From a virus, in the IMG/VR virus record IMGVR_UViG_3300049596_001419, positions 1 to 42,583 of that record: a stretch of DNA of 42,583 nucleotides; one strand, 5' to 3'. Of this stretch, positions 1 through 42,583 are shown piece by piece (the stretch's first letter is position 1; each line of letters opens with the position of its first letter). A program made the translations under genes and the position numbers. Below the pieces are notes generated by a model. That model was not told where the DNA came from, made no database searches, and saw nothing but the letters and a program-made list of their open reading frames with translations.

Positions 1-468
1 GAAGGTGGGCATGATGTATTTGCATACTCTCCAGGAACATATCCAGATGAAATAGCTTTACTTATGGATATTGATTCTCAATTCTTTTCTTTAATTGTTG
101 AACCGGTAAATCGATTATTAACTGCTATGAAAATGAGCTCACTGGATACTAATCTAAAAAGAGCAGTTGACTTAGTAACTGTTAAAAGTAAAAAGGTCTT
201 AACTGATGCTGATATTTATCCACTATATGTCGTTGATCAAGACACATTACAATATGATGAAGTTCCAGAAAAGTTTTGGAAAATTGTCGGTAACCCTGAA
301 ACTGACGTACATGAAGATGACTTTCAAGAATATTTAGGAGTGATTACCAAATATGGATTAAACACTACAATTGTACCTAAGCCAGAACTTGACAAATATT
401 TAAAACGCCTGACTAAGAAAAAAGAAAAAGCTAATCCTACTCTTGAATTAGAAGAAGATGCTATTTGA
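1..468 (+). CDS. Hypothetical phage protein, 5'-truncated
   Basis: The reading frame is open from the first base of the window, so the gene starts upstream. An internal ATG at 64 is not needed as a start. The visible 155 residues are soluble, mixed alpha/beta in character, with a charged Lys/Glu-rich C-terminal tail. No catalytic motif or family is recognised. Its stop overlaps the start of the primase gene by 11 bases, so the two are probably co-transcribed and translationally coupled. That hints at a DNA-replication or DNA-metabolism role, but this is context only. Confidence 0.7.
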   Translation, partial: EGGHDVFAYSPGTYPDEIALLMDIDSQFFSLIVEPVNRLLTAMKMSSLDTNLKRAVDLVTVKSKKVLTDADIYPLYVVDQDTLQYDEVPEKFWKIVGNPETDVHEDDFQEYLGVITKYGLNTTIVPKPELDKYLKRLTKKKEKANPTLELEEDAI

Positions 469-1594
469 TTTAATGACGGGTTACTCGATATCGACGTTTA
501 TTCAAGATCTCTTAAAAAAGAGGTTCCCAGATAATCGATTAAAACAGATGATTTATGATGCTGGCGACAAATTAAATTTTGCATGCCCATATTGTGGAGA
601 TTCTGCACATGATTCTAAAAAGAAGAGGGGTAACCTATATCCAGATAAAGGTTTCTATAAGTGCTATAACGATGGATGTGGAGTAAAAGTAGATCTTCCA
701 AAATTTATTTCAAAGTTTTCTTTAAAGTATTCATTAGGAGTACCTGATTTAAAATCATCTGATGTAAAATGGGTTGCTGCTACTACTAAAAAGAAGAGAG
801 GTTCATTAATTGAATTATTAATTAATAAAAATGCAACTGACCACCTACTTAGGATTGATTACTTAGCTGAGCGATTTTCATTAATTCCATGTGAAGAAGC
901 TGAACCTACCTCAAAAGTTGGTCAATTTATAAAAAATAGAGAACTCTTTAATCTTCATGCATTTAATGAATGTAGCTATTTTGATATTGCCGATGACAAA
1001 ATATACCTGTTTAATTTAGATCATCGATCTGGAAAAGTATTAGGATTTGCAGTACGTCGTCTTGAAAATGAGTTTGGTCCAAAGTATCTAATTAAAAACT
1101 ATTCTGAATTAAAAAAGAGTGGTCTTATAAAGAATATCGAAGACGATCTTCTTTCTGATATAGATACAGTAAACAATTATTTTAATGTTCTTAATGTTAA
1201 CTTTTCAAAACCAATAATTGTTACTGAAGGTCAAATAGATTCAATGTTTCTAGATAATTCAATTGCAACGACCGGTATTTCCAAAAGTAAACTTCTTCTT
1301 GATAATTTACTCTCTAGATCTAATACGCTAATCCTATTCGACAGTGACTCTGCGGGTAAGAGCCAATCTGTTTCTCTAATTAAGGATGGATATCGAGTAT
1401 TCCTATGGAATCGAGTATTTAAAGATCTTTGTGTAAAATATGGAGTCACTAGTCAGAAAGCTAAATCCATTAAAGATATTAATGACTTATTTATATTTAT
1501 GAGAAAATATGAATCTGATCTTACAATAGTTAACTTCAATACATTTATACTGCAGTACTTTTCGGATTCACCTTTTGATTTACTCTGGGTTTAA
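458..1594 (+). CDS. DNA primase, T4 gp61-like
   Basis: Makes RNA primers for lagging-strand synthesis, normally together with a replicative helicase. An N-terminal zinc ribbon is visible: CPYC at residues 43-46 and C69/C74. A TOPRIM fold follows, with the catalytic Glu in VTEGQID (E257) and the metal-binding DSD motif (D295, D297). The length of 378 residues fits phage primases of the gp61/DnaG type. There is no helicase domain, so the helicase must be a separate protein outside the window. The gene overlaps the preceding gene by 11 bases and is followed by a late-promoter-like element, which marks the switch from replication to virion genes. Confidence 0.9.
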   Translation: MLFDLMTGYSISTFIQDLLKKRFPDNRLKQMIYDAGDKLNFACPYCGDSAHDSKKKRGNLYPDKGFYKCYNDGCGVKVDLPKFISKFSLKYSLGVPDLKSSDVKWVAATTKKKRGSLIELLINKNATDHLLRIDYLAERFSLIPCEEAEPTSKVGQFIKNRELFNLHAFNECSYFDIADDKIYLFNLDHRSGKVLGFAVRRLENEFGPKYLIKNYSELKKSGLIKNIEDDLLSDIDTVNNYFNVLNVNFSKPIIVTEGQIDSMFLDNSIATTGISKSKLLLDNLLSRSNTLILFDSDSAGKSQSVSLIKDGYRVFLWNRVFKDLCVKYGVTSQKAKSIKDINDLFIFMRKYESDLTIVNFNTFILQYFSDSPFDLLWV

Positions 1595-1602
1595 ATAAAT
1601 AA
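1593..1602 (+). promoter_or_regulatory. T4-late-like promoter element
   Basis: AAATAAATAA lies 17 bases before the ATG at 1620. It matches the AGATAAATAA element seen before other virion-type genes in this window and resembles the T4 late promoter core TATAAATA. It is the first such element after the primase gene. Confidence 0.5.
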
Positions 1603-1619
1603 TAAAAAAATTAAATTAC

Positions 1620-1913
1620 ATGTTTAAGATAAATCGTTTAAATGAAATGGAAGAGGAAAACTTGCCATTCAACTTGGATGACGCTTTAATGGATGAACTA
1701 GTTGAATTAGTTGGATCAGAAGAAGATATTGAATCTGCTGCGGAATCTGCTTATGCTGATCTTGAAGCGGCTGCTCAAAATGATGAAGTTGAGATGAATG
1801 AGGAAGATGTTCCAGAAAAACTTGCAATTGCTGCGTTATTAGTTAAATTAGTAGAATCAGGTAAACTTGATCCTATCGATGCTGATCGCTTAATCGAAAA
1901 ATATTTAGGCTAA
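1620..1913 (+). CDS. Small acidic protein with capsid-signal-like N-terminus
   Basis: A 97-residue, strongly acidic, Ala/Glu-rich and probably helical protein. It starts MFKINRLNE, giving a possible (L)-x-E processing site after E9, a weak member of the capsid-targeting-like set. The C-terminal part (about residues 66-97) is a predicted helical segment ending in DRLIEKYLG. It lies directly upstream of the FISUMP gene with no spacing and behind a late-type promoter element. Acidic small proteins near the portal gene in T4-like phages are often prohead core components, but no homology is visible here. Confidence 0.75.
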   Translation: MFKINRLNEMEEENLPFNLDDALMDELVELVGSEEDIESAAESAYADLEAAAQNDEVEMNEEDVPEKLAIAALLVKLVESGKLDPIDADRLIEKYLG

Positions 1914-2411
1914 ATGAATCTTTTAGATTTTAATAATTGGAGTAGACTTACTGAGAATACTGAAGATTCCACTGATTATTCAAAAAATAATCTAGGTGTA
2001 ATACATTACAGAAACGGAGATCCGATTCCAGAAGTAAAAGATCCACTTGAATGGAGTAACTTAACAACTGGTGCGTACTGTCAGTATGACAATGATCTTA
2101 CTGAAGGTATATTATATAATTGGTATGCGGTTAATGACCCTAGGGGTCTTGCTCCTGCGGGTTGGAAAATTCCTACTATTGATGAACTAGAAAAAATAGA
2201 TTTAACTATTGGTCTTCCTGGCGGGTTCCGCTACTTCAATGGAAATTTCAACTACACTGGCTACTTCGGTTACTGGTGGAGTTCTACAGAGGACTCCCTG
2301 AACTCCACTAATGGCGATGCAGCCAGAAACAACACCAGTAAGGAAGTCGGCTTGTCTGTTAGGTGTATACTTGATTTTGATAGTCTTTCAAACTTATTAT
2401 CAGATTTTTAA
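1914..2411 (+). CDS. FISUMP-domain protein with probable DGR variable region
   Basis: A 165-residue protein. The N-terminus LLDFNNWSRLTE (E14) matches the capsid-targeting-like leader of neighbouring genes. Residues about 64-155 form a FISUMP (Fibrobacter major paralogous) domain, a C-type-lectin-related fold: ILYNWYAV, APAGWKIPT, GYWWSST and VGLSVRC are all diagnostic blocks. Residues 103-146 have a codon composition unlike the rest of the gene: 23 of 44 codons end in C, against 2 of the preceding 44. This is the signature of a diversity-generating-retroelement target. The likely role is a variable ligand- or receptor-binding protein. The capsid-type leader is surprising for such a role. Confidence 0.85.
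   Translation: MNLLDFNNWSRLTENTEDSTDYSKNNLGVIHYRNGDPIPEVKDPLEWSNLTTGAYCQYDNDLTEGILYNWYAVNDPRGLAPAGWKIPTIDELEKIDLTIGLPGGFRYFNGNFNYTGYFGYWWSSTEDSLNSTNGDAARNNTSKEVGLSVRCILDFDSLSNLLSDF
2220..2372 (+). other. Putative DGR variable region
   Basis: About 150 bases with roughly 49% G+C in an AT-rich genome, rich in codons of the form NNC (TTC, CGC, TAC, AAC, TCC, GGC, GCC, ACC). This is expected if AAC codons of a template repeat were diversified at adenines. It sits at the C-terminal end of a lectin-like FISUMP domain, the usual place for a variable region, and ends at the conserved SVRC block. No template repeat or reverse transcriptase was found in the window. Confidence 0.6.
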
Positions 2412-2418
2412 TTAATAT

Positions 2419-2922
2419 ATGAAAAAGCCGAATCAAGATATACATGACTTTCTTAAACCTCAAAGAGGTAAAGTAAAGCAGGGATACTTTACTCCACAAT
2501 ATCCAGAAAAATATACTGGTGATATAACTAAAATTATCTATCGATCTAGTTGGGAGCTTAAATTTTTAACATACTGTGATAATACTGACGCCGTTATTGA
2601 GTATGCATCAGAGCCTACTGGGATAGGCTACTGGAACCCAATCCTAAAAAAGGAAAGTACTTATTGGGTTGACTGCTATATGGCAACCAAATCGCCAGAA
2701 GGTGTAATTACTAAATGGATTATTGAAGTAAAGCCTAATAAGTATTTGACTCCTCCTGAACCACCAAAAAGATTAACTGAGAAATCTACTCTAAATTATG
2801 CTAGGCATGCTAAAGCATATATTATAAATGATGCTAAATTTAAAGCAGCTAAAGTATATGCTAAAGAGAATAATATGCGATTTGGTATAATCACTGAAAA
2901 CTTTCTATTCAATAAGGTGTAG
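2419..2922 (+). CDS. 4: Head completion nuclease, T4 gp4-like
   Basis: Resembles T4 gp4, a head-completion protein with a TnsA/PD-(D/E)XK-type nuclease fold that acts on packaged DNA ends before tail joining. Visible motifs are RSSWELKFL (E46), a VDCYM strand with D85, and IIEVKP with the E-x-K pair at E103/K105. The N-terminal ...PEKYTGD and C-terminal Lys-rich helix ending in FGIITENF match the family. The length of 167 residues is close to T4 gp4. It belongs to the plus-strand head operon and is followed by an unknown gene and then the portal. Confidence 0.85.
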   Translation: MKKPNQDIHDFLKPQRGKVKQGYFTPQYPEKYTGDITKIIYRSSWELKFLTYCDNTDAVIEYASEPTGIGYWNPILKKESTYWVDCYMATKSPEGVITKWIIEVKPNKYLTPPEPPKRLTEKSTLNYARHAKAYIINDAKFKAAKVYAKENNMRFGIITENFLFNKV

Positions 2923-2933
2923 AATATTAAACG

Positions 2934-3551
2934 ATGGATTTCAATAAACTAGAAAAGAATAATGGTACTCTTCCACTAAATGTAGTGTCTGACCAGTATG
3001 GGATAACACAAACTAGAGGTCAAGTTATACCAGGTAGATTTTATTCACTCAAAGTAGTTGCGGAAGTTCCAGCTATTACTGAATCGTATGTATACCAAAA
3101 GACTGGTAAAGCTTATTTAGATCTAAATCCAACTGGCTTACTCCTGTTTCATGATAATTGGAAAGAAGTTGCACTGATTTTAAATATTAAGATTATTCCG
3201 CCAGTCATACAATCGAAAGTAATGGAAGCATATTGGGCTTTTTCTAAGTTAAATGGATTAAATCATCTATTTGATAAAGAGGATAAATTAAAAGATCTAA
3301 ATGAACGAAGATTACTTGATCATCGATTTTATTTGATTACTCCAACTGCTCTTAGCAATTTCATTGGAGTAAATAACTTAAACTATGCAATAAATAACTA
3401 TAATATGGACACTATCGCTGAAGCCAAATTAATTGATTGGGATAACTTTGGAATGTTAGTTAATCCAAAAATATCAACACATGGATTCTATCCAGATCCA
3501 ATAAATCTGGCTAAAGTTTATGAAAACTTTTTAACAAATACCCTAGTATAA
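2934..3551 (+). CDS. Hypothetical virion protein between gp4 and portal
   Basis: A 205-residue soluble protein, not recognised. It has aromatic- and proline-rich stretches (for example LNPTGLLLFHDNW, GFYPDPINLAKVYENF) typical of structural adaptor proteins. It lies 11 bases after the gp4-like gene and ends 1 base before the portal ORF. This tight spacing puts it in the head operon and suggests a role in head, neck or tail-completion assembly. The function is inferred from position only. Confidence 0.8.
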   Translation: MDFNKLEKNNGTLPLNVVSDQYGITQTRGQVIPGRFYSLKVVAEVPAITESYVYQKTGKAYLDLNPTGLLLFHDNWKEVALILNIKIIPPVIQSKVMEAYWAFSKLNGLNHLFDKEDKLKDLNERRLLDHRFYLITPTALSNFIGVNNLNYAINNYNMDTIAEAKLIDWDNFGMLVNPKISTHGFYPDPINLAKVYENFLTNTLV

Positions 3552-3552
3552 T

Positions 3553-5265
3553 ATGGCAGGATTTTTAAATACATCAAGTGCAAGAGTAGGAAGCGCACTA
3601 TCTAATTTAAGTAAGTTTGGAACTCGACATGAAGACCTTCTACTTAAAAATTCACAAGCGATAGGTTTTATTGAGAGTCAGCTACAAGCAAGGGCAGGTC
3701 GATCAAGTATGAATGATGACCTGATGAAATTCTCAATGGCAATTTCAGATACGACATCACAATTGAGAACAAAGGCATTGGCTTTTTTCCAATTAGACTA
3801 TGTTGTAAAGAGGGAACGCCTTCGTGATATTGCTGCAAATGGTGAAATTGAATTTGTATTAGAAACAATCGTTGACGATATGATTGTATACGATGATGAA
3901 AATCGATTCGTATATCCAAAGGATCTTACTGGTAAAATGTTATATCGTGGAGATACTAAAGAGGAGCGTTTAAACTTTCAAGAAAAAGTAGTTAGAAAGT
4001 ATAATGATAACTTTGAAAAAATTTATAATGCTTGGGGATTTGCCGATGGTATTGCATCATGGCAATATGCATTTCAATACTTAATTGAAGGCCATCTTAC
4101 TTTTGAAATTATTTATGATAATCTAGAAAAACCTAAAGAGATTATTGGATTTAAAGAATTAGATCCTGCAAGTATTGCTCCACAATTACAAAAGGATGCT
4201 AAAGGTAAAATCTTTATGCAATGGTTACAATACGATCAATTGACAGGATCAACTCGAGTACTTAATGACTCTCAAGTAATTTACATATCTTATTCAAATC
4301 ATTTTAGAACAAAAAGAATATCTTTTGTTGAAAGATTAATTAGATCATTTAACTTACTTAGAATTATTGAACATAGTAAAGTTATTTGGCACGTAATGAA
4401 TGCACCAATCAGATTAACAACGTCTGTTCCGATTGGAAGTAAAAGTTTTCAAAAAGGTCAAGAGGATGTTCGAGAATTCTTAAATATGTTTAAAGAAGAT
4501 ATTATCTTTAATGGAGATACTGGAGAACTTCAAGTAGATGGTAAACCAAATGTATTATTCTATAAAAACTATGTAACTCCAATTAATGATCAAAACCAGC
4601 AAGTTAAAATTGAGCCATTAGCTATGCCTGGCCCAAACCTTTCTGGTTCTGAATTACTTAATTATTTCTATAAAAAATTAAAAATGGATTCCAAAATTCC
4701 ATATTCTCGTTGGGAAGGTCAATCTGGAATGGGTGCATTTACTCTTAATGCTGAAGGTATTACTAGAGAGGAAATTAGATATCAAAAATTTGTTAATCGA
4801 CTAAGATCTGCTTTTTCTGAATTACTAGTTAAACCTTGGTATTTACAAATGTGTTTAGATTTTCCAGAATTAGGAGATGACTATAAATTTAATAATGCAA
4901 TCGGTCTTACTTATAATAACGATAATGTATTTGAAGAGATGAAGAAGAATGAAATTGAAGCTAAGCGAATAGCTGCATTCCAAGCTAAGAAAGGAGTAAT
5001 GAATGATGATGGAACTCCATACTTTGCTACTGAATACTTAATTAGAGAAGAACTTAAAATGACTGAATCTGAAATCAAATCAAATCAACAGTGGTTTGAT
5101 CAGGAGATAGATGAAGAGGTTGAAGAGCCTGCAGCTGGTGCTGCTCCTGCCGCTGGTGCTGCTCCTGTCGGCGGAGCCGCTGTTCAACCGACTGAAGCCG
5201 CTCCTACTGAAGGAAGTAGTGAAACTATTGAAGGTGGTGAAACTAAAGGTGAAGGCGGCTTATAA
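3553..5265 (+). CDS. 20: Portal vertex protein, T4 gp20-like
   Basis: The dodecameric portal at one capsid vertex, through which DNA is packaged and ejected. The 570-residue length and several blocks match the gp20 family: FVLETIVDDMIVYD near residues 101-114, a central region around the GELQVDGKPNVLFYKNY strand, and the C-terminal RWEGQSGMGAF...EITREE-like segment followed by KFVNRLRSAFSELLVKPW. The C-terminus is a long Ala/Gly/Pro/Glu low-complexity tail (about residues 520-570), longer than needed for the fold and probably flexible. It is the last gene of the head operon and ends before a strong hairpin terminator. Confidence 0.92.
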   Translation: MAGFLNTSSARVGSALSNLSKFGTRHEDLLLKNSQAIGFIESQLQARAGRSSMNDDLMKFSMAISDTTSQLRTKALAFFQLDYVVKRERLRDIAANGEIEFVLETIVDDMIVYDDENRFVYPKDLTGKMLYRGDTKEERLNFQEKVVRKYNDNFEKIYNAWGFADGIASWQYAFQYLIEGHLTFEIIYDNLEKPKEIIGFKELDPASIAPQLQKDAKGKIFMQWLQYDQLTGSTRVLNDSQVIYISYSNHFRTKRISFVERLIRSFNLLRIIEHSKVIWHVMNAPIRLTTSVPIGSKSFQKGQEDVREFLNMFKEDIIFNGDTGELQVDGKPNVLFYKNYVTPINDQNQQVKIEPLAMPGPNLSGSELLNYFYKKLKMDSKIPYSRWEGQSGMGAFTLNAEGITREEIRYQKFVNRLRSAFSELLVKPWYLQMCLDFPELGDDYKFNNAIGLTYNNDNVFEEMKKNEIEAKRIAAFQAKKGVMNDDGTPYFATEYLIREELKMTESEIKSNQQWFDQEIDEEVEEPAAGAAPAAGAAPVGGAAVQPTEAAPTEGSSETIEGGETKGEGGL

Positions 5266-5292
5266 AAAGCTAAAATTAATTTAATATTATAG

Positions 5293-5328
5293 AATGGTTT
5301 AGTATCTTATTACTAAACCATTTTTTAT
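5293..5328 (+). terminator. Rho-independent terminator after the portal gene
   Basis: A perfect 12-base-pair stem (AATGGTTTAGTA with TACTAAACCATT), a 6-base loop and a run of six T. It ends 1 base before the ATG at 5330, leaving no room for a promoter between the hairpin and the next gene. Confidence 0.85.
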
Positions 5329-5329
5329 T

Positions 5330-5713
5330 ATGAAAGAAAAAATAAAAGAATTTTCAGAAAGGTTATTAAGTTTACCTAATGAGATCGCTACCCTACAGGA
5401 ATCCCTGATTGAATTCAATGATGAATTACAGAAAGTAGATAATGAAATATCTGAACGCACTTCTGAGATTAAGACCATTATCAACAACGCATTAGATGAT
5501 AATGGCAAGAAACTATATTCAAATGCTGAGATGAGAGAATCTGCATTTATCTCTGATTCTAAAAATGATATATTGTTGCCTTCTCTATATGTAGAACACA
5601 GTAATATTCAAAAAAGAATTCAAAAGGTAAAAATAGGAATTGAGAACCTAAGTAACTATCAAAGAAACTTACGAACCCTAATTGCGTATATGACTGAACA
5701 GACGATTGATTAA
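5330..5713 (+). CDS. Hypothetical coiled-coil protein
   Basis: A 127-residue, almost entirely helical protein with heptad-like Leu/Ile spacing over residues 5-50 and 85-120, so a coiled coil is likely. No enzymatic motif and no family recognised. It begins immediately after the portal terminator, so transcription probably depends on read-through. It ends convergently with the gp25-like gene, the two sharing 4 bases. A scaffolding, chaperone or virion role is possible but unproven. Confidence 0.7.
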   Translation: MKEKIKEFSERLLSLPNEIATLQESLIEFNDELQKVDNEISERTSEIKTIINNALDDNGKKLYSNAEMRESAFISDSKNDILLPSLYVEHSNIQKRIQKVKIGIENLSNYQRNLRTLIAYMTEQTID

Positions 5714-6087
5714 TCGTAGAACATTGCAATACTATTCTTAAGTTCAGGTATGTCGATTAGTAGAACTAAGATGTCACGATTTGATTTATCATCTGGATAT
5801 AGTGATGGTGATGCTGTGATTTGACGTTTTCGTGCTTCAGCGACATACTTGTTTATTTGACTAGTAGCTTCATCACTTAGGTTAAATGGGTCTACTGAGT
5901 ATTCAAATAAGTAACTATCTAAATTTAATCCAAAATCAGGTTCGCCTAATACTTCTCCTTTTTGTGTAAAAAGAGTCATCTTTACTTGCTGTATTGCTGA
6001 TTCTAATTCGTCTCCAATTTCAACTCGATCATTTAAATATCGTGGATCCCCATCAGTTCGTGTATAAAAATCTCTAAGATTTGCCAT
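5710..6087 (-). CDS. 25: Baseplate wedge protein, gp25/GpW-type
   Basis: A 125-residue protein of the T4 gp25 / phage GpW-gp25 family, a conserved wedge component that nucleates the sheath at the baseplate. The typical pattern is visible: an N-terminal DFYTRTDGDPRYLND segment, a helix, then TQKGEVLGEPDFGLNLDSYLF, corresponding to the family block around the T-x-x-G-E...P-x-F-G core, and a C-terminal strand DILVLLIDIPE. It is last in a minus-strand run of virion-type genes from 8415 downwards. Confidence 0.82.
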   Translation of the reverse strand: MANLRDFYTRTDGDPRYLNDRVEIGDELESAIQQVKMTLFTQKGEVLGEPDFGLNLDSYLFEYSVDPFNLSDEATSQINKYVAEARKRQITASPSLYPDDKSNRDILVLLIDIPELKNSIAMFYD

Positions 6088-6099
6088 AATTGTCTTATT

Positions 6100-6834
6100 T
6101 TAATAGTGGGCAAGGAACATCCAATCTGTAGTATTCTCACCTTTCATCATTGTCTTAACATCCTCCATTTCCTTTTCAGCAGTTGCAACAATATTTTGAT
6201 AGTTTACTGTAACTCCTCCAGGAAGAGTATAATTAAATGTTTGAAGCATATGTGATAATCTTACTTTTGCATGAGCTCTGACGTATCTTTGAAATAGCTC
6301 ATCTTCATACAATTTACTAGGATCAAGCTTTTTAAATACTCTCAATACTGCTGCAGTTTTAGGCGTTCTTCCTAATACCCCAAGCTGTTTAGTATTTTTA
6401 TTATAGTCATATGCAATAGTATCAATTAACATTGATTTGGTTAAATCTAAGAAAGAAAACATTACTGTTCGATACATGATACTCTCCCCAATAAAAGGAG
6501 TTAAGAATATTTCAGCACCAATAAATTTTTGTTCTGAAAAATCTCTATCTAATGTACCAAAAATAGTTCCTCCCTTCGCCTCTTTAAAATCAACAACAAA
6601 TTGTACACAGTCTGGTAATTGAATCTGCCTAAGTTTTTTAAAATTAGGGTGATCAAATACTTCAGTTGGAAGTAATAAATATTGACTCTCTACTGCATGT
6701 TTCCAGTTGTCCCAGAAAAATTTACAGTCATTTGCTATTATACGCTTAACTTCTTTTTCAGGAAGGCCATATGGTAATGCTCCTGAGAAAGTAATTTCGT
6801 CATTTATGTCCTGGATAAGTTCTAATTCGGTCAT
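6100..6834 (-). CDS. Hypothetical virion structural protein
   Basis: About 244 residues from the ATG at 6834, which lies 7 bases after the upstream stop. A longer frame to 6879 would overlap the neighbour by 38 bases and is less likely. Mixed fold with aromatic clusters (CKFFWDNW, YVRAHAKVRLSHML) and a conserved-looking LPGGVTVNYQNI turn. No family recognised. The position between a capsid-signal gene and the gp25-like wedge gene suggests a neck, tail or baseplate component. Confidence 0.75.
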   Translation of the reverse strand: MTELELIQDINDEITFSGALPYGLPEKEVKRIIANDCKFFWDNWKHAVESQYLLLPTEVFDHPNFKKLRQIQLPDCVQFVVDFKEAKGGTIFGTLDRDFSEQKFIGAEIFLTPFIGESIMYRTVMFSFLDLTKSMLIDTIAYDYNKNTKQLGVLGRTPKTAAVLRVFKKLDPSKLYEDELFQRYVRAHAKVRLSHMLQTFNYTLPGGVTVNYQNIVATAEKEMEDVKTMMKGENTTDWMFLAHY

Positions 6835-6841
6835 GGTTATA

Positions 6842-7285
6842 TTATTGATTTGATCCAGAGCCTGCGCCCTTAGTATCACTAAATCTTACACTTGATTTAT
6901 CGATATCTACATTAAATTCTTTATCTCCCATCGATCTTCCTAAAGCTCTTTGGTTTTTCTTAGCAACCATATCATCTTGTTTTCCAGCACGGTCAACTGA
7001 TAACCTCATTACTTGATCAAGAGATTGAGCTTTCATCTTCTTCTTCCAATCACTATGAAAAATCATATTCATTGCTCGAGTAATATCAACTTCTTGTATT
7101 TCTCCACTGTATCTGCTTGGATTTCTTGCAGCTTTTTCATTAGCTAATTCTCTAGCTATTGCAATAACCGCAGTATATAGTCCGCTAAGTGCGCTTTGCA
7201 CCATACCCTTAAAATTAGTTGGGTATACCACCTCTTTAGTAGATTCATTGATAAATTGACGATATGTTTTTATGTTTCTTTCCAT
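6842..7285 (-). CDS. Capsid-signal protein, T4 internal-protein-like leader
   Basis: A 147-residue protein beginning MERNIKTYRQFINES. KTYRQFINE (residues 6-14) is very close to the T4 capsid-targeting sequence KTYQEFIAE of internal proteins, with a predicted cleavage after E14. The rest is basic and helical with an Arg/Lys-rich centre and a flexible Gly/Ser C-terminus (GAGSGSNQ). This fits a small basic protein packaged in the head, or a core component. Its start overlaps the previous gene's stop (TAATG), so translation is coupled. Confidence 0.8.
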   Translation of the reverse strand: MERNIKTYRQFINESTKEVVYPTNFKGMVQSALSGLYTAVIAIARELANEKAARNPSRYSGEIQEVDITRAMNMIFHSDWKKKMKAQSLDQVMRLSVDRAGKQDDMVAKKNQRALGRSMGDKEFNVDIDKSSVRFSDTKGAGSGSNQ

Positions 7286-7659
7286 TATTTGGAAGTAGCT
7301 GCTTTTTGTAATGCTCCATTTAATGCAGTTGTTGCATTATTAACTACTACGTTTTGGTCTGATTTTAATTTTTCAAGTTCAGCTTGCTTTGCTGCTACTG
7401 CTCTATCTCTATTTGCAGAGGCAGTCGCTAATGCAGATCTTGCTGCAATTACTGCAGGATCAGCTTCAACCATTGGCGGTTCAGCTGGAGTTGTTGCAGG
7501 ATCTGCTTGATTTTGAGTAGTATCAGTTGGAGTAGCTGGTGCAGCAGCTGGAGCAGTTTGCTCAGTAACTACTGGGTTCGCACCTGATTCAACACTAATT
7601 TCTTCAGATGCTTTCTTTTCAGCATTTTGAAAACTCTTAAAAGATTTTACATATGACAT
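7285..7659 (-). CDS. Small Ala/Pro-rich capsid-signal protein
   Basis: A 124-residue low-complexity protein. Leader MSYVKSFKSFQNAE (E14) fits the capsid-targeting-like set. Residues about 25-65 are Ala/Pro/Thr-rich and disordered, then residues 68-115 form an Ala/Lys-rich helix (RSALATASANRDRAVAA). No enzymatic feature. It may be a prohead core or internal head protein. Stop/start overlap with the 6842 gene indicates a shared operon. Confidence 0.75.
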   Translation of the reverse strand: MSYVKSFKSFQNAEKKASEEISVESGANPVVTEQTAPAAAPATPTDTTQNQADPATTPAEPPMVEADPAVIAARSALATASANRDRAVAAKQAELEKLKSDQNVVVNNATTALNGALQKAATSK

Positions 7660-7667
7660 ATCTTTAA

Positions 7668-7946
7668 TTATTTAGTTTTATTAAATTCGTTTGAAGTTTT
7701 TACAAATTCCTCATACGAAAGTATTTTAATCTTTTTATCCATTCTAGGATTAGAGCCAAATGCACTAGTTATTCTTCCACCAGTTAAGAAAGGAGAATTA
7801 TTCCAGTGTGTTGGAATAGTACCCGACGCGCCAGCATAAAACATCATTGCGTTTGCTCGTTTAGTGTCAGGTCTCAATATTCGTTCAGTATTATCTAACT
7901 CAATCGAATTTGCCCCAATTCCTTCAACTAATCTCTTTAATTTCAT
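7668..7946 (-). CDS. Small capsid-signal protein
   Basis: 92 residues from the ATG at 7946, one base after the upstream gene. A frame to 7976 would overlap that gene. This start gives MKLKRLVEGIG, where L-V-E followed by G is an ideal T4 prohead-protease-type site after E8. The remainder has a short conserved-looking middle (MMFYAGASGTIPTHWNN) and ends in a basic tail. No family recognised; probably a virion protein. Confidence 0.72.
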   Translation of the reverse strand: MKLKRLVEGIGANSIELDNTERILRPDTKRANAMMFYAGASGTIPTHWNNSPFLTGGRITSAFGSNPRMDKKIKILSYEEFVKTSNEFNKTK

Positions 7947-7947
7947 A

Positions 7948-8415
7948 TTATTCTTGTGGAAATTGTAAATCGTCAACTGGTTGATCTAATGAGAATTCAG
8001 GAGCCTTTGGTTCCATTTGTTTTGAAAAATTAATATCTTCTTCACCATCGATTGGTGCATCATTAGGGGTCTCTTCTGGTGTTCCTCCACTAGGTATCGC
8101 AAGTAGTTGATCTCTATTTGAATCAATAAATTGTTGTAATCCCATACAAACTAATGGATTTACTTGTTGACATCTATCCATTAACTCTTGAACAGTTAAT
8201 GTCATTACATCAGATTGAGGTAATAGGTTTTGATCTTGTGGCTGTTCTTGTTGAGCTTGAACTTGGTCAAAACTTGGAATTTCTTCAATATTTGTTACCA
8301 CATGTACAGGCGCTTCTTGCGCAGGTGGCATTTGAATATCTGGCGCGTGTTGCATTGGAGCAGGTTGTTGAATATCATCCGCTTCATATAATCTTTTAAT
8401 AGAAGTCTTTTGCAT
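7948..8415 (-). CDS. Gln/Pro-rich capsid-signal protein
   Basis: 155 residues from the ATG at 8415. The longer frame to 8487 is rejected because a late-type promoter element lies at 8441-8450, inside that extension. The leader MQKTSIKRLYEADD has L-Y-E before A (E11). Residues about 15-70 are Gln/Pro/Met-rich and disordered. A Cys-containing helix (MDRCQQVNPLVCMGLQQFID, about residues 84-103) is the only folded-looking part. The acidic tail is rich in Pro and Glu. First gene of the 5710-8415 minus-strand run; probable head or core protein. Confidence 0.75.
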   Translation of the reverse strand: MQKTSIKRLYEADDIQQPAPMQHAPDIQMPPAQEAPVHVVTNIEEIPSFDQVQAQQEQPQDQNLLPQSDVMTLTVQELMDRCQQVNPLVCMGLQQFIDSNRDQLLAIPSGGTPEETPNDAPIDGEEDINFSKQMEPKAPEFSLDQPVDDLQFPQE

Positions 8416-8440
8416 CTTTTTAAATTTATTTTTTATAGTA

Positions 8441-8450
8441 TTATTTATCC
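8441..8450 (-). promoter_or_regulatory. T4-late-like promoter element
   Basis: Read on the minus strand this is GGATAAATAA, 25 bases upstream of the ATG at 8415. It is one copy of the element shared by virion-type genes here and supports that start codon. Confidence 0.55.
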
Positions 8451-8485
8451 AGAAACCAAGTATACGTTTTAAGATATAAAGAAAC

Positions 8486-8731
8486 ATGAAAGAAAAAGAT
8501 ATTAATGCTGCCGCTGTTGCTCTTGAAGAAGAGTTAAGAAAATCAATTATTAAAAAATTGGATACAATTAAAGAATCTGTAGTATTGCAAAAAGGTTCAA
8601 ACCAATCTTCATATTATCAAATGTTAATGATGATTGACGATGATCTTGATGATGTGTTACTTAATTGGGAATATGATTCAATCGATCCGTCTCTTTCATT
8701 TAATAGAGAAGATGATGGTGATGATTATTGA
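8486..8731 (+). CDS. Hypothetical small acidic protein
   Basis: 81 residues: an N-terminal amphipathic helix (residues 1-30) followed by an Asp-rich segment (MMIDDDLDDV) and an acidic end (REDDGDDY). Not recognised. It is transcribed divergently from the 7948-8415 gene and is a single-gene plus-strand insertion between two minus-strand virion-type runs. Confidence 0.6.
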   Translation: MKEKDINAAAVALEEELRKSIIKKLDTIKESVVLQKGSNQSSYYQMLMMIDDDLDDVLLNWEYDSIDPSLSFNREDDGDDY

Positions 8732-8750
8732 TTTAGGTCAAAGTGATATA

Positions 8751-9356
8751 TTAGTGAGTACTAATTAATACTCCACCTAATGCAGTTGCATGATTAGTAA
8801 TATGATTTAAATCATCTGGACTTAATTTAGTTTTTCTTTTAGTATAGTCCAATCCTAGTACACCAATAAATTTTTCATCAATTGTTTTTATAGCAAATAA
8901 GTAACCTGCTTTACACCCAGTATCTTCTGCAATGTATTTTAATCCATATGTTGCTATCTCTTCATCAGTAAAATCTGAAATTGCAATTAAATCTTTTTCA
9001 AGTAATCTATTCATTGACTTTGAAAATAAATTAATTGGTATATTTTGGAAATTCGATTGAATTGAAGTAGTGTTTAATGCAACAGTTTCATATATTACAC
9101 TAAATTTAGCAATTGATTTTCCAGTAGGATAAAAGTGTCCGCCGTTATGGAATTGAGTAATCCATACACGATCTGCTTTAAACTCTTCTCTAATCTGGTC
9201 AATTTTTGATGTAACCCTTTCTCCTATTCTAAGAGAATCAGATAACATATCTGGAGCAGCTGCCTTCTTATCTAATTTATTTTTAATAATAATAATTAAA
9301 ATAGGCCCAAGTACTCCTGTAATAAAAGCAATTATAATTGGTATGATTGATTCCAA
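8751..9356 (-). CDS. Membrane-anchored GAF-like domain protein
   Basis: 201 residues. An N-terminal transmembrane helix spans residues 3-25 (IIPIIIAFITGVLGPILIIII), followed by a Lys-rich cytoplasmic-side linker, a short helix and a GAF-like sensor/ligand-binding domain (about residues 55-200). The segment RVWITQFHNGGHF is typical of phage GAF-like proteins, and FIGVLGLDYTKRK matches the late GAF strand-turn. It may sense a small molecule or have lost binding. It lies 17 bases downstream of a late-type virion gene and probably shares its transcript, so it may act late or be part of the particle. Confidence 0.7.
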   Translation of the reverse strand: MESIIPIIIAFITGVLGPILIIIIKNKLDKKAAAPDMLSDSLRIGERVTSKIDQIREEFKADRVWITQFHNGGHFYPTGKSIAKFSVIYETVALNTTSIQSNFQNIPINLFSKSMNRLLEKDLIAISDFTDEEIATYGLKYIAEDTGCKAGYLFAIKTIDEKFIGVLGLDYTKRKTKLSPDDLNHITNHATALGGVLISTH

Positions 9357-9373
9357 AATAGTATTAATTAATT

Positions 9374-10012
9374 TTACATATTACACCCACATGAATACCC
9401 GTATTCATTACTAAGATATTCTTCTCCACATTCTTTACATGTATCTTCCTCTTCGGCATATTTATCACCATTCATATATTCTGAATCTCCGCAAGTATCA
9501 CACTCAACATCTTCATTAATAAATTGAATAAAGCTTTTAACTAGAGTAATACCTTCGTCTACTTTCTTTTTAGGATTTGCTCCAGCTTCAGGATTTCCTT
9601 CCTCACGCTCTTCATCATCTTCCTCTTCATTAGATTCTTCCTCTTCGTCAGACTCTTCATCATCATCTTCAGAACTAGGAGCAGGTAGTGGTTCATCTTC
9701 TTCAGTTGATTCATCTTCTAAATCTTCTTCAGTTGTATCCATTGTAATATTATCAGTTGGTGCTTTCATATCGTCTGAATTATCTGATGAAAATGAAGGA
9801 GCTCCCTCCTCTCCAGGACCAGCCGGTACCATTTCATAGTTTCCAGAGATTGGACGGTTTGGGCTAATTTGCGGTTGGTCATATGTTTCATCATCAAAAC
9901 CTTCTTCAAAATTAGCTGCAGCATTTTTCATATCATCTAAACTAACTGGCTCGTCGCTTCCATTAGAATATTTATCAGAAAATTCCACAAAATTTAAAAC
10001 TCTACCTGGCAT
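9374..10012 (-). CDS. Acidic protein with internal capsid signal and zinc ribbon
   Basis: 212 residues in three parts. Residues 1-90 hold an N-terminal LNFVEFSDKYS leader-like segment and a disordered Pro/Gly region. Residues 91-140 are extremely acidic (mostly Glu/Asp). Residues 157-167 (LVKSFIQFINE) are an internal copy of the capsid-targeting-like motif, and the C-terminal 45 residues carry cysteine pairs C171/C174, C192/C195 and C208/C210, consistent with a zinc ribbon. If the prohead protease cut after E167 it would free the zinc domain. The acidic part may act as scaffold or core. A late-type promoter element lies 18 bases upstream. Confidence 0.75.
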   Translation of the reverse strand: MPGRVLNFVEFSDKYSNGSDEPVSLDDMKNAAANFEEGFDDETYDQPQISPNRPISGNYEMVPAGPGEEGAPSFSSDNSDDMKAPTDNITMDTTEEDLEDESTEEDEPLPAPSSEDDDEESDEEEESNEEEDDEEREEGNPEAGANPKKKVDEGITLVKSFIQFINEDVECDTCGDSEYMNGDKYAEEEDTCKECGEEYLSNEYGYSCGCNM

Positions 10013-10030
10013 TGTGTATAATTATTTTAG

Positions 10031-10040
10031 TTATTTATCT
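10031..10040 (-). promoter_or_regulatory. T4-late-like promoter element
   Basis: AGATAAATAA on the minus strand, 18 bases upstream of the ATG at 10012. Exact copy of the shared element; it would drive the 9374-10012 and 8751-9356 genes. Confidence 0.6.
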
Positions 10041-10089
10041 CAACGAAATAATCGTTTTGAGCAGGTAACATAAAAATAAAAAATTCGAT

Positions 10090-10293
10090 ATGTTAGTAAA
10101 AGATCAATTTAGAAAAAATGGGTTAAGCTTGGCTCCAGGAGGATCAACTTTAACTGCAATTACAAAAGACGGTAGGGAGTTTTCGTATGATAAAATTAAG
10201 AATGTCGATGCATATTGTAGAAAACTTGCATCCGATCTTAATGTTATTGAAATAATGGAAGGTACAACAAGTTTGTGGAAACGTAACAACTAA
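10090..10293 (+). CDS. Hypothetical small protein
   Basis: 67 residues, basic and probably a compact beta/alpha fold (APGGSTLTAITKDGREFSYDKIKN). It resembles small phage proteins of unknown function. First of three plus-strand genes between two minus-strand virion runs; divergent from the 9374-10012 gene. Confidence 0.65.
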   Translation: MLVKDQFRKNGLSLAPGGSTLTAITKDGREFSYDKIKNVDAYCRKLASDLNVIEIMEGTTSLWKRNN

Positions 10294-10304
10294 AAACTAG
10301 AAAT

Positions 10305-10697
10305 ATGACAGCTCAACTCGAAGCATTAGTAGACTCATATTATGAGGATTCTATTGAATTATACGATGGACGATTCTTATGTTTTAAAAGACTATTTGAC
10401 TATCGATGTACTAATCGACATGCAATAGAAGTTTCAATTGAAGATATTGAAAATCAAACTATCACGAGTATCTCTACCTATTTTGATGGCAGATGGGTAT
10501 TTTCAACTCCTCTTCATGAAAGCATGTTTTGGACATATATTAAACCAAATTTTGATAGAGTTAAAGCAATTACTACTCGAATGAAAGAGGCAGGTCAAAG
10601 TAAAGATATGTTTGCATATCGTATACAATTAAATAAAGCAGCACAATCAATAGCAAGTCCAATCTCTAAGTTATTTGAAATTTTTAAAGGAAAATAA
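10305..10697 (+). CDS. Hypothetical protein
   Basis: 130 residues, mixed fold with aromatic strands (TYFDGRWVFSTPLHESMFW). No motif recognised. Lies 11 bases after the preceding small gene and one base before the next, so all three are probably co-transcribed. Confidence 0.65.
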   Translation: MTAQLEALVDSYYEDSIELYDGRFLCFKRLFDYRCTNRHAIEVSIEDIENQTITSISTYFDGRWVFSTPLHESMFWTYIKPNFDRVKAITTRMKEAGQSKDMFAYRIQLNKAAQSIASPISKLFEIFKGK

Positions 10698-10698
10698 T

Positions 10699-10980
10699 AT
10701 GGCAAAATATACATATAATACTGAAGTTTTCGTAGACGTTGAAATTACAGTAGATGAAGTAGTCGAATTTATTGAAGACTATGCAGATCGTAATGATCTT
10801 GAAATGATAAAAACAGCTATTAAAAATGCAGGTTGGAGTTTACCCAATAGTCATACATTTAAAAGCGCAGATGGTACTTATATCAAAGATGAAAAATTAC
10901 AATTATTATCTAAAGCATTTTCAAGATATACACTAGAAGAGCTTGAACAAAGACTTGGAAATAAATTTAATTTAATATAA
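10699..10980 (+). CDS. Hypothetical small protein
   Basis: 93 residues from the ATG at 10699, preceded by an AAAGGA ribosome-binding-like sequence. The alternative start at 10675 overlaps the previous gene. The N-terminal half is beta-rich (YTYNTEVFVDVEITVDEVVE), the rest helical. Not recognised. Ends at a bidirectional terminator. Confidence 0.65.
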   Translation: MAKYTYNTEVFVDVEITVDEVVEFIEDYADRNDLEMIKTAIKNAGWSLPNSHTFKSADGTYIKDEKLQLLSKAFSRYTLEELEQRLGNKFNLI

Positions 10981-11008
10981 AAAAAGCCGAATAATAACTC
11001 GGCTTTTT
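10981..11008. terminator. Bidirectional terminator between convergent genes
   Basis: AAAAAGCCGA (10981-10990) pairs perfectly with TCGGCTTTTT (10999-11008) around an 8-base loop, giving a U-tract in either direction. It separates the plus-strand trio from the minus-strand 11022-12957 operon. Confidence 0.85.
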
Positions 11009-11021
11009 AGTTATTCTAGAT

Positions 11022-11348
11022 TTACTTATTAATAAAACTTTCAAATGTTTTTATAAAACTCTCTTTTTCTTCAAATGGGTCCTTTTGGATATTTGGAGAA
11101 TCTGAAATATTTGTTAAAAAATTATATACTTCTTGGATGTCGTCTGCTGATGATGCAATATGATCAACTGCCCATTCATGACCATTCTTTAAAACTTGAT
11201 CTACTTGAGTATGGTCCATTTCAATAAGTTCATCAATCATTCTTTTTATAGTTTTAAGATTTCCAAAAAACATATAATTTATTTCTGAATTTTTTCTACA
11301 TGAATTAGAGGATCCTCCGCATCCACATGAACATTTATAATCTTCCAT
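11022..11348 (-). CDS. Cys-rich protein with C-terminal capsid-signal-like motif
   Basis: 108 residues. The N-terminus holds a dense cysteine cluster (C6, C8, C10, C17) that may bind zinc or another metal. A helical middle follows, and the last twelve residues, SFIKTFESFINK (97-108), repeat the capsid-targeting-like pattern at the C-terminus instead of the N-terminus, with Lys in place of the cleavage Glu. No family recognised. Last gene of the operon behind the element at 12977. Confidence 0.7.
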   Translation of the reverse strand: MEDYKCSCGCGGSSNSCRKNSEINYMFFGNLKTIKRMIDELIEMDHTQVDQVLKNGHEWAVDHIASSADDIQEVYNFLTNISDSPNIQKDPFEEKESFIKTFESFINK

Positions 11349-11350
11349 AA

Positions 11351-12202
11351 TTATTTTTTCTTTTTTTGAGCATTTAATAAATTAAGAGCTAACGTATTGC
11401 GTTTATGAGTCTTTGCATCCTTAGCATCGAGTTGAAGTCCAGGCTTCTTTTTATCTTTGTCTTTCTTTGTAAGTTCAGCTTCCTTCTTTGCAATTTTAGT
11501 TTTAGTAACTTTTCCACCTAATTCTTTTTTAAGAGCTCCTTTTTTAACATCCTTAAGTACATCAGCAATCCAGTCTCCTTTTTTACCTTCATTTACAAAT
11601 TGATCAAAACTCATAATTTTTTTAGGGGATACTGATTCATTTGGTATAGTATTGATATTTCCACTAACTGCTTCTGGTGTAACTGCTCCCATTTCCACTT
11701 GTTCATCTGATGCTGGTTTAACTACTTGTGAATCCTCAGTTGAAAGTTCGTTTGACTTAATAAAGTTTATAGTAATTCCATTAATAATTTTAGGACTAAT
11801 TGCAGAGAGGCTTTCAGTAACCGTTCCTCCATCTTTAATTCCATCAATTATTCTATTTGCAGTATCAGTATCAATTTTAAAGATAATCGAATCATCTCCT
11901 TGAGAAACTTGGTGATCGCCTACATTAATAATTAGAGATTTAATATCTTTAATATCAGTTTGGTTTTCAGCTTTTTTCCACTTAGCCTCATTTGTTGAAT
12001 ATTCTCCATCATTTATTAAATTATCCATATCAGCTTGAGTTAGCATTATTTCGATTTGATATCCAGCATTTTTAAGTGCCTCAAAATCTTCAAGCTTAGG
12101 CTCAGTTAACTCAGTCGCTGACATTCCCATTTCTTCTGGGTTTAATGGAGCGCCCGTCTGTTCAGCTTCATATATTTTTGAAAAATTATAATATTTATGC
12201 AT
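11351..12202 (-). CDS. Two-part capsid-signal protein with Lys-rich tail
   Basis: 283 residues. N-terminal leader MHKYYNFSKIYEA (I-Y-E before A, E12). A first region, residues about 15-185, is acidic with a beta-rich part. Residues 194-205 (KKIMSFDQFVNE) are a second, internal capsid-targeting-like motif followed by G, an ideal cleavage context. The last 78 residues are very Lys-rich and DNA-binding in character, like T4 internal proteins. The protein looks like a fusion of two packaged proteins. No enzymatic motif is visible. Confidence 0.78.
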   Translation of the reverse strand: MHKYYNFSKIYEAEQTGAPLNPEEMGMSATELTEPKLEDFEALKNAGYQIEIMLTQADMDNLINDGEYSTNEAKWKKAENQTDIKDIKSLIINVGDHQVSQGDDSIIFKIDTDTANRIIDGIKDGGTVTESLSAISPKIINGITINFIKSNELSTEDSQVVKPASDEQVEMGAVTPEAVSGNINTIPNESVSPKKIMSFDQFVNEGKKGDWIADVLKDVKKGALKKELGGKVTKTKIAKKEAELTKKDKDKKKPGLQLDAKDAKTHKRNTLALNLLNAQKKKK

Positions 12203-12216
12203 AGTTCTTTATTTTT

Positions 12217-12957
12217 TTATTCTGAATATATTTTAGAGTATAGATCAGACATTGTTTCAATAATATCCTCAATTGTTCCATCTCTTCTTAGTTCCTTAAA
12301 TACTAGATTTTCAACTGAAAACTCTCCGCCACTAGCTAATCCTTCTTTTCTAGATTGCATGACTTTCTTCTTTAGTCTCTCTAGATAATCATACAGTTGT
12401 TGCGCAGCCATTCCATCAGCAGATCTCATCTTTTTCTTAATTAGTCTAAGTTCTGCTTTAATTACTCTCATCTTTTCATTAATATCCTTTTGATCAATTT
12501 CAGGTTCATTCCATTTAGGAACAATAATCCATTTATTATTAAGGACTGAGAAGAGACCGGAGGCAATATGTTGTTCATCTTTATGTTGTACGTAACACTC
12601 TACATCATGTCCTCTAAGAACAACGTGATGGCGTTGATTCCACATAAAGCGCTGACCGTCTAATGCTTTGCGAACAAGTTCAACATTTGTATCGATTGAT
12701 GCAAAGTCAATAATTATGTGTACATCTAAATCTGAATCTGCATTCCAATTAAAATTAGCCAATGATCCAGTTAATTGAATATCTAAAATAGGTACTTCTA
12801 ATTTTAGAGTATTCCAAAAGTCTTGTGCAATTGCAAGTAACTTTGTTCTAATTTCAGGATCCATTTTACCCTCTTCCCAAAATTTAGAAGAGAGATCTTT
12901 ATGATATTCAACGTCTTCATTAATCCATGAAATAAACGTTTTTGCTCTATTTTTCAA
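12217..12957 (-). CDS. Nucleotidyltransferase with capsid-signal leader
   Basis: 246 residues of the polymerase-beta/minimal nucleotidyltransferase superfamily, which transfers a nucleoside monophosphate to a protein, RNA or small molecule. The signature GSLANFNW...DSDLDVHIII gives G64-S65 and metal-binding D76/D78; E120 in GHDVECYVQ is a plausible third acidic residue. The C-terminal half is helical and basic. The start is TTG at 12957, giving KTFISWINED with I-N-E (E14), a capsid-targeting-like leader. An active enzyme carried in the head and injected is an attractive inference. A late-type element lies 19 bases upstream. Confidence 0.82.
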   Translation of the reverse strand: MKNRAKTFISWINEDVEYHKDLSSKFWEEGKMDPEIRTKLLAIAQDFWNTLKLEVPILDIQLTGSLANFNWNADSDLDVHIIIDFASIDTNVELVRKALDGQRFMWNQRHHVVLRGHDVECYVQHKDEQHIASGLFSVLNNKWIIVPKWNEPEIDQKDINEKMRVIKAELRLIKKKMRSADGMAAQQLYDYLERLKKKVMQSRKEGLASGGEFSVENLVFKELRRDGTIEDIIETMSDLYSKIYSE

Positions 12958-12976
12958 AGGTTGATAGTAATTTATG

Positions 12977-12986
12977 TTATTTATCT
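12977..12986 (-). promoter_or_regulatory. T4-late-like promoter element
   Basis: AGATAAATAA on the minus strand, 19 bases upstream of the TTG start at 12957. It would drive the nucleotidyltransferase and the two capsid-signal genes after it. Confidence 0.6.
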
Positions 12987-12997
12987 TATCAATATTC

Positions 12998-13007
12998 AGA
13001 TAAATAT
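12998..13007 (+). promoter_or_regulatory. Possible divergent late-type element
   Basis: AGATAAATAT on the plus strand, only 4 bases before the ATG at 13012. Together with 12977-12986 it makes a divergent pair. The closeness to the start would make the transcript nearly leaderless, so it may not be functional in this position. Confidence 0.35.
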
Positions 13008-13011
13008 TATT

Positions 13012-13914
13012 ATGAACAAGTATATTAAATCATACATTCCAATTAATGAATCAGTCCAACAACATGGAATAATCTTAATTAAAGGAAAACCAAAAGGAAA
13101 ATCTGGAGATCAAATGCTCTATGCAACTCATGTTAATTCATCAGTCGAGATTAGACCAGGTGCAACCATGTTACTTTTATCTGATACTTTTTATCGAATA
13201 ATTAAGGGTGATTCTGGGAAGTTAAAAGGGGTTAAAATAAATTGGCGAGATGAAGACTCTTTAAAGTCTGTACTTAATTTTAAATCTCCAGGTAAATTAA
13301 GCGTTGTTAGAAATAATAATAAGACTCCATATCATTGGAAGACCTTAAAGCATACTAATTTGACGGCTGCTCTATCTGCAGTTGATGGAGATATTAATAC
13401 TTCATCGTATATTTTTGAATCAGTTGAACAGATTAGTCCTAAATTAACTACTCAACTTCTTTCAGATACACTCAATTCAATTTTTTTAGGAACAGATAAC
13501 TCAGTTATTCTACTTGATTGTCACGTACCTACTAGTGCATTAGAAGATTCTCTTTCAGGAGATGATGATCGAGGCCATCATGAAACAGAGTGGGAATTTT
13601 CACTAGATTGTTTATATATCGGTCGACCTGAACTAGACCAAGAATTAAAATCGACAGGTATGCGGCGATTTACCGTAGAATTTCAACTAACTACTGAATT
13701 TAATTATAATTCATGGTATGATCCAGGAGACAGAGATACTCCTGGAGATGGTGGGACTGACCTTGAGGATTTCCGTACATCAATTAATATGATATATTTA
13801 GATGGCGAAGAAACAAATTTTGAACCGTCTGAAAAGTTTATTACTACTATCTCTGAATATTCTGATGGTGATGTTGATTCATGGATAAAAAAGAATAATG
13901 TAACATTTATTTAA
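13012..13914 (+). CDS. Capsid-signal protein of unknown function
   Basis: 300 residues from the ATG at 13012; an upstream in-frame TTG at 12961 would add 17 hydrophobic residues and run through the promoter elements. Leader MNKYIKSYIPINES (I-N-E, then S; E13). The body is beta-rich with an internal segment giving strands around VILLDCHVP and WEFSLDCLYIGRP, and a Gly/Asp-rich loop (DPGDRDTPGDGGTDLED, about residues 244-260). No family recognised. Its opposite orientation to the nucleotidyltransferase, yet shared leader, indicates the same packaging class. Confidence 0.75.
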   Translation: MNKYIKSYIPINESVQQHGIILIKGKPKGKSGDQMLYATHVNSSVEIRPGATMLLLSDTFYRIIKGDSGKLKGVKINWRDEDSLKSVLNFKSPGKLSVVRNNNKTPYHWKTLKHTNLTAALSAVDGDINTSSYIFESVEQISPKLTTQLLSDTLNSIFLGTDNSVILLDCHVPTSALEDSLSGDDDRGHHETEWEFSLDCLYIGRPELDQELKSTGMRRFTVEFQLTTEFNYNSWYDPGDRDTPGDGGTDLEDFRTSINMIYLDGEETNFEPSEKFITTISEYSDGDVDSWIKKNNVTFI

Positions 13915-13968
13915 TCTAAAATTTTTAATTAATCCAAATAATTGTGTATTTTAATAAAAAATATAATT

Positions 13969-14346
13969 ATGGATTCTTCTTTAGCTAGTTCCGATTTTAA
14001 TAAATTTTTAAAATCAATCAGTGGTCTAGAAAACGGATTTTTTTCTGGGCGCGCGCCTATTATGGATCGTGGATTTTTTCAAGTTAGTGATGGGTGGTTA
14101 CCTCTTATCCAATTACTAATTGAAGATCTAATAAAATTAGGTTGGGATAAACAATTATGCGACTCCAAAGAAAAATTCGGCGGTCTGCGATTTTATATTA
14201 ATTCAGGAAGTGATGAAATTCACCAGCGAATAAGTCAAGCTGAACGTGAAAGTTATCTGATTTGTGAAAAATGTGGTAAACCTGGAGAATTACGAAAGGA
14301 TTCTGGCTGGTGGACTACTCTATGCGATACTCACCATAAACATTAA
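13969..14346 (+). CDS. Conserved phage protein with C-terminal zinc finger
   Basis: 125 residues from the ATG at 13969; a longer frame to 13942 has no support. Matches a common phage family whose core KEKFGGLRFYI is followed by a helix and a treble-clef-like CEKCGKPG...LCDTHH zinc finger at the C-terminus. The function is unknown. First gene of the plus-strand accessory run; an AT-rich ATTGTGTATTTTAAT stretch upstream may hold its promoter. Confidence 0.75.
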   Translation: MDSSLASSDFNKFLKSISGLENGFFSGRAPIMDRGFFQVSDGWLPLIQLLIEDLIKLGWDKQLCDSKEKFGGLRFYINSGSDEIHQRISQAERESYLICEKCGKPGELRKDSGWWTTLCDTHHKH

Positions 14347-14354
14347 TACAAACA

Positions 14355-14750
14355 ATGAAAAATTTATTTTTAGATGATTTTCGACAACCTCGGGATGCAT
14401 GTTATATTGTTAGCAATCCTAAGATTTATTGGGATGGAGAATGGGAAATAGTAAAAAACTATTTAGAATTTTGTGGATGGATAAAGAGACATGGCTTACC
14501 TAAAATAGTAAGCTTTGACCATGATCTCGCTGATATACATTATGAAATTGACTTTAACGATTGGAATGATGCGACTGCTGACCAACTTGGAGTTGAAGAA
14601 ACTGGTTTAGATTGTGCAAAATGGCTAGTCAATTACTGCATGGACAATGGTTTTAAATTACCTGAGTATTATGTACACTCAGCAAACCCAGTTGGAAGAA
14701 AGAATATTCAACTATATTTAGATAATTCAAAACAACACTTAGATTTATGA
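14355..14750 (+). CDS. Receiver-like (cyclic-phage receiver type) protein
   Basis: 131 residues. The pattern LFLDDFRQP near the N-terminus, IVSFDHDLAD in the middle, TGLDCAKWLV and the C-terminal YYVHSANPVGRKN matches the phage receiver-like family with DDxR, DHDL and HSANP blocks. These resemble response-regulator receiver folds but are not known to be phosphorylated. Role unknown. It overlaps the next gene's start by 4 bases, so it is in the same operon. Confidence 0.75.
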   Translation: MKNLFLDDFRQPRDACYIVSNPKIYWDGEWEIVKNYLEFCGWIKRHGLPKIVSFDHDLADIHYEIDFNDWNDATADQLGVEETGLDCAKWLVNYCMDNGFKLPEYYVHSANPVGRKNIQLYLDNSKQHLDL

Positions 14751-15157
14751 TAGAGGTAAATAAAAAACTAGAGAAATTAAAAGCTTTCCTAGCTTCAGAA
14801 GAAGGACAAAAAAAATTAGAAGAGCTTGCCATTACGATGGACCTTGATAATAAACATAGACTTCGTTGGGTTGAACGCTTTAAAAAATATTCAGAAGGAA
14901 GATTAGATGAAGTACTTGAAAAAATAATTAACAAGTATGGCTCAGACGAGTATGTTAGATCGGAATACAGTAGAGGATATCAACCGCGTGAAGAACTTTT
15001 ATGGGTGGCTTATGAATTTGCAACACATTATTGTCTTCCATGCGAAGATGAAAAATACTTAAATTCATTTACCGCAGACGCATATTATATTGGATCGTAT
15101 GTAATTCAATTAATGAATGGCCAGGGATCAGTAATTAAAATACAAAATATATGTTAA
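14747..15157 (+). CDS. Hypothetical helical protein
   Basis: 136 residues, highly helical and charged (residues 5-65), then an aromatic-rich C-terminal half (ELLWVAYEFATHYCLPC). Not recognised. Overlaps both neighbours by 4-7 bases, so it is translationally coupled to the receiver-like gene and the YqeY-like gene. Confidence 0.7.
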   Translation: MIEVNKKLEKLKAFLASEEGQKKLEELAITMDLDNKHRLRWVERFKKYSEGRLDEVLEKIINKYGSDEYVRSEYSRGYQPREELLWVAYEFATHYCLPCEDEKYLNSFTADAYYIGSYVIQLMNGQGSVIKIQNIC

Positions 15158-15558
15158 GAGAACAAATTTATGCAGATTATATGACATCCTTTAAAGAGAG
15201 AGATACTGTCAAGAAAAATCTATTATCCGTAGTTAAAGGAGAGATCCAAACACTCGAGAAAAATTTAGGAGTTGACTCGCTAGATGATAATGAAGTAACT
15301 AAGATTTTAAATAAAGTTGCAAAATCATTACGTGAAGTTTTAATAACTGATAGTGCAACCGTTATTTCAGATGTTAGAGTTGAATTAGATATTATCGAAG
15401 CTTATTTACCAAAGCAAATGACTGAAGAAGAAATCAAATCTAAGATCAATGAATTAATTAATAATGGTGCTGGAAATGTTGCAGAAATTATGAGAGCTTT
15501 TGCTACTCTTCCAGCTGACCGAAAACAAGTTTCACAAATTTATCAAACTTTAAAATAA
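15151..15558 (+). CDS. YqeY-like (GatB/YqeY domain) protein
   Basis: 135 residues with the YqeY pattern: LREQIYADYM...KERDTVKKNLLSVVKGEI, then DDNEVTKILNKVAKSLRE and the diagnostic AYLPKQMTEEEIKSKI. Cellular YqeY proteins resemble the tail domain of the GatB amidotransferase subunit and may act in tRNA-linked or other regulation. The full length of the family is present. Why a phage carries it is unknown; it precedes the PRPP synthetase-like gene by one base. Confidence 0.82.
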   Translation: MLREQIYADYMTSFKERDTVKKNLLSVVKGEIQTLEKNLGVDSLDDNEVTKILNKVAKSLREVLITDSATVISDVRVELDIIEAYLPKQMTEEEIKSKINELINNGAGNVAEIMRAFATLPADRKQVSQIYQTLK

Positions 15559-15559
15559 T

Positions 15560-16477
15560 ATGAGTAACGTATATCTTCTTAATTTAGCATATCCTGAAAA
15601 ATCGAAAGTTTCCTTTGAAAAAACTAAATTTCCAGACGGACAGCAATCCATTCGGATAACTTCTGATATTTCATCAGCTGTTGCAGTTAAAATCTATTCT
15701 AGATTTAATAACTTTAAAGATCTTGAATTAATACTATGTGCGACTTCTGCTTTAAAGAATTTAGGATTAACTGATATCTTTCTCTATATTCCATATTTCT
15801 TAGGTGGACGTAGTGATCGTAAATTTGAAGACGGCTCAATTAATTATATTAAAGATATTATTGCCCCAATTATTAATGCACAACATTATAAGGGAGTTAT
15901 TGTCTTAGATCCTCATTCTGACGTTATTGAGGCATGTATTGATAACTTAGATAAAATAGACAATACTTCACTAGTTAAGGCTGCTCTTGGTGAAATAGTA
16001 GACTCTTTGTCTAAATTTCAATTTGATATATCATCTACTTCTCAAATTTGCATGGTTTCTCCAGATGCTGGCGCACTTAAGAAAATATATTCAGTTGCTA
16101 AGGACTGTGGAGTATCAAATGTTATAACTGCATCAAAGGTCAGAGATCTCTCTACTGGTAAAATATTACATACTGAGGTTCCATTAGTGAATATCAAGTC
16201 TAGTCCTACCGTTTTTGTAATCGTTGATGATATTTGTGATGGAGGTAGAACTTTTATTGAAGTGGCAAAAGCAATTCGTACACGCCGACCTATGCCAGAA
16301 TATCAAGATAAAATATTCTTAATCGTTAGTCATGGAATATTTTCAAATGGGCTATATGACTTATCCAAATGGGTCGATGGAATATATTCGACTAATAGTC
16401 GCGCTGATATTAAAGCTGACGAGTTTTCAGAATACACAGTTCCTTCTACTTTTTTAACTCAATTTAACATATATTAA
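15560..16477 (+). CDS. Ribose-phosphate pyrophosphokinase-like enzyme
   Basis: 305 residues of the PRPP synthetase family, which pyrophosphorylates ribose 5-phosphate with ATP. Visible blocks are IPYFLGGRSDRKF (residues 77-89), DPHS (117-120, equivalent to the catalytic His loop), VSPDAGALKKI, and the PRPP-binding VDDICDGGRTF (222-232). Such phage enzymes either make PRPP for NAMPT or, in described phage NAD-reconstitution systems, pyrophosphorylate ADP-ribose. The sequence alone does not say which. Tightly packed with the YqeY-like and deoxyribosyltransferase-like genes. Confidence 0.88.
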   Translation: MSNVYLLNLAYPEKSKVSFEKTKFPDGQQSIRITSDISSAVAVKIYSRFNNFKDLELILCATSALKNLGLTDIFLYIPYFLGGRSDRKFEDGSINYIKDIIAPIINAQHYKGVIVLDPHSDVIEACIDNLDKIDNTSLVKAALGEIVDSLSKFQFDISSTSQICMVSPDAGALKKIYSVAKDCGVSNVITASKVRDLSTGKILHTEVPLVNIKSSPTVFVIVDDICDGGRTFIEVAKAIRTRRPMPEYQDKIFLIVSHGIFSNGLYDLSKWVDGIYSTNSRADIKADEFSEYTVPSTFLTQFNIY

Positions 16478-16478
16478 T

Positions 16479-16946
16479 ATGAGAGTAATTAAACCGCCAC
16501 ACTCTTTATCTAAAGCTGGTGCAAATATTTCAACAATATTTTTAGCAGGAAGTATTGAAATGGGATCGTCCGAAGATTGGCAATCTAAAATTGAAGAACG
16601 CCTTAATTCTCGCGGAGATGAACTAGTTATTTTAAATCCACGTAGGGATAGTTGGGATTCAAGTTGGACTCAAGAGTTTACAAATCCTCAGTTTTATCAA
16701 CAAGTAAATTGGGAACTCTCTTGTTTAGATACAGCTAGCTTAATTATTATGTATTTTTCGCCAGATACAAAATCCCCAATCTCTTTACTTGAACTTGGAT
16801 TATATGCAAGCTCTGGAAAAATAGTAGTATGCTGCCCTGATGGTTTTTGGAGAAAGGGTAATGTTGAAATAGTTTGTGAAAATTATGGAATTCCTTTATA
16901 TGAAACATTTGAAGATCTTTTAACTTTTATTGAAACGGTAGTATAA
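16479..16946 (+). CDS. Nucleoside 2-deoxyribosyltransferase-like protein
   Basis: 155 residues. The pattern IFLAGSIEMG near the N-terminus, LNPRRDSWD, a helix with QQVNWELSCLDTASLIIMYF and SPISLLELGLYA matches the nucleoside deoxyribosyltransferase-2-type family (a Rossmann-like fold with a catalytic Glu in the LELG-type segment). It may exchange or hydrolyse bases of nucleotides or related ribosides, and so fits with the PRPP and NAD-linked genes nearby. One base after the PRPP synthetase-like gene. Confidence 0.82.
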   Translation: MRVIKPPHSLSKAGANISTIFLAGSIEMGSSEDWQSKIEERLNSRGDELVILNPRRDSWDSSWTQEFTNPQFYQQVNWELSCLDTASLIIMYFSPDTKSPISLLELGLYASSGKIVVCCPDGFWRKGNVEIVCENYGIPLYETFEDLLTFIETVV

Positions 16947-16965
16947 TAATAATAATAATAATAAT
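16943..16965 (+). repeat. AAT trinucleotide repeat
   Basis: About seven and a half ATA/AAT units directly between the stop of the deoxyribosyltransferase-like gene and the ATG at 16966. It sits where a ribosome-binding site would be, so changes in repeat number would alter spacing. Confidence 0.8.
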
Positions 16966-17139
16966 ATGGAATACTTAAAATTTATATTTTCAGGAGTTTG
17001 GATATTTTTAGGAATCTTGATATTGGTGGTAACTATCTTAAATTTCGTATATGATTGTTGGAATTCCTTTTGGAAGTATATTACTTCTGGAATGAGAGAA
17101 CCTAAAACTAAAAATGATAATTTAACTAATATCGATTAA
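16966..17139 (+). CDS. Small membrane protein
   Basis: 57 residues with one clear transmembrane segment (about residues 8-30, GVWIFLGILILVVTILNFVY) and a basic, polar C-terminal tail (SGMREPKTKNDN). Below the usual length cut-off but a good ORF, preceded by the AAT repeat and followed one base later by the next gene. Function unknown. Confidence 0.65.
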   Translation: MEYLKFIFSGVWIFLGILILVVTILNFVYDCWNSFWKYITSGMREPKTKNDNLTNID

Positions 17140-17140
17140 T

Positions 17141-17578
17141 ATGAAACTTGAAGATATTTCCCAAGAAATAAAAAACTTACCTACTTATATTGGTACCGGT
17201 TTTAGAACCATGGCAGAAGGTAGAAACATTATTGAAAATACTAAAGAGTATACTTCAAATATGAAAGACTCTACTAAAAAATACTATGGACGCGGTGGAG
17301 CTGGCGGATTTATCTGTAAGCATGGAATCTATAATCAGTTTATTGATCTCTCTAAACAGGATGGCAAATGGGATAATCGATTTATTGGAGACCGTTTTAT
17401 TGAATCTTGGAAAAATCCAAATGATGTTGAAGAAATTGATGAATGGAAAGAAGGTAAAAAAGATATGATTATTCGACTATTTATAAAAGAAGTCAGCGAA
17501 TCAAAATATATGGGCCAAGGAATTTATTATTATAATGGCTCTTCTCAAACTGGGGTAATGTGGTCCCTTTTAAAATAA
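17141..17578 (+). CDS. Hypothetical protein
   Basis: 145 residues. Middle Gly-rich segment YYGRGGAGGFICKHG (about residues 48-62) followed by a soluble charged C-terminal domain. No family recognised. In the plus-strand accessory operon between a small membrane protein and a methyltransferase-like gene. Confidence 0.7.
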   Translation: MKLEDISQEIKNLPTYIGTGFRTMAEGRNIIENTKEYTSNMKDSTKKYYGRGGAGGFICKHGIYNQFIDLSKQDGKWDNRFIGDRFIESWKNPNDVEEIDEWKEGKKDMIIRLFIKEVSESKYMGQGIYYYNGSSQTGVMWSLLK

Positions 17579-17583
17579 AATAT

Positions 17584-18159
17584 ATGATACTTAACAGAAC
17601 AAGAATTAGACAATTACTAGACGAAACTCGAATGGGTTCAGCTAGAACTGACTTTAACCAAGTAGATAGACTATATGGTTTAAAAATGTTAATTGATGAC
17701 CATGTAACTCGGGACTCAGTTATTGTTGAGATCGGATCATTTTCAGGAAAGAGCAGTGAACTATTTGCATTACATTGTAAGCAATTAATGTGTGTTGATG
17801 TTTGGCAAGAATATTGGGAACTTGATGGAGTTACTTTAAGTAACGCTGAATTAGTTTTTGATGAAATGCTTAAGAATTATGATAACATTCATAAATTAAA
17901 GATGAATAGTGTAGCCGGCTCTATGGAATTTGATAATGAATCACTAGATCTTGTCTATATTGATGCTGCTCATGATTATGAGAATACTATGAATGATATT
18001 CGCTCATGGTTTCCAAAAGTAAAAAAGGGTGGAATTGTTGCAGGTCATGATTATCGATATGATCCAAATATTAAAGTATATGAGGTCGTAAATGAAGTAT
18101 TTGGGCAAGATTATAAAATAGAAACTTATCCAGATAGTAGCTGGACTATTCGAAAATAA
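17584..18159 (+). CDS. SAM-dependent methyltransferase (Methyltransf_24 type)
   Basis: 191 residues from the ATG at 17584; a start at 17560 would overlap the previous gene. Class I methyltransferase fold: motif I VIVEIGSFSGKSSELF, an acidic strand end at LMCVDVWQEYW, DLVYIDAAHDYEN as motif IV, then KKGGIVAGHDY. The pattern is that of the class often linked to O- or sugar-methylation. The substrate is unknown. It may modify cell-surface glycans or phage products. Confidence 0.82.
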   Translation: MILNRTRIRQLLDETRMGSARTDFNQVDRLYGLKMLIDDHVTRDSVIVEIGSFSGKSSELFALHCKQLMCVDVWQEYWELDGVTLSNAELVFDEMLKNYDNIHKLKMNSVAGSMEFDNESLDLVYIDAAHDYENTMNDIRSWFPKVKKGGIVAGHDYRYDPNIKVYEVVNEVFGQDYKIETYPDSSWTIRK

Positions 18160-18164
18160 TTTAT

Positions 18165-18413
18165 ATGGAAAGTCCAGGATCTTACATCGGCGCAATAATC
18201 GGTATGATTATTGTTGGTGTTTTAGGAACACTTATGGTAATTGATATTCGCAAAGACATGACAGTAATTGATACTCGAGTTGAAACTGTGGATGGAAAAA
18301 CATATGATTGTACTGAAGCAAACTCAAGTGATAATGGTATGACTTATATCAGAAAGCCTTATTACATAACAATGCCTTCAAGAAACATTAAACTAATTAA
18401 AAGAATAAAATGA
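18165..18413 (+). CDS. Small membrane-anchored protein
   Basis: 82 residues with an N-terminal transmembrane segment (about residues 7-27, YIGAIIGMIIVGVLGTLMVI) and a short soluble C-terminal domain. Overlaps the macrodomain gene start by 4 bases (ATGA), so the two are coupled. No function recognised. Confidence 0.68.
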   Translation: MESPGSYIGAIIGMIIVGVLGTLMVIDIRKDMTVIDTRVETVDGKTYDCTEANSSDNGMTYIRKPYYITMPSRNIKLIKRIK

Positions 18414-18883
18414 ATTATCAAGAAGTAGACGGAGACTTAATTACACTTGCTACGGCTGGTACATTTGATGTTATTGCTCATGGGTGTAATTGTCATTCAA
18501 CCATGGGTGCAGGGATTGCTCCACAGATGGCAAAGGCTTTTGGATGTGATCGTTTTATAATGGAACGTATAGGATCCGATGTTAACAAATTAGGTAACAT
18601 TGATTACCAAACATTAAATTATAATGAAAAGGAACTTACTGTTGTAAATGCCTATACTCAATTTAACTATGGAAGGAATCATGCTGATGGTGATGCTAAA
18701 CCTTTAAGCTATGAAGCACTTACACTGTGTATGAAAAAGATAAACATGCTATTTGCAGGAAAACATATAGGTCTACCTAAAATCGGTGCTGGTCTTGCTG
18801 GTGGCGATTGGGAAAAGATTAAAGCAATCATTCAAAGAGAACTTAGAGATTGTCAAGTAACTATTGTAAACTATAAGAAATAA
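18410..18883 (+). CDS. Macrodomain protein (ADP-ribose binding or hydrolysing)
   Basis: 157 residues. Macrodomain fold: IAHGCNCHSTMGAGIAPQMA (residues 22-41) is the ADP-ribose-binding loop, and GLPKIGAGLAGGDWE near residue 122 is the second glycine-rich loop. Family members bind ADP-ribose or remove it from proteins, nucleic acids or ADP-ribose-1''-phosphate. With the PRPP synthetase-like, NAMPT-like and SLOG-like genes it points to NAD/ADP-ribose handling. The exact substrate cannot be told. Confidence 0.88.
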   Translation: MNYQEVDGDLITLATAGTFDVIAHGCNCHSTMGAGIAPQMAKAFGCDRFIMERIGSDVNKLGNIDYQTLNYNEKELTVVNAYTQFNYGRNHADGDAKPLSYEALTLCMKKINMLFAGKHIGLPKIGAGLAGGDWEKIKAIIQRELRDCQVTIVNYKK

Positions 18884-19314
18884 TGAGAACTATTGATTTT
18901 GACGTTAGTCTTATAAATAAGATTCATTTTAGACCTTCATATCATGATACAGATTATGTATGGAAAGCTGATTTAACTAAACCTAAATACAAAATAATTT
19001 TCTTTGGCCTATTTACTGTTAAAGACGGGTTTTACTCCCGTACTGAAGGCTTTTATAGGCTTGACTATCAGTATGGCAGCGACACTTATATATGGGATCA
19101 TGTGAGTCTTGAAGACTTTGAAAAACTCGGCTACCTCATAAAAATTGTTAATCATACAAAAGAAGCTTGGAAAAAAGCTTATGTTGAAGTAGATTTAGGT
19201 TATCGATCTGCGATAAGTAGACTTTTTGATACTGATGAAGAAGCAAATGCTTGGATTCGACGACTAACAAATTTGTCAAATAAGACATTTGAAACAATTG
19301 AATATGAAAACTAG
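18883..19314 (+). CDS. Hypothetical protein
   Basis: 143 residues, aromatic-rich (residues 16-70 contain many Tyr/Phe/Trp) and probably beta-rich. Shares a base with the macrodomain stop, so it is translationally coupled. No family recognised. Confidence 0.68.
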   Translation: MRTIDFDVSLINKIHFRPSYHDTDYVWKADLTKPKYKIIFFGLFTVKDGFYSRTEGFYRLDYQYGSDTYIWDHVSLEDFEKLGYLIKIVNHTKEAWKKAYVEVDLGYRSAISRLFDTDEEANAWIRRLTNLSNKTFETIEYEN

Positions 19315-19696
19315 AAAAATACCGAGTTTAACTAATTCATTACTATTTTTTATGAAAGATCAGTCCAATTTTTCTATTGAAGAATATGAAAAAACTATGA
19401 TTAAGTTAGAAAAGAAGATTGAACAGTCTTTAATAAAATTACTTTCTAAAGTAGATATTCAAGCTATTGTTAAAACTGATAGATACTCACTTCCATACAC
19501 TGAAGAAATCATATACACTGCATTTGGTTACTCATATTTAAATGGAGCATTTGAATCTGCTCCATTTAAAAGAAAAATATTAACTACTCTTCTTAATGAA
19601 GATTTATATAAATTAAGATTTTATGTTTTTGCAGAAATTGAAGACCACTTTCCTATGGGAAAAGTGAGATACTGTTTTAGATACTATAAACATTAA
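19304..19696 (+). CDS. Hypothetical protein
   Basis: 130 residues from the ATG at 19304; the in-frame TTG at 19289 is less likely. It overlaps the preceding gene's end by 11 bases. Helical N-terminal half (YEKTMIKLEKKIEQSLIKLL), then mixed strands. Not recognised. Confidence 0.65.
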   Translation: MKTRKIPSLTNSLLFFMKDQSNFSIEEYEKTMIKLEKKIEQSLIKLLSKVDIQAIVKTDRYSLPYTEEIIYTAFGYSYLNGAFESAPFKRKILTTLLNEDLYKLRFYVFAEIEDHFPMGKVRYCFRYYKH

Positions 19697-19711
19697 AAAA
19701 TATAATTAATT

Positions 19712-19900
19712 ATGGAAGATAATATAGAAAATTTATACGATAGCTCGGTACCTGAACATATAACTAGGTATGAATTTGATTTTGATAAAATCAAAACAAT
19801 TGATGATGTTATTAGGATAATTAAAGGATTACAAATATCCTTCACTGATCAATATACTGCATTCGAAGAAATTAAGGACCTTTTAAAAATAAAAGAATAA
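19712..19900 (+). CDS. Hypothetical small acidic protein
   Basis: 62 residues, acidic, with a C-terminal helical pair (residues 28-60). Last gene of the plus-strand accessory run; its stop sits at the base of a perfect 12-base-pair terminator hairpin. Not recognised. Confidence 0.6.
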   Translation: MEDNIENLYDSSVPEHITRYEFDFDKIKTIDDVIRIIKGLQISFTDQYTAFEEIKDLLKIKE

Positions 19901-19932
19901 TAAAGAGACTCTAATGTACTAGAGTCTCTTTA
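19901..19932. terminator. Bidirectional terminator
   Basis: A perfect 12-base-pair stem, TAAAGAGACTCT with AGAGTCTCTTTA, and an 8-base loop. It serves the plus-strand run ending at 19900 and the minus-strand metallopeptidase gene, whose last codons and stop lie in the loop and right arm. Confidence 0.8.
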
Positions 19933-20510
19933 TTAATTGTCTTTAAAATATGATCGTTAATCTCTTCAATTTTCTTTAAATTTAAAGAGCTTACTTCTGA
20001 TCTAATTTTAGTGATATGATTTTTTATATGAGTAAGATCAGTTATTTCTAAATATCTTGATTTAACTGGGTTAGCTGAAATATTGTTATTTTTTAAGATA
20101 TTATTTAATTTCATTATTGCAAAACGATCAGCTACTTGTTCAACTCTTAATAATTTTCGAGCAGCTTTATCTATATTTAAGTCATTTAAATATACATCTA
20201 GTACAATATTTTTACCATGTTTAGTATATTGATATTGGTGTGAAACTTCATGCAAGATTACATATATTAAATAGTGTAGCGGTAGATCAAGTATTTTTGT
20301 GCTAATTACACATTTATCAGTTTTTGAAATTCCAAGTGCTCTATTTGACATTCGTTCAAATCCTATCTGTTTACAGCCTGACTTTTTAATAAATTCTCCA
20401 AGTTCATTTAATAATTTACTTGATACATCCAATCGATTTAGGTGTATTCCATAAAGAAAGTCTTCAAGTCCTCTAGTATTATATCTCTTGGGTTTTAAAG
20501 TTATCTCCAT
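19911..20510 (-). CDS. Zinc metallopeptidase-like protein (HExxH)
   Basis: 199 residues. A zinc-binding HEVSH at residues 87-91 is preceded by a hydrophobic strand (YLIYVIL) and followed by a likely third ligand, E124 in VEQVADRFA, giving a gluzincin-type pattern. The target is unknown. It is in an operon with two probable virion proteins, its start overlapping the upstream gene's end by 32 bases. It might process or modify a host or virion protein. Alternatively it may be a SprT/ImmA-like phage regulator protease. Confidence 0.78.
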   Translation of the reverse strand: MEITLKPKRYNTRGLEDFLYGIHLNRLDVSSKLLNELGEFIKKSGCKQIGFERMSNRALGISKTDKCVISTKILDLPLHYLIYVILHEVSHQYQYTKHGKNIVLDVYLNDLNIDKAARKLLRVEQVADRFAIMKLNNILKNNNISANPVKSRYLEITDLTHIKNHITKIRSEVSSLNLKKIEEINDHILKTINKETLVH

Positions 20511-20868
20511 CTAATATACTTAATAGTTTTCTAACTGAATACATTAATGCATCTAGTGCATCTGAATAAGTTTTATGCTGCTCATTAGTTAAGTTCCCAG
20601 CAATTAGCCCATTCCAAAAAATAACACCAGCAGCCGTGAGAATACCTTTATTATCAAAGTATTCTTGCTTTAATACTTGTATTCTATCTGAACACGGTGA
20701 TTCACATATTTCAGAAGTTGGTATCCACTCTTCAAATGCTTTAAAGAAAGCATCACGAGTTGCTCCATATGCGGTTGCATTATTTTCCCAGGTTTGTGGA
20801 CTTAATGGACTAACTTGGTTAATTCCAATTACTCCATCATTATAATAATCTTCTAAATCAAATAACAT
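20479..20868 (-). CDS. Hypothetical virion-associated protein
   Basis: 129 residues with a Trp/Pro-containing N-terminal part and a helical C-terminus. Cysteines at CESPC (about residues 55-59). One base separates it from the upstream 20870-21694 gene, so they share a transcript from the late-type element at 21714. No family recognised. Confidence 0.68.
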   Translation of the reverse strand: MLFDLEDYYNDGVIGINQVSPLSPQTWENNATAYGATRDAFFKAFEEWIPTSEICESPCSDRIQVLKQEYFDNKGILTAAGVIFWNGLIAGNLTNEQHKTYSDALDALMYSVRKLLSILDGDNFKTQEI

Positions 20869-20869
20869 A

Positions 20870-21694
20870 TTATAAATTATCTTTTTTTATTCTAAATTCC
20901 GGTATGTATTTTGCAGCCCAAAGAAATGGTTGCAATGAAAGTGCTAATTCATTTTTAGCTTTAATTGCAGCATCACGTTGAGCCGCCATTGCTAAATGAG
21001 TAAATGATATTGTATCAAGATAGAAGCTAATAGAAAATTCACTTTCTGCTGGATCCCATGCATACCATGCAATATCATTAATTACATAAATAATATCTCC
21101 AGGTAATCCAACCAACGGAATATCACCTACACTTGAAACTGCAGGTAGTGTTCTTAACTCAGTAACTCCAGGTAAAGCAATATCTGCTGCATGAATAGAC
21201 CATTCTTCATATTCATTAACCTTTTTACAAAAGTATGTAGTCGGCGTATCGATCACTAAATTTGTTTTATAAAAAAGAGTAGATGCTGGGACTGGTGCTG
21301 GCAACTCCTGATAAGCTGGTCGATTTTCAAAATTAATCGCTAATATATTTTCACTATTTTTCTTAATCCAATCATCTCTAAATGCACGAAAAGTAGTATC
21401 TGAGTTACCGTTGTCTGATACCCAAGTATCTAGATCTTCATATGTTGGTTGATATAATTTATCTAGTAATACATCGAATCCCCAATGTCTAAAGATTGGC
21501 CGAAGTTTATCTCCTCCACAATATCCTGGTCTACTTTCTCCAGGTAAACTTGCACCAGCTGCTGCTCCGCCAGAAAGGGATCCGGTTGTTCTAGACATTC
21601 TAACTGCTTGTTCAAATAACATTTGCTCTTCTTCAAAGCGTCTTCGATTTTCTTTTTGGTTAGGAGATTCTTCTCCCCAATTAATAAATGACAT
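20870..21694 (-). CDS. Probable virion structural protein
   Basis: 274 residues. The N-terminus MSFINWGEESPNQKEN is polar and helical with a weak resemblance to the capsid-signal set (FINWGE), but lacks the full pattern. Then a Gly/Ala/Ser-rich linker (SLSGGAAAGASLPGE, about residues 39-53), and a soluble domain with strands and an aromatic-rich C-terminus. No family recognised. A late-type promoter element 19 bases upstream and its two-gene operon make a virion role likely. Confidence 0.72.
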   Translation of the reverse strand: MSFINWGEESPNQKENRRRFEEEQMLFEQAVRMSRTTGSLSGGAAAGASLPGESRPGYCGGDKLRPIFRHWGFDVLLDKLYQPTYEDLDTWVSDNGNSDTTFRAFRDDWIKKNSENILAINFENRPAYQELPAPVPASTLFYKTNLVIDTPTTYFCKKVNEYEEWSIHAADIALPGVTELRTLPAVSSVGDIPLVGLPGDIIYVINDIAWYAWDPAESEFSISFYLDTISFTHLAMAAQRDAAIKAKNELALSLQPFLWAAKYIPEFRIKKDNL

Positions 21695-21713
21695 ATTATT
21701 TCAAATATTTTAA

Positions 21714-21723
21714 TTATTTATCT
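21714..21723 (-). promoter_or_regulatory. T4-late-like promoter element
   Basis: AGATAAATAA on the minus strand, 19 bases upstream of the ATG at 21694. It would drive the three-gene operon 19911-21694. Confidence 0.6.
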
Positions 21724-21778
21724 GAATAAAATTTTAATATCTATATTAAATATAGTAGAATAGTTAAAAATATAAATT

Positions 21779-23503
21779 ATGTTTAAACCAAATCCTTTAG
21801 GCTTAACCGATGGTTACAAAGTCGGACATAAGTCAATGTTAGCACCAGGCACAGATTTCTTATATGGAACGTGGATTCCTAGAAGTTTAAAGTATGCTGC
21901 TCCGGGAATCGAAAAAATACTTTCATCAGGTCAACAACTTGCATGGATGTGGCTTCATGATCAATTTGAAGATAACTTCTTTAATCAATCAATTGAAATT
22001 GCTCAGAAATTTGGTAGAGATATGTCAAAATATTTAGGATTAACTTATGATTCTACCCATTTTGAAGACCTTCACAAGTTAGGTTACTTACCAATAAAAG
22101 TTAAAGCTCTTCCTGAAGGATGTGAGACTTTACCTAATATTCCACATCAAACATTTGTTAATACTGTCCCCGGATATGCCTGGTTAACTCTATACTTGGA
22201 AACTCCAGTTTCATATGCTTCTTGGAAAACTCCAACTAATGCAACTTTAGCATTACAGTATCGTAGGAATGCAACTGATTGGGTAATGAAAACAGATTCA
22301 GATAATGCATGGTTTATTGATTATTCATGTCACGATTTTGCTTCTCGAGGATTAGATCCATTCTCAGTAATTTCTTCTGGCCTGGCTCACTCATTCTCTT
22401 TTATTGGATCAGATACCCTTATTGTAATTGACGCTGCTCGTTATTTCTATGGAGTTGGTGAAGATGAAGTATGTATCGCATCAGTTAATGCATCCGAACA
22501 TAGCGTAACGTGCACAGGGATTTTCTACTTCTTAGATAAATTAAAATCTGGTGAACTAGATCATGAAATCGATACTTATTACTCTTATGATATTTCAGCG
22601 ACTGCTTCAACTCAAGAGAATCCAGATTTTATGGCAATTGCTGAATGGTTAAATTTAAAGAGATGGTTAGAGATATTTCCAGTTGGAATCCTATCAGTCG
22701 TATCTGATACCTTTGACCTATTCCGAGTTATTTCTGAAATCTTACCTCGTTTAAAAGATCAAATTATGGCACGTGATGGCAAATTAGTTATCCGTCCTGA
22801 TTCTGGTGATCCGGTTGATATTACTTGCGGAATTAATACGCAAGATAATATTTCAATTCGAATACAAGGTTTAGGCGAATATTATTCAAGAACTAATAAA
22901 AGTGGCCAAACTATATCAGACTGGACTAAAACAGCTGTTACTGAATGTAAAGGAGTAATTGAATTACTTTGGGATATTTTTGGAGGTACCATTAGTAAAG
23001 AAGGATTTAGAGTTTTAGACTCGCATATTGGTGCAATTTATGGAGACTCAATTAATTTAGAGAGACAAGTCCAAATTTATAAAAGGCTTGCATCAAAAAG
23101 ATTTGCAGCAACAAATATTGTTTTAGGAGTCGGTTCATTTACATACCAATTTAATACTCGAGATACAAATGGTTATGCTGCAAAAGGTGCTCAATTTGAA
23201 GCAAATGGCGTATCGTTTGATATCTTCAAAGATCCTGTAACTGATGATGGTACTAAGAAATCTTTAAAAGGATACTGTCAAGTTATTAATACTCGACCAG
23301 ATGCAAAATCTGATGAATTATTATATGATGGATTAGATCAAATAGAAGTTCGAATTAGTTGTACTAAAGAAGAGGAAGATTGCGGATTATTACAAACTAT
23401 TTATGAAAATGGTAAATTCTATAATCAAGTAACTCTAGATGAAATTAGAAATAGAGTTCGTACCTTATCTACTGTACGCCAATTAGAAACTGCACACCAA
23501 TGA
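21779..23503 (+). CDS. nadV: Nicotinamide phosphoribosyltransferase-like enzyme (NAMPT/NadV type)
   Basis: 574 residues, slightly longer than human NAMPT. The family joins nicotinamide to PRPP to make NMN; some phage relatives use ADP-ribose pyrophosphate to make NAD+ directly. Recognisable blocks are LTDGYKVGH at the N-terminus, SEHSVT with the conserved His, SVVSDTFDLFR, VIRPDSGDPVDI, and the C-terminal NTRDTNGYAAKG...IFKDPVTDDGTKKSLKG. All core features are present. With the PRPP synthetase-like gene at 15560 it forms an NAD salvage or reconstitution pair. It is first in its operon, ending 4 bases into the HAD gene. Confidence 0.9.
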   Translation: MFKPNPLGLTDGYKVGHKSMLAPGTDFLYGTWIPRSLKYAAPGIEKILSSGQQLAWMWLHDQFEDNFFNQSIEIAQKFGRDMSKYLGLTYDSTHFEDLHKLGYLPIKVKALPEGCETLPNIPHQTFVNTVPGYAWLTLYLETPVSYASWKTPTNATLALQYRRNATDWVMKTDSDNAWFIDYSCHDFASRGLDPFSVISSGLAHSFSFIGSDTLIVIDAARYFYGVGEDEVCIASVNASEHSVTCTGIFYFLDKLKSGELDHEIDTYYSYDISATASTQENPDFMAIAEWLNLKRWLEIFPVGILSVVSDTFDLFRVISEILPRLKDQIMARDGKLVIRPDSGDPVDITCGINTQDNISIRIQGLGEYYSRTNKSGQTISDWTKTAVTECKGVIELLWDIFGGTISKEGFRVLDSHIGAIYGDSINLERQVQIYKRLASKRFAATNIVLGVGSFTYQFNTRDTNGYAAKGAQFEANGVSFDIFKDPVTDDGTKKSLKGYCQVINTRPDAKSDELLYDGLDQIEVRISCTKEEEDCGLLQTIYENGKFYNQVTLDEIRNRVRTLSTVRQLETAHQ

Positions 23504-23880
23504 AGCATTTAATATTCTTAATTGATATTGATGGCACAATATGCGAAGATATTAAAAATGAAGATTCCCACTTATATTCAACTGCAAAAGCTCTGCCTGG
23601 AGCAGTTGAAAGGTGTAATCAATGGCATAAGAGTGGAGCTCAAATCCATTTCTTCACTGCTCGAGAATCTAAAGATCGTGAAGTAACTGAATCATGGCTA
23701 ACTGATAATGGTTTCAAATATCATGGTCTTATAATGGATAAACCTAGAATTAAAGATGGCCAAGAGTATATTTGGGTAGATAATCGAAAAGTACGAGCTA
23801 TTACTTTTAAAGGTATCTGGTCAGACTTAGTTAAATATACCAAGAATATTTTATCTTTTCGAGAAGACTACCATGATTAA
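23500..23880 (+). CDS. HAD-superfamily phosphatase-like protein
   Basis: 126 residues. HAD motif I DIDGT (residues 9-13), motif II FFTARES (S/T role), and an aspartate-rich motif in EYIWVDNRKVRAI near residues 89-101. The small size fits phage HAD hydrolases with no cap. It overlaps the NAMPT-like gene by 4 bases and the SLOG-like gene by 8, so it is translationally coupled; it may act on a nucleotide or NAD-derived phosphate, but the substrate is unknown. Confidence 0.82.
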   Translation: MKHLIFLIDIDGTICEDIKNEDSHLYSTAKALPGAVERCNQWHKSGAQIHFFTARESKDREVTESWLTDNGFKYHGLIMDKPRIKDGQEYIWVDNRKVRAITFKGIWSDLVKYTKNILSFREDYHD

Positions 23881-24223
23881 AGTAATTATTGCAGGTGGTC
23901 GAGATTTTAAAGATTACGAAAAACTTAAAAACATTTGTGATATTGCATTTAAGAGTTATCCTCAAGTTGAGATCGTTAGTGGCACAGCACACGGAGCTGA
24001 CTTGCTAGGGGAACAGTATGCTAATGATAGAGGACACCTGATAAAACGATTCCCTGCAGATTGGGATAATTATGGCAAGGGAGCAGGGTTTCGCAGGAAT
24101 GTCGAGATGGCCGAATATGCTGGTGCACTATTAGCCTTTTGGGATGGGTCAAGTCGAGGTACACAACATATGATTAACACAGCAAAGAAAAAAGGATTAA
24201 AGATAAAAATAATAAAATATTAA
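23873..24223 (+). CDS. SLOG-family (YspA/DUF2493-like) protein
   Basis: 116 residues. IIAGGRDF at residues 4-11, SGTAHGADLLGEQYA, a FRRNVEMAEYAGALLAFWDG segment and SRGTQHMI match the DUF2493/YspA SLOG subfamily, which has a Rossmann-like nucleotide- or ADP-ribose-derivative-binding fold related to DprA and LOG. The likely ligand is an ADP-ribose- or NAD-related metabolite, but this is an inference. It is encoded directly after the HAD gene in the NAMPT-like operon. Confidence 0.85.
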   Translation: MIKVIIAGGRDFKDYEKLKNICDIAFKSYPQVEIVSGTAHGADLLGEQYANDRGHLIKRFPADWDNYGKGAGFRRNVEMAEYAGALLAFWDGSSRGTQHMINTAKKKGLKIKIIKY

Positions 24224-24231
24224 ATTTAATT

Positions 24232-24243
24232 TAGTATAATAAT
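24232..24243 (+). promoter_or_regulatory. Possible early/middle-type promoter element
   Basis: TAGTATAATAAT, a -10-like sequence 6 bases before the ATG at 24250. Similar sequences occur before other accessory genes (29945, 37856, 39813), but its closeness to the start makes this copy doubtful. Confidence 0.3.
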
Positions 24244-24249
24244 ATTAAG

Positions 24250-24660
24250 ATGAAAGTATATTGTAAAAGTTGTAAGAAACCTACAGAACACCGTCAAAAG
24301 TTAGGAGGAACTGTTTGTAATTCTTGTGATGTTATAAACTATCCAGTTTATCTTGAAAGAATTAATGATGGTAGAAGTAATATTGGAAACACTGCTATTT
24401 GGATAGAGTGGACCGACGACGGTAGAGGTAAAGCAAGTCATCCTGATCCGCGGATAGGATATAGCCTATGTTTAGATCCATATGTAATCAAACCGGATTT
24501 TCCTGGATTAGAGGATCATATAACTACTCCAGGATATGGCTGGCTTACTACATCAGTTACTGAAATAATTGAAGATAAAAAAATAAAGTCAGTTCGTCAA
24601 ATTCACTTTAAAACTAAAAATTCAGAATATATTTTACACTATAGTACACCAAAATCATGA
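24250..24660 (+). CDS. Zinc-ribbon-containing hypothetical protein
   Basis: 136 residues. N-terminal zinc ribbon with cysteine pairs in YCKSCKKPTEH and VCNSCDVIN, then a charged region and a Trp/Pro-rich C-terminal part. Not assigned to a family. Overlaps the next small membrane gene by 4 bases. Confidence 0.72.
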   Translation: MKVYCKSCKKPTEHRQKLGGTVCNSCDVINYPVYLERINDGRSNIGNTAIWIEWTDDGRGKASHPDPRIGYSLCLDPYVIKPDFPGLEDHITTPGYGWLTTSVTEIIEDKKIKSVRQIHFKTKNSEYILHYSTPKS

Positions 24661-24836
24661 CAAAAGTAGCACTCATAATCGTCCTGTTAATATGTTCAAT
24701 ACTTTGTTGGTTATTTGCAACAACCGCTCGAGTAAATAATGAACATAATAAGACAGCATTTATTATTAAATCAATTTTCTATTGGCTTGCGATCACTATT
24801 GCATTTTCAATAGGTTACTTAATATCTAGCATATGA
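24657..24836 (+). CDS. Two-transmembrane small protein
   Basis: 59 residues with two hydrophobic helices (about residues 4-22 and 36-58) joined by a short polar loop (ARVNNEHNKT). Start ATG overlaps the stop of the previous gene and its stop overlaps the next start (ATGA), so all three are coupled. Short, but coding support from spacing is good. Function unknown; a small lysis or membrane protein is possible. Confidence 0.68.
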   Translation: MTKVALIIVLLICSILCWLFATTARVNNEHNKTAFIIKSIFYWLAITIAFSIGYLISSI

Positions 24837-25039
24837 AACAATTAGAATGGAAAGAAATTAAAAGCACAGTTCAATGCTTTCAGCTTGATGGTGAACCTGA
24901 ACTGATTCATGTTATTAAGACAGGATTTAATGATATGTATATGATAGTGCATGAAGATGCGTATGAGTTTTCTCTAGGTCTAGTTGAGTATGGGACTAGA
25001 GAATTAATTGAACACAAATATAATATAAAATTAAATTAA
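24833..25039 (+). CDS. Hypothetical small protein
   Basis: 68 residues, soluble, mixed alpha/beta, not recognised. Coupled by ATGA overlap to the preceding membrane gene; two bases before the next gene. Confidence 0.6.
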   Translation: MKQLEWKEIKSTVQCFQLDGEPELIHVIKTGFNDMYMIVHEDAYEFSLGLVEYGTRELIEHKYNIKLN

Positions 25040-25041
25040 TT

Positions 25042-25524
25042 ATGGAAAAAGAAATTATCTTAAATCAAATTAAAACACCAGATGGAACTATCCTAATGTC
25101 TATGCATCGTCACGATTATGTAACGTATGATGATGCAAATGGATTAACTTATATGGTAGATGGAGGTAGTGAATATCTACGTAGAAATATTCATAGAACT
25201 GAGTTAACTCCGATTAACCGTATTATAGTTAAGATTAAATCAATGCTTGGTATAAAATGGCGTGATCCATTAGAATATACTGAACTTTCAATATTTAGTG
25301 ATGCCCCATTTGAAGTAATTCGTGAGAGCTTTCATAGAGGAGGTCGTGGAAAGGATGGCACTGAACCTTTAACTTGGGTACCAATGGATAAGATGAGTGA
25401 CGATTGGTTATTAGCGTGTATTAAGTATAATAATGATCATGGTAGAATGGATTGCTTTGCAAATACATTATATTCAAAGGAATTAGAATATCGCCAAGAA
25501 AATAATATACATATTGCAGATTAA
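25042..25524 (+). CDS. Conserved phage hypothetical protein
   Basis: 160 residues. The C-terminal part (FHRGGRGKDGTEPLTWVPMDKMSDDWLLACIKYN) resembles a family common in T4-like phages with a G-x-x-G loop and a MSDDWL-type helix. Function unknown. Last gene of the plus run; its end overlaps the convergent lysozyme-like gene by 4 bases. Confidence 0.68.
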   Translation: MEKEIILNQIKTPDGTILMSMHRHDYVTYDDANGLTYMVDGGSEYLRRNIHRTELTPINRIIVKIKSMLGIKWRDPLEYTELSIFSDAPFEVIRESFHRGGRGKDGTEPLTWVPMDKMSDDWLLACIKYNNDHGRMDCFANTLYSKELEYRQENNIHIAD

Positions 25525-26084
25525 TCTACCTCAGTATCTACTGAGGTTTCAGTTGAAGTAGTAGCAATCGGTGGTTCCATTTGTGTATCCTGTTGAGAAA
25601 TATATTCATCGTATATTTCTCTAGCACTAGCAGTACGTAGTATACTTGATGCAGCACCTTCATATTTAATAGCAATAATCGATGCTGCTGACTCAACAGT
25701 TGGAGCCGCTTCTACTAATTGTTTAATAGGTTTAGTTACAGTAAAATATTTACTATTTAATTCAATATTAATAAATTCAAGTTGACCATCAATTGATTGC
25801 CACTTAGGTAACTTCTTTAAGCTACTTAATCTTGAATCTCCCCATTGAACTAATCCGTAGTGGCCAGAAGTAGCCTTTAGATTAGGTTCAAATTTAGATT
25901 CTGCAAAAATATTTCCACAAAGAGCTGCTGCTAGCTTTGGAGAATATTCATATTTAGTAACGAGTTTATCCATTATAGATAACGCAATATTAAAAAGGTG
26001 GGAGTATTTCCCACCTTTTTCTTTATTAAAATATGAAGCTTCATTTAGTCGCTTCCATTGTTTAAATTCTAAAATATATCCCAT
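25521..26084 (-). CDS. Lysozyme-like protein with capsid-signal leader
   Basis: 187 residues. The body (about residues 28-140) matches the phage tail-lysozyme (Phage_lysozyme2) pattern: LAAALCGNIFAESKFEPNL with catalytic-type E62, then GHYGLVQWGDSRLSSL. It should cut peptidoglycan. The N-terminus MGYILEFKQWKRLNEA ends in L-N-E before A (E15), the capsid-targeting-like leader. So it may be carried in the head and delivered, not used as a lysis endolysin. The C-terminus (residues about 165-187) is a Thr/Ser-rich disordered tail. Second gene of the minus-strand operon from 27470. Confidence 0.82.
   Translation of the reverse strand: MGYILEFKQWKRLNEASYFNKEKGGKYSHLFNIALSIMDKLVTKYEYSPKLAAALCGNIFAESKFEPNLKATSGHYGLVQWGDSRLSSLKKLPKWQSIDGQLEFINIELNSKYFTVTKPIKQLVEAAPTVESAASIIAIKYEGAASSILRTASAREIYDEYISQQDTQMEPPIATTSTETSVDTEVD
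25528..25547. terminator. Hairpin at convergent gene ends
   Basis: ACCTCAGTA pairs with TACTGAGGT around a 2-base centre, inside the last codons of the lysozyme-like gene. No clear U-tract, so terminator activity is uncertain. Confidence 0.35.
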
Positions 26085-26090
26085 TAGTTA

Positions 26091-27470
26091 TTAGAATAAC
26101 CAGCTTTCTGAATCTTCTTCAGGTCCAGTGGCTGATGATTTTTTAAATATGTTGTCAGTGTCAGCTGATTTAATTCCTAATGCACCTGCAATACTTACAT
26201 TTGGTGTTTTAATTTTACTAGTAACTAAAAATGCTGCAAATTTATCAATTACTCCATCTAATGTGTGTTTAGCAATCATACTTGGAATTGATGCATAGTC
26301 ACCAGCCGTAGGTAAGTCCCTTCTGTATTTTTCAGGCTGAGCTTCTCTAAATCCTGTTTCAGGTGATCTGCTCTCTTCATCTGGACTAAATTTCTTACGT
26401 TGAACCGTGTATCGACCTGTCCATGAAATACCTACCTCATTCTCTTGTTCTAATTCAAAACCTGAAGTTTTTTTATATGCACTCGGAGCTCCTTCTACTC
26501 CACCTCTACCTTCATTGTATAATTCTTTTCTAAAATCTCTAAATTTTGAAAATAACCAAGCCTGTACTTTAGCAGGATTCCCGCCGATCGCAGTAGATAA
26601 TTCATTTATTTCAGGGAATAGTGCACCTCTAAAACCATTTTCATTATTAGCGTCAGCTTCAATCTTATTCTTAATTTGAGTATTTAATTTAGGAACGATC
26701 TTTGAAAAACGATTAGCAAAAACTCTTAAAAAGTCAGGTGATAATACTTGACCTTTAGCAGACGTCCTAGTTTCCCGAGTAACTCTAGGTTCTTCTTGTG
26801 GTGCAACTGGGATATTATATATAAATAACGGTTTTTCTAGAGAAGGTGCATACTTTTTCTCTCCTTGTCTAGTCATTGCTCTTACAAACTCTTGGATCTT
26901 ACCATTAGTGTTTCCGCCTTTAGTATCATGTACTCCTCGTAATTGTAAACGGTCAACTCCACTAGTTGTTAATTCAGAATATCCATAATCAACTGCTTTC
27001 TTTTTTTCAGGATCCCATGCAATGACAGCATACTGTTCTCCAGTTGCACCTTTACTTGGTTGTTTATGATAAAGAAACATAAAGAAATCGATCTCTGGAT
27101 TTACTACAAAGATTCTGATTTCACCAAATGGAATTGATTGAAGATACCAAGCAAAATCAGTATATTCACTTTTAACCTCCTTGTTTTGGAATGGGCTACT
27201 ATTTGATTTACGACCTCTTAATTTAATTGGATCAGGTATTTCAACATTTGGTGAAGGAATAAAATAATTATATGGCATTGGAACAGCTGCTCTAGATTTA
27301 TAAGTATGTCCCATTTGAGGATATTGATTACTATAGTGTTCCTCCTTTGTGTGGATAGTCCTAATCATTTCTTTAGGTAATCCAATTTGACTTAAATTTG
27401 AATCTTCAAAAATCGCATTGTTTACATACGATTCAAATTCTTTAATTAATCCGCCTTCTTTATTAAGCAT
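26091..27470 (-). CDS. Large capsid-signal protein of unknown function
   Basis: 459 residues. The leader GLIKEFESYVNNAIFED ends in I-F-E before D (E22). Central region about residues 104-200 has hydrophobic strands (IRIFVVNPEIDFFMFLYH, QYAVIAWDPEKKKAVDYG) like an effector-type alpha/beta domain. The later part is basic and helical with a Pro/Gln-rich linker, and the end is disordered (SATGPEEDSESWLF). No enzymatic motif identified. A probable head-packaged protein transcribed from a divergent element at 27487. Confidence 0.75.
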   Translation of the reverse strand: MLNKEGGLIKEFESYVNNAIFEDSNLSQIGLPKEMIRTIHTKEEHYSNQYPQMGHTYKSRAAVPMPYNYFIPSPNVEIPDPIKLRGRKSNSSPFQNKEVKSEYTDFAWYLQSIPFGEIRIFVVNPEIDFFMFLYHKQPSKGATGEQYAVIAWDPEKKKAVDYGYSELTTSGVDRLQLRGVHDTKGGNTNGKIQEFVRAMTRQGEKKYAPSLEKPLFIYNIPVAPQEEPRVTRETRTSAKGQVLSPDFLRVFANRFSKIVPKLNTQIKNKIEADANNENGFRGALFPEINELSTAIGGNPAKVQAWLFSKFRDFRKELYNEGRGGVEGAPSAYKKTSGFELEQENEVGISWTGRYTVQRKKFSPDEESRSPETGFREAQPEKYRRDLPTAGDYASIPSMIAKHTLDGVIDKFAAFLVTSKIKTPNVSIAGALGIKSADTDNIFKKSSATGPEEDSESWLF

Positions 27471-27486
27471 TATTCAAAGTTTTTTA

Positions 27487-27496
27487 TTATTTATTC
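27487..27496 (-). promoter_or_regulatory. T4-late-like promoter element (divergent pair)
   Basis: GAATAAATAA on the minus strand, 16 bases upstream of the start at 27470. It abuts a plus-strand copy at 27497, forming an inverted pair between two capsid-signal genes. Confidence 0.5.
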
Positions 27497-27506
27497 GATA
27501 AATAAT
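27497..27506 (+). promoter_or_regulatory. T4-late-like promoter element (divergent pair)
   Basis: GATAAATAAT, 17 bases before the TTG start at 27524. Partner of 27487-27496. Confidence 0.5.
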
Positions 27507-27523
27507 AAAAAATATTTTATATT

Positions 27524-28732
27524 TTGATAAAGGATTTTAAAAATTTCATATTAGAAGCCCTAACTTTAAAGAAGAGTGGTGGTGCACACTACTTGGAAAG
27601 AGTAGATACTCGATTATCTAATCTTAAAATAGTTGGATTTACTGATTCTGCTGGAAAAAAAGTAAACGTTTCTAATGAGGAAACTCTTGCAGCTCAATCA
27701 TTTTATCGAAAGGCTCTTGCTAAGATTGCTAATCCTGAAGAGAGTAAAATATTTAGTGAATTAGATATTAAACCTGGGCATATTGGAATTATTCGATTAG
27801 GTAAATCTAAAGTGACACTATCTTCTGGCGAAATAGTTGAACCTGTGTTTAAAGTATATGAACGCACTGATAAAATAACTGGTGCCCCTATTTCAAGAAC
27901 AGGTAAATGTTTTTGGTTATTTACAATAGGTTCACAAGTATCAACTATTAAATTATATAATATTGACGGTAACTCCCCATCTGAAAAGGAATACTTAGTT
28001 AATAAATCAATTGAGCATTTAAAATCAGATCGTGAAGCTGAACTTGCTAAAATATCTAGAGTATTTTCAGTTAGTATTGATTCAGTTGAAGATCTTGCTA
28101 AAAGACACAGCATTGTTTTAACTCCAGCCGGAATATCAATTATTGGATTGCATCTTAATTCAGATGAATCAATTGATACTCAACTTAAATCATTTTTCTC
28201 AGGTTCATTAAATAAGAAAGAGGAAAAAGTTACACTTATTCCTAATATAGATTTAGATGCTGACTTTAGTCTTGAAATGGTTCCTAAGCAAATGAATATT
28301 ACTCCTGATAAAGTATGGCTGCTTGAGAAAAATACTAAATTTAATACTTGGGGAGCAATGCCTATTATAGGATCTAAGCAAACTAAAGGACTATCTGGAA
28401 ATGAAATTCAAATTAAAGTGGGTAAAAAATGGCTACATTGGCTAGATAACCCAAGCTTTAATACTCCTATGCAAATTGATAGAATTATTAAAAAAGGAGA
28501 TTCTATTTCATTAGGCAAAGAATTAGGAAATGGGGACTGGCTTATTAATACTGGAGTTATTACAGATATTGCAACTGACTCTCGATCAATAGATCCATAT
28601 GTAAAAACTAATGGTTGGGCATCAACTGATATAATTAATAAAGAGGATGCTGCAATAATCTTTAAAGATTATCGAGCAACTAATGAGGCTGAGAATCCTT
28701 TGTTAGACTTTAATAGTTTTATTAATCTCTAA
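27524..28732 (+). CDS. Large capsid-signal protein, signal-like motif at both ends
   Basis: 402 residues from a TTG start; no in-frame ATG lies near. MIKDFKNFILEA gives I-L-E before A (E11), an excellent capsid-targeting-like leader. The last ten residues, LLDFNSFINL, echo the same pattern without a Glu. The body has a basic N-terminal part (LTLKKSGGAHYLERVDTRL) and several strand-rich sections. No catalytic residue set is recognised. Convergent with the 28722 gene, overlapping by 11 bases. Confidence 0.78.
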   Translation: MIKDFKNFILEALTLKKSGGAHYLERVDTRLSNLKIVGFTDSAGKKVNVSNEETLAAQSFYRKALAKIANPEESKIFSELDIKPGHIGIIRLGKSKVTLSSGEIVEPVFKVYERTDKITGAPISRTGKCFWLFTIGSQVSTIKLYNIDGNSPSEKEYLVNKSIEHLKSDREAELAKISRVFSVSIDSVEDLAKRHSIVLTPAGISIIGLHLNSDESIDTQLKSFFSGSLNKKEEKVTLIPNIDLDADFSLEMVPKQMNITPDKVWLLEKNTKFNTWGAMPIIGSKQTKGLSGNEIQIKVGKKWLHWLDNPSFNTPMQIDRIIKKGDSISLGKELGNGDWLINTGVITDIATDSRSIDPYVKTNGWASTDIINKEDAAIIFKDYRATNEAENPLLDFNSFINL

Positions 28733-29045
28733 ACTTTCCAGGATAAAATCTTCTTAATGGATCTCCTTGTGGAATATATTTAGTTTTAATTCCAAAAATC
28801 TTTTTATCTTCACCAGAATAATTTGAATCTTCTATTTTAAAACCATGACGATTTGCCCATCCTTTAATAAAAGGTAATTGTAAAGGTTGACCTATTGTAA
28901 AATCAGGTTTAAGCTGAGTTCTATTATCAATTGATTGTATTGCACCATGTTCAACACGTAATATAATCTTACCTTTAATTGGAGATGTAAGTGTAATTGT
29001 TTGTGACCTTTGCCAGCTTTCATATAATTGAATATATTGTTTCAT
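28722..29045 (-). CDS. Small capsid-signal protein
   Basis: 107 residues. Leader MKQYIQLYESWQ has L-Y-E before S (E9). The rest is beta-rich (TLTSPIKGKIILRVEHGAIQ) and basic at the C-terminus. A late-type element lies 5 bases upstream of its ATG, which would give an almost leaderless transcript. Not recognised; probably head-packaged. Confidence 0.72.
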   Translation of the reverse strand: MKQYIQLYESWQRSQTITLTSPIKGKIILRVEHGAIQSIDNRTQLKPDFTIGQPLQLPFIKGWANRHGFKIEDSNYSGEDKKIFGIKTKYIPQGDPLRRFYPGKFRD

Positions 29046-29050
29046 ATACT

Positions 29051-29060
29051 TTATTTATCT
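29051..29060 (-). promoter_or_regulatory. T4-late-like promoter element
   Basis: AGATAAATAA on the minus strand, 5 bases before the ATG at 29045, adjacent to the terminator of the next minus-strand gene. Confidence 0.5.
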
Positions 29061-29070
29061 CAATAAACAA

Positions 29071-29096
29071 AAAAGGATCTCAATGGAGATCCTTAG
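29071..29096 (-). terminator. Terminator of the 29115-29801 gene
   Basis: A 9-base-pair stem (AAGGATCTC with GAGATCCTT, loop of 4 bases) followed, in the minus-strand direction, by a T-run. It lies between the zinc-ribbon gene and the promoter of the next gene. Confidence 0.75.
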
Positions 29097-29114
29097 TAAG
29101 CCTGACATTAAAAG

Positions 29115-29801
29115 TTATATTTTAGTTCCACACGCTGGACAAAACTTCCAGTTTGATTTTTTATGACGTTGACCACAATTTGAACAATAGTTTCGAATAT
29201 TATTAGATTCGATTGGAACCATGCCTTCCGGTAGAATTTGTAAATTCACTAGATTTATCGGCCATGTATTATACTTTGAAAATTCACTAGAGAATTTTTG
29301 ATTTGAATTCTCACCTTTTTCAGTTCTTCCAGTTTCAACGTATGATGCATTTGCTCCAATAATAGTTGTACTTAAATTATTGACTGTTGTTCCTCCAAAT
29401 GAAGGCATTTGAGTACTACCATATGTCCAAACCATTGGCATTGGTGCAACATTCGTTAATTCACTATAGAAAGAAACATCCACCTTTCCATTATGTTCAA
29501 TTACTTTACTTGAAGCAGTAGATTCATATGTTTCAAATAGAAATTTATGTGGAGAATCTATCCACCGATCAAGGAAAACTCTTTCCCCTGGTCGAATACT
29601 TATTCCAGTTTGAGAAACATCAGCTCCATCAATTTTAATCTGAGCTAATACTTTAGTTTGAGTTGGATTAAATAATTCTATTTCAAAATGAGTTCCGCCT
29701 TTTAAATAGACTATTCCATTTGTGTAATGTTTTAATCGATTACGATTTACTGCAATATTTGCAGATGGGCTCGAATAGCCAGTAGTTAAAGAATGATACA
29801 T
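29115..29801 (-). CDS. Hypothetical protein with C-terminal zinc ribbon
   Basis: 228 residues. A beta-rich body (about residues 30-110, with ISIRPGERVFLDRW) and a disordered Ser/Thr/Asn-rich stretch, ending in a zinc ribbon with cysteine pairs in YCSNCGQ and FCPACGTKI. The folded body plus ribbon looks like a structural or adaptor protein. Possible promoter: a weak AATAAAAAATAAC stretch upstream. Not recognised. Confidence 0.7.
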   Translation of the reverse strand: MYHSLTTGYSSPSANIAVNRNRLKHYTNGIVYLKGGTHFEIELFNPTQTKVLAQIKIDGADVSQTGISIRPGERVFLDRWIDSPHKFLFETYESTASSKVIEHNGKVDVSFYSELTNVAPMPMVWTYGSTQMPSFGGTTVNNLSTTIIGANASYVETGRTEKGENSNQKFSSEFSKYNTWPINLVNLQILPEGMVPIESNNIRNYCSNCGQRHKKSNWKFCPACGTKI

Positions 29802-29838
29802 AGTTTTACCTGTTATTTTTTATTAAGTTGACGTCATT

Positions 29839-29916
29839 ATGGCGATTAAACCATTCGAAAGTTACATTAACTCGACGCCAACTAGAGTGCCAGGCTCTAA
29901 TAAATTAAACTATTGA
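29839..29916 (+). CDS. Micro-ORF with capsid-signal-like sequence
   Basis: 25 codons: the peptide begins MAIKPFESYINS, close to KTFESFINK and LLDFNSFIN of other genes here, and ends after VPGSNKLNY. It is either a real tiny protein, the remnant of a lost capsid-signal gene, or chance. No ribosome-binding site is visible. The rest of the interval 29802-29988 holds only the possible promoter at 29945. Confidence 0.35.
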   Translation: MAIKPFESYINSTPTRVPGSNKLNY

Positions 29917-29944
29917 TCCTAATAAAGTTTTAAAAAATATTTTT

Positions 29945-29958
29945 TATAGTATAATATC
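29945..29958 (+). promoter_or_regulatory. Possible early/middle-type promoter element
   Basis: TATAGTATAATATC, a TATAAT-like sequence about 30 bases before the ATG at 29989. Related sequences precede other accessory genes. Confidence 0.35.
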
Positions 29959-29988
29959 AGCATATTGTTAAACCTAAAAACTTAAATT

Positions 29989-30546
29989 ATGTTATACAAA
30001 TTTGATAAACGTAAATCTAGATACGTTGTTGCTACTAAATTTTATGTTAGGGCAGCCTTTAGTCTTGGACTAATTTGTTTTATAACTTATTTACTTACAT
30101 CATTTCATATATCTAGAAAGCTAACTGACTCTGGCAATATTTCTGAGGAGATCCGAACACTTGTCATAAATTCTGAATATAAGTTTAGTCGAGCTAAATT
30201 AAAGGAATACTTAGTTGAACTAAATGTTCGATTCCCACATATTGTTTTTGCACAAGCTCAACTTGAGTCAGGTAATTTTAAATCCAATATCTTTTTAGAA
30301 AATAATAATCTCTTTGGAATGAAGGTGGCTAAACGAAGACCTACTACAAATAAAGGAGAAAATAGAGGACACGCTTATTTTAATTCATGGAAAGAGTGTG
30401 TAGTCGATTATGCTTTTTATCAAGCTGCTTATTTACATGATTTAAAAAATGAACAGGATTACTTACAATACCTTAAGTCAAATTATGCAGAGGACCCTAA
30501 TTATTATCAACGACTTACTGAATTATTAAAAAAGAGAAAGCGATGA
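29989..30546 (+). CDS. Membrane-anchored glucosaminidase-type endolysin
   Basis: 185 residues. A basic N-terminus then one transmembrane segment (about residues 21-40), so it is anchored or released like a signal-anchor endolysin. The C-terminal domain (residues about 80-175) matches the glucosaminidase (Bax/FlgJ-like) family: FAQAQLESGNF with catalytic-type E93, then NNLFGMK and the later YFNSWKECVVDYAFYQ. It should cleave the glycan of peptidoglycan and is the best candidate lysis enzyme in the window. No holin is obvious next to it. Confidence 0.85.
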   Translation: MLYKFDKRKSRYVVATKFYVRAAFSLGLICFITYLLTSFHISRKLTDSGNISEEIRTLVINSEYKFSRAKLKEYLVELNVRFPHIVFAQAQLESGNFKSNIFLENNNLFGMKVAKRRPTTNKGENRGHAYFNSWKECVVDYAFYQAAYLHDLKNEQDYLQYLKSNYAEDPNYYQRLTELLKKRKR

Positions 30547-30929
30547 AGGTATCATTTGATTTCGACTCAACATTAAGTAGAAGGGACGTTCAGGAATATG
30601 CAACTTCTCTAGTTAATAGTAACTATGAAGTATGGATAGTAACCTCACGGTGTGCAACTGAACCAGCTCTTGAGAAGGGTTGGCATTGGGTGACTAAACA
30701 GAATCAAGAACTATATGATGTTGCAGAAGCTTGCGGAATTCTTAAAGAAAGAATTGTATTTACTGATCATGTAGATAAGATAGTTTACTTAAAAGGAAAA
30801 GGTTTTGCTTTTCACTTAGATGACGATCCTGATGAACTTATTTATATCTTTGAAAGCGGCGATCCATGTATTCCAATAAACGTTGATTACTTTGCATGGA
30901 AAGAAGAATGTGATAAAATATTAAAATAA
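30543..30929 (+). CDS. HAD-superfamily hydrolase-like protein
   Basis: 128 residues. HAD motif I SFDFDSTLS (D6 and D8), motif II IVTSR, and a DHVDK-like loop then FHLDDDPDEL as the acidic motif. Small, cap-free phage HAD protein; substrate unknown. It overlaps the endolysin gene by 4 bases, so it is translationally coupled. Confidence 0.8.
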   Translation: MKVSFDFDSTLSRRDVQEYATSLVNSNYEVWIVTSRCATEPALEKGWHWVTKQNQELYDVAEACGILKERIVFTDHVDKIVYLKGKGFAFHLDDDPDELIYIFESGDPCIPINVDYFAWKEECDKILK

Positions 30930-30937
30930 AAAGTAAC

Positions 30938-31726
30938 ATGACTGAAGAAGAATTAAAAATGAATCATTCAATTGCATTATTCATGGATGATTATTATGAT
31001 ACTGGTTTAGAACCTGCATATTATATTAGAAACAACAAAGTGTATTCTTTAAATGATGCACAATATCACTCTTCTTGGGACTGGCTAATGACCGTAGTTG
31101 ATAAAATAGAGGATCTTGGGTTCAGAGTATATATTACTCAGTATTCATGTCAGATTTATCAAGTTGATAAAACATTCCCTGATAGTTTTATTATAGATGC
31201 AGATTTTAAACTAACTCGATTAGAAAATGCAATCGACGGAATTTCCTCTTTTGCTGAATGGTGGAATAAAAAAGCGATTCAGCCTGCAATTGACAAACGA
31301 TCAAATCTTATTGGAGACGTGAATGAATTTATTGATGATTGGTTACTTGACAAAATAAGATTCGATGAGGATCATATTTTTGAAAAGGAAATACGACCTG
31401 GAAAGACCAGAAAATATTATGAGATCTATCCTAAAGGTTCGTCAACTCGTAAATATCTTGAAGAAAGAATGAGAAATAGTATCGAAAGACTTTTTAAAAT
31501 CAGAGGAAATGAGTATAATAATCTAAAGGAAGATGAAATGGTTTTTATTCTAGATTCTGATCAAGTTGCAGCATATCGTGAATGGGCAAAAAATAAAACT
31601 CTGCCATCTACTACAATCGGCGGAGCATATGAAATATGTTTTACTCAAACAGATATAGGCACTTTTGCTGAAGTCAAATGTGTAGATGGAACTACATTAC
31701 AACTTACTGATTATTCTAAGCTTTAA
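30938..31726 (+). CDS. Hypothetical protein
   Basis: 262 residues. The N-terminal third (ALFMDDYYDTGLE, YHSSWDWLMTVVDKIE) matches a pattern common in Bacteroidota phages, with an aspartate-rich start. The rest is charged and helical, with a short DxD-like end. Function unknown. Confidence 0.65.
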   Translation: MTEEELKMNHSIALFMDDYYDTGLEPAYYIRNNKVYSLNDAQYHSSWDWLMTVVDKIEDLGFRVYITQYSCQIYQVDKTFPDSFIIDADFKLTRLENAIDGISSFAEWWNKKAIQPAIDKRSNLIGDVNEFIDDWLLDKIRFDEDHIFEKEIRPGKTRKYYEIYPKGSSTRKYLEERMRNSIERLFKIRGNEYNNLKEDEMVFILDSDQVAAYREWAKNKTLPSTTIGGAYEICFTQTDIGTFAEVKCVDGTTLQLTDYSKL

Positions 31727-31743
31727 TTTAAAACCCAAATAAT

Positions 31744-32637
31744 ATGAGCCACTTTTGTGTACTAGTTGTGTCAACGATTAATGATGACATTGATGAAATT
31801 TTAGAACCATATAATGAAAACCGTCGAGTTGATAGGTATGTCAGCCAAACTAAAGCTGAAGTTATTAAATTAGCAGTTGATCGACGTGAAGAATATAAAA
31901 ACGGAAGATATGCTGAGTTCTTAGCTGACCCTATAAAATATGAAGAGGGCTGCACCAACCCAGGTCACATTGAATTTATTAAAGTAACTTTTCCTAAGCT
32001 TCTTGAAATGAATGATGAAGAGCTATATCAAGATGAAATAAAATACTATGAGCCTAGTGATATTGGACCAAATGGAGAAATATATTCAACTTATAATCCA
32101 GACTCTAAATGGGATTGGTATGAAGTCGGAGGCAGATATGCAGGTATGCTTAGAGTAAAAGATGGAACTCCTTTCCATGAACCTAATTTTTCTTGGGATG
32201 TTGAGCCTGATGAGCAAGAAAAAGTAATTGGTGATTTTGGAACGGATGTTGCTGTTGCCGGAACAGTTGATTTTACTAAGATACATAGAACTGACGAAAG
32301 TTATACAGCTTCGCTAAGATACTGGGAATTAATGGTAGAAGGTGCTAAACCTAAAACTGAAGATGAAAATGAAATGGTCAGCCATAGCTTTTATACTCCA
32401 GAATTTTATATTGAACGTTATGGAAATAAAGAGACTTATGCAAAGTGTCAATCATCATTTTCAACTTGGGCAGTCTTAATGGATGGAGCATGGTATGAAA
32501 AAGGTAGCATGGGAATGTTTGCGCTATCTGATGAGACCCATGACGAGGCAATTGACTGGGAAATAAATTATTACGATCGTTTTATTAAAAACCTTCCTGA
32601 AAAGTCGATATTAACCATTATTGATTGCCATATATAA
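31744..32637 (+). CDS. Conserved phage/bacterial hypothetical protein
   Basis: 297 residues. Pattern MSHFCVLVV...LEPYNEN followed by SKWDWYEVGGRY is diagnostic of a widespread family with no known function. The middle contains an aspartate-rich block (WDVEPDEQEKVIGD). No catalytic residues can be assigned. Confidence 0.78.
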   Translation: MSHFCVLVVSTINDDIDEILEPYNENRRVDRYVSQTKAEVIKLAVDRREEYKNGRYAEFLADPIKYEEGCTNPGHIEFIKVTFPKLLEMNDEELYQDEIKYYEPSDIGPNGEIYSTYNPDSKWDWYEVGGRYAGMLRVKDGTPFHEPNFSWDVEPDEQEKVIGDFGTDVAVAGTVDFTKIHRTDESYTASLRYWELMVEGAKPKTEDENEMVSHSFYTPEFYIERYGNKETYAKCQSSFSTWAVLMDGAWYEKGSMGMFALSDETHDEAIDWEINYYDRFIKNLPEKSILTIIDCHI

Positions 32638-32638
32638 A

Positions 32639-32959
32639 ATGAAAAAAGCAACTATCTCACTTAAAATGAAAATTGGAATTGTTGAATATGATTTCAAAAA
32701 AATAATTAAAGAATGGATAAAAAAAGAGTGTCGGTCAGAGGCAGAAGAGATAATTGGCTTGATCTTGCGTTGGGATACTCGATATACTTATACTCTACTG
32801 GTAGAATTTATTATCTATCATGAAAATAAAATGGGTAATCAAGTTTGCAGTCAACTAGATTTTATGAAATATAAACTTGTTGATCATGGCCGTATGAAAC
32901 ACGAAGGATGCTTTGGTGCACCATTCATTGAAGTTAATGATCATGACTATGAAAAATAA
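32639..32959 (+). CDS. Hypothetical protein
   Basis: 106 residues from the ATG at 32639; the upstream in-frame TTG at 32621 is less likely because it overlaps the previous gene. Helical with a basic start (MKKATISLKMKIG). Not recognised. Confidence 0.6.
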   Translation: MKKATISLKMKIGIVEYDFKKIIKEWIKKECRSEAEEIIGLILRWDTRYTYTLLVEFIIYHENKMGNQVCSQLDFMKYKLVDHGRMKHEGCFGAPFIEVNDHDYEK

Positions 32960-33206
32960 TTACCTTGGCCCTAAGAAAAGAGAAGCTCGAGAAAGAGCAG
33001 TTAACCTCTATAAAGCTAATATAAAAACATTACGTGAACGTGGATTTGAAGTATTTCCAGTTAACTATCATGGAAAGGTTCCAATGGGATGGACATTTGC
33101 TCTTAATGGAAATAGATCAGTTTATGCTTGGGATTGTGAATCGTCAGTTATTAACTATCTATTAGAATTAAAAGAAGGTGAATTGCCAGCTGGATTAACA
33201 GTATGA
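32949..33206 (+). CDS. Hypothetical basic protein
   Basis: 85 residues from the ATG at 32949; earlier in-frame ATGs at 32937 and 32943 are also possible. The gene overlaps the end of the preceding one by 11 bases. Begins with a basic helix (GPKKREARERAVNLYK). Not recognised. Confidence 0.58.
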   Translation: MKNNYLGPKKREARERAVNLYKANIKTLRERGFEVFPVNYHGKVPMGWTFALNGNRSVYAWDCESSVINYLLELKEGELPAGLTV

Positions 33207-33208
33207 TA

Positions 33209-33242
33209 GAATATTAAACAGTAAATTAGCTGTTTAATATTC
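33209..33242. terminator. Hairpin between convergent genes
   Basis: A perfect 13-base-pair stem (GAATATTAAACAG with CTGTTTAATATTC) and an 8-base loop, overlapping the last codons of the minus-strand gene. No clear U-tract, so a bidirectional terminator or mRNA-end stabiliser is possible. Confidence 0.55.
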
Positions 33243-34683
33243 TCCAAACTTTATATGAAAGAATCATTGATTCTCCTAAGTATTCTTTACGTAATCTTTT
33301 AACTTCTTCCATATCTCCTTTTTCGTATGCATCAATAATTGCGTTACTTACTTCCGCTTTAGAAAGATCAGATCTATTTTGAATATCTGTACCCATTTTT
33401 GGTTCTTCTTCATAATTAGGTGAAGAATAGTCAGAGTCTCCTTTTAAAGATCTTTGATATTCATCCTCTTGATTAAGATCATTTAAAACTTCTTCTATAA
33501 TTGGATCACAAAGCTCAACTGATTCTGGTGATTCAGAAAGAATAGCATTTACTACGTCTAACATTTCTTTAGCATCTTCTTGTCCAAGCATTGCAATTTT
33601 ACCAAAGAATAAGAAATTTACTTTTTCTTGAAATGATGCAATTTCTACATCACTAGAATCAGTGTCAATTAATGACTCAACAACCGCTTTTACTTTAGGA
33701 TGTTCTGCAACGACAGTAAAGAATGCATTTTGCATTTGACGACCGTATTTAATTTCTTGTAATTCATCAAATAAAGTATCAGTATTCATTACAACTTTTT
33801 CAGCATCACCTCCATATAGAGATTCAAGACTTGCTTGAGTAACTAACATATAAATACCTTTAATTGATTCATGAATAAGAACAGATAAGTCAACTCCTCG
33901 AGCTCTAACTGTTACTCCTACTCCTGATACTAAATCCTCAGCATCTTCATTATTTAAGATATCATCACCGTTTGCTAAATTGTCTAATACTTTTTGTGCA
34001 ATATCTTCTTTTTCTTCTCCTTGCTCTTCTTCAAATTCAATAGCACAACTTCCACTAAATCCTTCACGATTTTGCCACATTCCTTTTTGCATTTCTTCAG
34101 GTATTGTCCAATCAAAGAATTGAGCAACCGCTGATATTTTATTTAATGTAGCTAAATACTCAGTTGCATTAGATCCCATTATTTTGGAAATACCATCCTT
34201 AAAGATTGAAAGATTTAGGATTGATTTAACACTAAGTCCTTTTCCTTGTTGAATAGTTCTTAGGATCTTTCTTTTATTAATTTGATTAATTAAGTCAGTG
34301 TCTAAAATCTCTTCAAGCTCAGGTTGTTCAGTTGGAGTCTCTTCCATTTCTTGTTTAACTCCTCGGCGATCTTCAATTTTAAGATCAAGAGTCACATCAT
34401 CAAGTAGAGAACCGTATAGTTCTTGAAGTGCAGCTGTTACTAAATCAGATAGATCCGCTTCATTACCTCTCTGTAATTGTTGAGATCGTTGAACTAATCC
34501 CATAAAATTTTGAATATCTTGGCGATTCTGCATTGCAAAATCTCTTGATTCTCTATCAGATCCTTGTGAAATCTTATTTAACCATGATTCTTTACTAGAT
34601 CCCTCTTCTCCTGGGATACCGATATTTCCTCTAAGATCAGCTTCAGCGATAAATGATTTAAAATCGAATACTTTATTTTGCAT
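33226..34683 (-). CDS. Large acidic capsid-signal protein
   Basis: 485 residues. Leader FDFKSFIAEADL is nearly identical to the T4 motif FIAEA (I-A-E before A, E14). The whole protein is acidic and largely helical, with disordered Glu-rich stretches (residues about 108-130 and 400-435). A middle section (FDWTIPEEMQKGMWQNREGFSGSCAIEF) may be a folded core. No catalytic motif. The strongest of the candidates for a large head-packaged protein or core scaffold. It overlaps the upstream small capsid-signal gene by 11 bases. Confidence 0.8.
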   Translation of the reverse strand: MQNKVFDFKSFIAEADLRGNIGIPGEEGSSKESWLNKISQGSDRESRDFAMQNRQDIQNFMGLVQRSQQLQRGNEADLSDLVTAALQELYGSLLDDVTLDLKIEDRRGVKQEMEETPTEQPELEEILDTDLINQINKRKILRTIQQGKGLSVKSILNLSIFKDGISKIMGSNATEYLATLNKISAVAQFFDWTIPEEMQKGMWQNREGFSGSCAIEFEEEQGEEKEDIAQKVLDNLANGDDILNNEDAEDLVSGVGVTVRARGVDLSVLIHESIKGIYMLVTQASLESLYGGDAEKVVMNTDTLFDELQEIKYGRQMQNAFFTVVAEHPKVKAVVESLIDTDSSDVEIASFQEKVNFLFFGKIAMLGQEDAKEMLDVVNAILSESPESVELCDPIIEEVLNDLNQEDEYQRSLKGDSDYSSPNYEEEPKMGTDIQNRSDLSKAEVSNAIIDAYEKGDMEEVKRLRKEYLGESMILSYKVWRILNS

Positions 34684-34948
34684 ATTTGTTATATAAATTT
34701 TTAATAATTTTAGTACCTTCTGGTGTATCTTTAATCTCTGCTAATGTTTCAAAGAATAGATCTATCATCTCTTGATATTCTGCCATTGGTTTACCCTGTT
34801 CCTTTTCTCCAGGTCTCTTAGTTGGAATAGGTCTTCCTGGTCGAGTGATTGGAGTTGCAGGTTTAACTGGTGTTTGTATTCCAGGTCTAGTCTGAGTATC
34901 GTCCATTACAAATCGTTCATAGATTGATTGTATATGTCTTTTCATCAT
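34673..34948 (-). CDS. Small Pro-rich capsid-signal protein
   Basis: 91 residues. Leader MMKRHIQSIYERF includes I-Y-E (E11). Residues 18-52 are Pro/Arg/Thr-rich and disordered (TPVKPATPITRPGRPIPTK). The C-terminal half is helical. A late-type element lies 20 bases upstream. Not recognised. Confidence 0.72.
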   Translation of the reverse strand: MMKRHIQSIYERFVMDDTQTRPGIQTPVKPATPITRPGRPIPTKRPGEKEQGKPMAEYQEMIDLFFETLAEIKDTPEGTKIIKNLYNKYAK

Positions 34949-34968
34949 AAATATTTAATTTATTTTAG

Positions 34969-34978
34969 TTATTTATCT
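34969..34978 (-). promoter_or_regulatory. T4-late-like promoter element
   Basis: AGATAAATAA on the minus strand, 20 bases upstream of the ATG at 34948. It drives the 34673 and 33226 genes and lies close to a divergent plus-strand copy at 35026. Confidence 0.6.
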
Positions 34979-35025
34979 TAATATTTACTATAATTATAGT
35001 TTTAATTGAGAGAATGTTAATTTAG

Positions 35026-35035
35026 AGATAAATAA
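35026..35035 (+). promoter_or_regulatory. T4-late-like promoter element
   Basis: AGATAAATAA, 25 bases before the ATG at 35061. Divergent partner of 34969-34978. Confidence 0.6.
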
Positions 35036-35060
35036 GTATATAAAACAATTTATTTTAAAT

Positions 35061-36554
35061 ATGAGTACAATATTATCTTTTTCTAATTGGTCTAGAGACA
35101 ATCAATTAAATGAAAATATCCAAGCAGCAAAAGCCTTTTTATTAAAAAAAGCAGCTGATCACCGTGGATTGGGAGTATCCGATATCTCAGTTGAGGATCA
35201 ACAAAAGATTTTAAATAATCCTGATTATAAAGCTATTCTTGAATTATTAAAGAGCAATCACGGATATGTATTTCCATTTGTTAAATTTAGATTTGAGCAT
35301 GGCGCAGACTTATCTCAACTTAGAGAACTATATCAAAAAATAAAAGATAATGCTGGGTCACTTTCTTCTTTGTCAATGACCATTGAAGAATATTCAAATC
35401 AATCTACTGTTAATGGAGTCCCTTCAATTGAAGCACTGATTGATGAATTTTATAAGATTGAATCTCGTAGAAAACATAAATGGGTTATTGATAAAGTAAA
35501 TGGAGATCTTCGTAGAAGTATTAAAGCCTTACCTCTAGATCAAATTGATCGATTATATAGAGCCGCTGCACTTATTGATAAAGCAGATGCGGACGCTGGA
35601 GATTTTACTGATCCTGAAACTGGCCGAGTTACAAATAATCGACTTGCTCTACTTTCTAAAACTAATGCATTTAGTGATGGTGCTAAATATATTACTTGGG
35701 TTGAAGAATATACACAAGGAGTAGCAAATTCTGATGTAACTGCAAAGATTGCTGAACTTAGAAAACTCGAGCCTGAAGCAGGGCTTATTTATAATAAAGA
35801 TGGATACGTAGTACTTGGTATTCGAACTGAAAGTGCTCAAAAGGCATTGTGTTCAGTAGGTATATGGTGTATTAATCGCGGTGCGTGGTCAAGTTATGGC
35901 GGAAAACCGAAGGCTATTCAAATTAATATATTTAATTTTAATAAACCTATCACCGATGTTATGCATATATCTGGTACTACAATTACGGATGATCGAGTTA
36001 CTGCCTCTCATGATAAAAATGATGATTCGATTATAAGATCTACTAATCCGAGAGATCATTTCTTAGGATTAGGATATTCTCAAGAGTTAGTTGATGCAAT
36101 TGTTTTAAATATCCCAAGGGAATATGCAATAAAAAAACTGGTTACTGACTTTAATATTGATACTAGCAATCCTGAAAAACTATTAACTGATTTAATTAAA
36201 GCTAGTTATCAATTAGACAATACTTCAGATAATTCAATTACTCGTATAATTGATCTTGTAAAAAATAATATATTAAATAACTTATCTGAGGATCAAATTA
36301 TTGAAATATATAAATCAATTGGTATACTTTCTCAAGTGTCAGCGATGTTTCTAAATAATGCGATTCCTAATTTATCACTTGATACTAAAAATAAATTAAT
36401 TGAAATAAATGATAAAAAAGTATCTCAATTAAAAGCTATTTTTTCAAGAGTTGGTGCAGATTTTAATAAAGCTCTTACTTCAGTCATATCAAATGAGGAA
36501 AATATTAAAAATATATTAATGTCTGGCGATACTATTTCTAATGATAGTAATTAA
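35061..36554 (+). CDS. Large capsid-signal protein with WC-type domain
   Basis: 497 residues. Leader MSTILSFSNWSRDNQLNEN ends in L-N-E (E18). A central region (about residues 263-330) contains ALCSVGIWCINRGAW and a strand-rich QINIFNFNKPITDVMHISG, reminiscent of a domain in hypothetical proteins of other large phages with a WC...YY...strand pattern. The rest is helical and charged, with a C-terminal helical array of Ser/Asn/Ile-rich repeats. No catalytic residues established. Probable head-packaged protein. Confidence 0.75.
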   Translation: MSTILSFSNWSRDNQLNENIQAAKAFLLKKAADHRGLGVSDISVEDQQKILNNPDYKAILELLKSNHGYVFPFVKFRFEHGADLSQLRELYQKIKDNAGSLSSLSMTIEEYSNQSTVNGVPSIEALIDEFYKIESRRKHKWVIDKVNGDLRRSIKALPLDQIDRLYRAAALIDKADADAGDFTDPETGRVTNNRLALLSKTNAFSDGAKYITWVEEYTQGVANSDVTAKIAELRKLEPEAGLIYNKDGYVVLGIRTESAQKALCSVGIWCINRGAWSSYGGKPKAIQINIFNFNKPITDVMHISGTTITDDRVTASHDKNDDSIIRSTNPRDHFLGLGYSQELVDAIVLNIPREYAIKKLVTDFNIDTSNPEKLLTDLIKASYQLDNTSDNSITRIIDLVKNNILNNLSEDQIIEIYKSIGILSQVSAMFLNNAIPNLSLDTKNKLIEINDKKVSQLKAIFSRVGADFNKALTSVISNEENIKNILMSGDTISNDSN

Positions 36555-36605
36555 ACTTTTTTATTTTAATTAGTATTATAGTTAATATTACTAAACTAAA
36601 CTAAA

Positions 36606-36896
36606 ATGAAACAGAGTAAAATTGATGAAGCTCTATTCGATTGTTATCGAGAGCTTTTTGCTAATTCAACACCAAAGGGAGATTTTGATAAACTTGTTGA
36701 GACTGCTGAGATCAATGACCGAGGCCAAAAAGAGATTCCTTTTAGGGATTATGAGTTACCTGAAGAAAAGTTTCAGCAGATCATAAAAGATACTTTAACT
36801 AAGCATAAGGTACCTAAAAGTTTACATAGATCCTTCAGTGTAGCAATACATTTAGGTTGTTCTCCAAAATTTACTAGGAAAGATGCAGCACTCTAA
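36606..36896 (+). CDS. Hypothetical protein
   Basis: 96 residues, helical and charged (EALFDCYRELF; DYELPEEKFQQIIKDTL). Resembles small phage proteins of unknown function. Overlaps the following gene by 14 bases. Confidence 0.62.
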   Translation: MKQSKIDEALFDCYRELFANSTPKGDFDKLVETAEINDRGQKEIPFRDYELPEEKFQQIIKDTLTKHKVPKSLHRSFSVAIHLGCSPKFTRKDAAL

Positions 36897-37074
36897 TTTT
36901 ATCTTACCTAATTATACTGAGAGTAAACCTACCCCTGGTCCAAAATCAGGTGGAGTCGTTTTACCTGAATTCATAGTTCGCTGGGAATATGATGGAGATG
37001 GCAAAATTGTAGTTTATCTAAATGATGAAAACGAAAATCAGCTTGATAAAATAGTCTGGCATGAGAGACATTAA
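36883..37074 (+). CDS. Hypothetical small protein
   Basis: 63 residues. Pro-rich N-terminal half then strands. Overlaps the previous gene's end. Not recognised; a weak coding candidate. Confidence 0.5.
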   Translation: MQHSNFILPNYTESKPTPGPKSGGVVLPEFIVRWEYDGDGKIVVYLNDENENQLDKIVWHERH

Positions 37075-37098
37075 AGTAGCATAATTAAAAAATTTGAG

Positions 37099-37794
37099 AT
37101 GAGTAAAAACTACATTATATGGAAGGCAATTGACGTCGATCAGATAGAAAACATAAAACATCTGATTGAGGTTGGTGAGTGGCATCCAGGATATAAGACT
37201 TTTCCAAATATGGATCCTATTACAGGTATTTCGATGGCATCAAACAAAGAATACTCACAAAGCAATCATAACTACCAAATAGTTGCAAAAATTGTCTATG
37301 ATGCAATGGACAAATCGGAAGATTTTGATATTTTTTGTTTTCCAAAAACAAGCAGTCCTATTCTGATATCAAAATACGATGTTGGCGAGAAGATGAGTAT
37401 ACATGAGGATAATCCAAAAAACGGAGATTTTAGCACCACACTATTCCTAAACGATCCTTCCACCTATGAAGGCGGTGAGCTGTGTCTCTACATCAATGGA
37501 AAAGAAGAGAAAATAAAATTAGACGCAGGGTACGCTATAACTTATGAGACTGGAATACCTCATCGAGTCAACCGACTGGAGAATGGGCAGAGACTAGTTA
37601 TTGCATTGTGGTCGAAAAGTTATACGATTGACCCGTTACATAGAGATATTTTAAATGATATATTCAAACTTGAAAAAATGATACAGGACGATGATCAAGT
37701 TTACTCAGATTTTGAATTATATCTAAATTCACCAAGGAAAATAATAAAATCTATAAAAAATAAAATTCTCAGGAAATACCAATTATCTAGCTAG
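37099..37794 (+). CDS. 2OG-Fe(II) oxygenase, PKHD/P4H type
   Basis: 231 residues. The 2-oxoglutarate/iron facial triad is visible: H102-x-D104 in SIHEDN, distal H155 in GIPHRV and R165 for 2-oxoglutarate. The intervening FSTTLFLNDPSTYEGGELCLY matches prolyl/lysyl-hydroxylase-type phage oxygenases. It hydroxylates a protein or nucleotide substrate not deducible here. The gene looks richer in G+C in several stretches than its neighbours, which hints at recent acquisition. Confidence 0.87.
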   Translation: MSKNYIIWKAIDVDQIENIKHLIEVGEWHPGYKTFPNMDPITGISMASNKEYSQSNHNYQIVAKIVYDAMDKSEDFDIFCFPKTSSPILISKYDVGEKMSIHEDNPKNGDFSTTLFLNDPSTYEGGELCLYINGKEEKIKLDAGYAITYETGIPHRVNRLENGQRLVIALWSKSYTIDPLHRDILNDIFKLEKMIQDDDQVYSDFELYLNSPRKIIKSIKNKILRKYQLSS

Positions 37795-37855
37795 CGAATG
37801 GGTCTATGTTAGTTATCGTAAAACCAGTTGCTCACATTTAATAATTAAATCTATT

Positions 37856-37871
37856 TGTGTATAATATAATT
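37856..37871 (+). promoter_or_regulatory. Possible early/middle-type promoter element
   Basis: TTGTGTATAATATAAT-like sequence about 14 bases before the ATG at 37885. A TATAAT-type core resembling those at 29945 and 39813. The rest of the interval 37795-37884 shows nothing else. Confidence 0.35.
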
Positions 37872-37884
37872 AAAATCAATACAC

Positions 37885-38625
37885 ATGTACGATAAAATAT
37901 TTGAATTCTGCAAAGTTAAAAATCAAGGAACCGTTTATAAAAATGGTACTTCGGTTACGCCAAGAGTTAAATTTTTAATTAATTTACTTAATGATCTTGA
38001 TTTACCATATGAACTTGACTCTTTTCCTGTTGATGAAGATACTATGGGATATAATCTTGTTCTTAGAGGAACTTCAAAAAAGATGATAACTGCACATCAT
38101 GATATCGTAAATCCAAATATTGATAATGCAAACGATAATTCAGCATCCGTAATTAATGCAATTGCGACCAAACTTCTTCATCCGGGACTACATGTAGTTT
38201 TATTAGATGGCGAAGAAGTTGGAGGATTGGGATCACAGAGATTATCTGAAGAGATTAATGAAGGCTCATTTGGAACAATTGACTGGATTCTTAATCTTGA
38301 ATTGACTGGTCGAGGTGGAGATACTTTCTTTATTGGCAACTATCCTGGTAAATTAACAGATCACATTAGAGGGATCTTTGATTGTCCAATAGTAAATACT
38401 CCATTTAATGATTCATCAATCTTTAGAAATAATGGAATTGATTCAGTCGTAATTAATCCATTACCTATCTTAGAAAGCGGTGAGAGTCCAGTAAAATGGG
38501 GAGATCAATATTTAGATTTCTCAATGCTTCACAACTGCCATAATGAAAAAGATACACTCGATACAATTAGTGTAGGGGATATGAAATTATTTGTTGAAAA
38601 TGTAATTAGTCCAATTATTAAATAA
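37885..38625 (+). CDS. M28-family zinc peptidase-like protein
   Basis: 246 residues. The M28 aminopeptidase pattern is present: TAHHDIV with H71/D73, NANDNSAS with D84, LLDGEEVGG with E110/E111, NLELTGRG with E139 region, and a late HNCHNEKD. Two zinc ions are expected. The usual signal peptide is absent, so it acts inside the cell or is packaged. Substrate unknown; peptide recycling or inactivation of a host peptide are possible roles. Confidence 0.85.
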   Translation: MYDKIFEFCKVKNQGTVYKNGTSVTPRVKFLINLLNDLDLPYELDSFPVDEDTMGYNLVLRGTSKKMITAHHDIVNPNIDNANDNSASVINAIATKLLHPGLHVVLLDGEEVGGLGSQRLSEEINEGSFGTIDWILNLELTGRGGDTFFIGNYPGKLTDHIRGIFDCPIVNTPFNDSSIFRNNGIDSVVINPLPILESGESPVKWGDQYLDFSMLHNCHNEKDTLDTISVGDMKLFVENVISPIIK

Positions 38626-38634
38626 TAAAGTATT

Positions 38635-38919
38635 ATGGAAAATCTAGAAGAATTATCTAAGAAATACCCAAATGATATGGATTTTGGGAGAGTCGTACGT
38701 CAATTAAAACCTTCAGATCAGGCAATTGAGCTCTTAAAAGAAATTATTGCTCTTCATGGATTTGGTGGGTATGGGTATGAAAATGCTCTATTAGAGAGAG
38801 GAAAAACTCATTATATGGATGAGGATGGAAAACCATTAGTTTATCGACATTCAATTGATGCAAATAAGATGAATGAAGTTGATGATAAAATTATTGCATA
38901 TTTAAAATCATTAAAATGA
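38635..38919 (+). CDS. Hypothetical protein
   Basis: 94 residues, soluble; the middle (IALHGFGGYGYENALLERG) is conserved-looking. Not recognised. Overlaps the next gene by 4 bases (ATGA). Confidence 0.65.
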   Translation: MENLEELSKKYPNDMDFGRVVRQLKPSDQAIELLKEIIALHGFGGYGYENALLERGKTHYMDEDGKPLVYRHSIDANKMNEVDDKIIAYLKSLK

Positions 38920-39560
38920 TTGAAAACTTAGAATTAATCAAACCTTTACTTAACTTTTCAGAAAAAGGAGATTTCTATATGCTTTATGTCTTTAAACGTA
39001 AAAAGGACCAGCCTGAAGAAGAACGTTCTAATCATCAATCAGTAAGAACTATTAAATCTTATTGTATCGAAAGCCTTGATCACTTAGAGAGAAGGTATGC
39101 CGAAATCAAACAGCTTTGTGAGATGTTTAAAGCTCGAGCTTATATTCATGTACAAAAACAAAATCATACTGATGTCGGTTTAAATATGTTGGCTGGATTA
39201 GCTGAGAGAATTAGAGACGGTGTCACAAATCAAAAGGGTCTATTTGATTCAGTTGTTGGCCAATTAAAAACCAATGAAAAACGTTGGATTATTGATGTTG
39301 ACGGAATGAGTGAACCTAGTCCATTAATGATGGCATTTATTGAGTATCACTGTGAGCCTATTACTATAATAAACTTTGATGAAATAGGGATTCCGATTGA
39401 GTATATAAATGGTCCAAAAATAGAAGCGATTATTCCAACTAAGAATGGACATCATCTAATCACAAAAAAGTTTAATGTAATGGCCTTTAAAAAAGAATAT
39501 CCAGAGATTGATATTCAAAAAAAGAATCCTACTTTATTATATTATCCTAATTCACTATAA
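38916..39560 (+). CDS. Hypothetical protein with primase-like residue pattern
   Basis: 214 residues. The late part has WIIDVDGMSEPS (residues about 128-139), an IDVDG acidic strand, then PTKNGHHLITKKFNVMAFKK and NPTLLYYPN. The hDhD followed by a G-H-H segment is vaguely like archaeo-eukaryotic primase motifs, but the fold cannot be asserted. The first half is helical with a Cys-containing section. Resembles a widespread phage protein of unknown function. Confidence 0.7.
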   Translation: MIENLELIKPLLNFSEKGDFYMLYVFKRKKDQPEEERSNHQSVRTIKSYCIESLDHLERRYAEIKQLCEMFKARAYIHVQKQNHTDVGLNMLAGLAERIRDGVTNQKGLFDSVVGQLKTNEKRWIIDVDGMSEPSPLMMAFIEYHCEPITIINFDEIGIPIEYINGPKIEAIIPTKNGHHLITKKFNVMAFKKEYPEIDIQKKNPTLLYYPNSL

Positions 39561-39561
39561 T

Positions 39562-39798
39562 ATGTCACCAGAAAAAAGTTATATTTCAATGGTTAAACGC
39601 ATTGGGATTCCATGGAAGATAGAATTAGCTGAGAGTCAAGATATCCAATCTCATCTTGACTATATTGAAAGTATTAAAGAGGATCCTGTCATTGAAGAAG
39701 CAAAAATATTAAAGTTTAATAAAATTGCAGGATTCACAATATTAACTGAAACAGATGACCTCTTTTTTGAGGGAACAATATTACCTAAATATTATTAA
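39562..39798 (+). CDS. Hypothetical protein
   Basis: 78 residues from the ATG at 39562; an upstream in-frame ATG at 39508 overlaps the preceding gene by 53 bases and is rejected. Helical and acidic. Not recognised. Confidence 0.6.
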   Translation: MSPEKSYISMVKRIGIPWKIELAESQDIQSHLDYIESIKEDPVIEEAKILKFNKIAGFTILTETDDLFFEGTILPKYY

Positions 39799-39812
39799 AA
39801 CTATTAAAAATT

Positions 39813-39827
39813 AATAGTATAATAATT
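39813..39827 (+). promoter_or_regulatory. Possible early/middle-type promoter element
   Basis: AATAGTATAATAATT, a TATAAT-like core 15 bases before the ATG at 39843, similar to those at 24232 and 29945. Confidence 0.35.
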
Positions 39828-39842
39828 TAAAACTTATATACT

Positions 39843-40163
39843 ATGAAAATATTTTATATTTTACTTGCATGTACTTTAGCAAGTTGCGTAACTGATAGAA
39901 ATATCCTAACTAGTGTTGAAAAAAGTGAATGGACTAATCGACATGACACTATTTTTCATAAAAACATACCAGTTGCAGTATTCACCCATTTTGAATATGA
40001 ATTATATAAGGGTGATCAAACAATTGAATTATGTTTATCCCAAATCAATGATACTTTAAATGATATTGATGGCTTAATTAATTATGTGCATACTGTTCAT
40101 TCAAAGGAAAAAGTTCAGATACGTGCAATGTATCCAAATACAATGTTTAATCGTAAACCATAA
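39843..40163 (+). CDS. Lipoprotein
   Basis: 106 residues. An N-terminal signal with a lipobox, FYILLACTLASC, with the lipid-modified Cys at residue 15, so the protein is anchored to the envelope. The mature part is polar and short with no recognised domain. Lipoproteins in phage genomes may be superinfection-exclusion factors or outer spanins; a proline-rich spanin-type sequence is not seen. Confidence 0.72.
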   Translation: MKIFYILLACTLASCVTDRNILTSVEKSEWTNRHDTIFHKNIPVAVFTHFEYELYKGDQTIELCLSQINDTLNDIDGLINYVHTVHSKEKVQIRAMYPNTMFNRKP

Positions 40164-40168
40164 GTGAT

Positions 40169-40366
40169 ATGAAAAAGAAAATTAAAGTGCAATTTGATAC
40201 TAAAATCATTGAAGCGATTTATCCAGGTGCAAAAGCATTAGATTATTTGCCTAGAAAAAAGAAGAAAGCACTTAAGAAAAAAGTAGCACAAACAATTATC
40301 GATATCGCTGGTGATGAAGTACTTAGGCTTAAATTAATCGATAGATTATCAAATGACTCAATTTAA
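40169..40366 (+). CDS. Hypothetical basic small protein
   Basis: 65 residues, strongly Lys-rich (LPRKKKKALKKKVAQ near the middle), probably nucleic-acid-binding. Overlaps the next gene by 14 bases. Not recognised. Confidence 0.55.
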   Translation: MKKKIKVQFDTKIIEAIYPGAKALDYLPRKKKKALKKKVAQTIIDIAGDEVLRLKLIDRLSNDSI

Positions 40367-40547
40367 TGAAATGAAGAAAGCTATTATTGAACATCTTAAT
40401 TCAGTTCAATATGAGCATGGTGATACTTCAGATATTGGCAATGAGATAGGATATGCAATAGGTAAATGGTTAGACCACGATAATAAAGATGCATTCATTA
40501 TAGGTTTAAATCATGGCATATCACTAATTGATGGAACTCATTTTTAA
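40353..40547 (+). CDS. Hypothetical small protein
   Basis: 64 residues, helical, acidic. The ATG at 40371 is an alternative start that would reduce the overlap. Not recognised. Confidence 0.58.
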   Translation: MTQFNEMKKAIIEHLNSVQYEHGDTSDIGNEIGYAIGKWLDHDNKDAFIIGLNHGISLIDGTHF

Positions 40548-40556
40548 ATATTAATT

Positions 40557-41168
40557 ATGAAATCGCTTATACATATAGTTTTACTATTTATTACAACTCT
40601 TGCCTTTTCTCAATGGAGTAGAAGCTTTAGATTTAGTGATGATGTATATTATGAAAATCATATTTATAAAACGGTTGAGATAGCCTTTGAAAATAGTTAT
40701 GATAACACAATTGAGTGGAAAGTATGGATGTTGTCAGATATTTTAATAGAACATGAACTAGATAATTTACTTGACTATCGAACTCAACGTGGACAAGTCG
40801 GACTAGGTAATATAATTAGTCCAGTATTGGATAGCATATATTTTAATGTCGCGGCTGCACATAAAGTATGTCCACTAGATTGGAGGTTACCTAGGATAGG
40901 AGAATGGGATACGTTAATGATATCTACGAGTCGATCTCAAAAGGAGTTTATGTTTCCAAATCTTCTTGGATATCGATCATATTCAATAGAAAATGTTGGA
41001 GATGCAGTATACAAAAGAAATAAATATCTAATCGGTGGATATTGGTGGGCAGAACCGAATGAATTAAATACTAATTCAATTCAATTAGATACTAATTACA
41101 ATTATAATAAAGGTAGTGGCGACGCTTGGGATAGAGCGACCGTCCGGTGCATTAGAGAAAAATATTAA
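40557..41168 (+). CDS. Secreted FISUMP-domain protein
   Basis: 203 residues with a signal peptide (about residues 1-18, HIVLLFITTLAFS), so it is exported. The FISUMP pattern is visible: KVWMLSDILIE, AAHKVCPLDWRLPRIGEWDTL, GGYWWAEPNE and TVRCIREK at the end. Codon use is like its neighbours, so no sign of the hypervariable segment seen in the 1914 gene. It is the second FISUMP protein in the window. It may bind a surface or extracellular ligand. Confidence 0.8.
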   Translation: MKSLIHIVLLFITTLAFSQWSRSFRFSDDVYYENHIYKTVEIAFENSYDNTIEWKVWMLSDILIEHELDNLLDYRTQRGQVGLGNIISPVLDSIYFNVAAAHKVCPLDWRLPRIGEWDTLMISTSRSQKEFMFPNLLGYRSYSIENVGDAVYKRNKYLIGGYWWAEPNELNTNSIQLDTNYNYNKGSGDAWDRATVRCIREKY

Positions 41169-41178
41169 ATACTATACT

Positions 41179-41262
41179 ATGAAAAAGACTATTATTGGAT
41201 TGCTTGCATTTTTAGCTGGATTTATTATTACTCAAATTATTTTTTACTATTTACTAAAATAA
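41179..41262 (+). CDS. Single-transmembrane micro-protein
   Basis: 27 residues with a Lys-Lys start and one hydrophobic helix (about residues 4-25). Lies 10 bases after the FISUMP stop and 3 bases before the next ATG. Too short to assign; a small membrane or lysis-type peptide is possible. Confidence 0.4.
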   Translation: MKKTIIGLLAFLAGFIITQIIFYYLLK

Positions 41263-41265
41263 TTT

Positions 41266-41511
41266 ATGACTACTGAAATGTTAGAAGAGGTTGCTGCAAA
41301 CTTAGCAAACCCAAATGTATGTAAAACTCAAAATTGGATTGAAGGAGCTCAATGGGCATTAACTAATCAATTCAGTAAAGAAGAAATTAAACTTATTAAA
41401 AAATCTCTTGATTTTTATTGGGACCAATGGAATGCTTCTCATGACAGCAATAAAAAGGATTGGGATACTACTCAAGTATTATTTAAAAAAATAAAAGAAA
41501 ATGAAAGATAA
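41266..41511 (+). CDS. Hypothetical small protein, EMLEE-type
   Basis: 81 residues, starts TEMLEEVAANL, then NWIEGAQWALTNQFS. Similar in style to the gene at 41687 (ETLEEAAENY, GANYQ, YSEEDL). Both resemble a small family frequent in Bacteroidota phages with a helical N-terminus and a W/F-rich core. Function unknown. Confidence 0.58.
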   Translation: MTTEMLEEVAANLANPNVCKTQNWIEGAQWALTNQFSKEEIKLIKKSLDFYWDQWNASHDSNKKDWDTTQVLFKKIKENER

Positions 41512-41662
41512 TCCATTTGTAGATAAGTGCATTGCTCAATCAAAATTAATTGAGTTATATGAACAACAGCTTGTAGATTTAAGTATGCTGTCTAAAATTG
41601 AATTGGGTGATGATGTAATTGCAGAGATCATACGATTAAAAGCAGATATTAATATAGTATAA
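41501..41662 (+). CDS. Hypothetical small protein
   Basis: 53 residues, helical and acidic (YEQQLVDLSMLSKIELGDD). Overlaps the previous gene by 11 bases, giving coupling. Not recognised. Confidence 0.5.
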   Translation: MKDNPFVDKCIAQSKLIELYEQQLVDLSMLSKIELGDDVIAEIIRLKADINIV

Positions 41663-41686
41663 CAATAATACATAAATATTATTGTT

Positions 41687-41944
41687 ATGAAACAAGAAAC
41701 ATTAGAAGAAGCAGCTGAAAATTATGGATGGAGAATCAAAACAAATACATTCTCTGATCCAGTAAAAGCAAATGACTTAGCCAATTCTGCTAAACACGAC
41801 TTTATAAATGGTGCTAATTACCAAGCTGAAGGAATGTATAGTGAGGAAGATTTAAGGCGAGCATATACAGTTGGAAAACATGGTGGAGTAAATCAAACGT
41901 ATTATGATTTTGATGATTGGTTTAAACAAATTAAAAAGAAATAG
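41687..41944 (+). CDS. Hypothetical small protein, EMLEE-type
   Basis: 85 residues with the ETLEEAAENY start, FINGANYQAEGMYSEEDL middle and DDWFKQIKKK end. Related in style to the 41266 gene. Function unknown. Two bases before the next gene. Confidence 0.6.
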   Translation: MKQETLEEAAENYGWRIKTNTFSDPVKANDLANSAKHDFINGANYQAEGMYSEEDLRRAYTVGKHGGVNQTYYDFDDWFKQIKKK

Positions 41945-41946
41945 TT

Positions 41947-42261
41947 ATGGAAAAAGTAATTAGAGATGGTAAAGTAGCTGTTCTTATTTCAAGAGGATTT
42001 GGTGCAGGCTGGTCTACTTGGAATACTGAATTTCCAGAACTTATATTCCACCCTAAAATTGTTGAATTAGTTGAACAAGATAAAGCTACGACTATACTTG
42101 AAGATGACTGGATAGCAGAGAACTTAGGTCACCGTGTCTATACTGGTGGTGCACTCGATTTAGAGATCGTATGGTTACCTGAAGGAACCAAATTTATGAT
42201 TAATGAATATGACGGGTCTGAAAGTATTATTACCTTAGATGATTTAGTATTTACTGCATAA
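41947..42261 (+). CDS. Conserved phage hypothetical protein
   Basis: 104 residues. The pattern VLISRGFGAGWSTWN with a FHPKIVELVE helix and LGHRVYTGGALDLEIVWLPEG matches a small phage protein often seen in Bacteroidota phages. Function unknown. Confidence 0.72.
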   Translation: MEKVIRDGKVAVLISRGFGAGWSTWNTEFPELIFHPKIVELVEQDKATTILEDDWIAENLGHRVYTGGALDLEIVWLPEGTKFMINEYDGSESIITLDDLVFTA

Positions 42262-42304
42262 CTACTTGAGGTAACTCAGTTATATTATTATAAAAAGAAA
42301 TAGT

Positions 42305-42583
42305 ATGAAAAATATATTTATATTACCAACAGACCAACCAAGTAGATTGAGATTTTTTTGCGGTAGATTAGAGTTAATGAGATTAGTACCTAAAAAATCT
42401 GATATAATTTTTCAACACATCTATATCACATCTGATGAAGAGATTAAAGATGGAGATTGGATGATTAGAGGTAATGAACAACCAACATTAGTTACTCCTA
42501 ATTTCTTTTGGGATTTTGGGGTTAGATATTATAAAATCATCCTAACAACAGACCCAACTCTAATTGCAGATGGTGTACAAGCT
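42305..42583 (+). CDS. Hypothetical protein, 3'-truncated
   Basis: 93 residues visible, running off the window end. Starts MKNIFILPTDQPSRLRFF; the segment QHIYITSDEEIKDGDW resembles a common Bacteroidota-phage protein. Function unknown. Preceded by about 40 bases with no gene. Confidence 0.7.
   Translation, partial: MKNIFILPTDQPSRLRFFCGRLELMRLVPKKSDIIFQHIYITSDEEIKDGDWMIRGNEQPTLVTPNFFWDFGVRYYKIILTTDPTLIADGVQA

Follow-up and report, generated by a model that had tools for sequence, protein, structure and literature searches.

Orphan DGR variable regions in phages and their possible diversification by reverse transcriptases of Bacteroidota hosts

The Fib_succ_major (FISUMP) domain has already been reported as a target of diversity-generating retroelements (DGRs) (PMC4159848). 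In the DGR of the Bordetella phage BPP-1, a hairpin downstream of the target is required for efficient homing, and targets engineered into a plasmid or prophage have been shown to undergo homing (PMC3240598). Systems without a reverse transcriptase (RT) are also on record: in crAss-like (Epsilonunovirus) phages the loss of the RT has been read as a loss of retrohoming (PMC11054128), while for nanoarchaeal DGR fragments without an RT, action from a remote site has been proposed inside one genome, not between phage and host (PMC4372165). DGRs are usually catalogued via the RT with a template repeat (TR) and variable region (VR) nearby; hence, orphan phage VRs would be missed. The literature that we searched, with incomplete coverage, does not describe the action of a host DGR on an orphan VR of a phage. 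Here, we describe such a VR in a 42.6-kb viral record, hereinafter the window (i.e., the whole stretch of DNA that was analyzed), together with its relatives in other phages and the bacterial templates that they match.

The FISUMP gene of a T4-like virus

The window is a fragment of a T4-like virus, coding for a gp20 portal (E=2e-59) and a gp4-type head-closure protein; the nearest portals among annotated phages are those of huge uncultured phages, with no more than 39% identity. The gene of interest and its N-terminal tag are:

1914..2411, + strand: FISUMP (Fib_succ_major) gene, coding for the DGR target protein of 165 aa (PF09603, E=4.9e-23)
1914..1955, + strand: N-terminal extension MNLLDFNNWSRLTE, resembling the T4 capsid-targeting propeptide with its [LI]xE processing site and not present in the homologue from L237
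1620, 1914, 6842(-), 11351(-), 12217(-), 13015, 25521(-), 27524, 33226(-) and 35061: window genes bearing such a tag

The product of gene 1914 scores 82.8 bits against Pfam PF09603 (cut-off 33.9), which bears out the family assignment made in the first-pass annotation. The gene is flanked by the gene-1620 homologue on one side and the T4 gp4-like head-closure gene on the other. Since only 7–98 bp separate the genes that flank it in about 28 relatives, and since none of the 21 portal relatives searched has a FISUMP domain above the cut-off, we take it that this one gene was inserted among the head genes of the window virus. An exact flank search found no second record of the gene, and the closest full-length homologue of its product, from L237, is 60% identical. 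A second, divergent FISUMP-like gene is found at 40557-41168 on the + strand (Pfam E=1.4e-4, below the cut-off); its start resembles a signal peptide and it is without a VR-type patch. Elsewhere in the window, the ORFs 15560-16477, 18410-18883 and 21779-23503 resemble PRPP synthetase, a macro domain and nicotinamide phosphoribosyltransferase in translations read by eye and might constitute an NAD-salvage set.

The homologue from L237 starts MKDYSKENL, and the window protein is longer at the N-terminus by about 20 residues, MNLLDFNNWSRLTENTEDST. The T4 capsid-targeting propeptide, which this extension resembles, is processed by gp21 (PMC9026906). A gp21-type protease is encoded by relatives of the window virus, and together with the tag this faintly suggests that the FISUMP protein might be packaged in the head. 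Short aromatic-rich tags ending in [LI]xE, like the propeptide of T4 internal proteins, are seen at the start of many window proteins. A strict version of the motif, defined post hoc after the sequences had been seen, is present in 11 of the 67 window ORFs (one of which, 23500, looks like chance), as compared to 2.9 ± 1.6 with a maximum of 9 in 2000 shuffles.

Variable regions and their templates

The 3′ part of gene 1914 contains the following features:

2211..2366, + strand: VR, a TR-derived patch of 156 bp with 50% G+C, from its alignment to the TR of L142
2292..2297, + strand: junction left by an in-frame deletion of 24 bp as compared with the TR, with 8 codons lost (NTNNAWNR in the TR), from alignments
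2352..2366, + strand: VR 3′ end TTGTCTGTTAGGTGT, nearly conserved across phage VRs and TRs, a candidate IMH-like element

The first-pass annotation proposed a DGR variable region from an excess of C-ending codons and a jump in G+C, both of which were reproduced: 23 of the 44 codons 103-146 (2220-2351; G+C 50.8%) end in C, against 2 of 44 in codons 59-102. Among the pyrimidine-ending codons of this stretch 23 of 33 end in C, as compared to 17% window-wide (binomial p=3e-11), and the runner-up 44-codon stretch in any ORF tested in the window has 14 C-ending codons. The patch likewise departs in composition from its surroundings, with 33.7% G+C in the gene upstream, 20% downstream and 32% in the window.

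A search with the expected unmutated template, carrying AAC codons, as the pattern recovered TRs in bacterial genomes. The best of these is in L142 (CAMAXI010000024.1), a 28.5-kb contig of a Bacteroidota MAG. The window VR matches it end to end, from GGTCTTCC through GTTAGGTGT; the homology thus shifts slightly the limits of 2220-2372 claimed earlier, while the patch itself stands. The two differ at 25 of 61 template adenines, against 8 of 95 other positions (p=1.7e-6). Fourteen of the changed adenines are replaced by T, six by G and five by C, and since seven of the eight differing non-A letters are common to other VRs or TRs, just one is private to the window VR. The differences thus fall mainly at template adenines, with the TR being bacterial and outside the phage record. 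The homology starts and stops at approximately the same bases as the TR ends in the window, L237, L013, two VRs of L178 and L054, and the bacterium's own VR in L142 is also delimited at the TR ends. The tail TCTGTTAG is conserved in VRs and TRs and might function as an IMH. No downstream hairpin of the BPP-1 type is found in the 80 nt after the window VR or the L142 VR, a structure that this group of DGRs is not known to need. On the reverse strand of L142, shortly after the TR, there is a 10-bp hairpin, TCCCTCAGAG-TTTA-CTCTGAGGGA; the VRs are without it.

The L142 cassette combines, within about 4 kb, a secreted collagen-like/FISUMP target gene, a small Avd-like ORF (assigned by position and size only), the TR and an RT, and the remaining genes on the contig, as judged from translated ORFs, are those of a chromosome. 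Related TRs are present in L121 and L143 (Flavobacterium), and an RVT_1 match is present in 10 of the 13 bacterial genomes in which TR-like or VR-like sequences were matched. The templates closely matching the phage VRs are found in genomes of freshwater bacteria.

Protein and DNA searches of viral contigs yielded 20 more distinct VRs with the same backbone. Over the 21 distinct VRs, the entropy per site is 1.32 bits where the TR has A, against 0.45 elsewhere (p=7e-18); at codon positions 1 and 2 it is 1.25 and 1.38 bits, respectively, for TR-A sites versus 0.19 and 0.20 for the others. Two phage records, L022 and L228, are 98.5% identical across 6.5 kb and mismatch-free over about 200 bp downstream of the VR, and yet their VRs differ at 36 of 67 template-A sites as opposed to 6 of 119 others (p=4e-14). 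The gene body directly upstream is up to 16% divergent; hence, recombination may have contributed. L004-L007 and L191/L223, pairs with 98.8-99.9% identity, have unchanged VRs despite differences elsewhere. In the patch-less homologues L002 and L003, codon usage is that of ordinary phage genes and there is no bias toward A sites. In L018, L178 and L012, at least two FISUMP genes lie close together with different VRs on one backbone. The variable-region reading first drawn from codon bias holds given the matching TR with its A-specific differences and is further backed by the 20 additional VRs and the hypervariable near-identical pair. We are accordingly close to certain that 2211-2366 is a DGR variable region, the 3′ end of the FISUMP gene having been overwritten from a mutagenized template.

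The VR-bearing phages belong to unrelated lineages: the T4 portal is found only in the window's group, L228 encodes phrog_11589 as its major head protein, and Sak4 and primase genes are present in L237. The 42.6-kb window record contains neither a second copy of the patch nor an RT, as the first-pass annotation had stated, and L081, which has a 100% identical portal and extends about 13 kb further, contains no TR, second copy or RVT_1 match. Scanning 2.9 million viral contigs with two TR patterns brought up no TR with this backbone; about 20 VRs were recovered from the same set with a pattern that would match a TR or a VR equally well. With control genomes positive, no RVT_1 match over the cut-off was obtained in the window, in its relatives or in the VR-bearing viral records searched, among them L237 (121.9 kb), L178 (121.5 kb) and L013 (84.5 kb). 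The TR DNA as a query against the VR-bearing phage records retrieved only VRs; the L142 RT protein, used with exact-peptide seeds that detect close relatives only, matched none of the viral contigs; and BLASTN of the VR and a consensus TR gave no match in annotated phages. Among the candidates judged individually, an RVT_1 match in the L191 record (14.8 bits, below the cut-off, in a 1494-aa frame) is spurious. The TR-pattern match L119 is a chance match outside any FISUMP gene, and the matches L120 and L240 have different DGR backbones. One search with a pattern fitting both TR and VR yielded L237, kept as a VR, L238, another FISUMP-type gene, and chance matches. By IMG/VR class every phage record here is a fragment, and the larger part of the window virus may be absent from its record. 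The suggestion that the cassette is elsewhere or lost is thereby narrowed: matching templates are found in bacterial DGR cassettes and none in the viral contigs searched.

The deletion, which had escaped the first-pass annotation, removes part of the domain core. In the predicted structure of the window protein the confidence drops around the deleted region, and the model has no fold match, which we attribute to the deletion. With eight core codons lost and the low model confidence, the window copy may be defective. The full-length homologue from L237, modeled in its place, gives a good model (pLDDT 90), and C-type-lectin-like structures predominate among its best PDB hits, at non-significant E-values (E>0.1); PDB sequence searches gave no match. 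The lectin-like fold proposed in the first-pass annotation is thus hinted at by the homologue, with the window model itself unmatched.

Accounts of the diversity

Mutagenic cDNA made from a TR, in which template A can become any base, has almost certainly overwritten the 3′ end of the FISUMP gene in the T4-like phage. We propose that the phage, probably without a template or enzyme of its own, retains in its VR the homology and the 3′ end needed for rewriting by a chromosomal DGR of its Bacteroidota host. The TR RNA would come from the host during infection, as would the accessory protein and the RT, all acting in trans, and the protein so diversified would serve in binding. Thus conceived, phages may borrow a bacterial hypermutation machine. 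VRs without templates across unrelated lineages fit a host-kept template better than a phage-kept one, and we consider this chain as a whole the best single account, with about an even chance of being correct. Counted against it are the missing downstream hairpin at both the window and bacterial VRs, the loss of core codons from the window VR, the unchanged VRs of L004-L007 and L191/L223, and the fragmentary phage records, whereby an RT or TR might lie elsewhere in the window virus. More tentatively, we posit that orphan VRs in unrelated phages of freshwater Bacteroidota are tuned to host templates, so that host RTs hypermutate phage proteins; the fusion of the diversified domain to a capsid-targeting tag in the window virus would then imply a hypervariable head-packaged protein, possibly delivered into the host.

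An ordinary phage-encoded DGR, with its TR and RT in an unsequenced part of the genome and acting on a remote VR, would draw on the fragmentary state of the records, the existence of phage-borne FISUMP DGRs (L120 and L240) and the remote second VRs known in phages (PMC12629997). We nevertheless regard it as unlikely: about 20 VRs against zero such TRs were found in 2.9 million viral contigs, contigs of 84-122 kb hold VRs without a TR or RT, and the L142 RT query went unmatched there, within its reach of close relatives.

Slightly less improbable is a passive import, wherein already diversified host VR segments entered the phages through homologous recombination or gene capture and were kept fixed, with no DGR acting on phage DNA. 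The unchanged VRs and the deletion in the window VR are in line with it, recombination with varied host VRs could also yield the L022/L228 pattern, and the gene-body divergence upstream of those VRs fits recombination. However, the patch limits coincide with the TR ends and do not extend into the flanking host gene body; the window patch has a single private non-A change, though its codon bias is far from that of the phage; and the pattern recurs across unrelated phages. That the signal is an artefact of codon usage or selection in a C-rich, aromatic-rich domain without any DGR is scarcely credible. Tyr, Phe, Asn and Gly are indeed abundant in this domain by nature, but the patch-less L002 and L003 show neither the codons nor the A-site bias, and the 21 VRs follow the TR backbone at the DNA level, with differences specific to A sites; the L022/L228 pair, the entropy of the VRs and the window VR-TR alignment refute it. 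If host DGRs do act on phage VRs, hypermutation would be a service common to host and parasite, DGR activity in viruses would be underestimated, and DNA sequence by itself could suffice to pair phages with hosts through their VR backbones.

Comparison with described systems

The Bacteroidota FISUMP DGR (L142, with the TRs of L121 and L143) is like the phage VR in its backbone, ends, A-directed differences and FISUMP domain; however, it is a complete cassette on a bacterial contig, whereas the phage has only the VR. Complete FISUMP DGRs with a VR gene, accessory-like gene, TR and RT are also seen in the phage or prophage contigs L120 and L240. As in the window, the FISUMP VR is at the C-terminus of a phage protein; in contrast to it, all these components are together on the phage and the TR backbone is another one. 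The BPP-1 DGR (mtd/avd/TR/brt) shares the A-directed diversification of a VR in a phage gene, but it is the phage's own cassette and needs an IMH along with the downstream hairpin not found here. Nanoarchaeal DGR fragments are comparable in showing VR-like traces without an RT. The crAss-like phages with a fragmented or lost RT resemble the window phage in having kept a VR without it, and the window phage differs from them in that close templates for its VR are found in bacteria.
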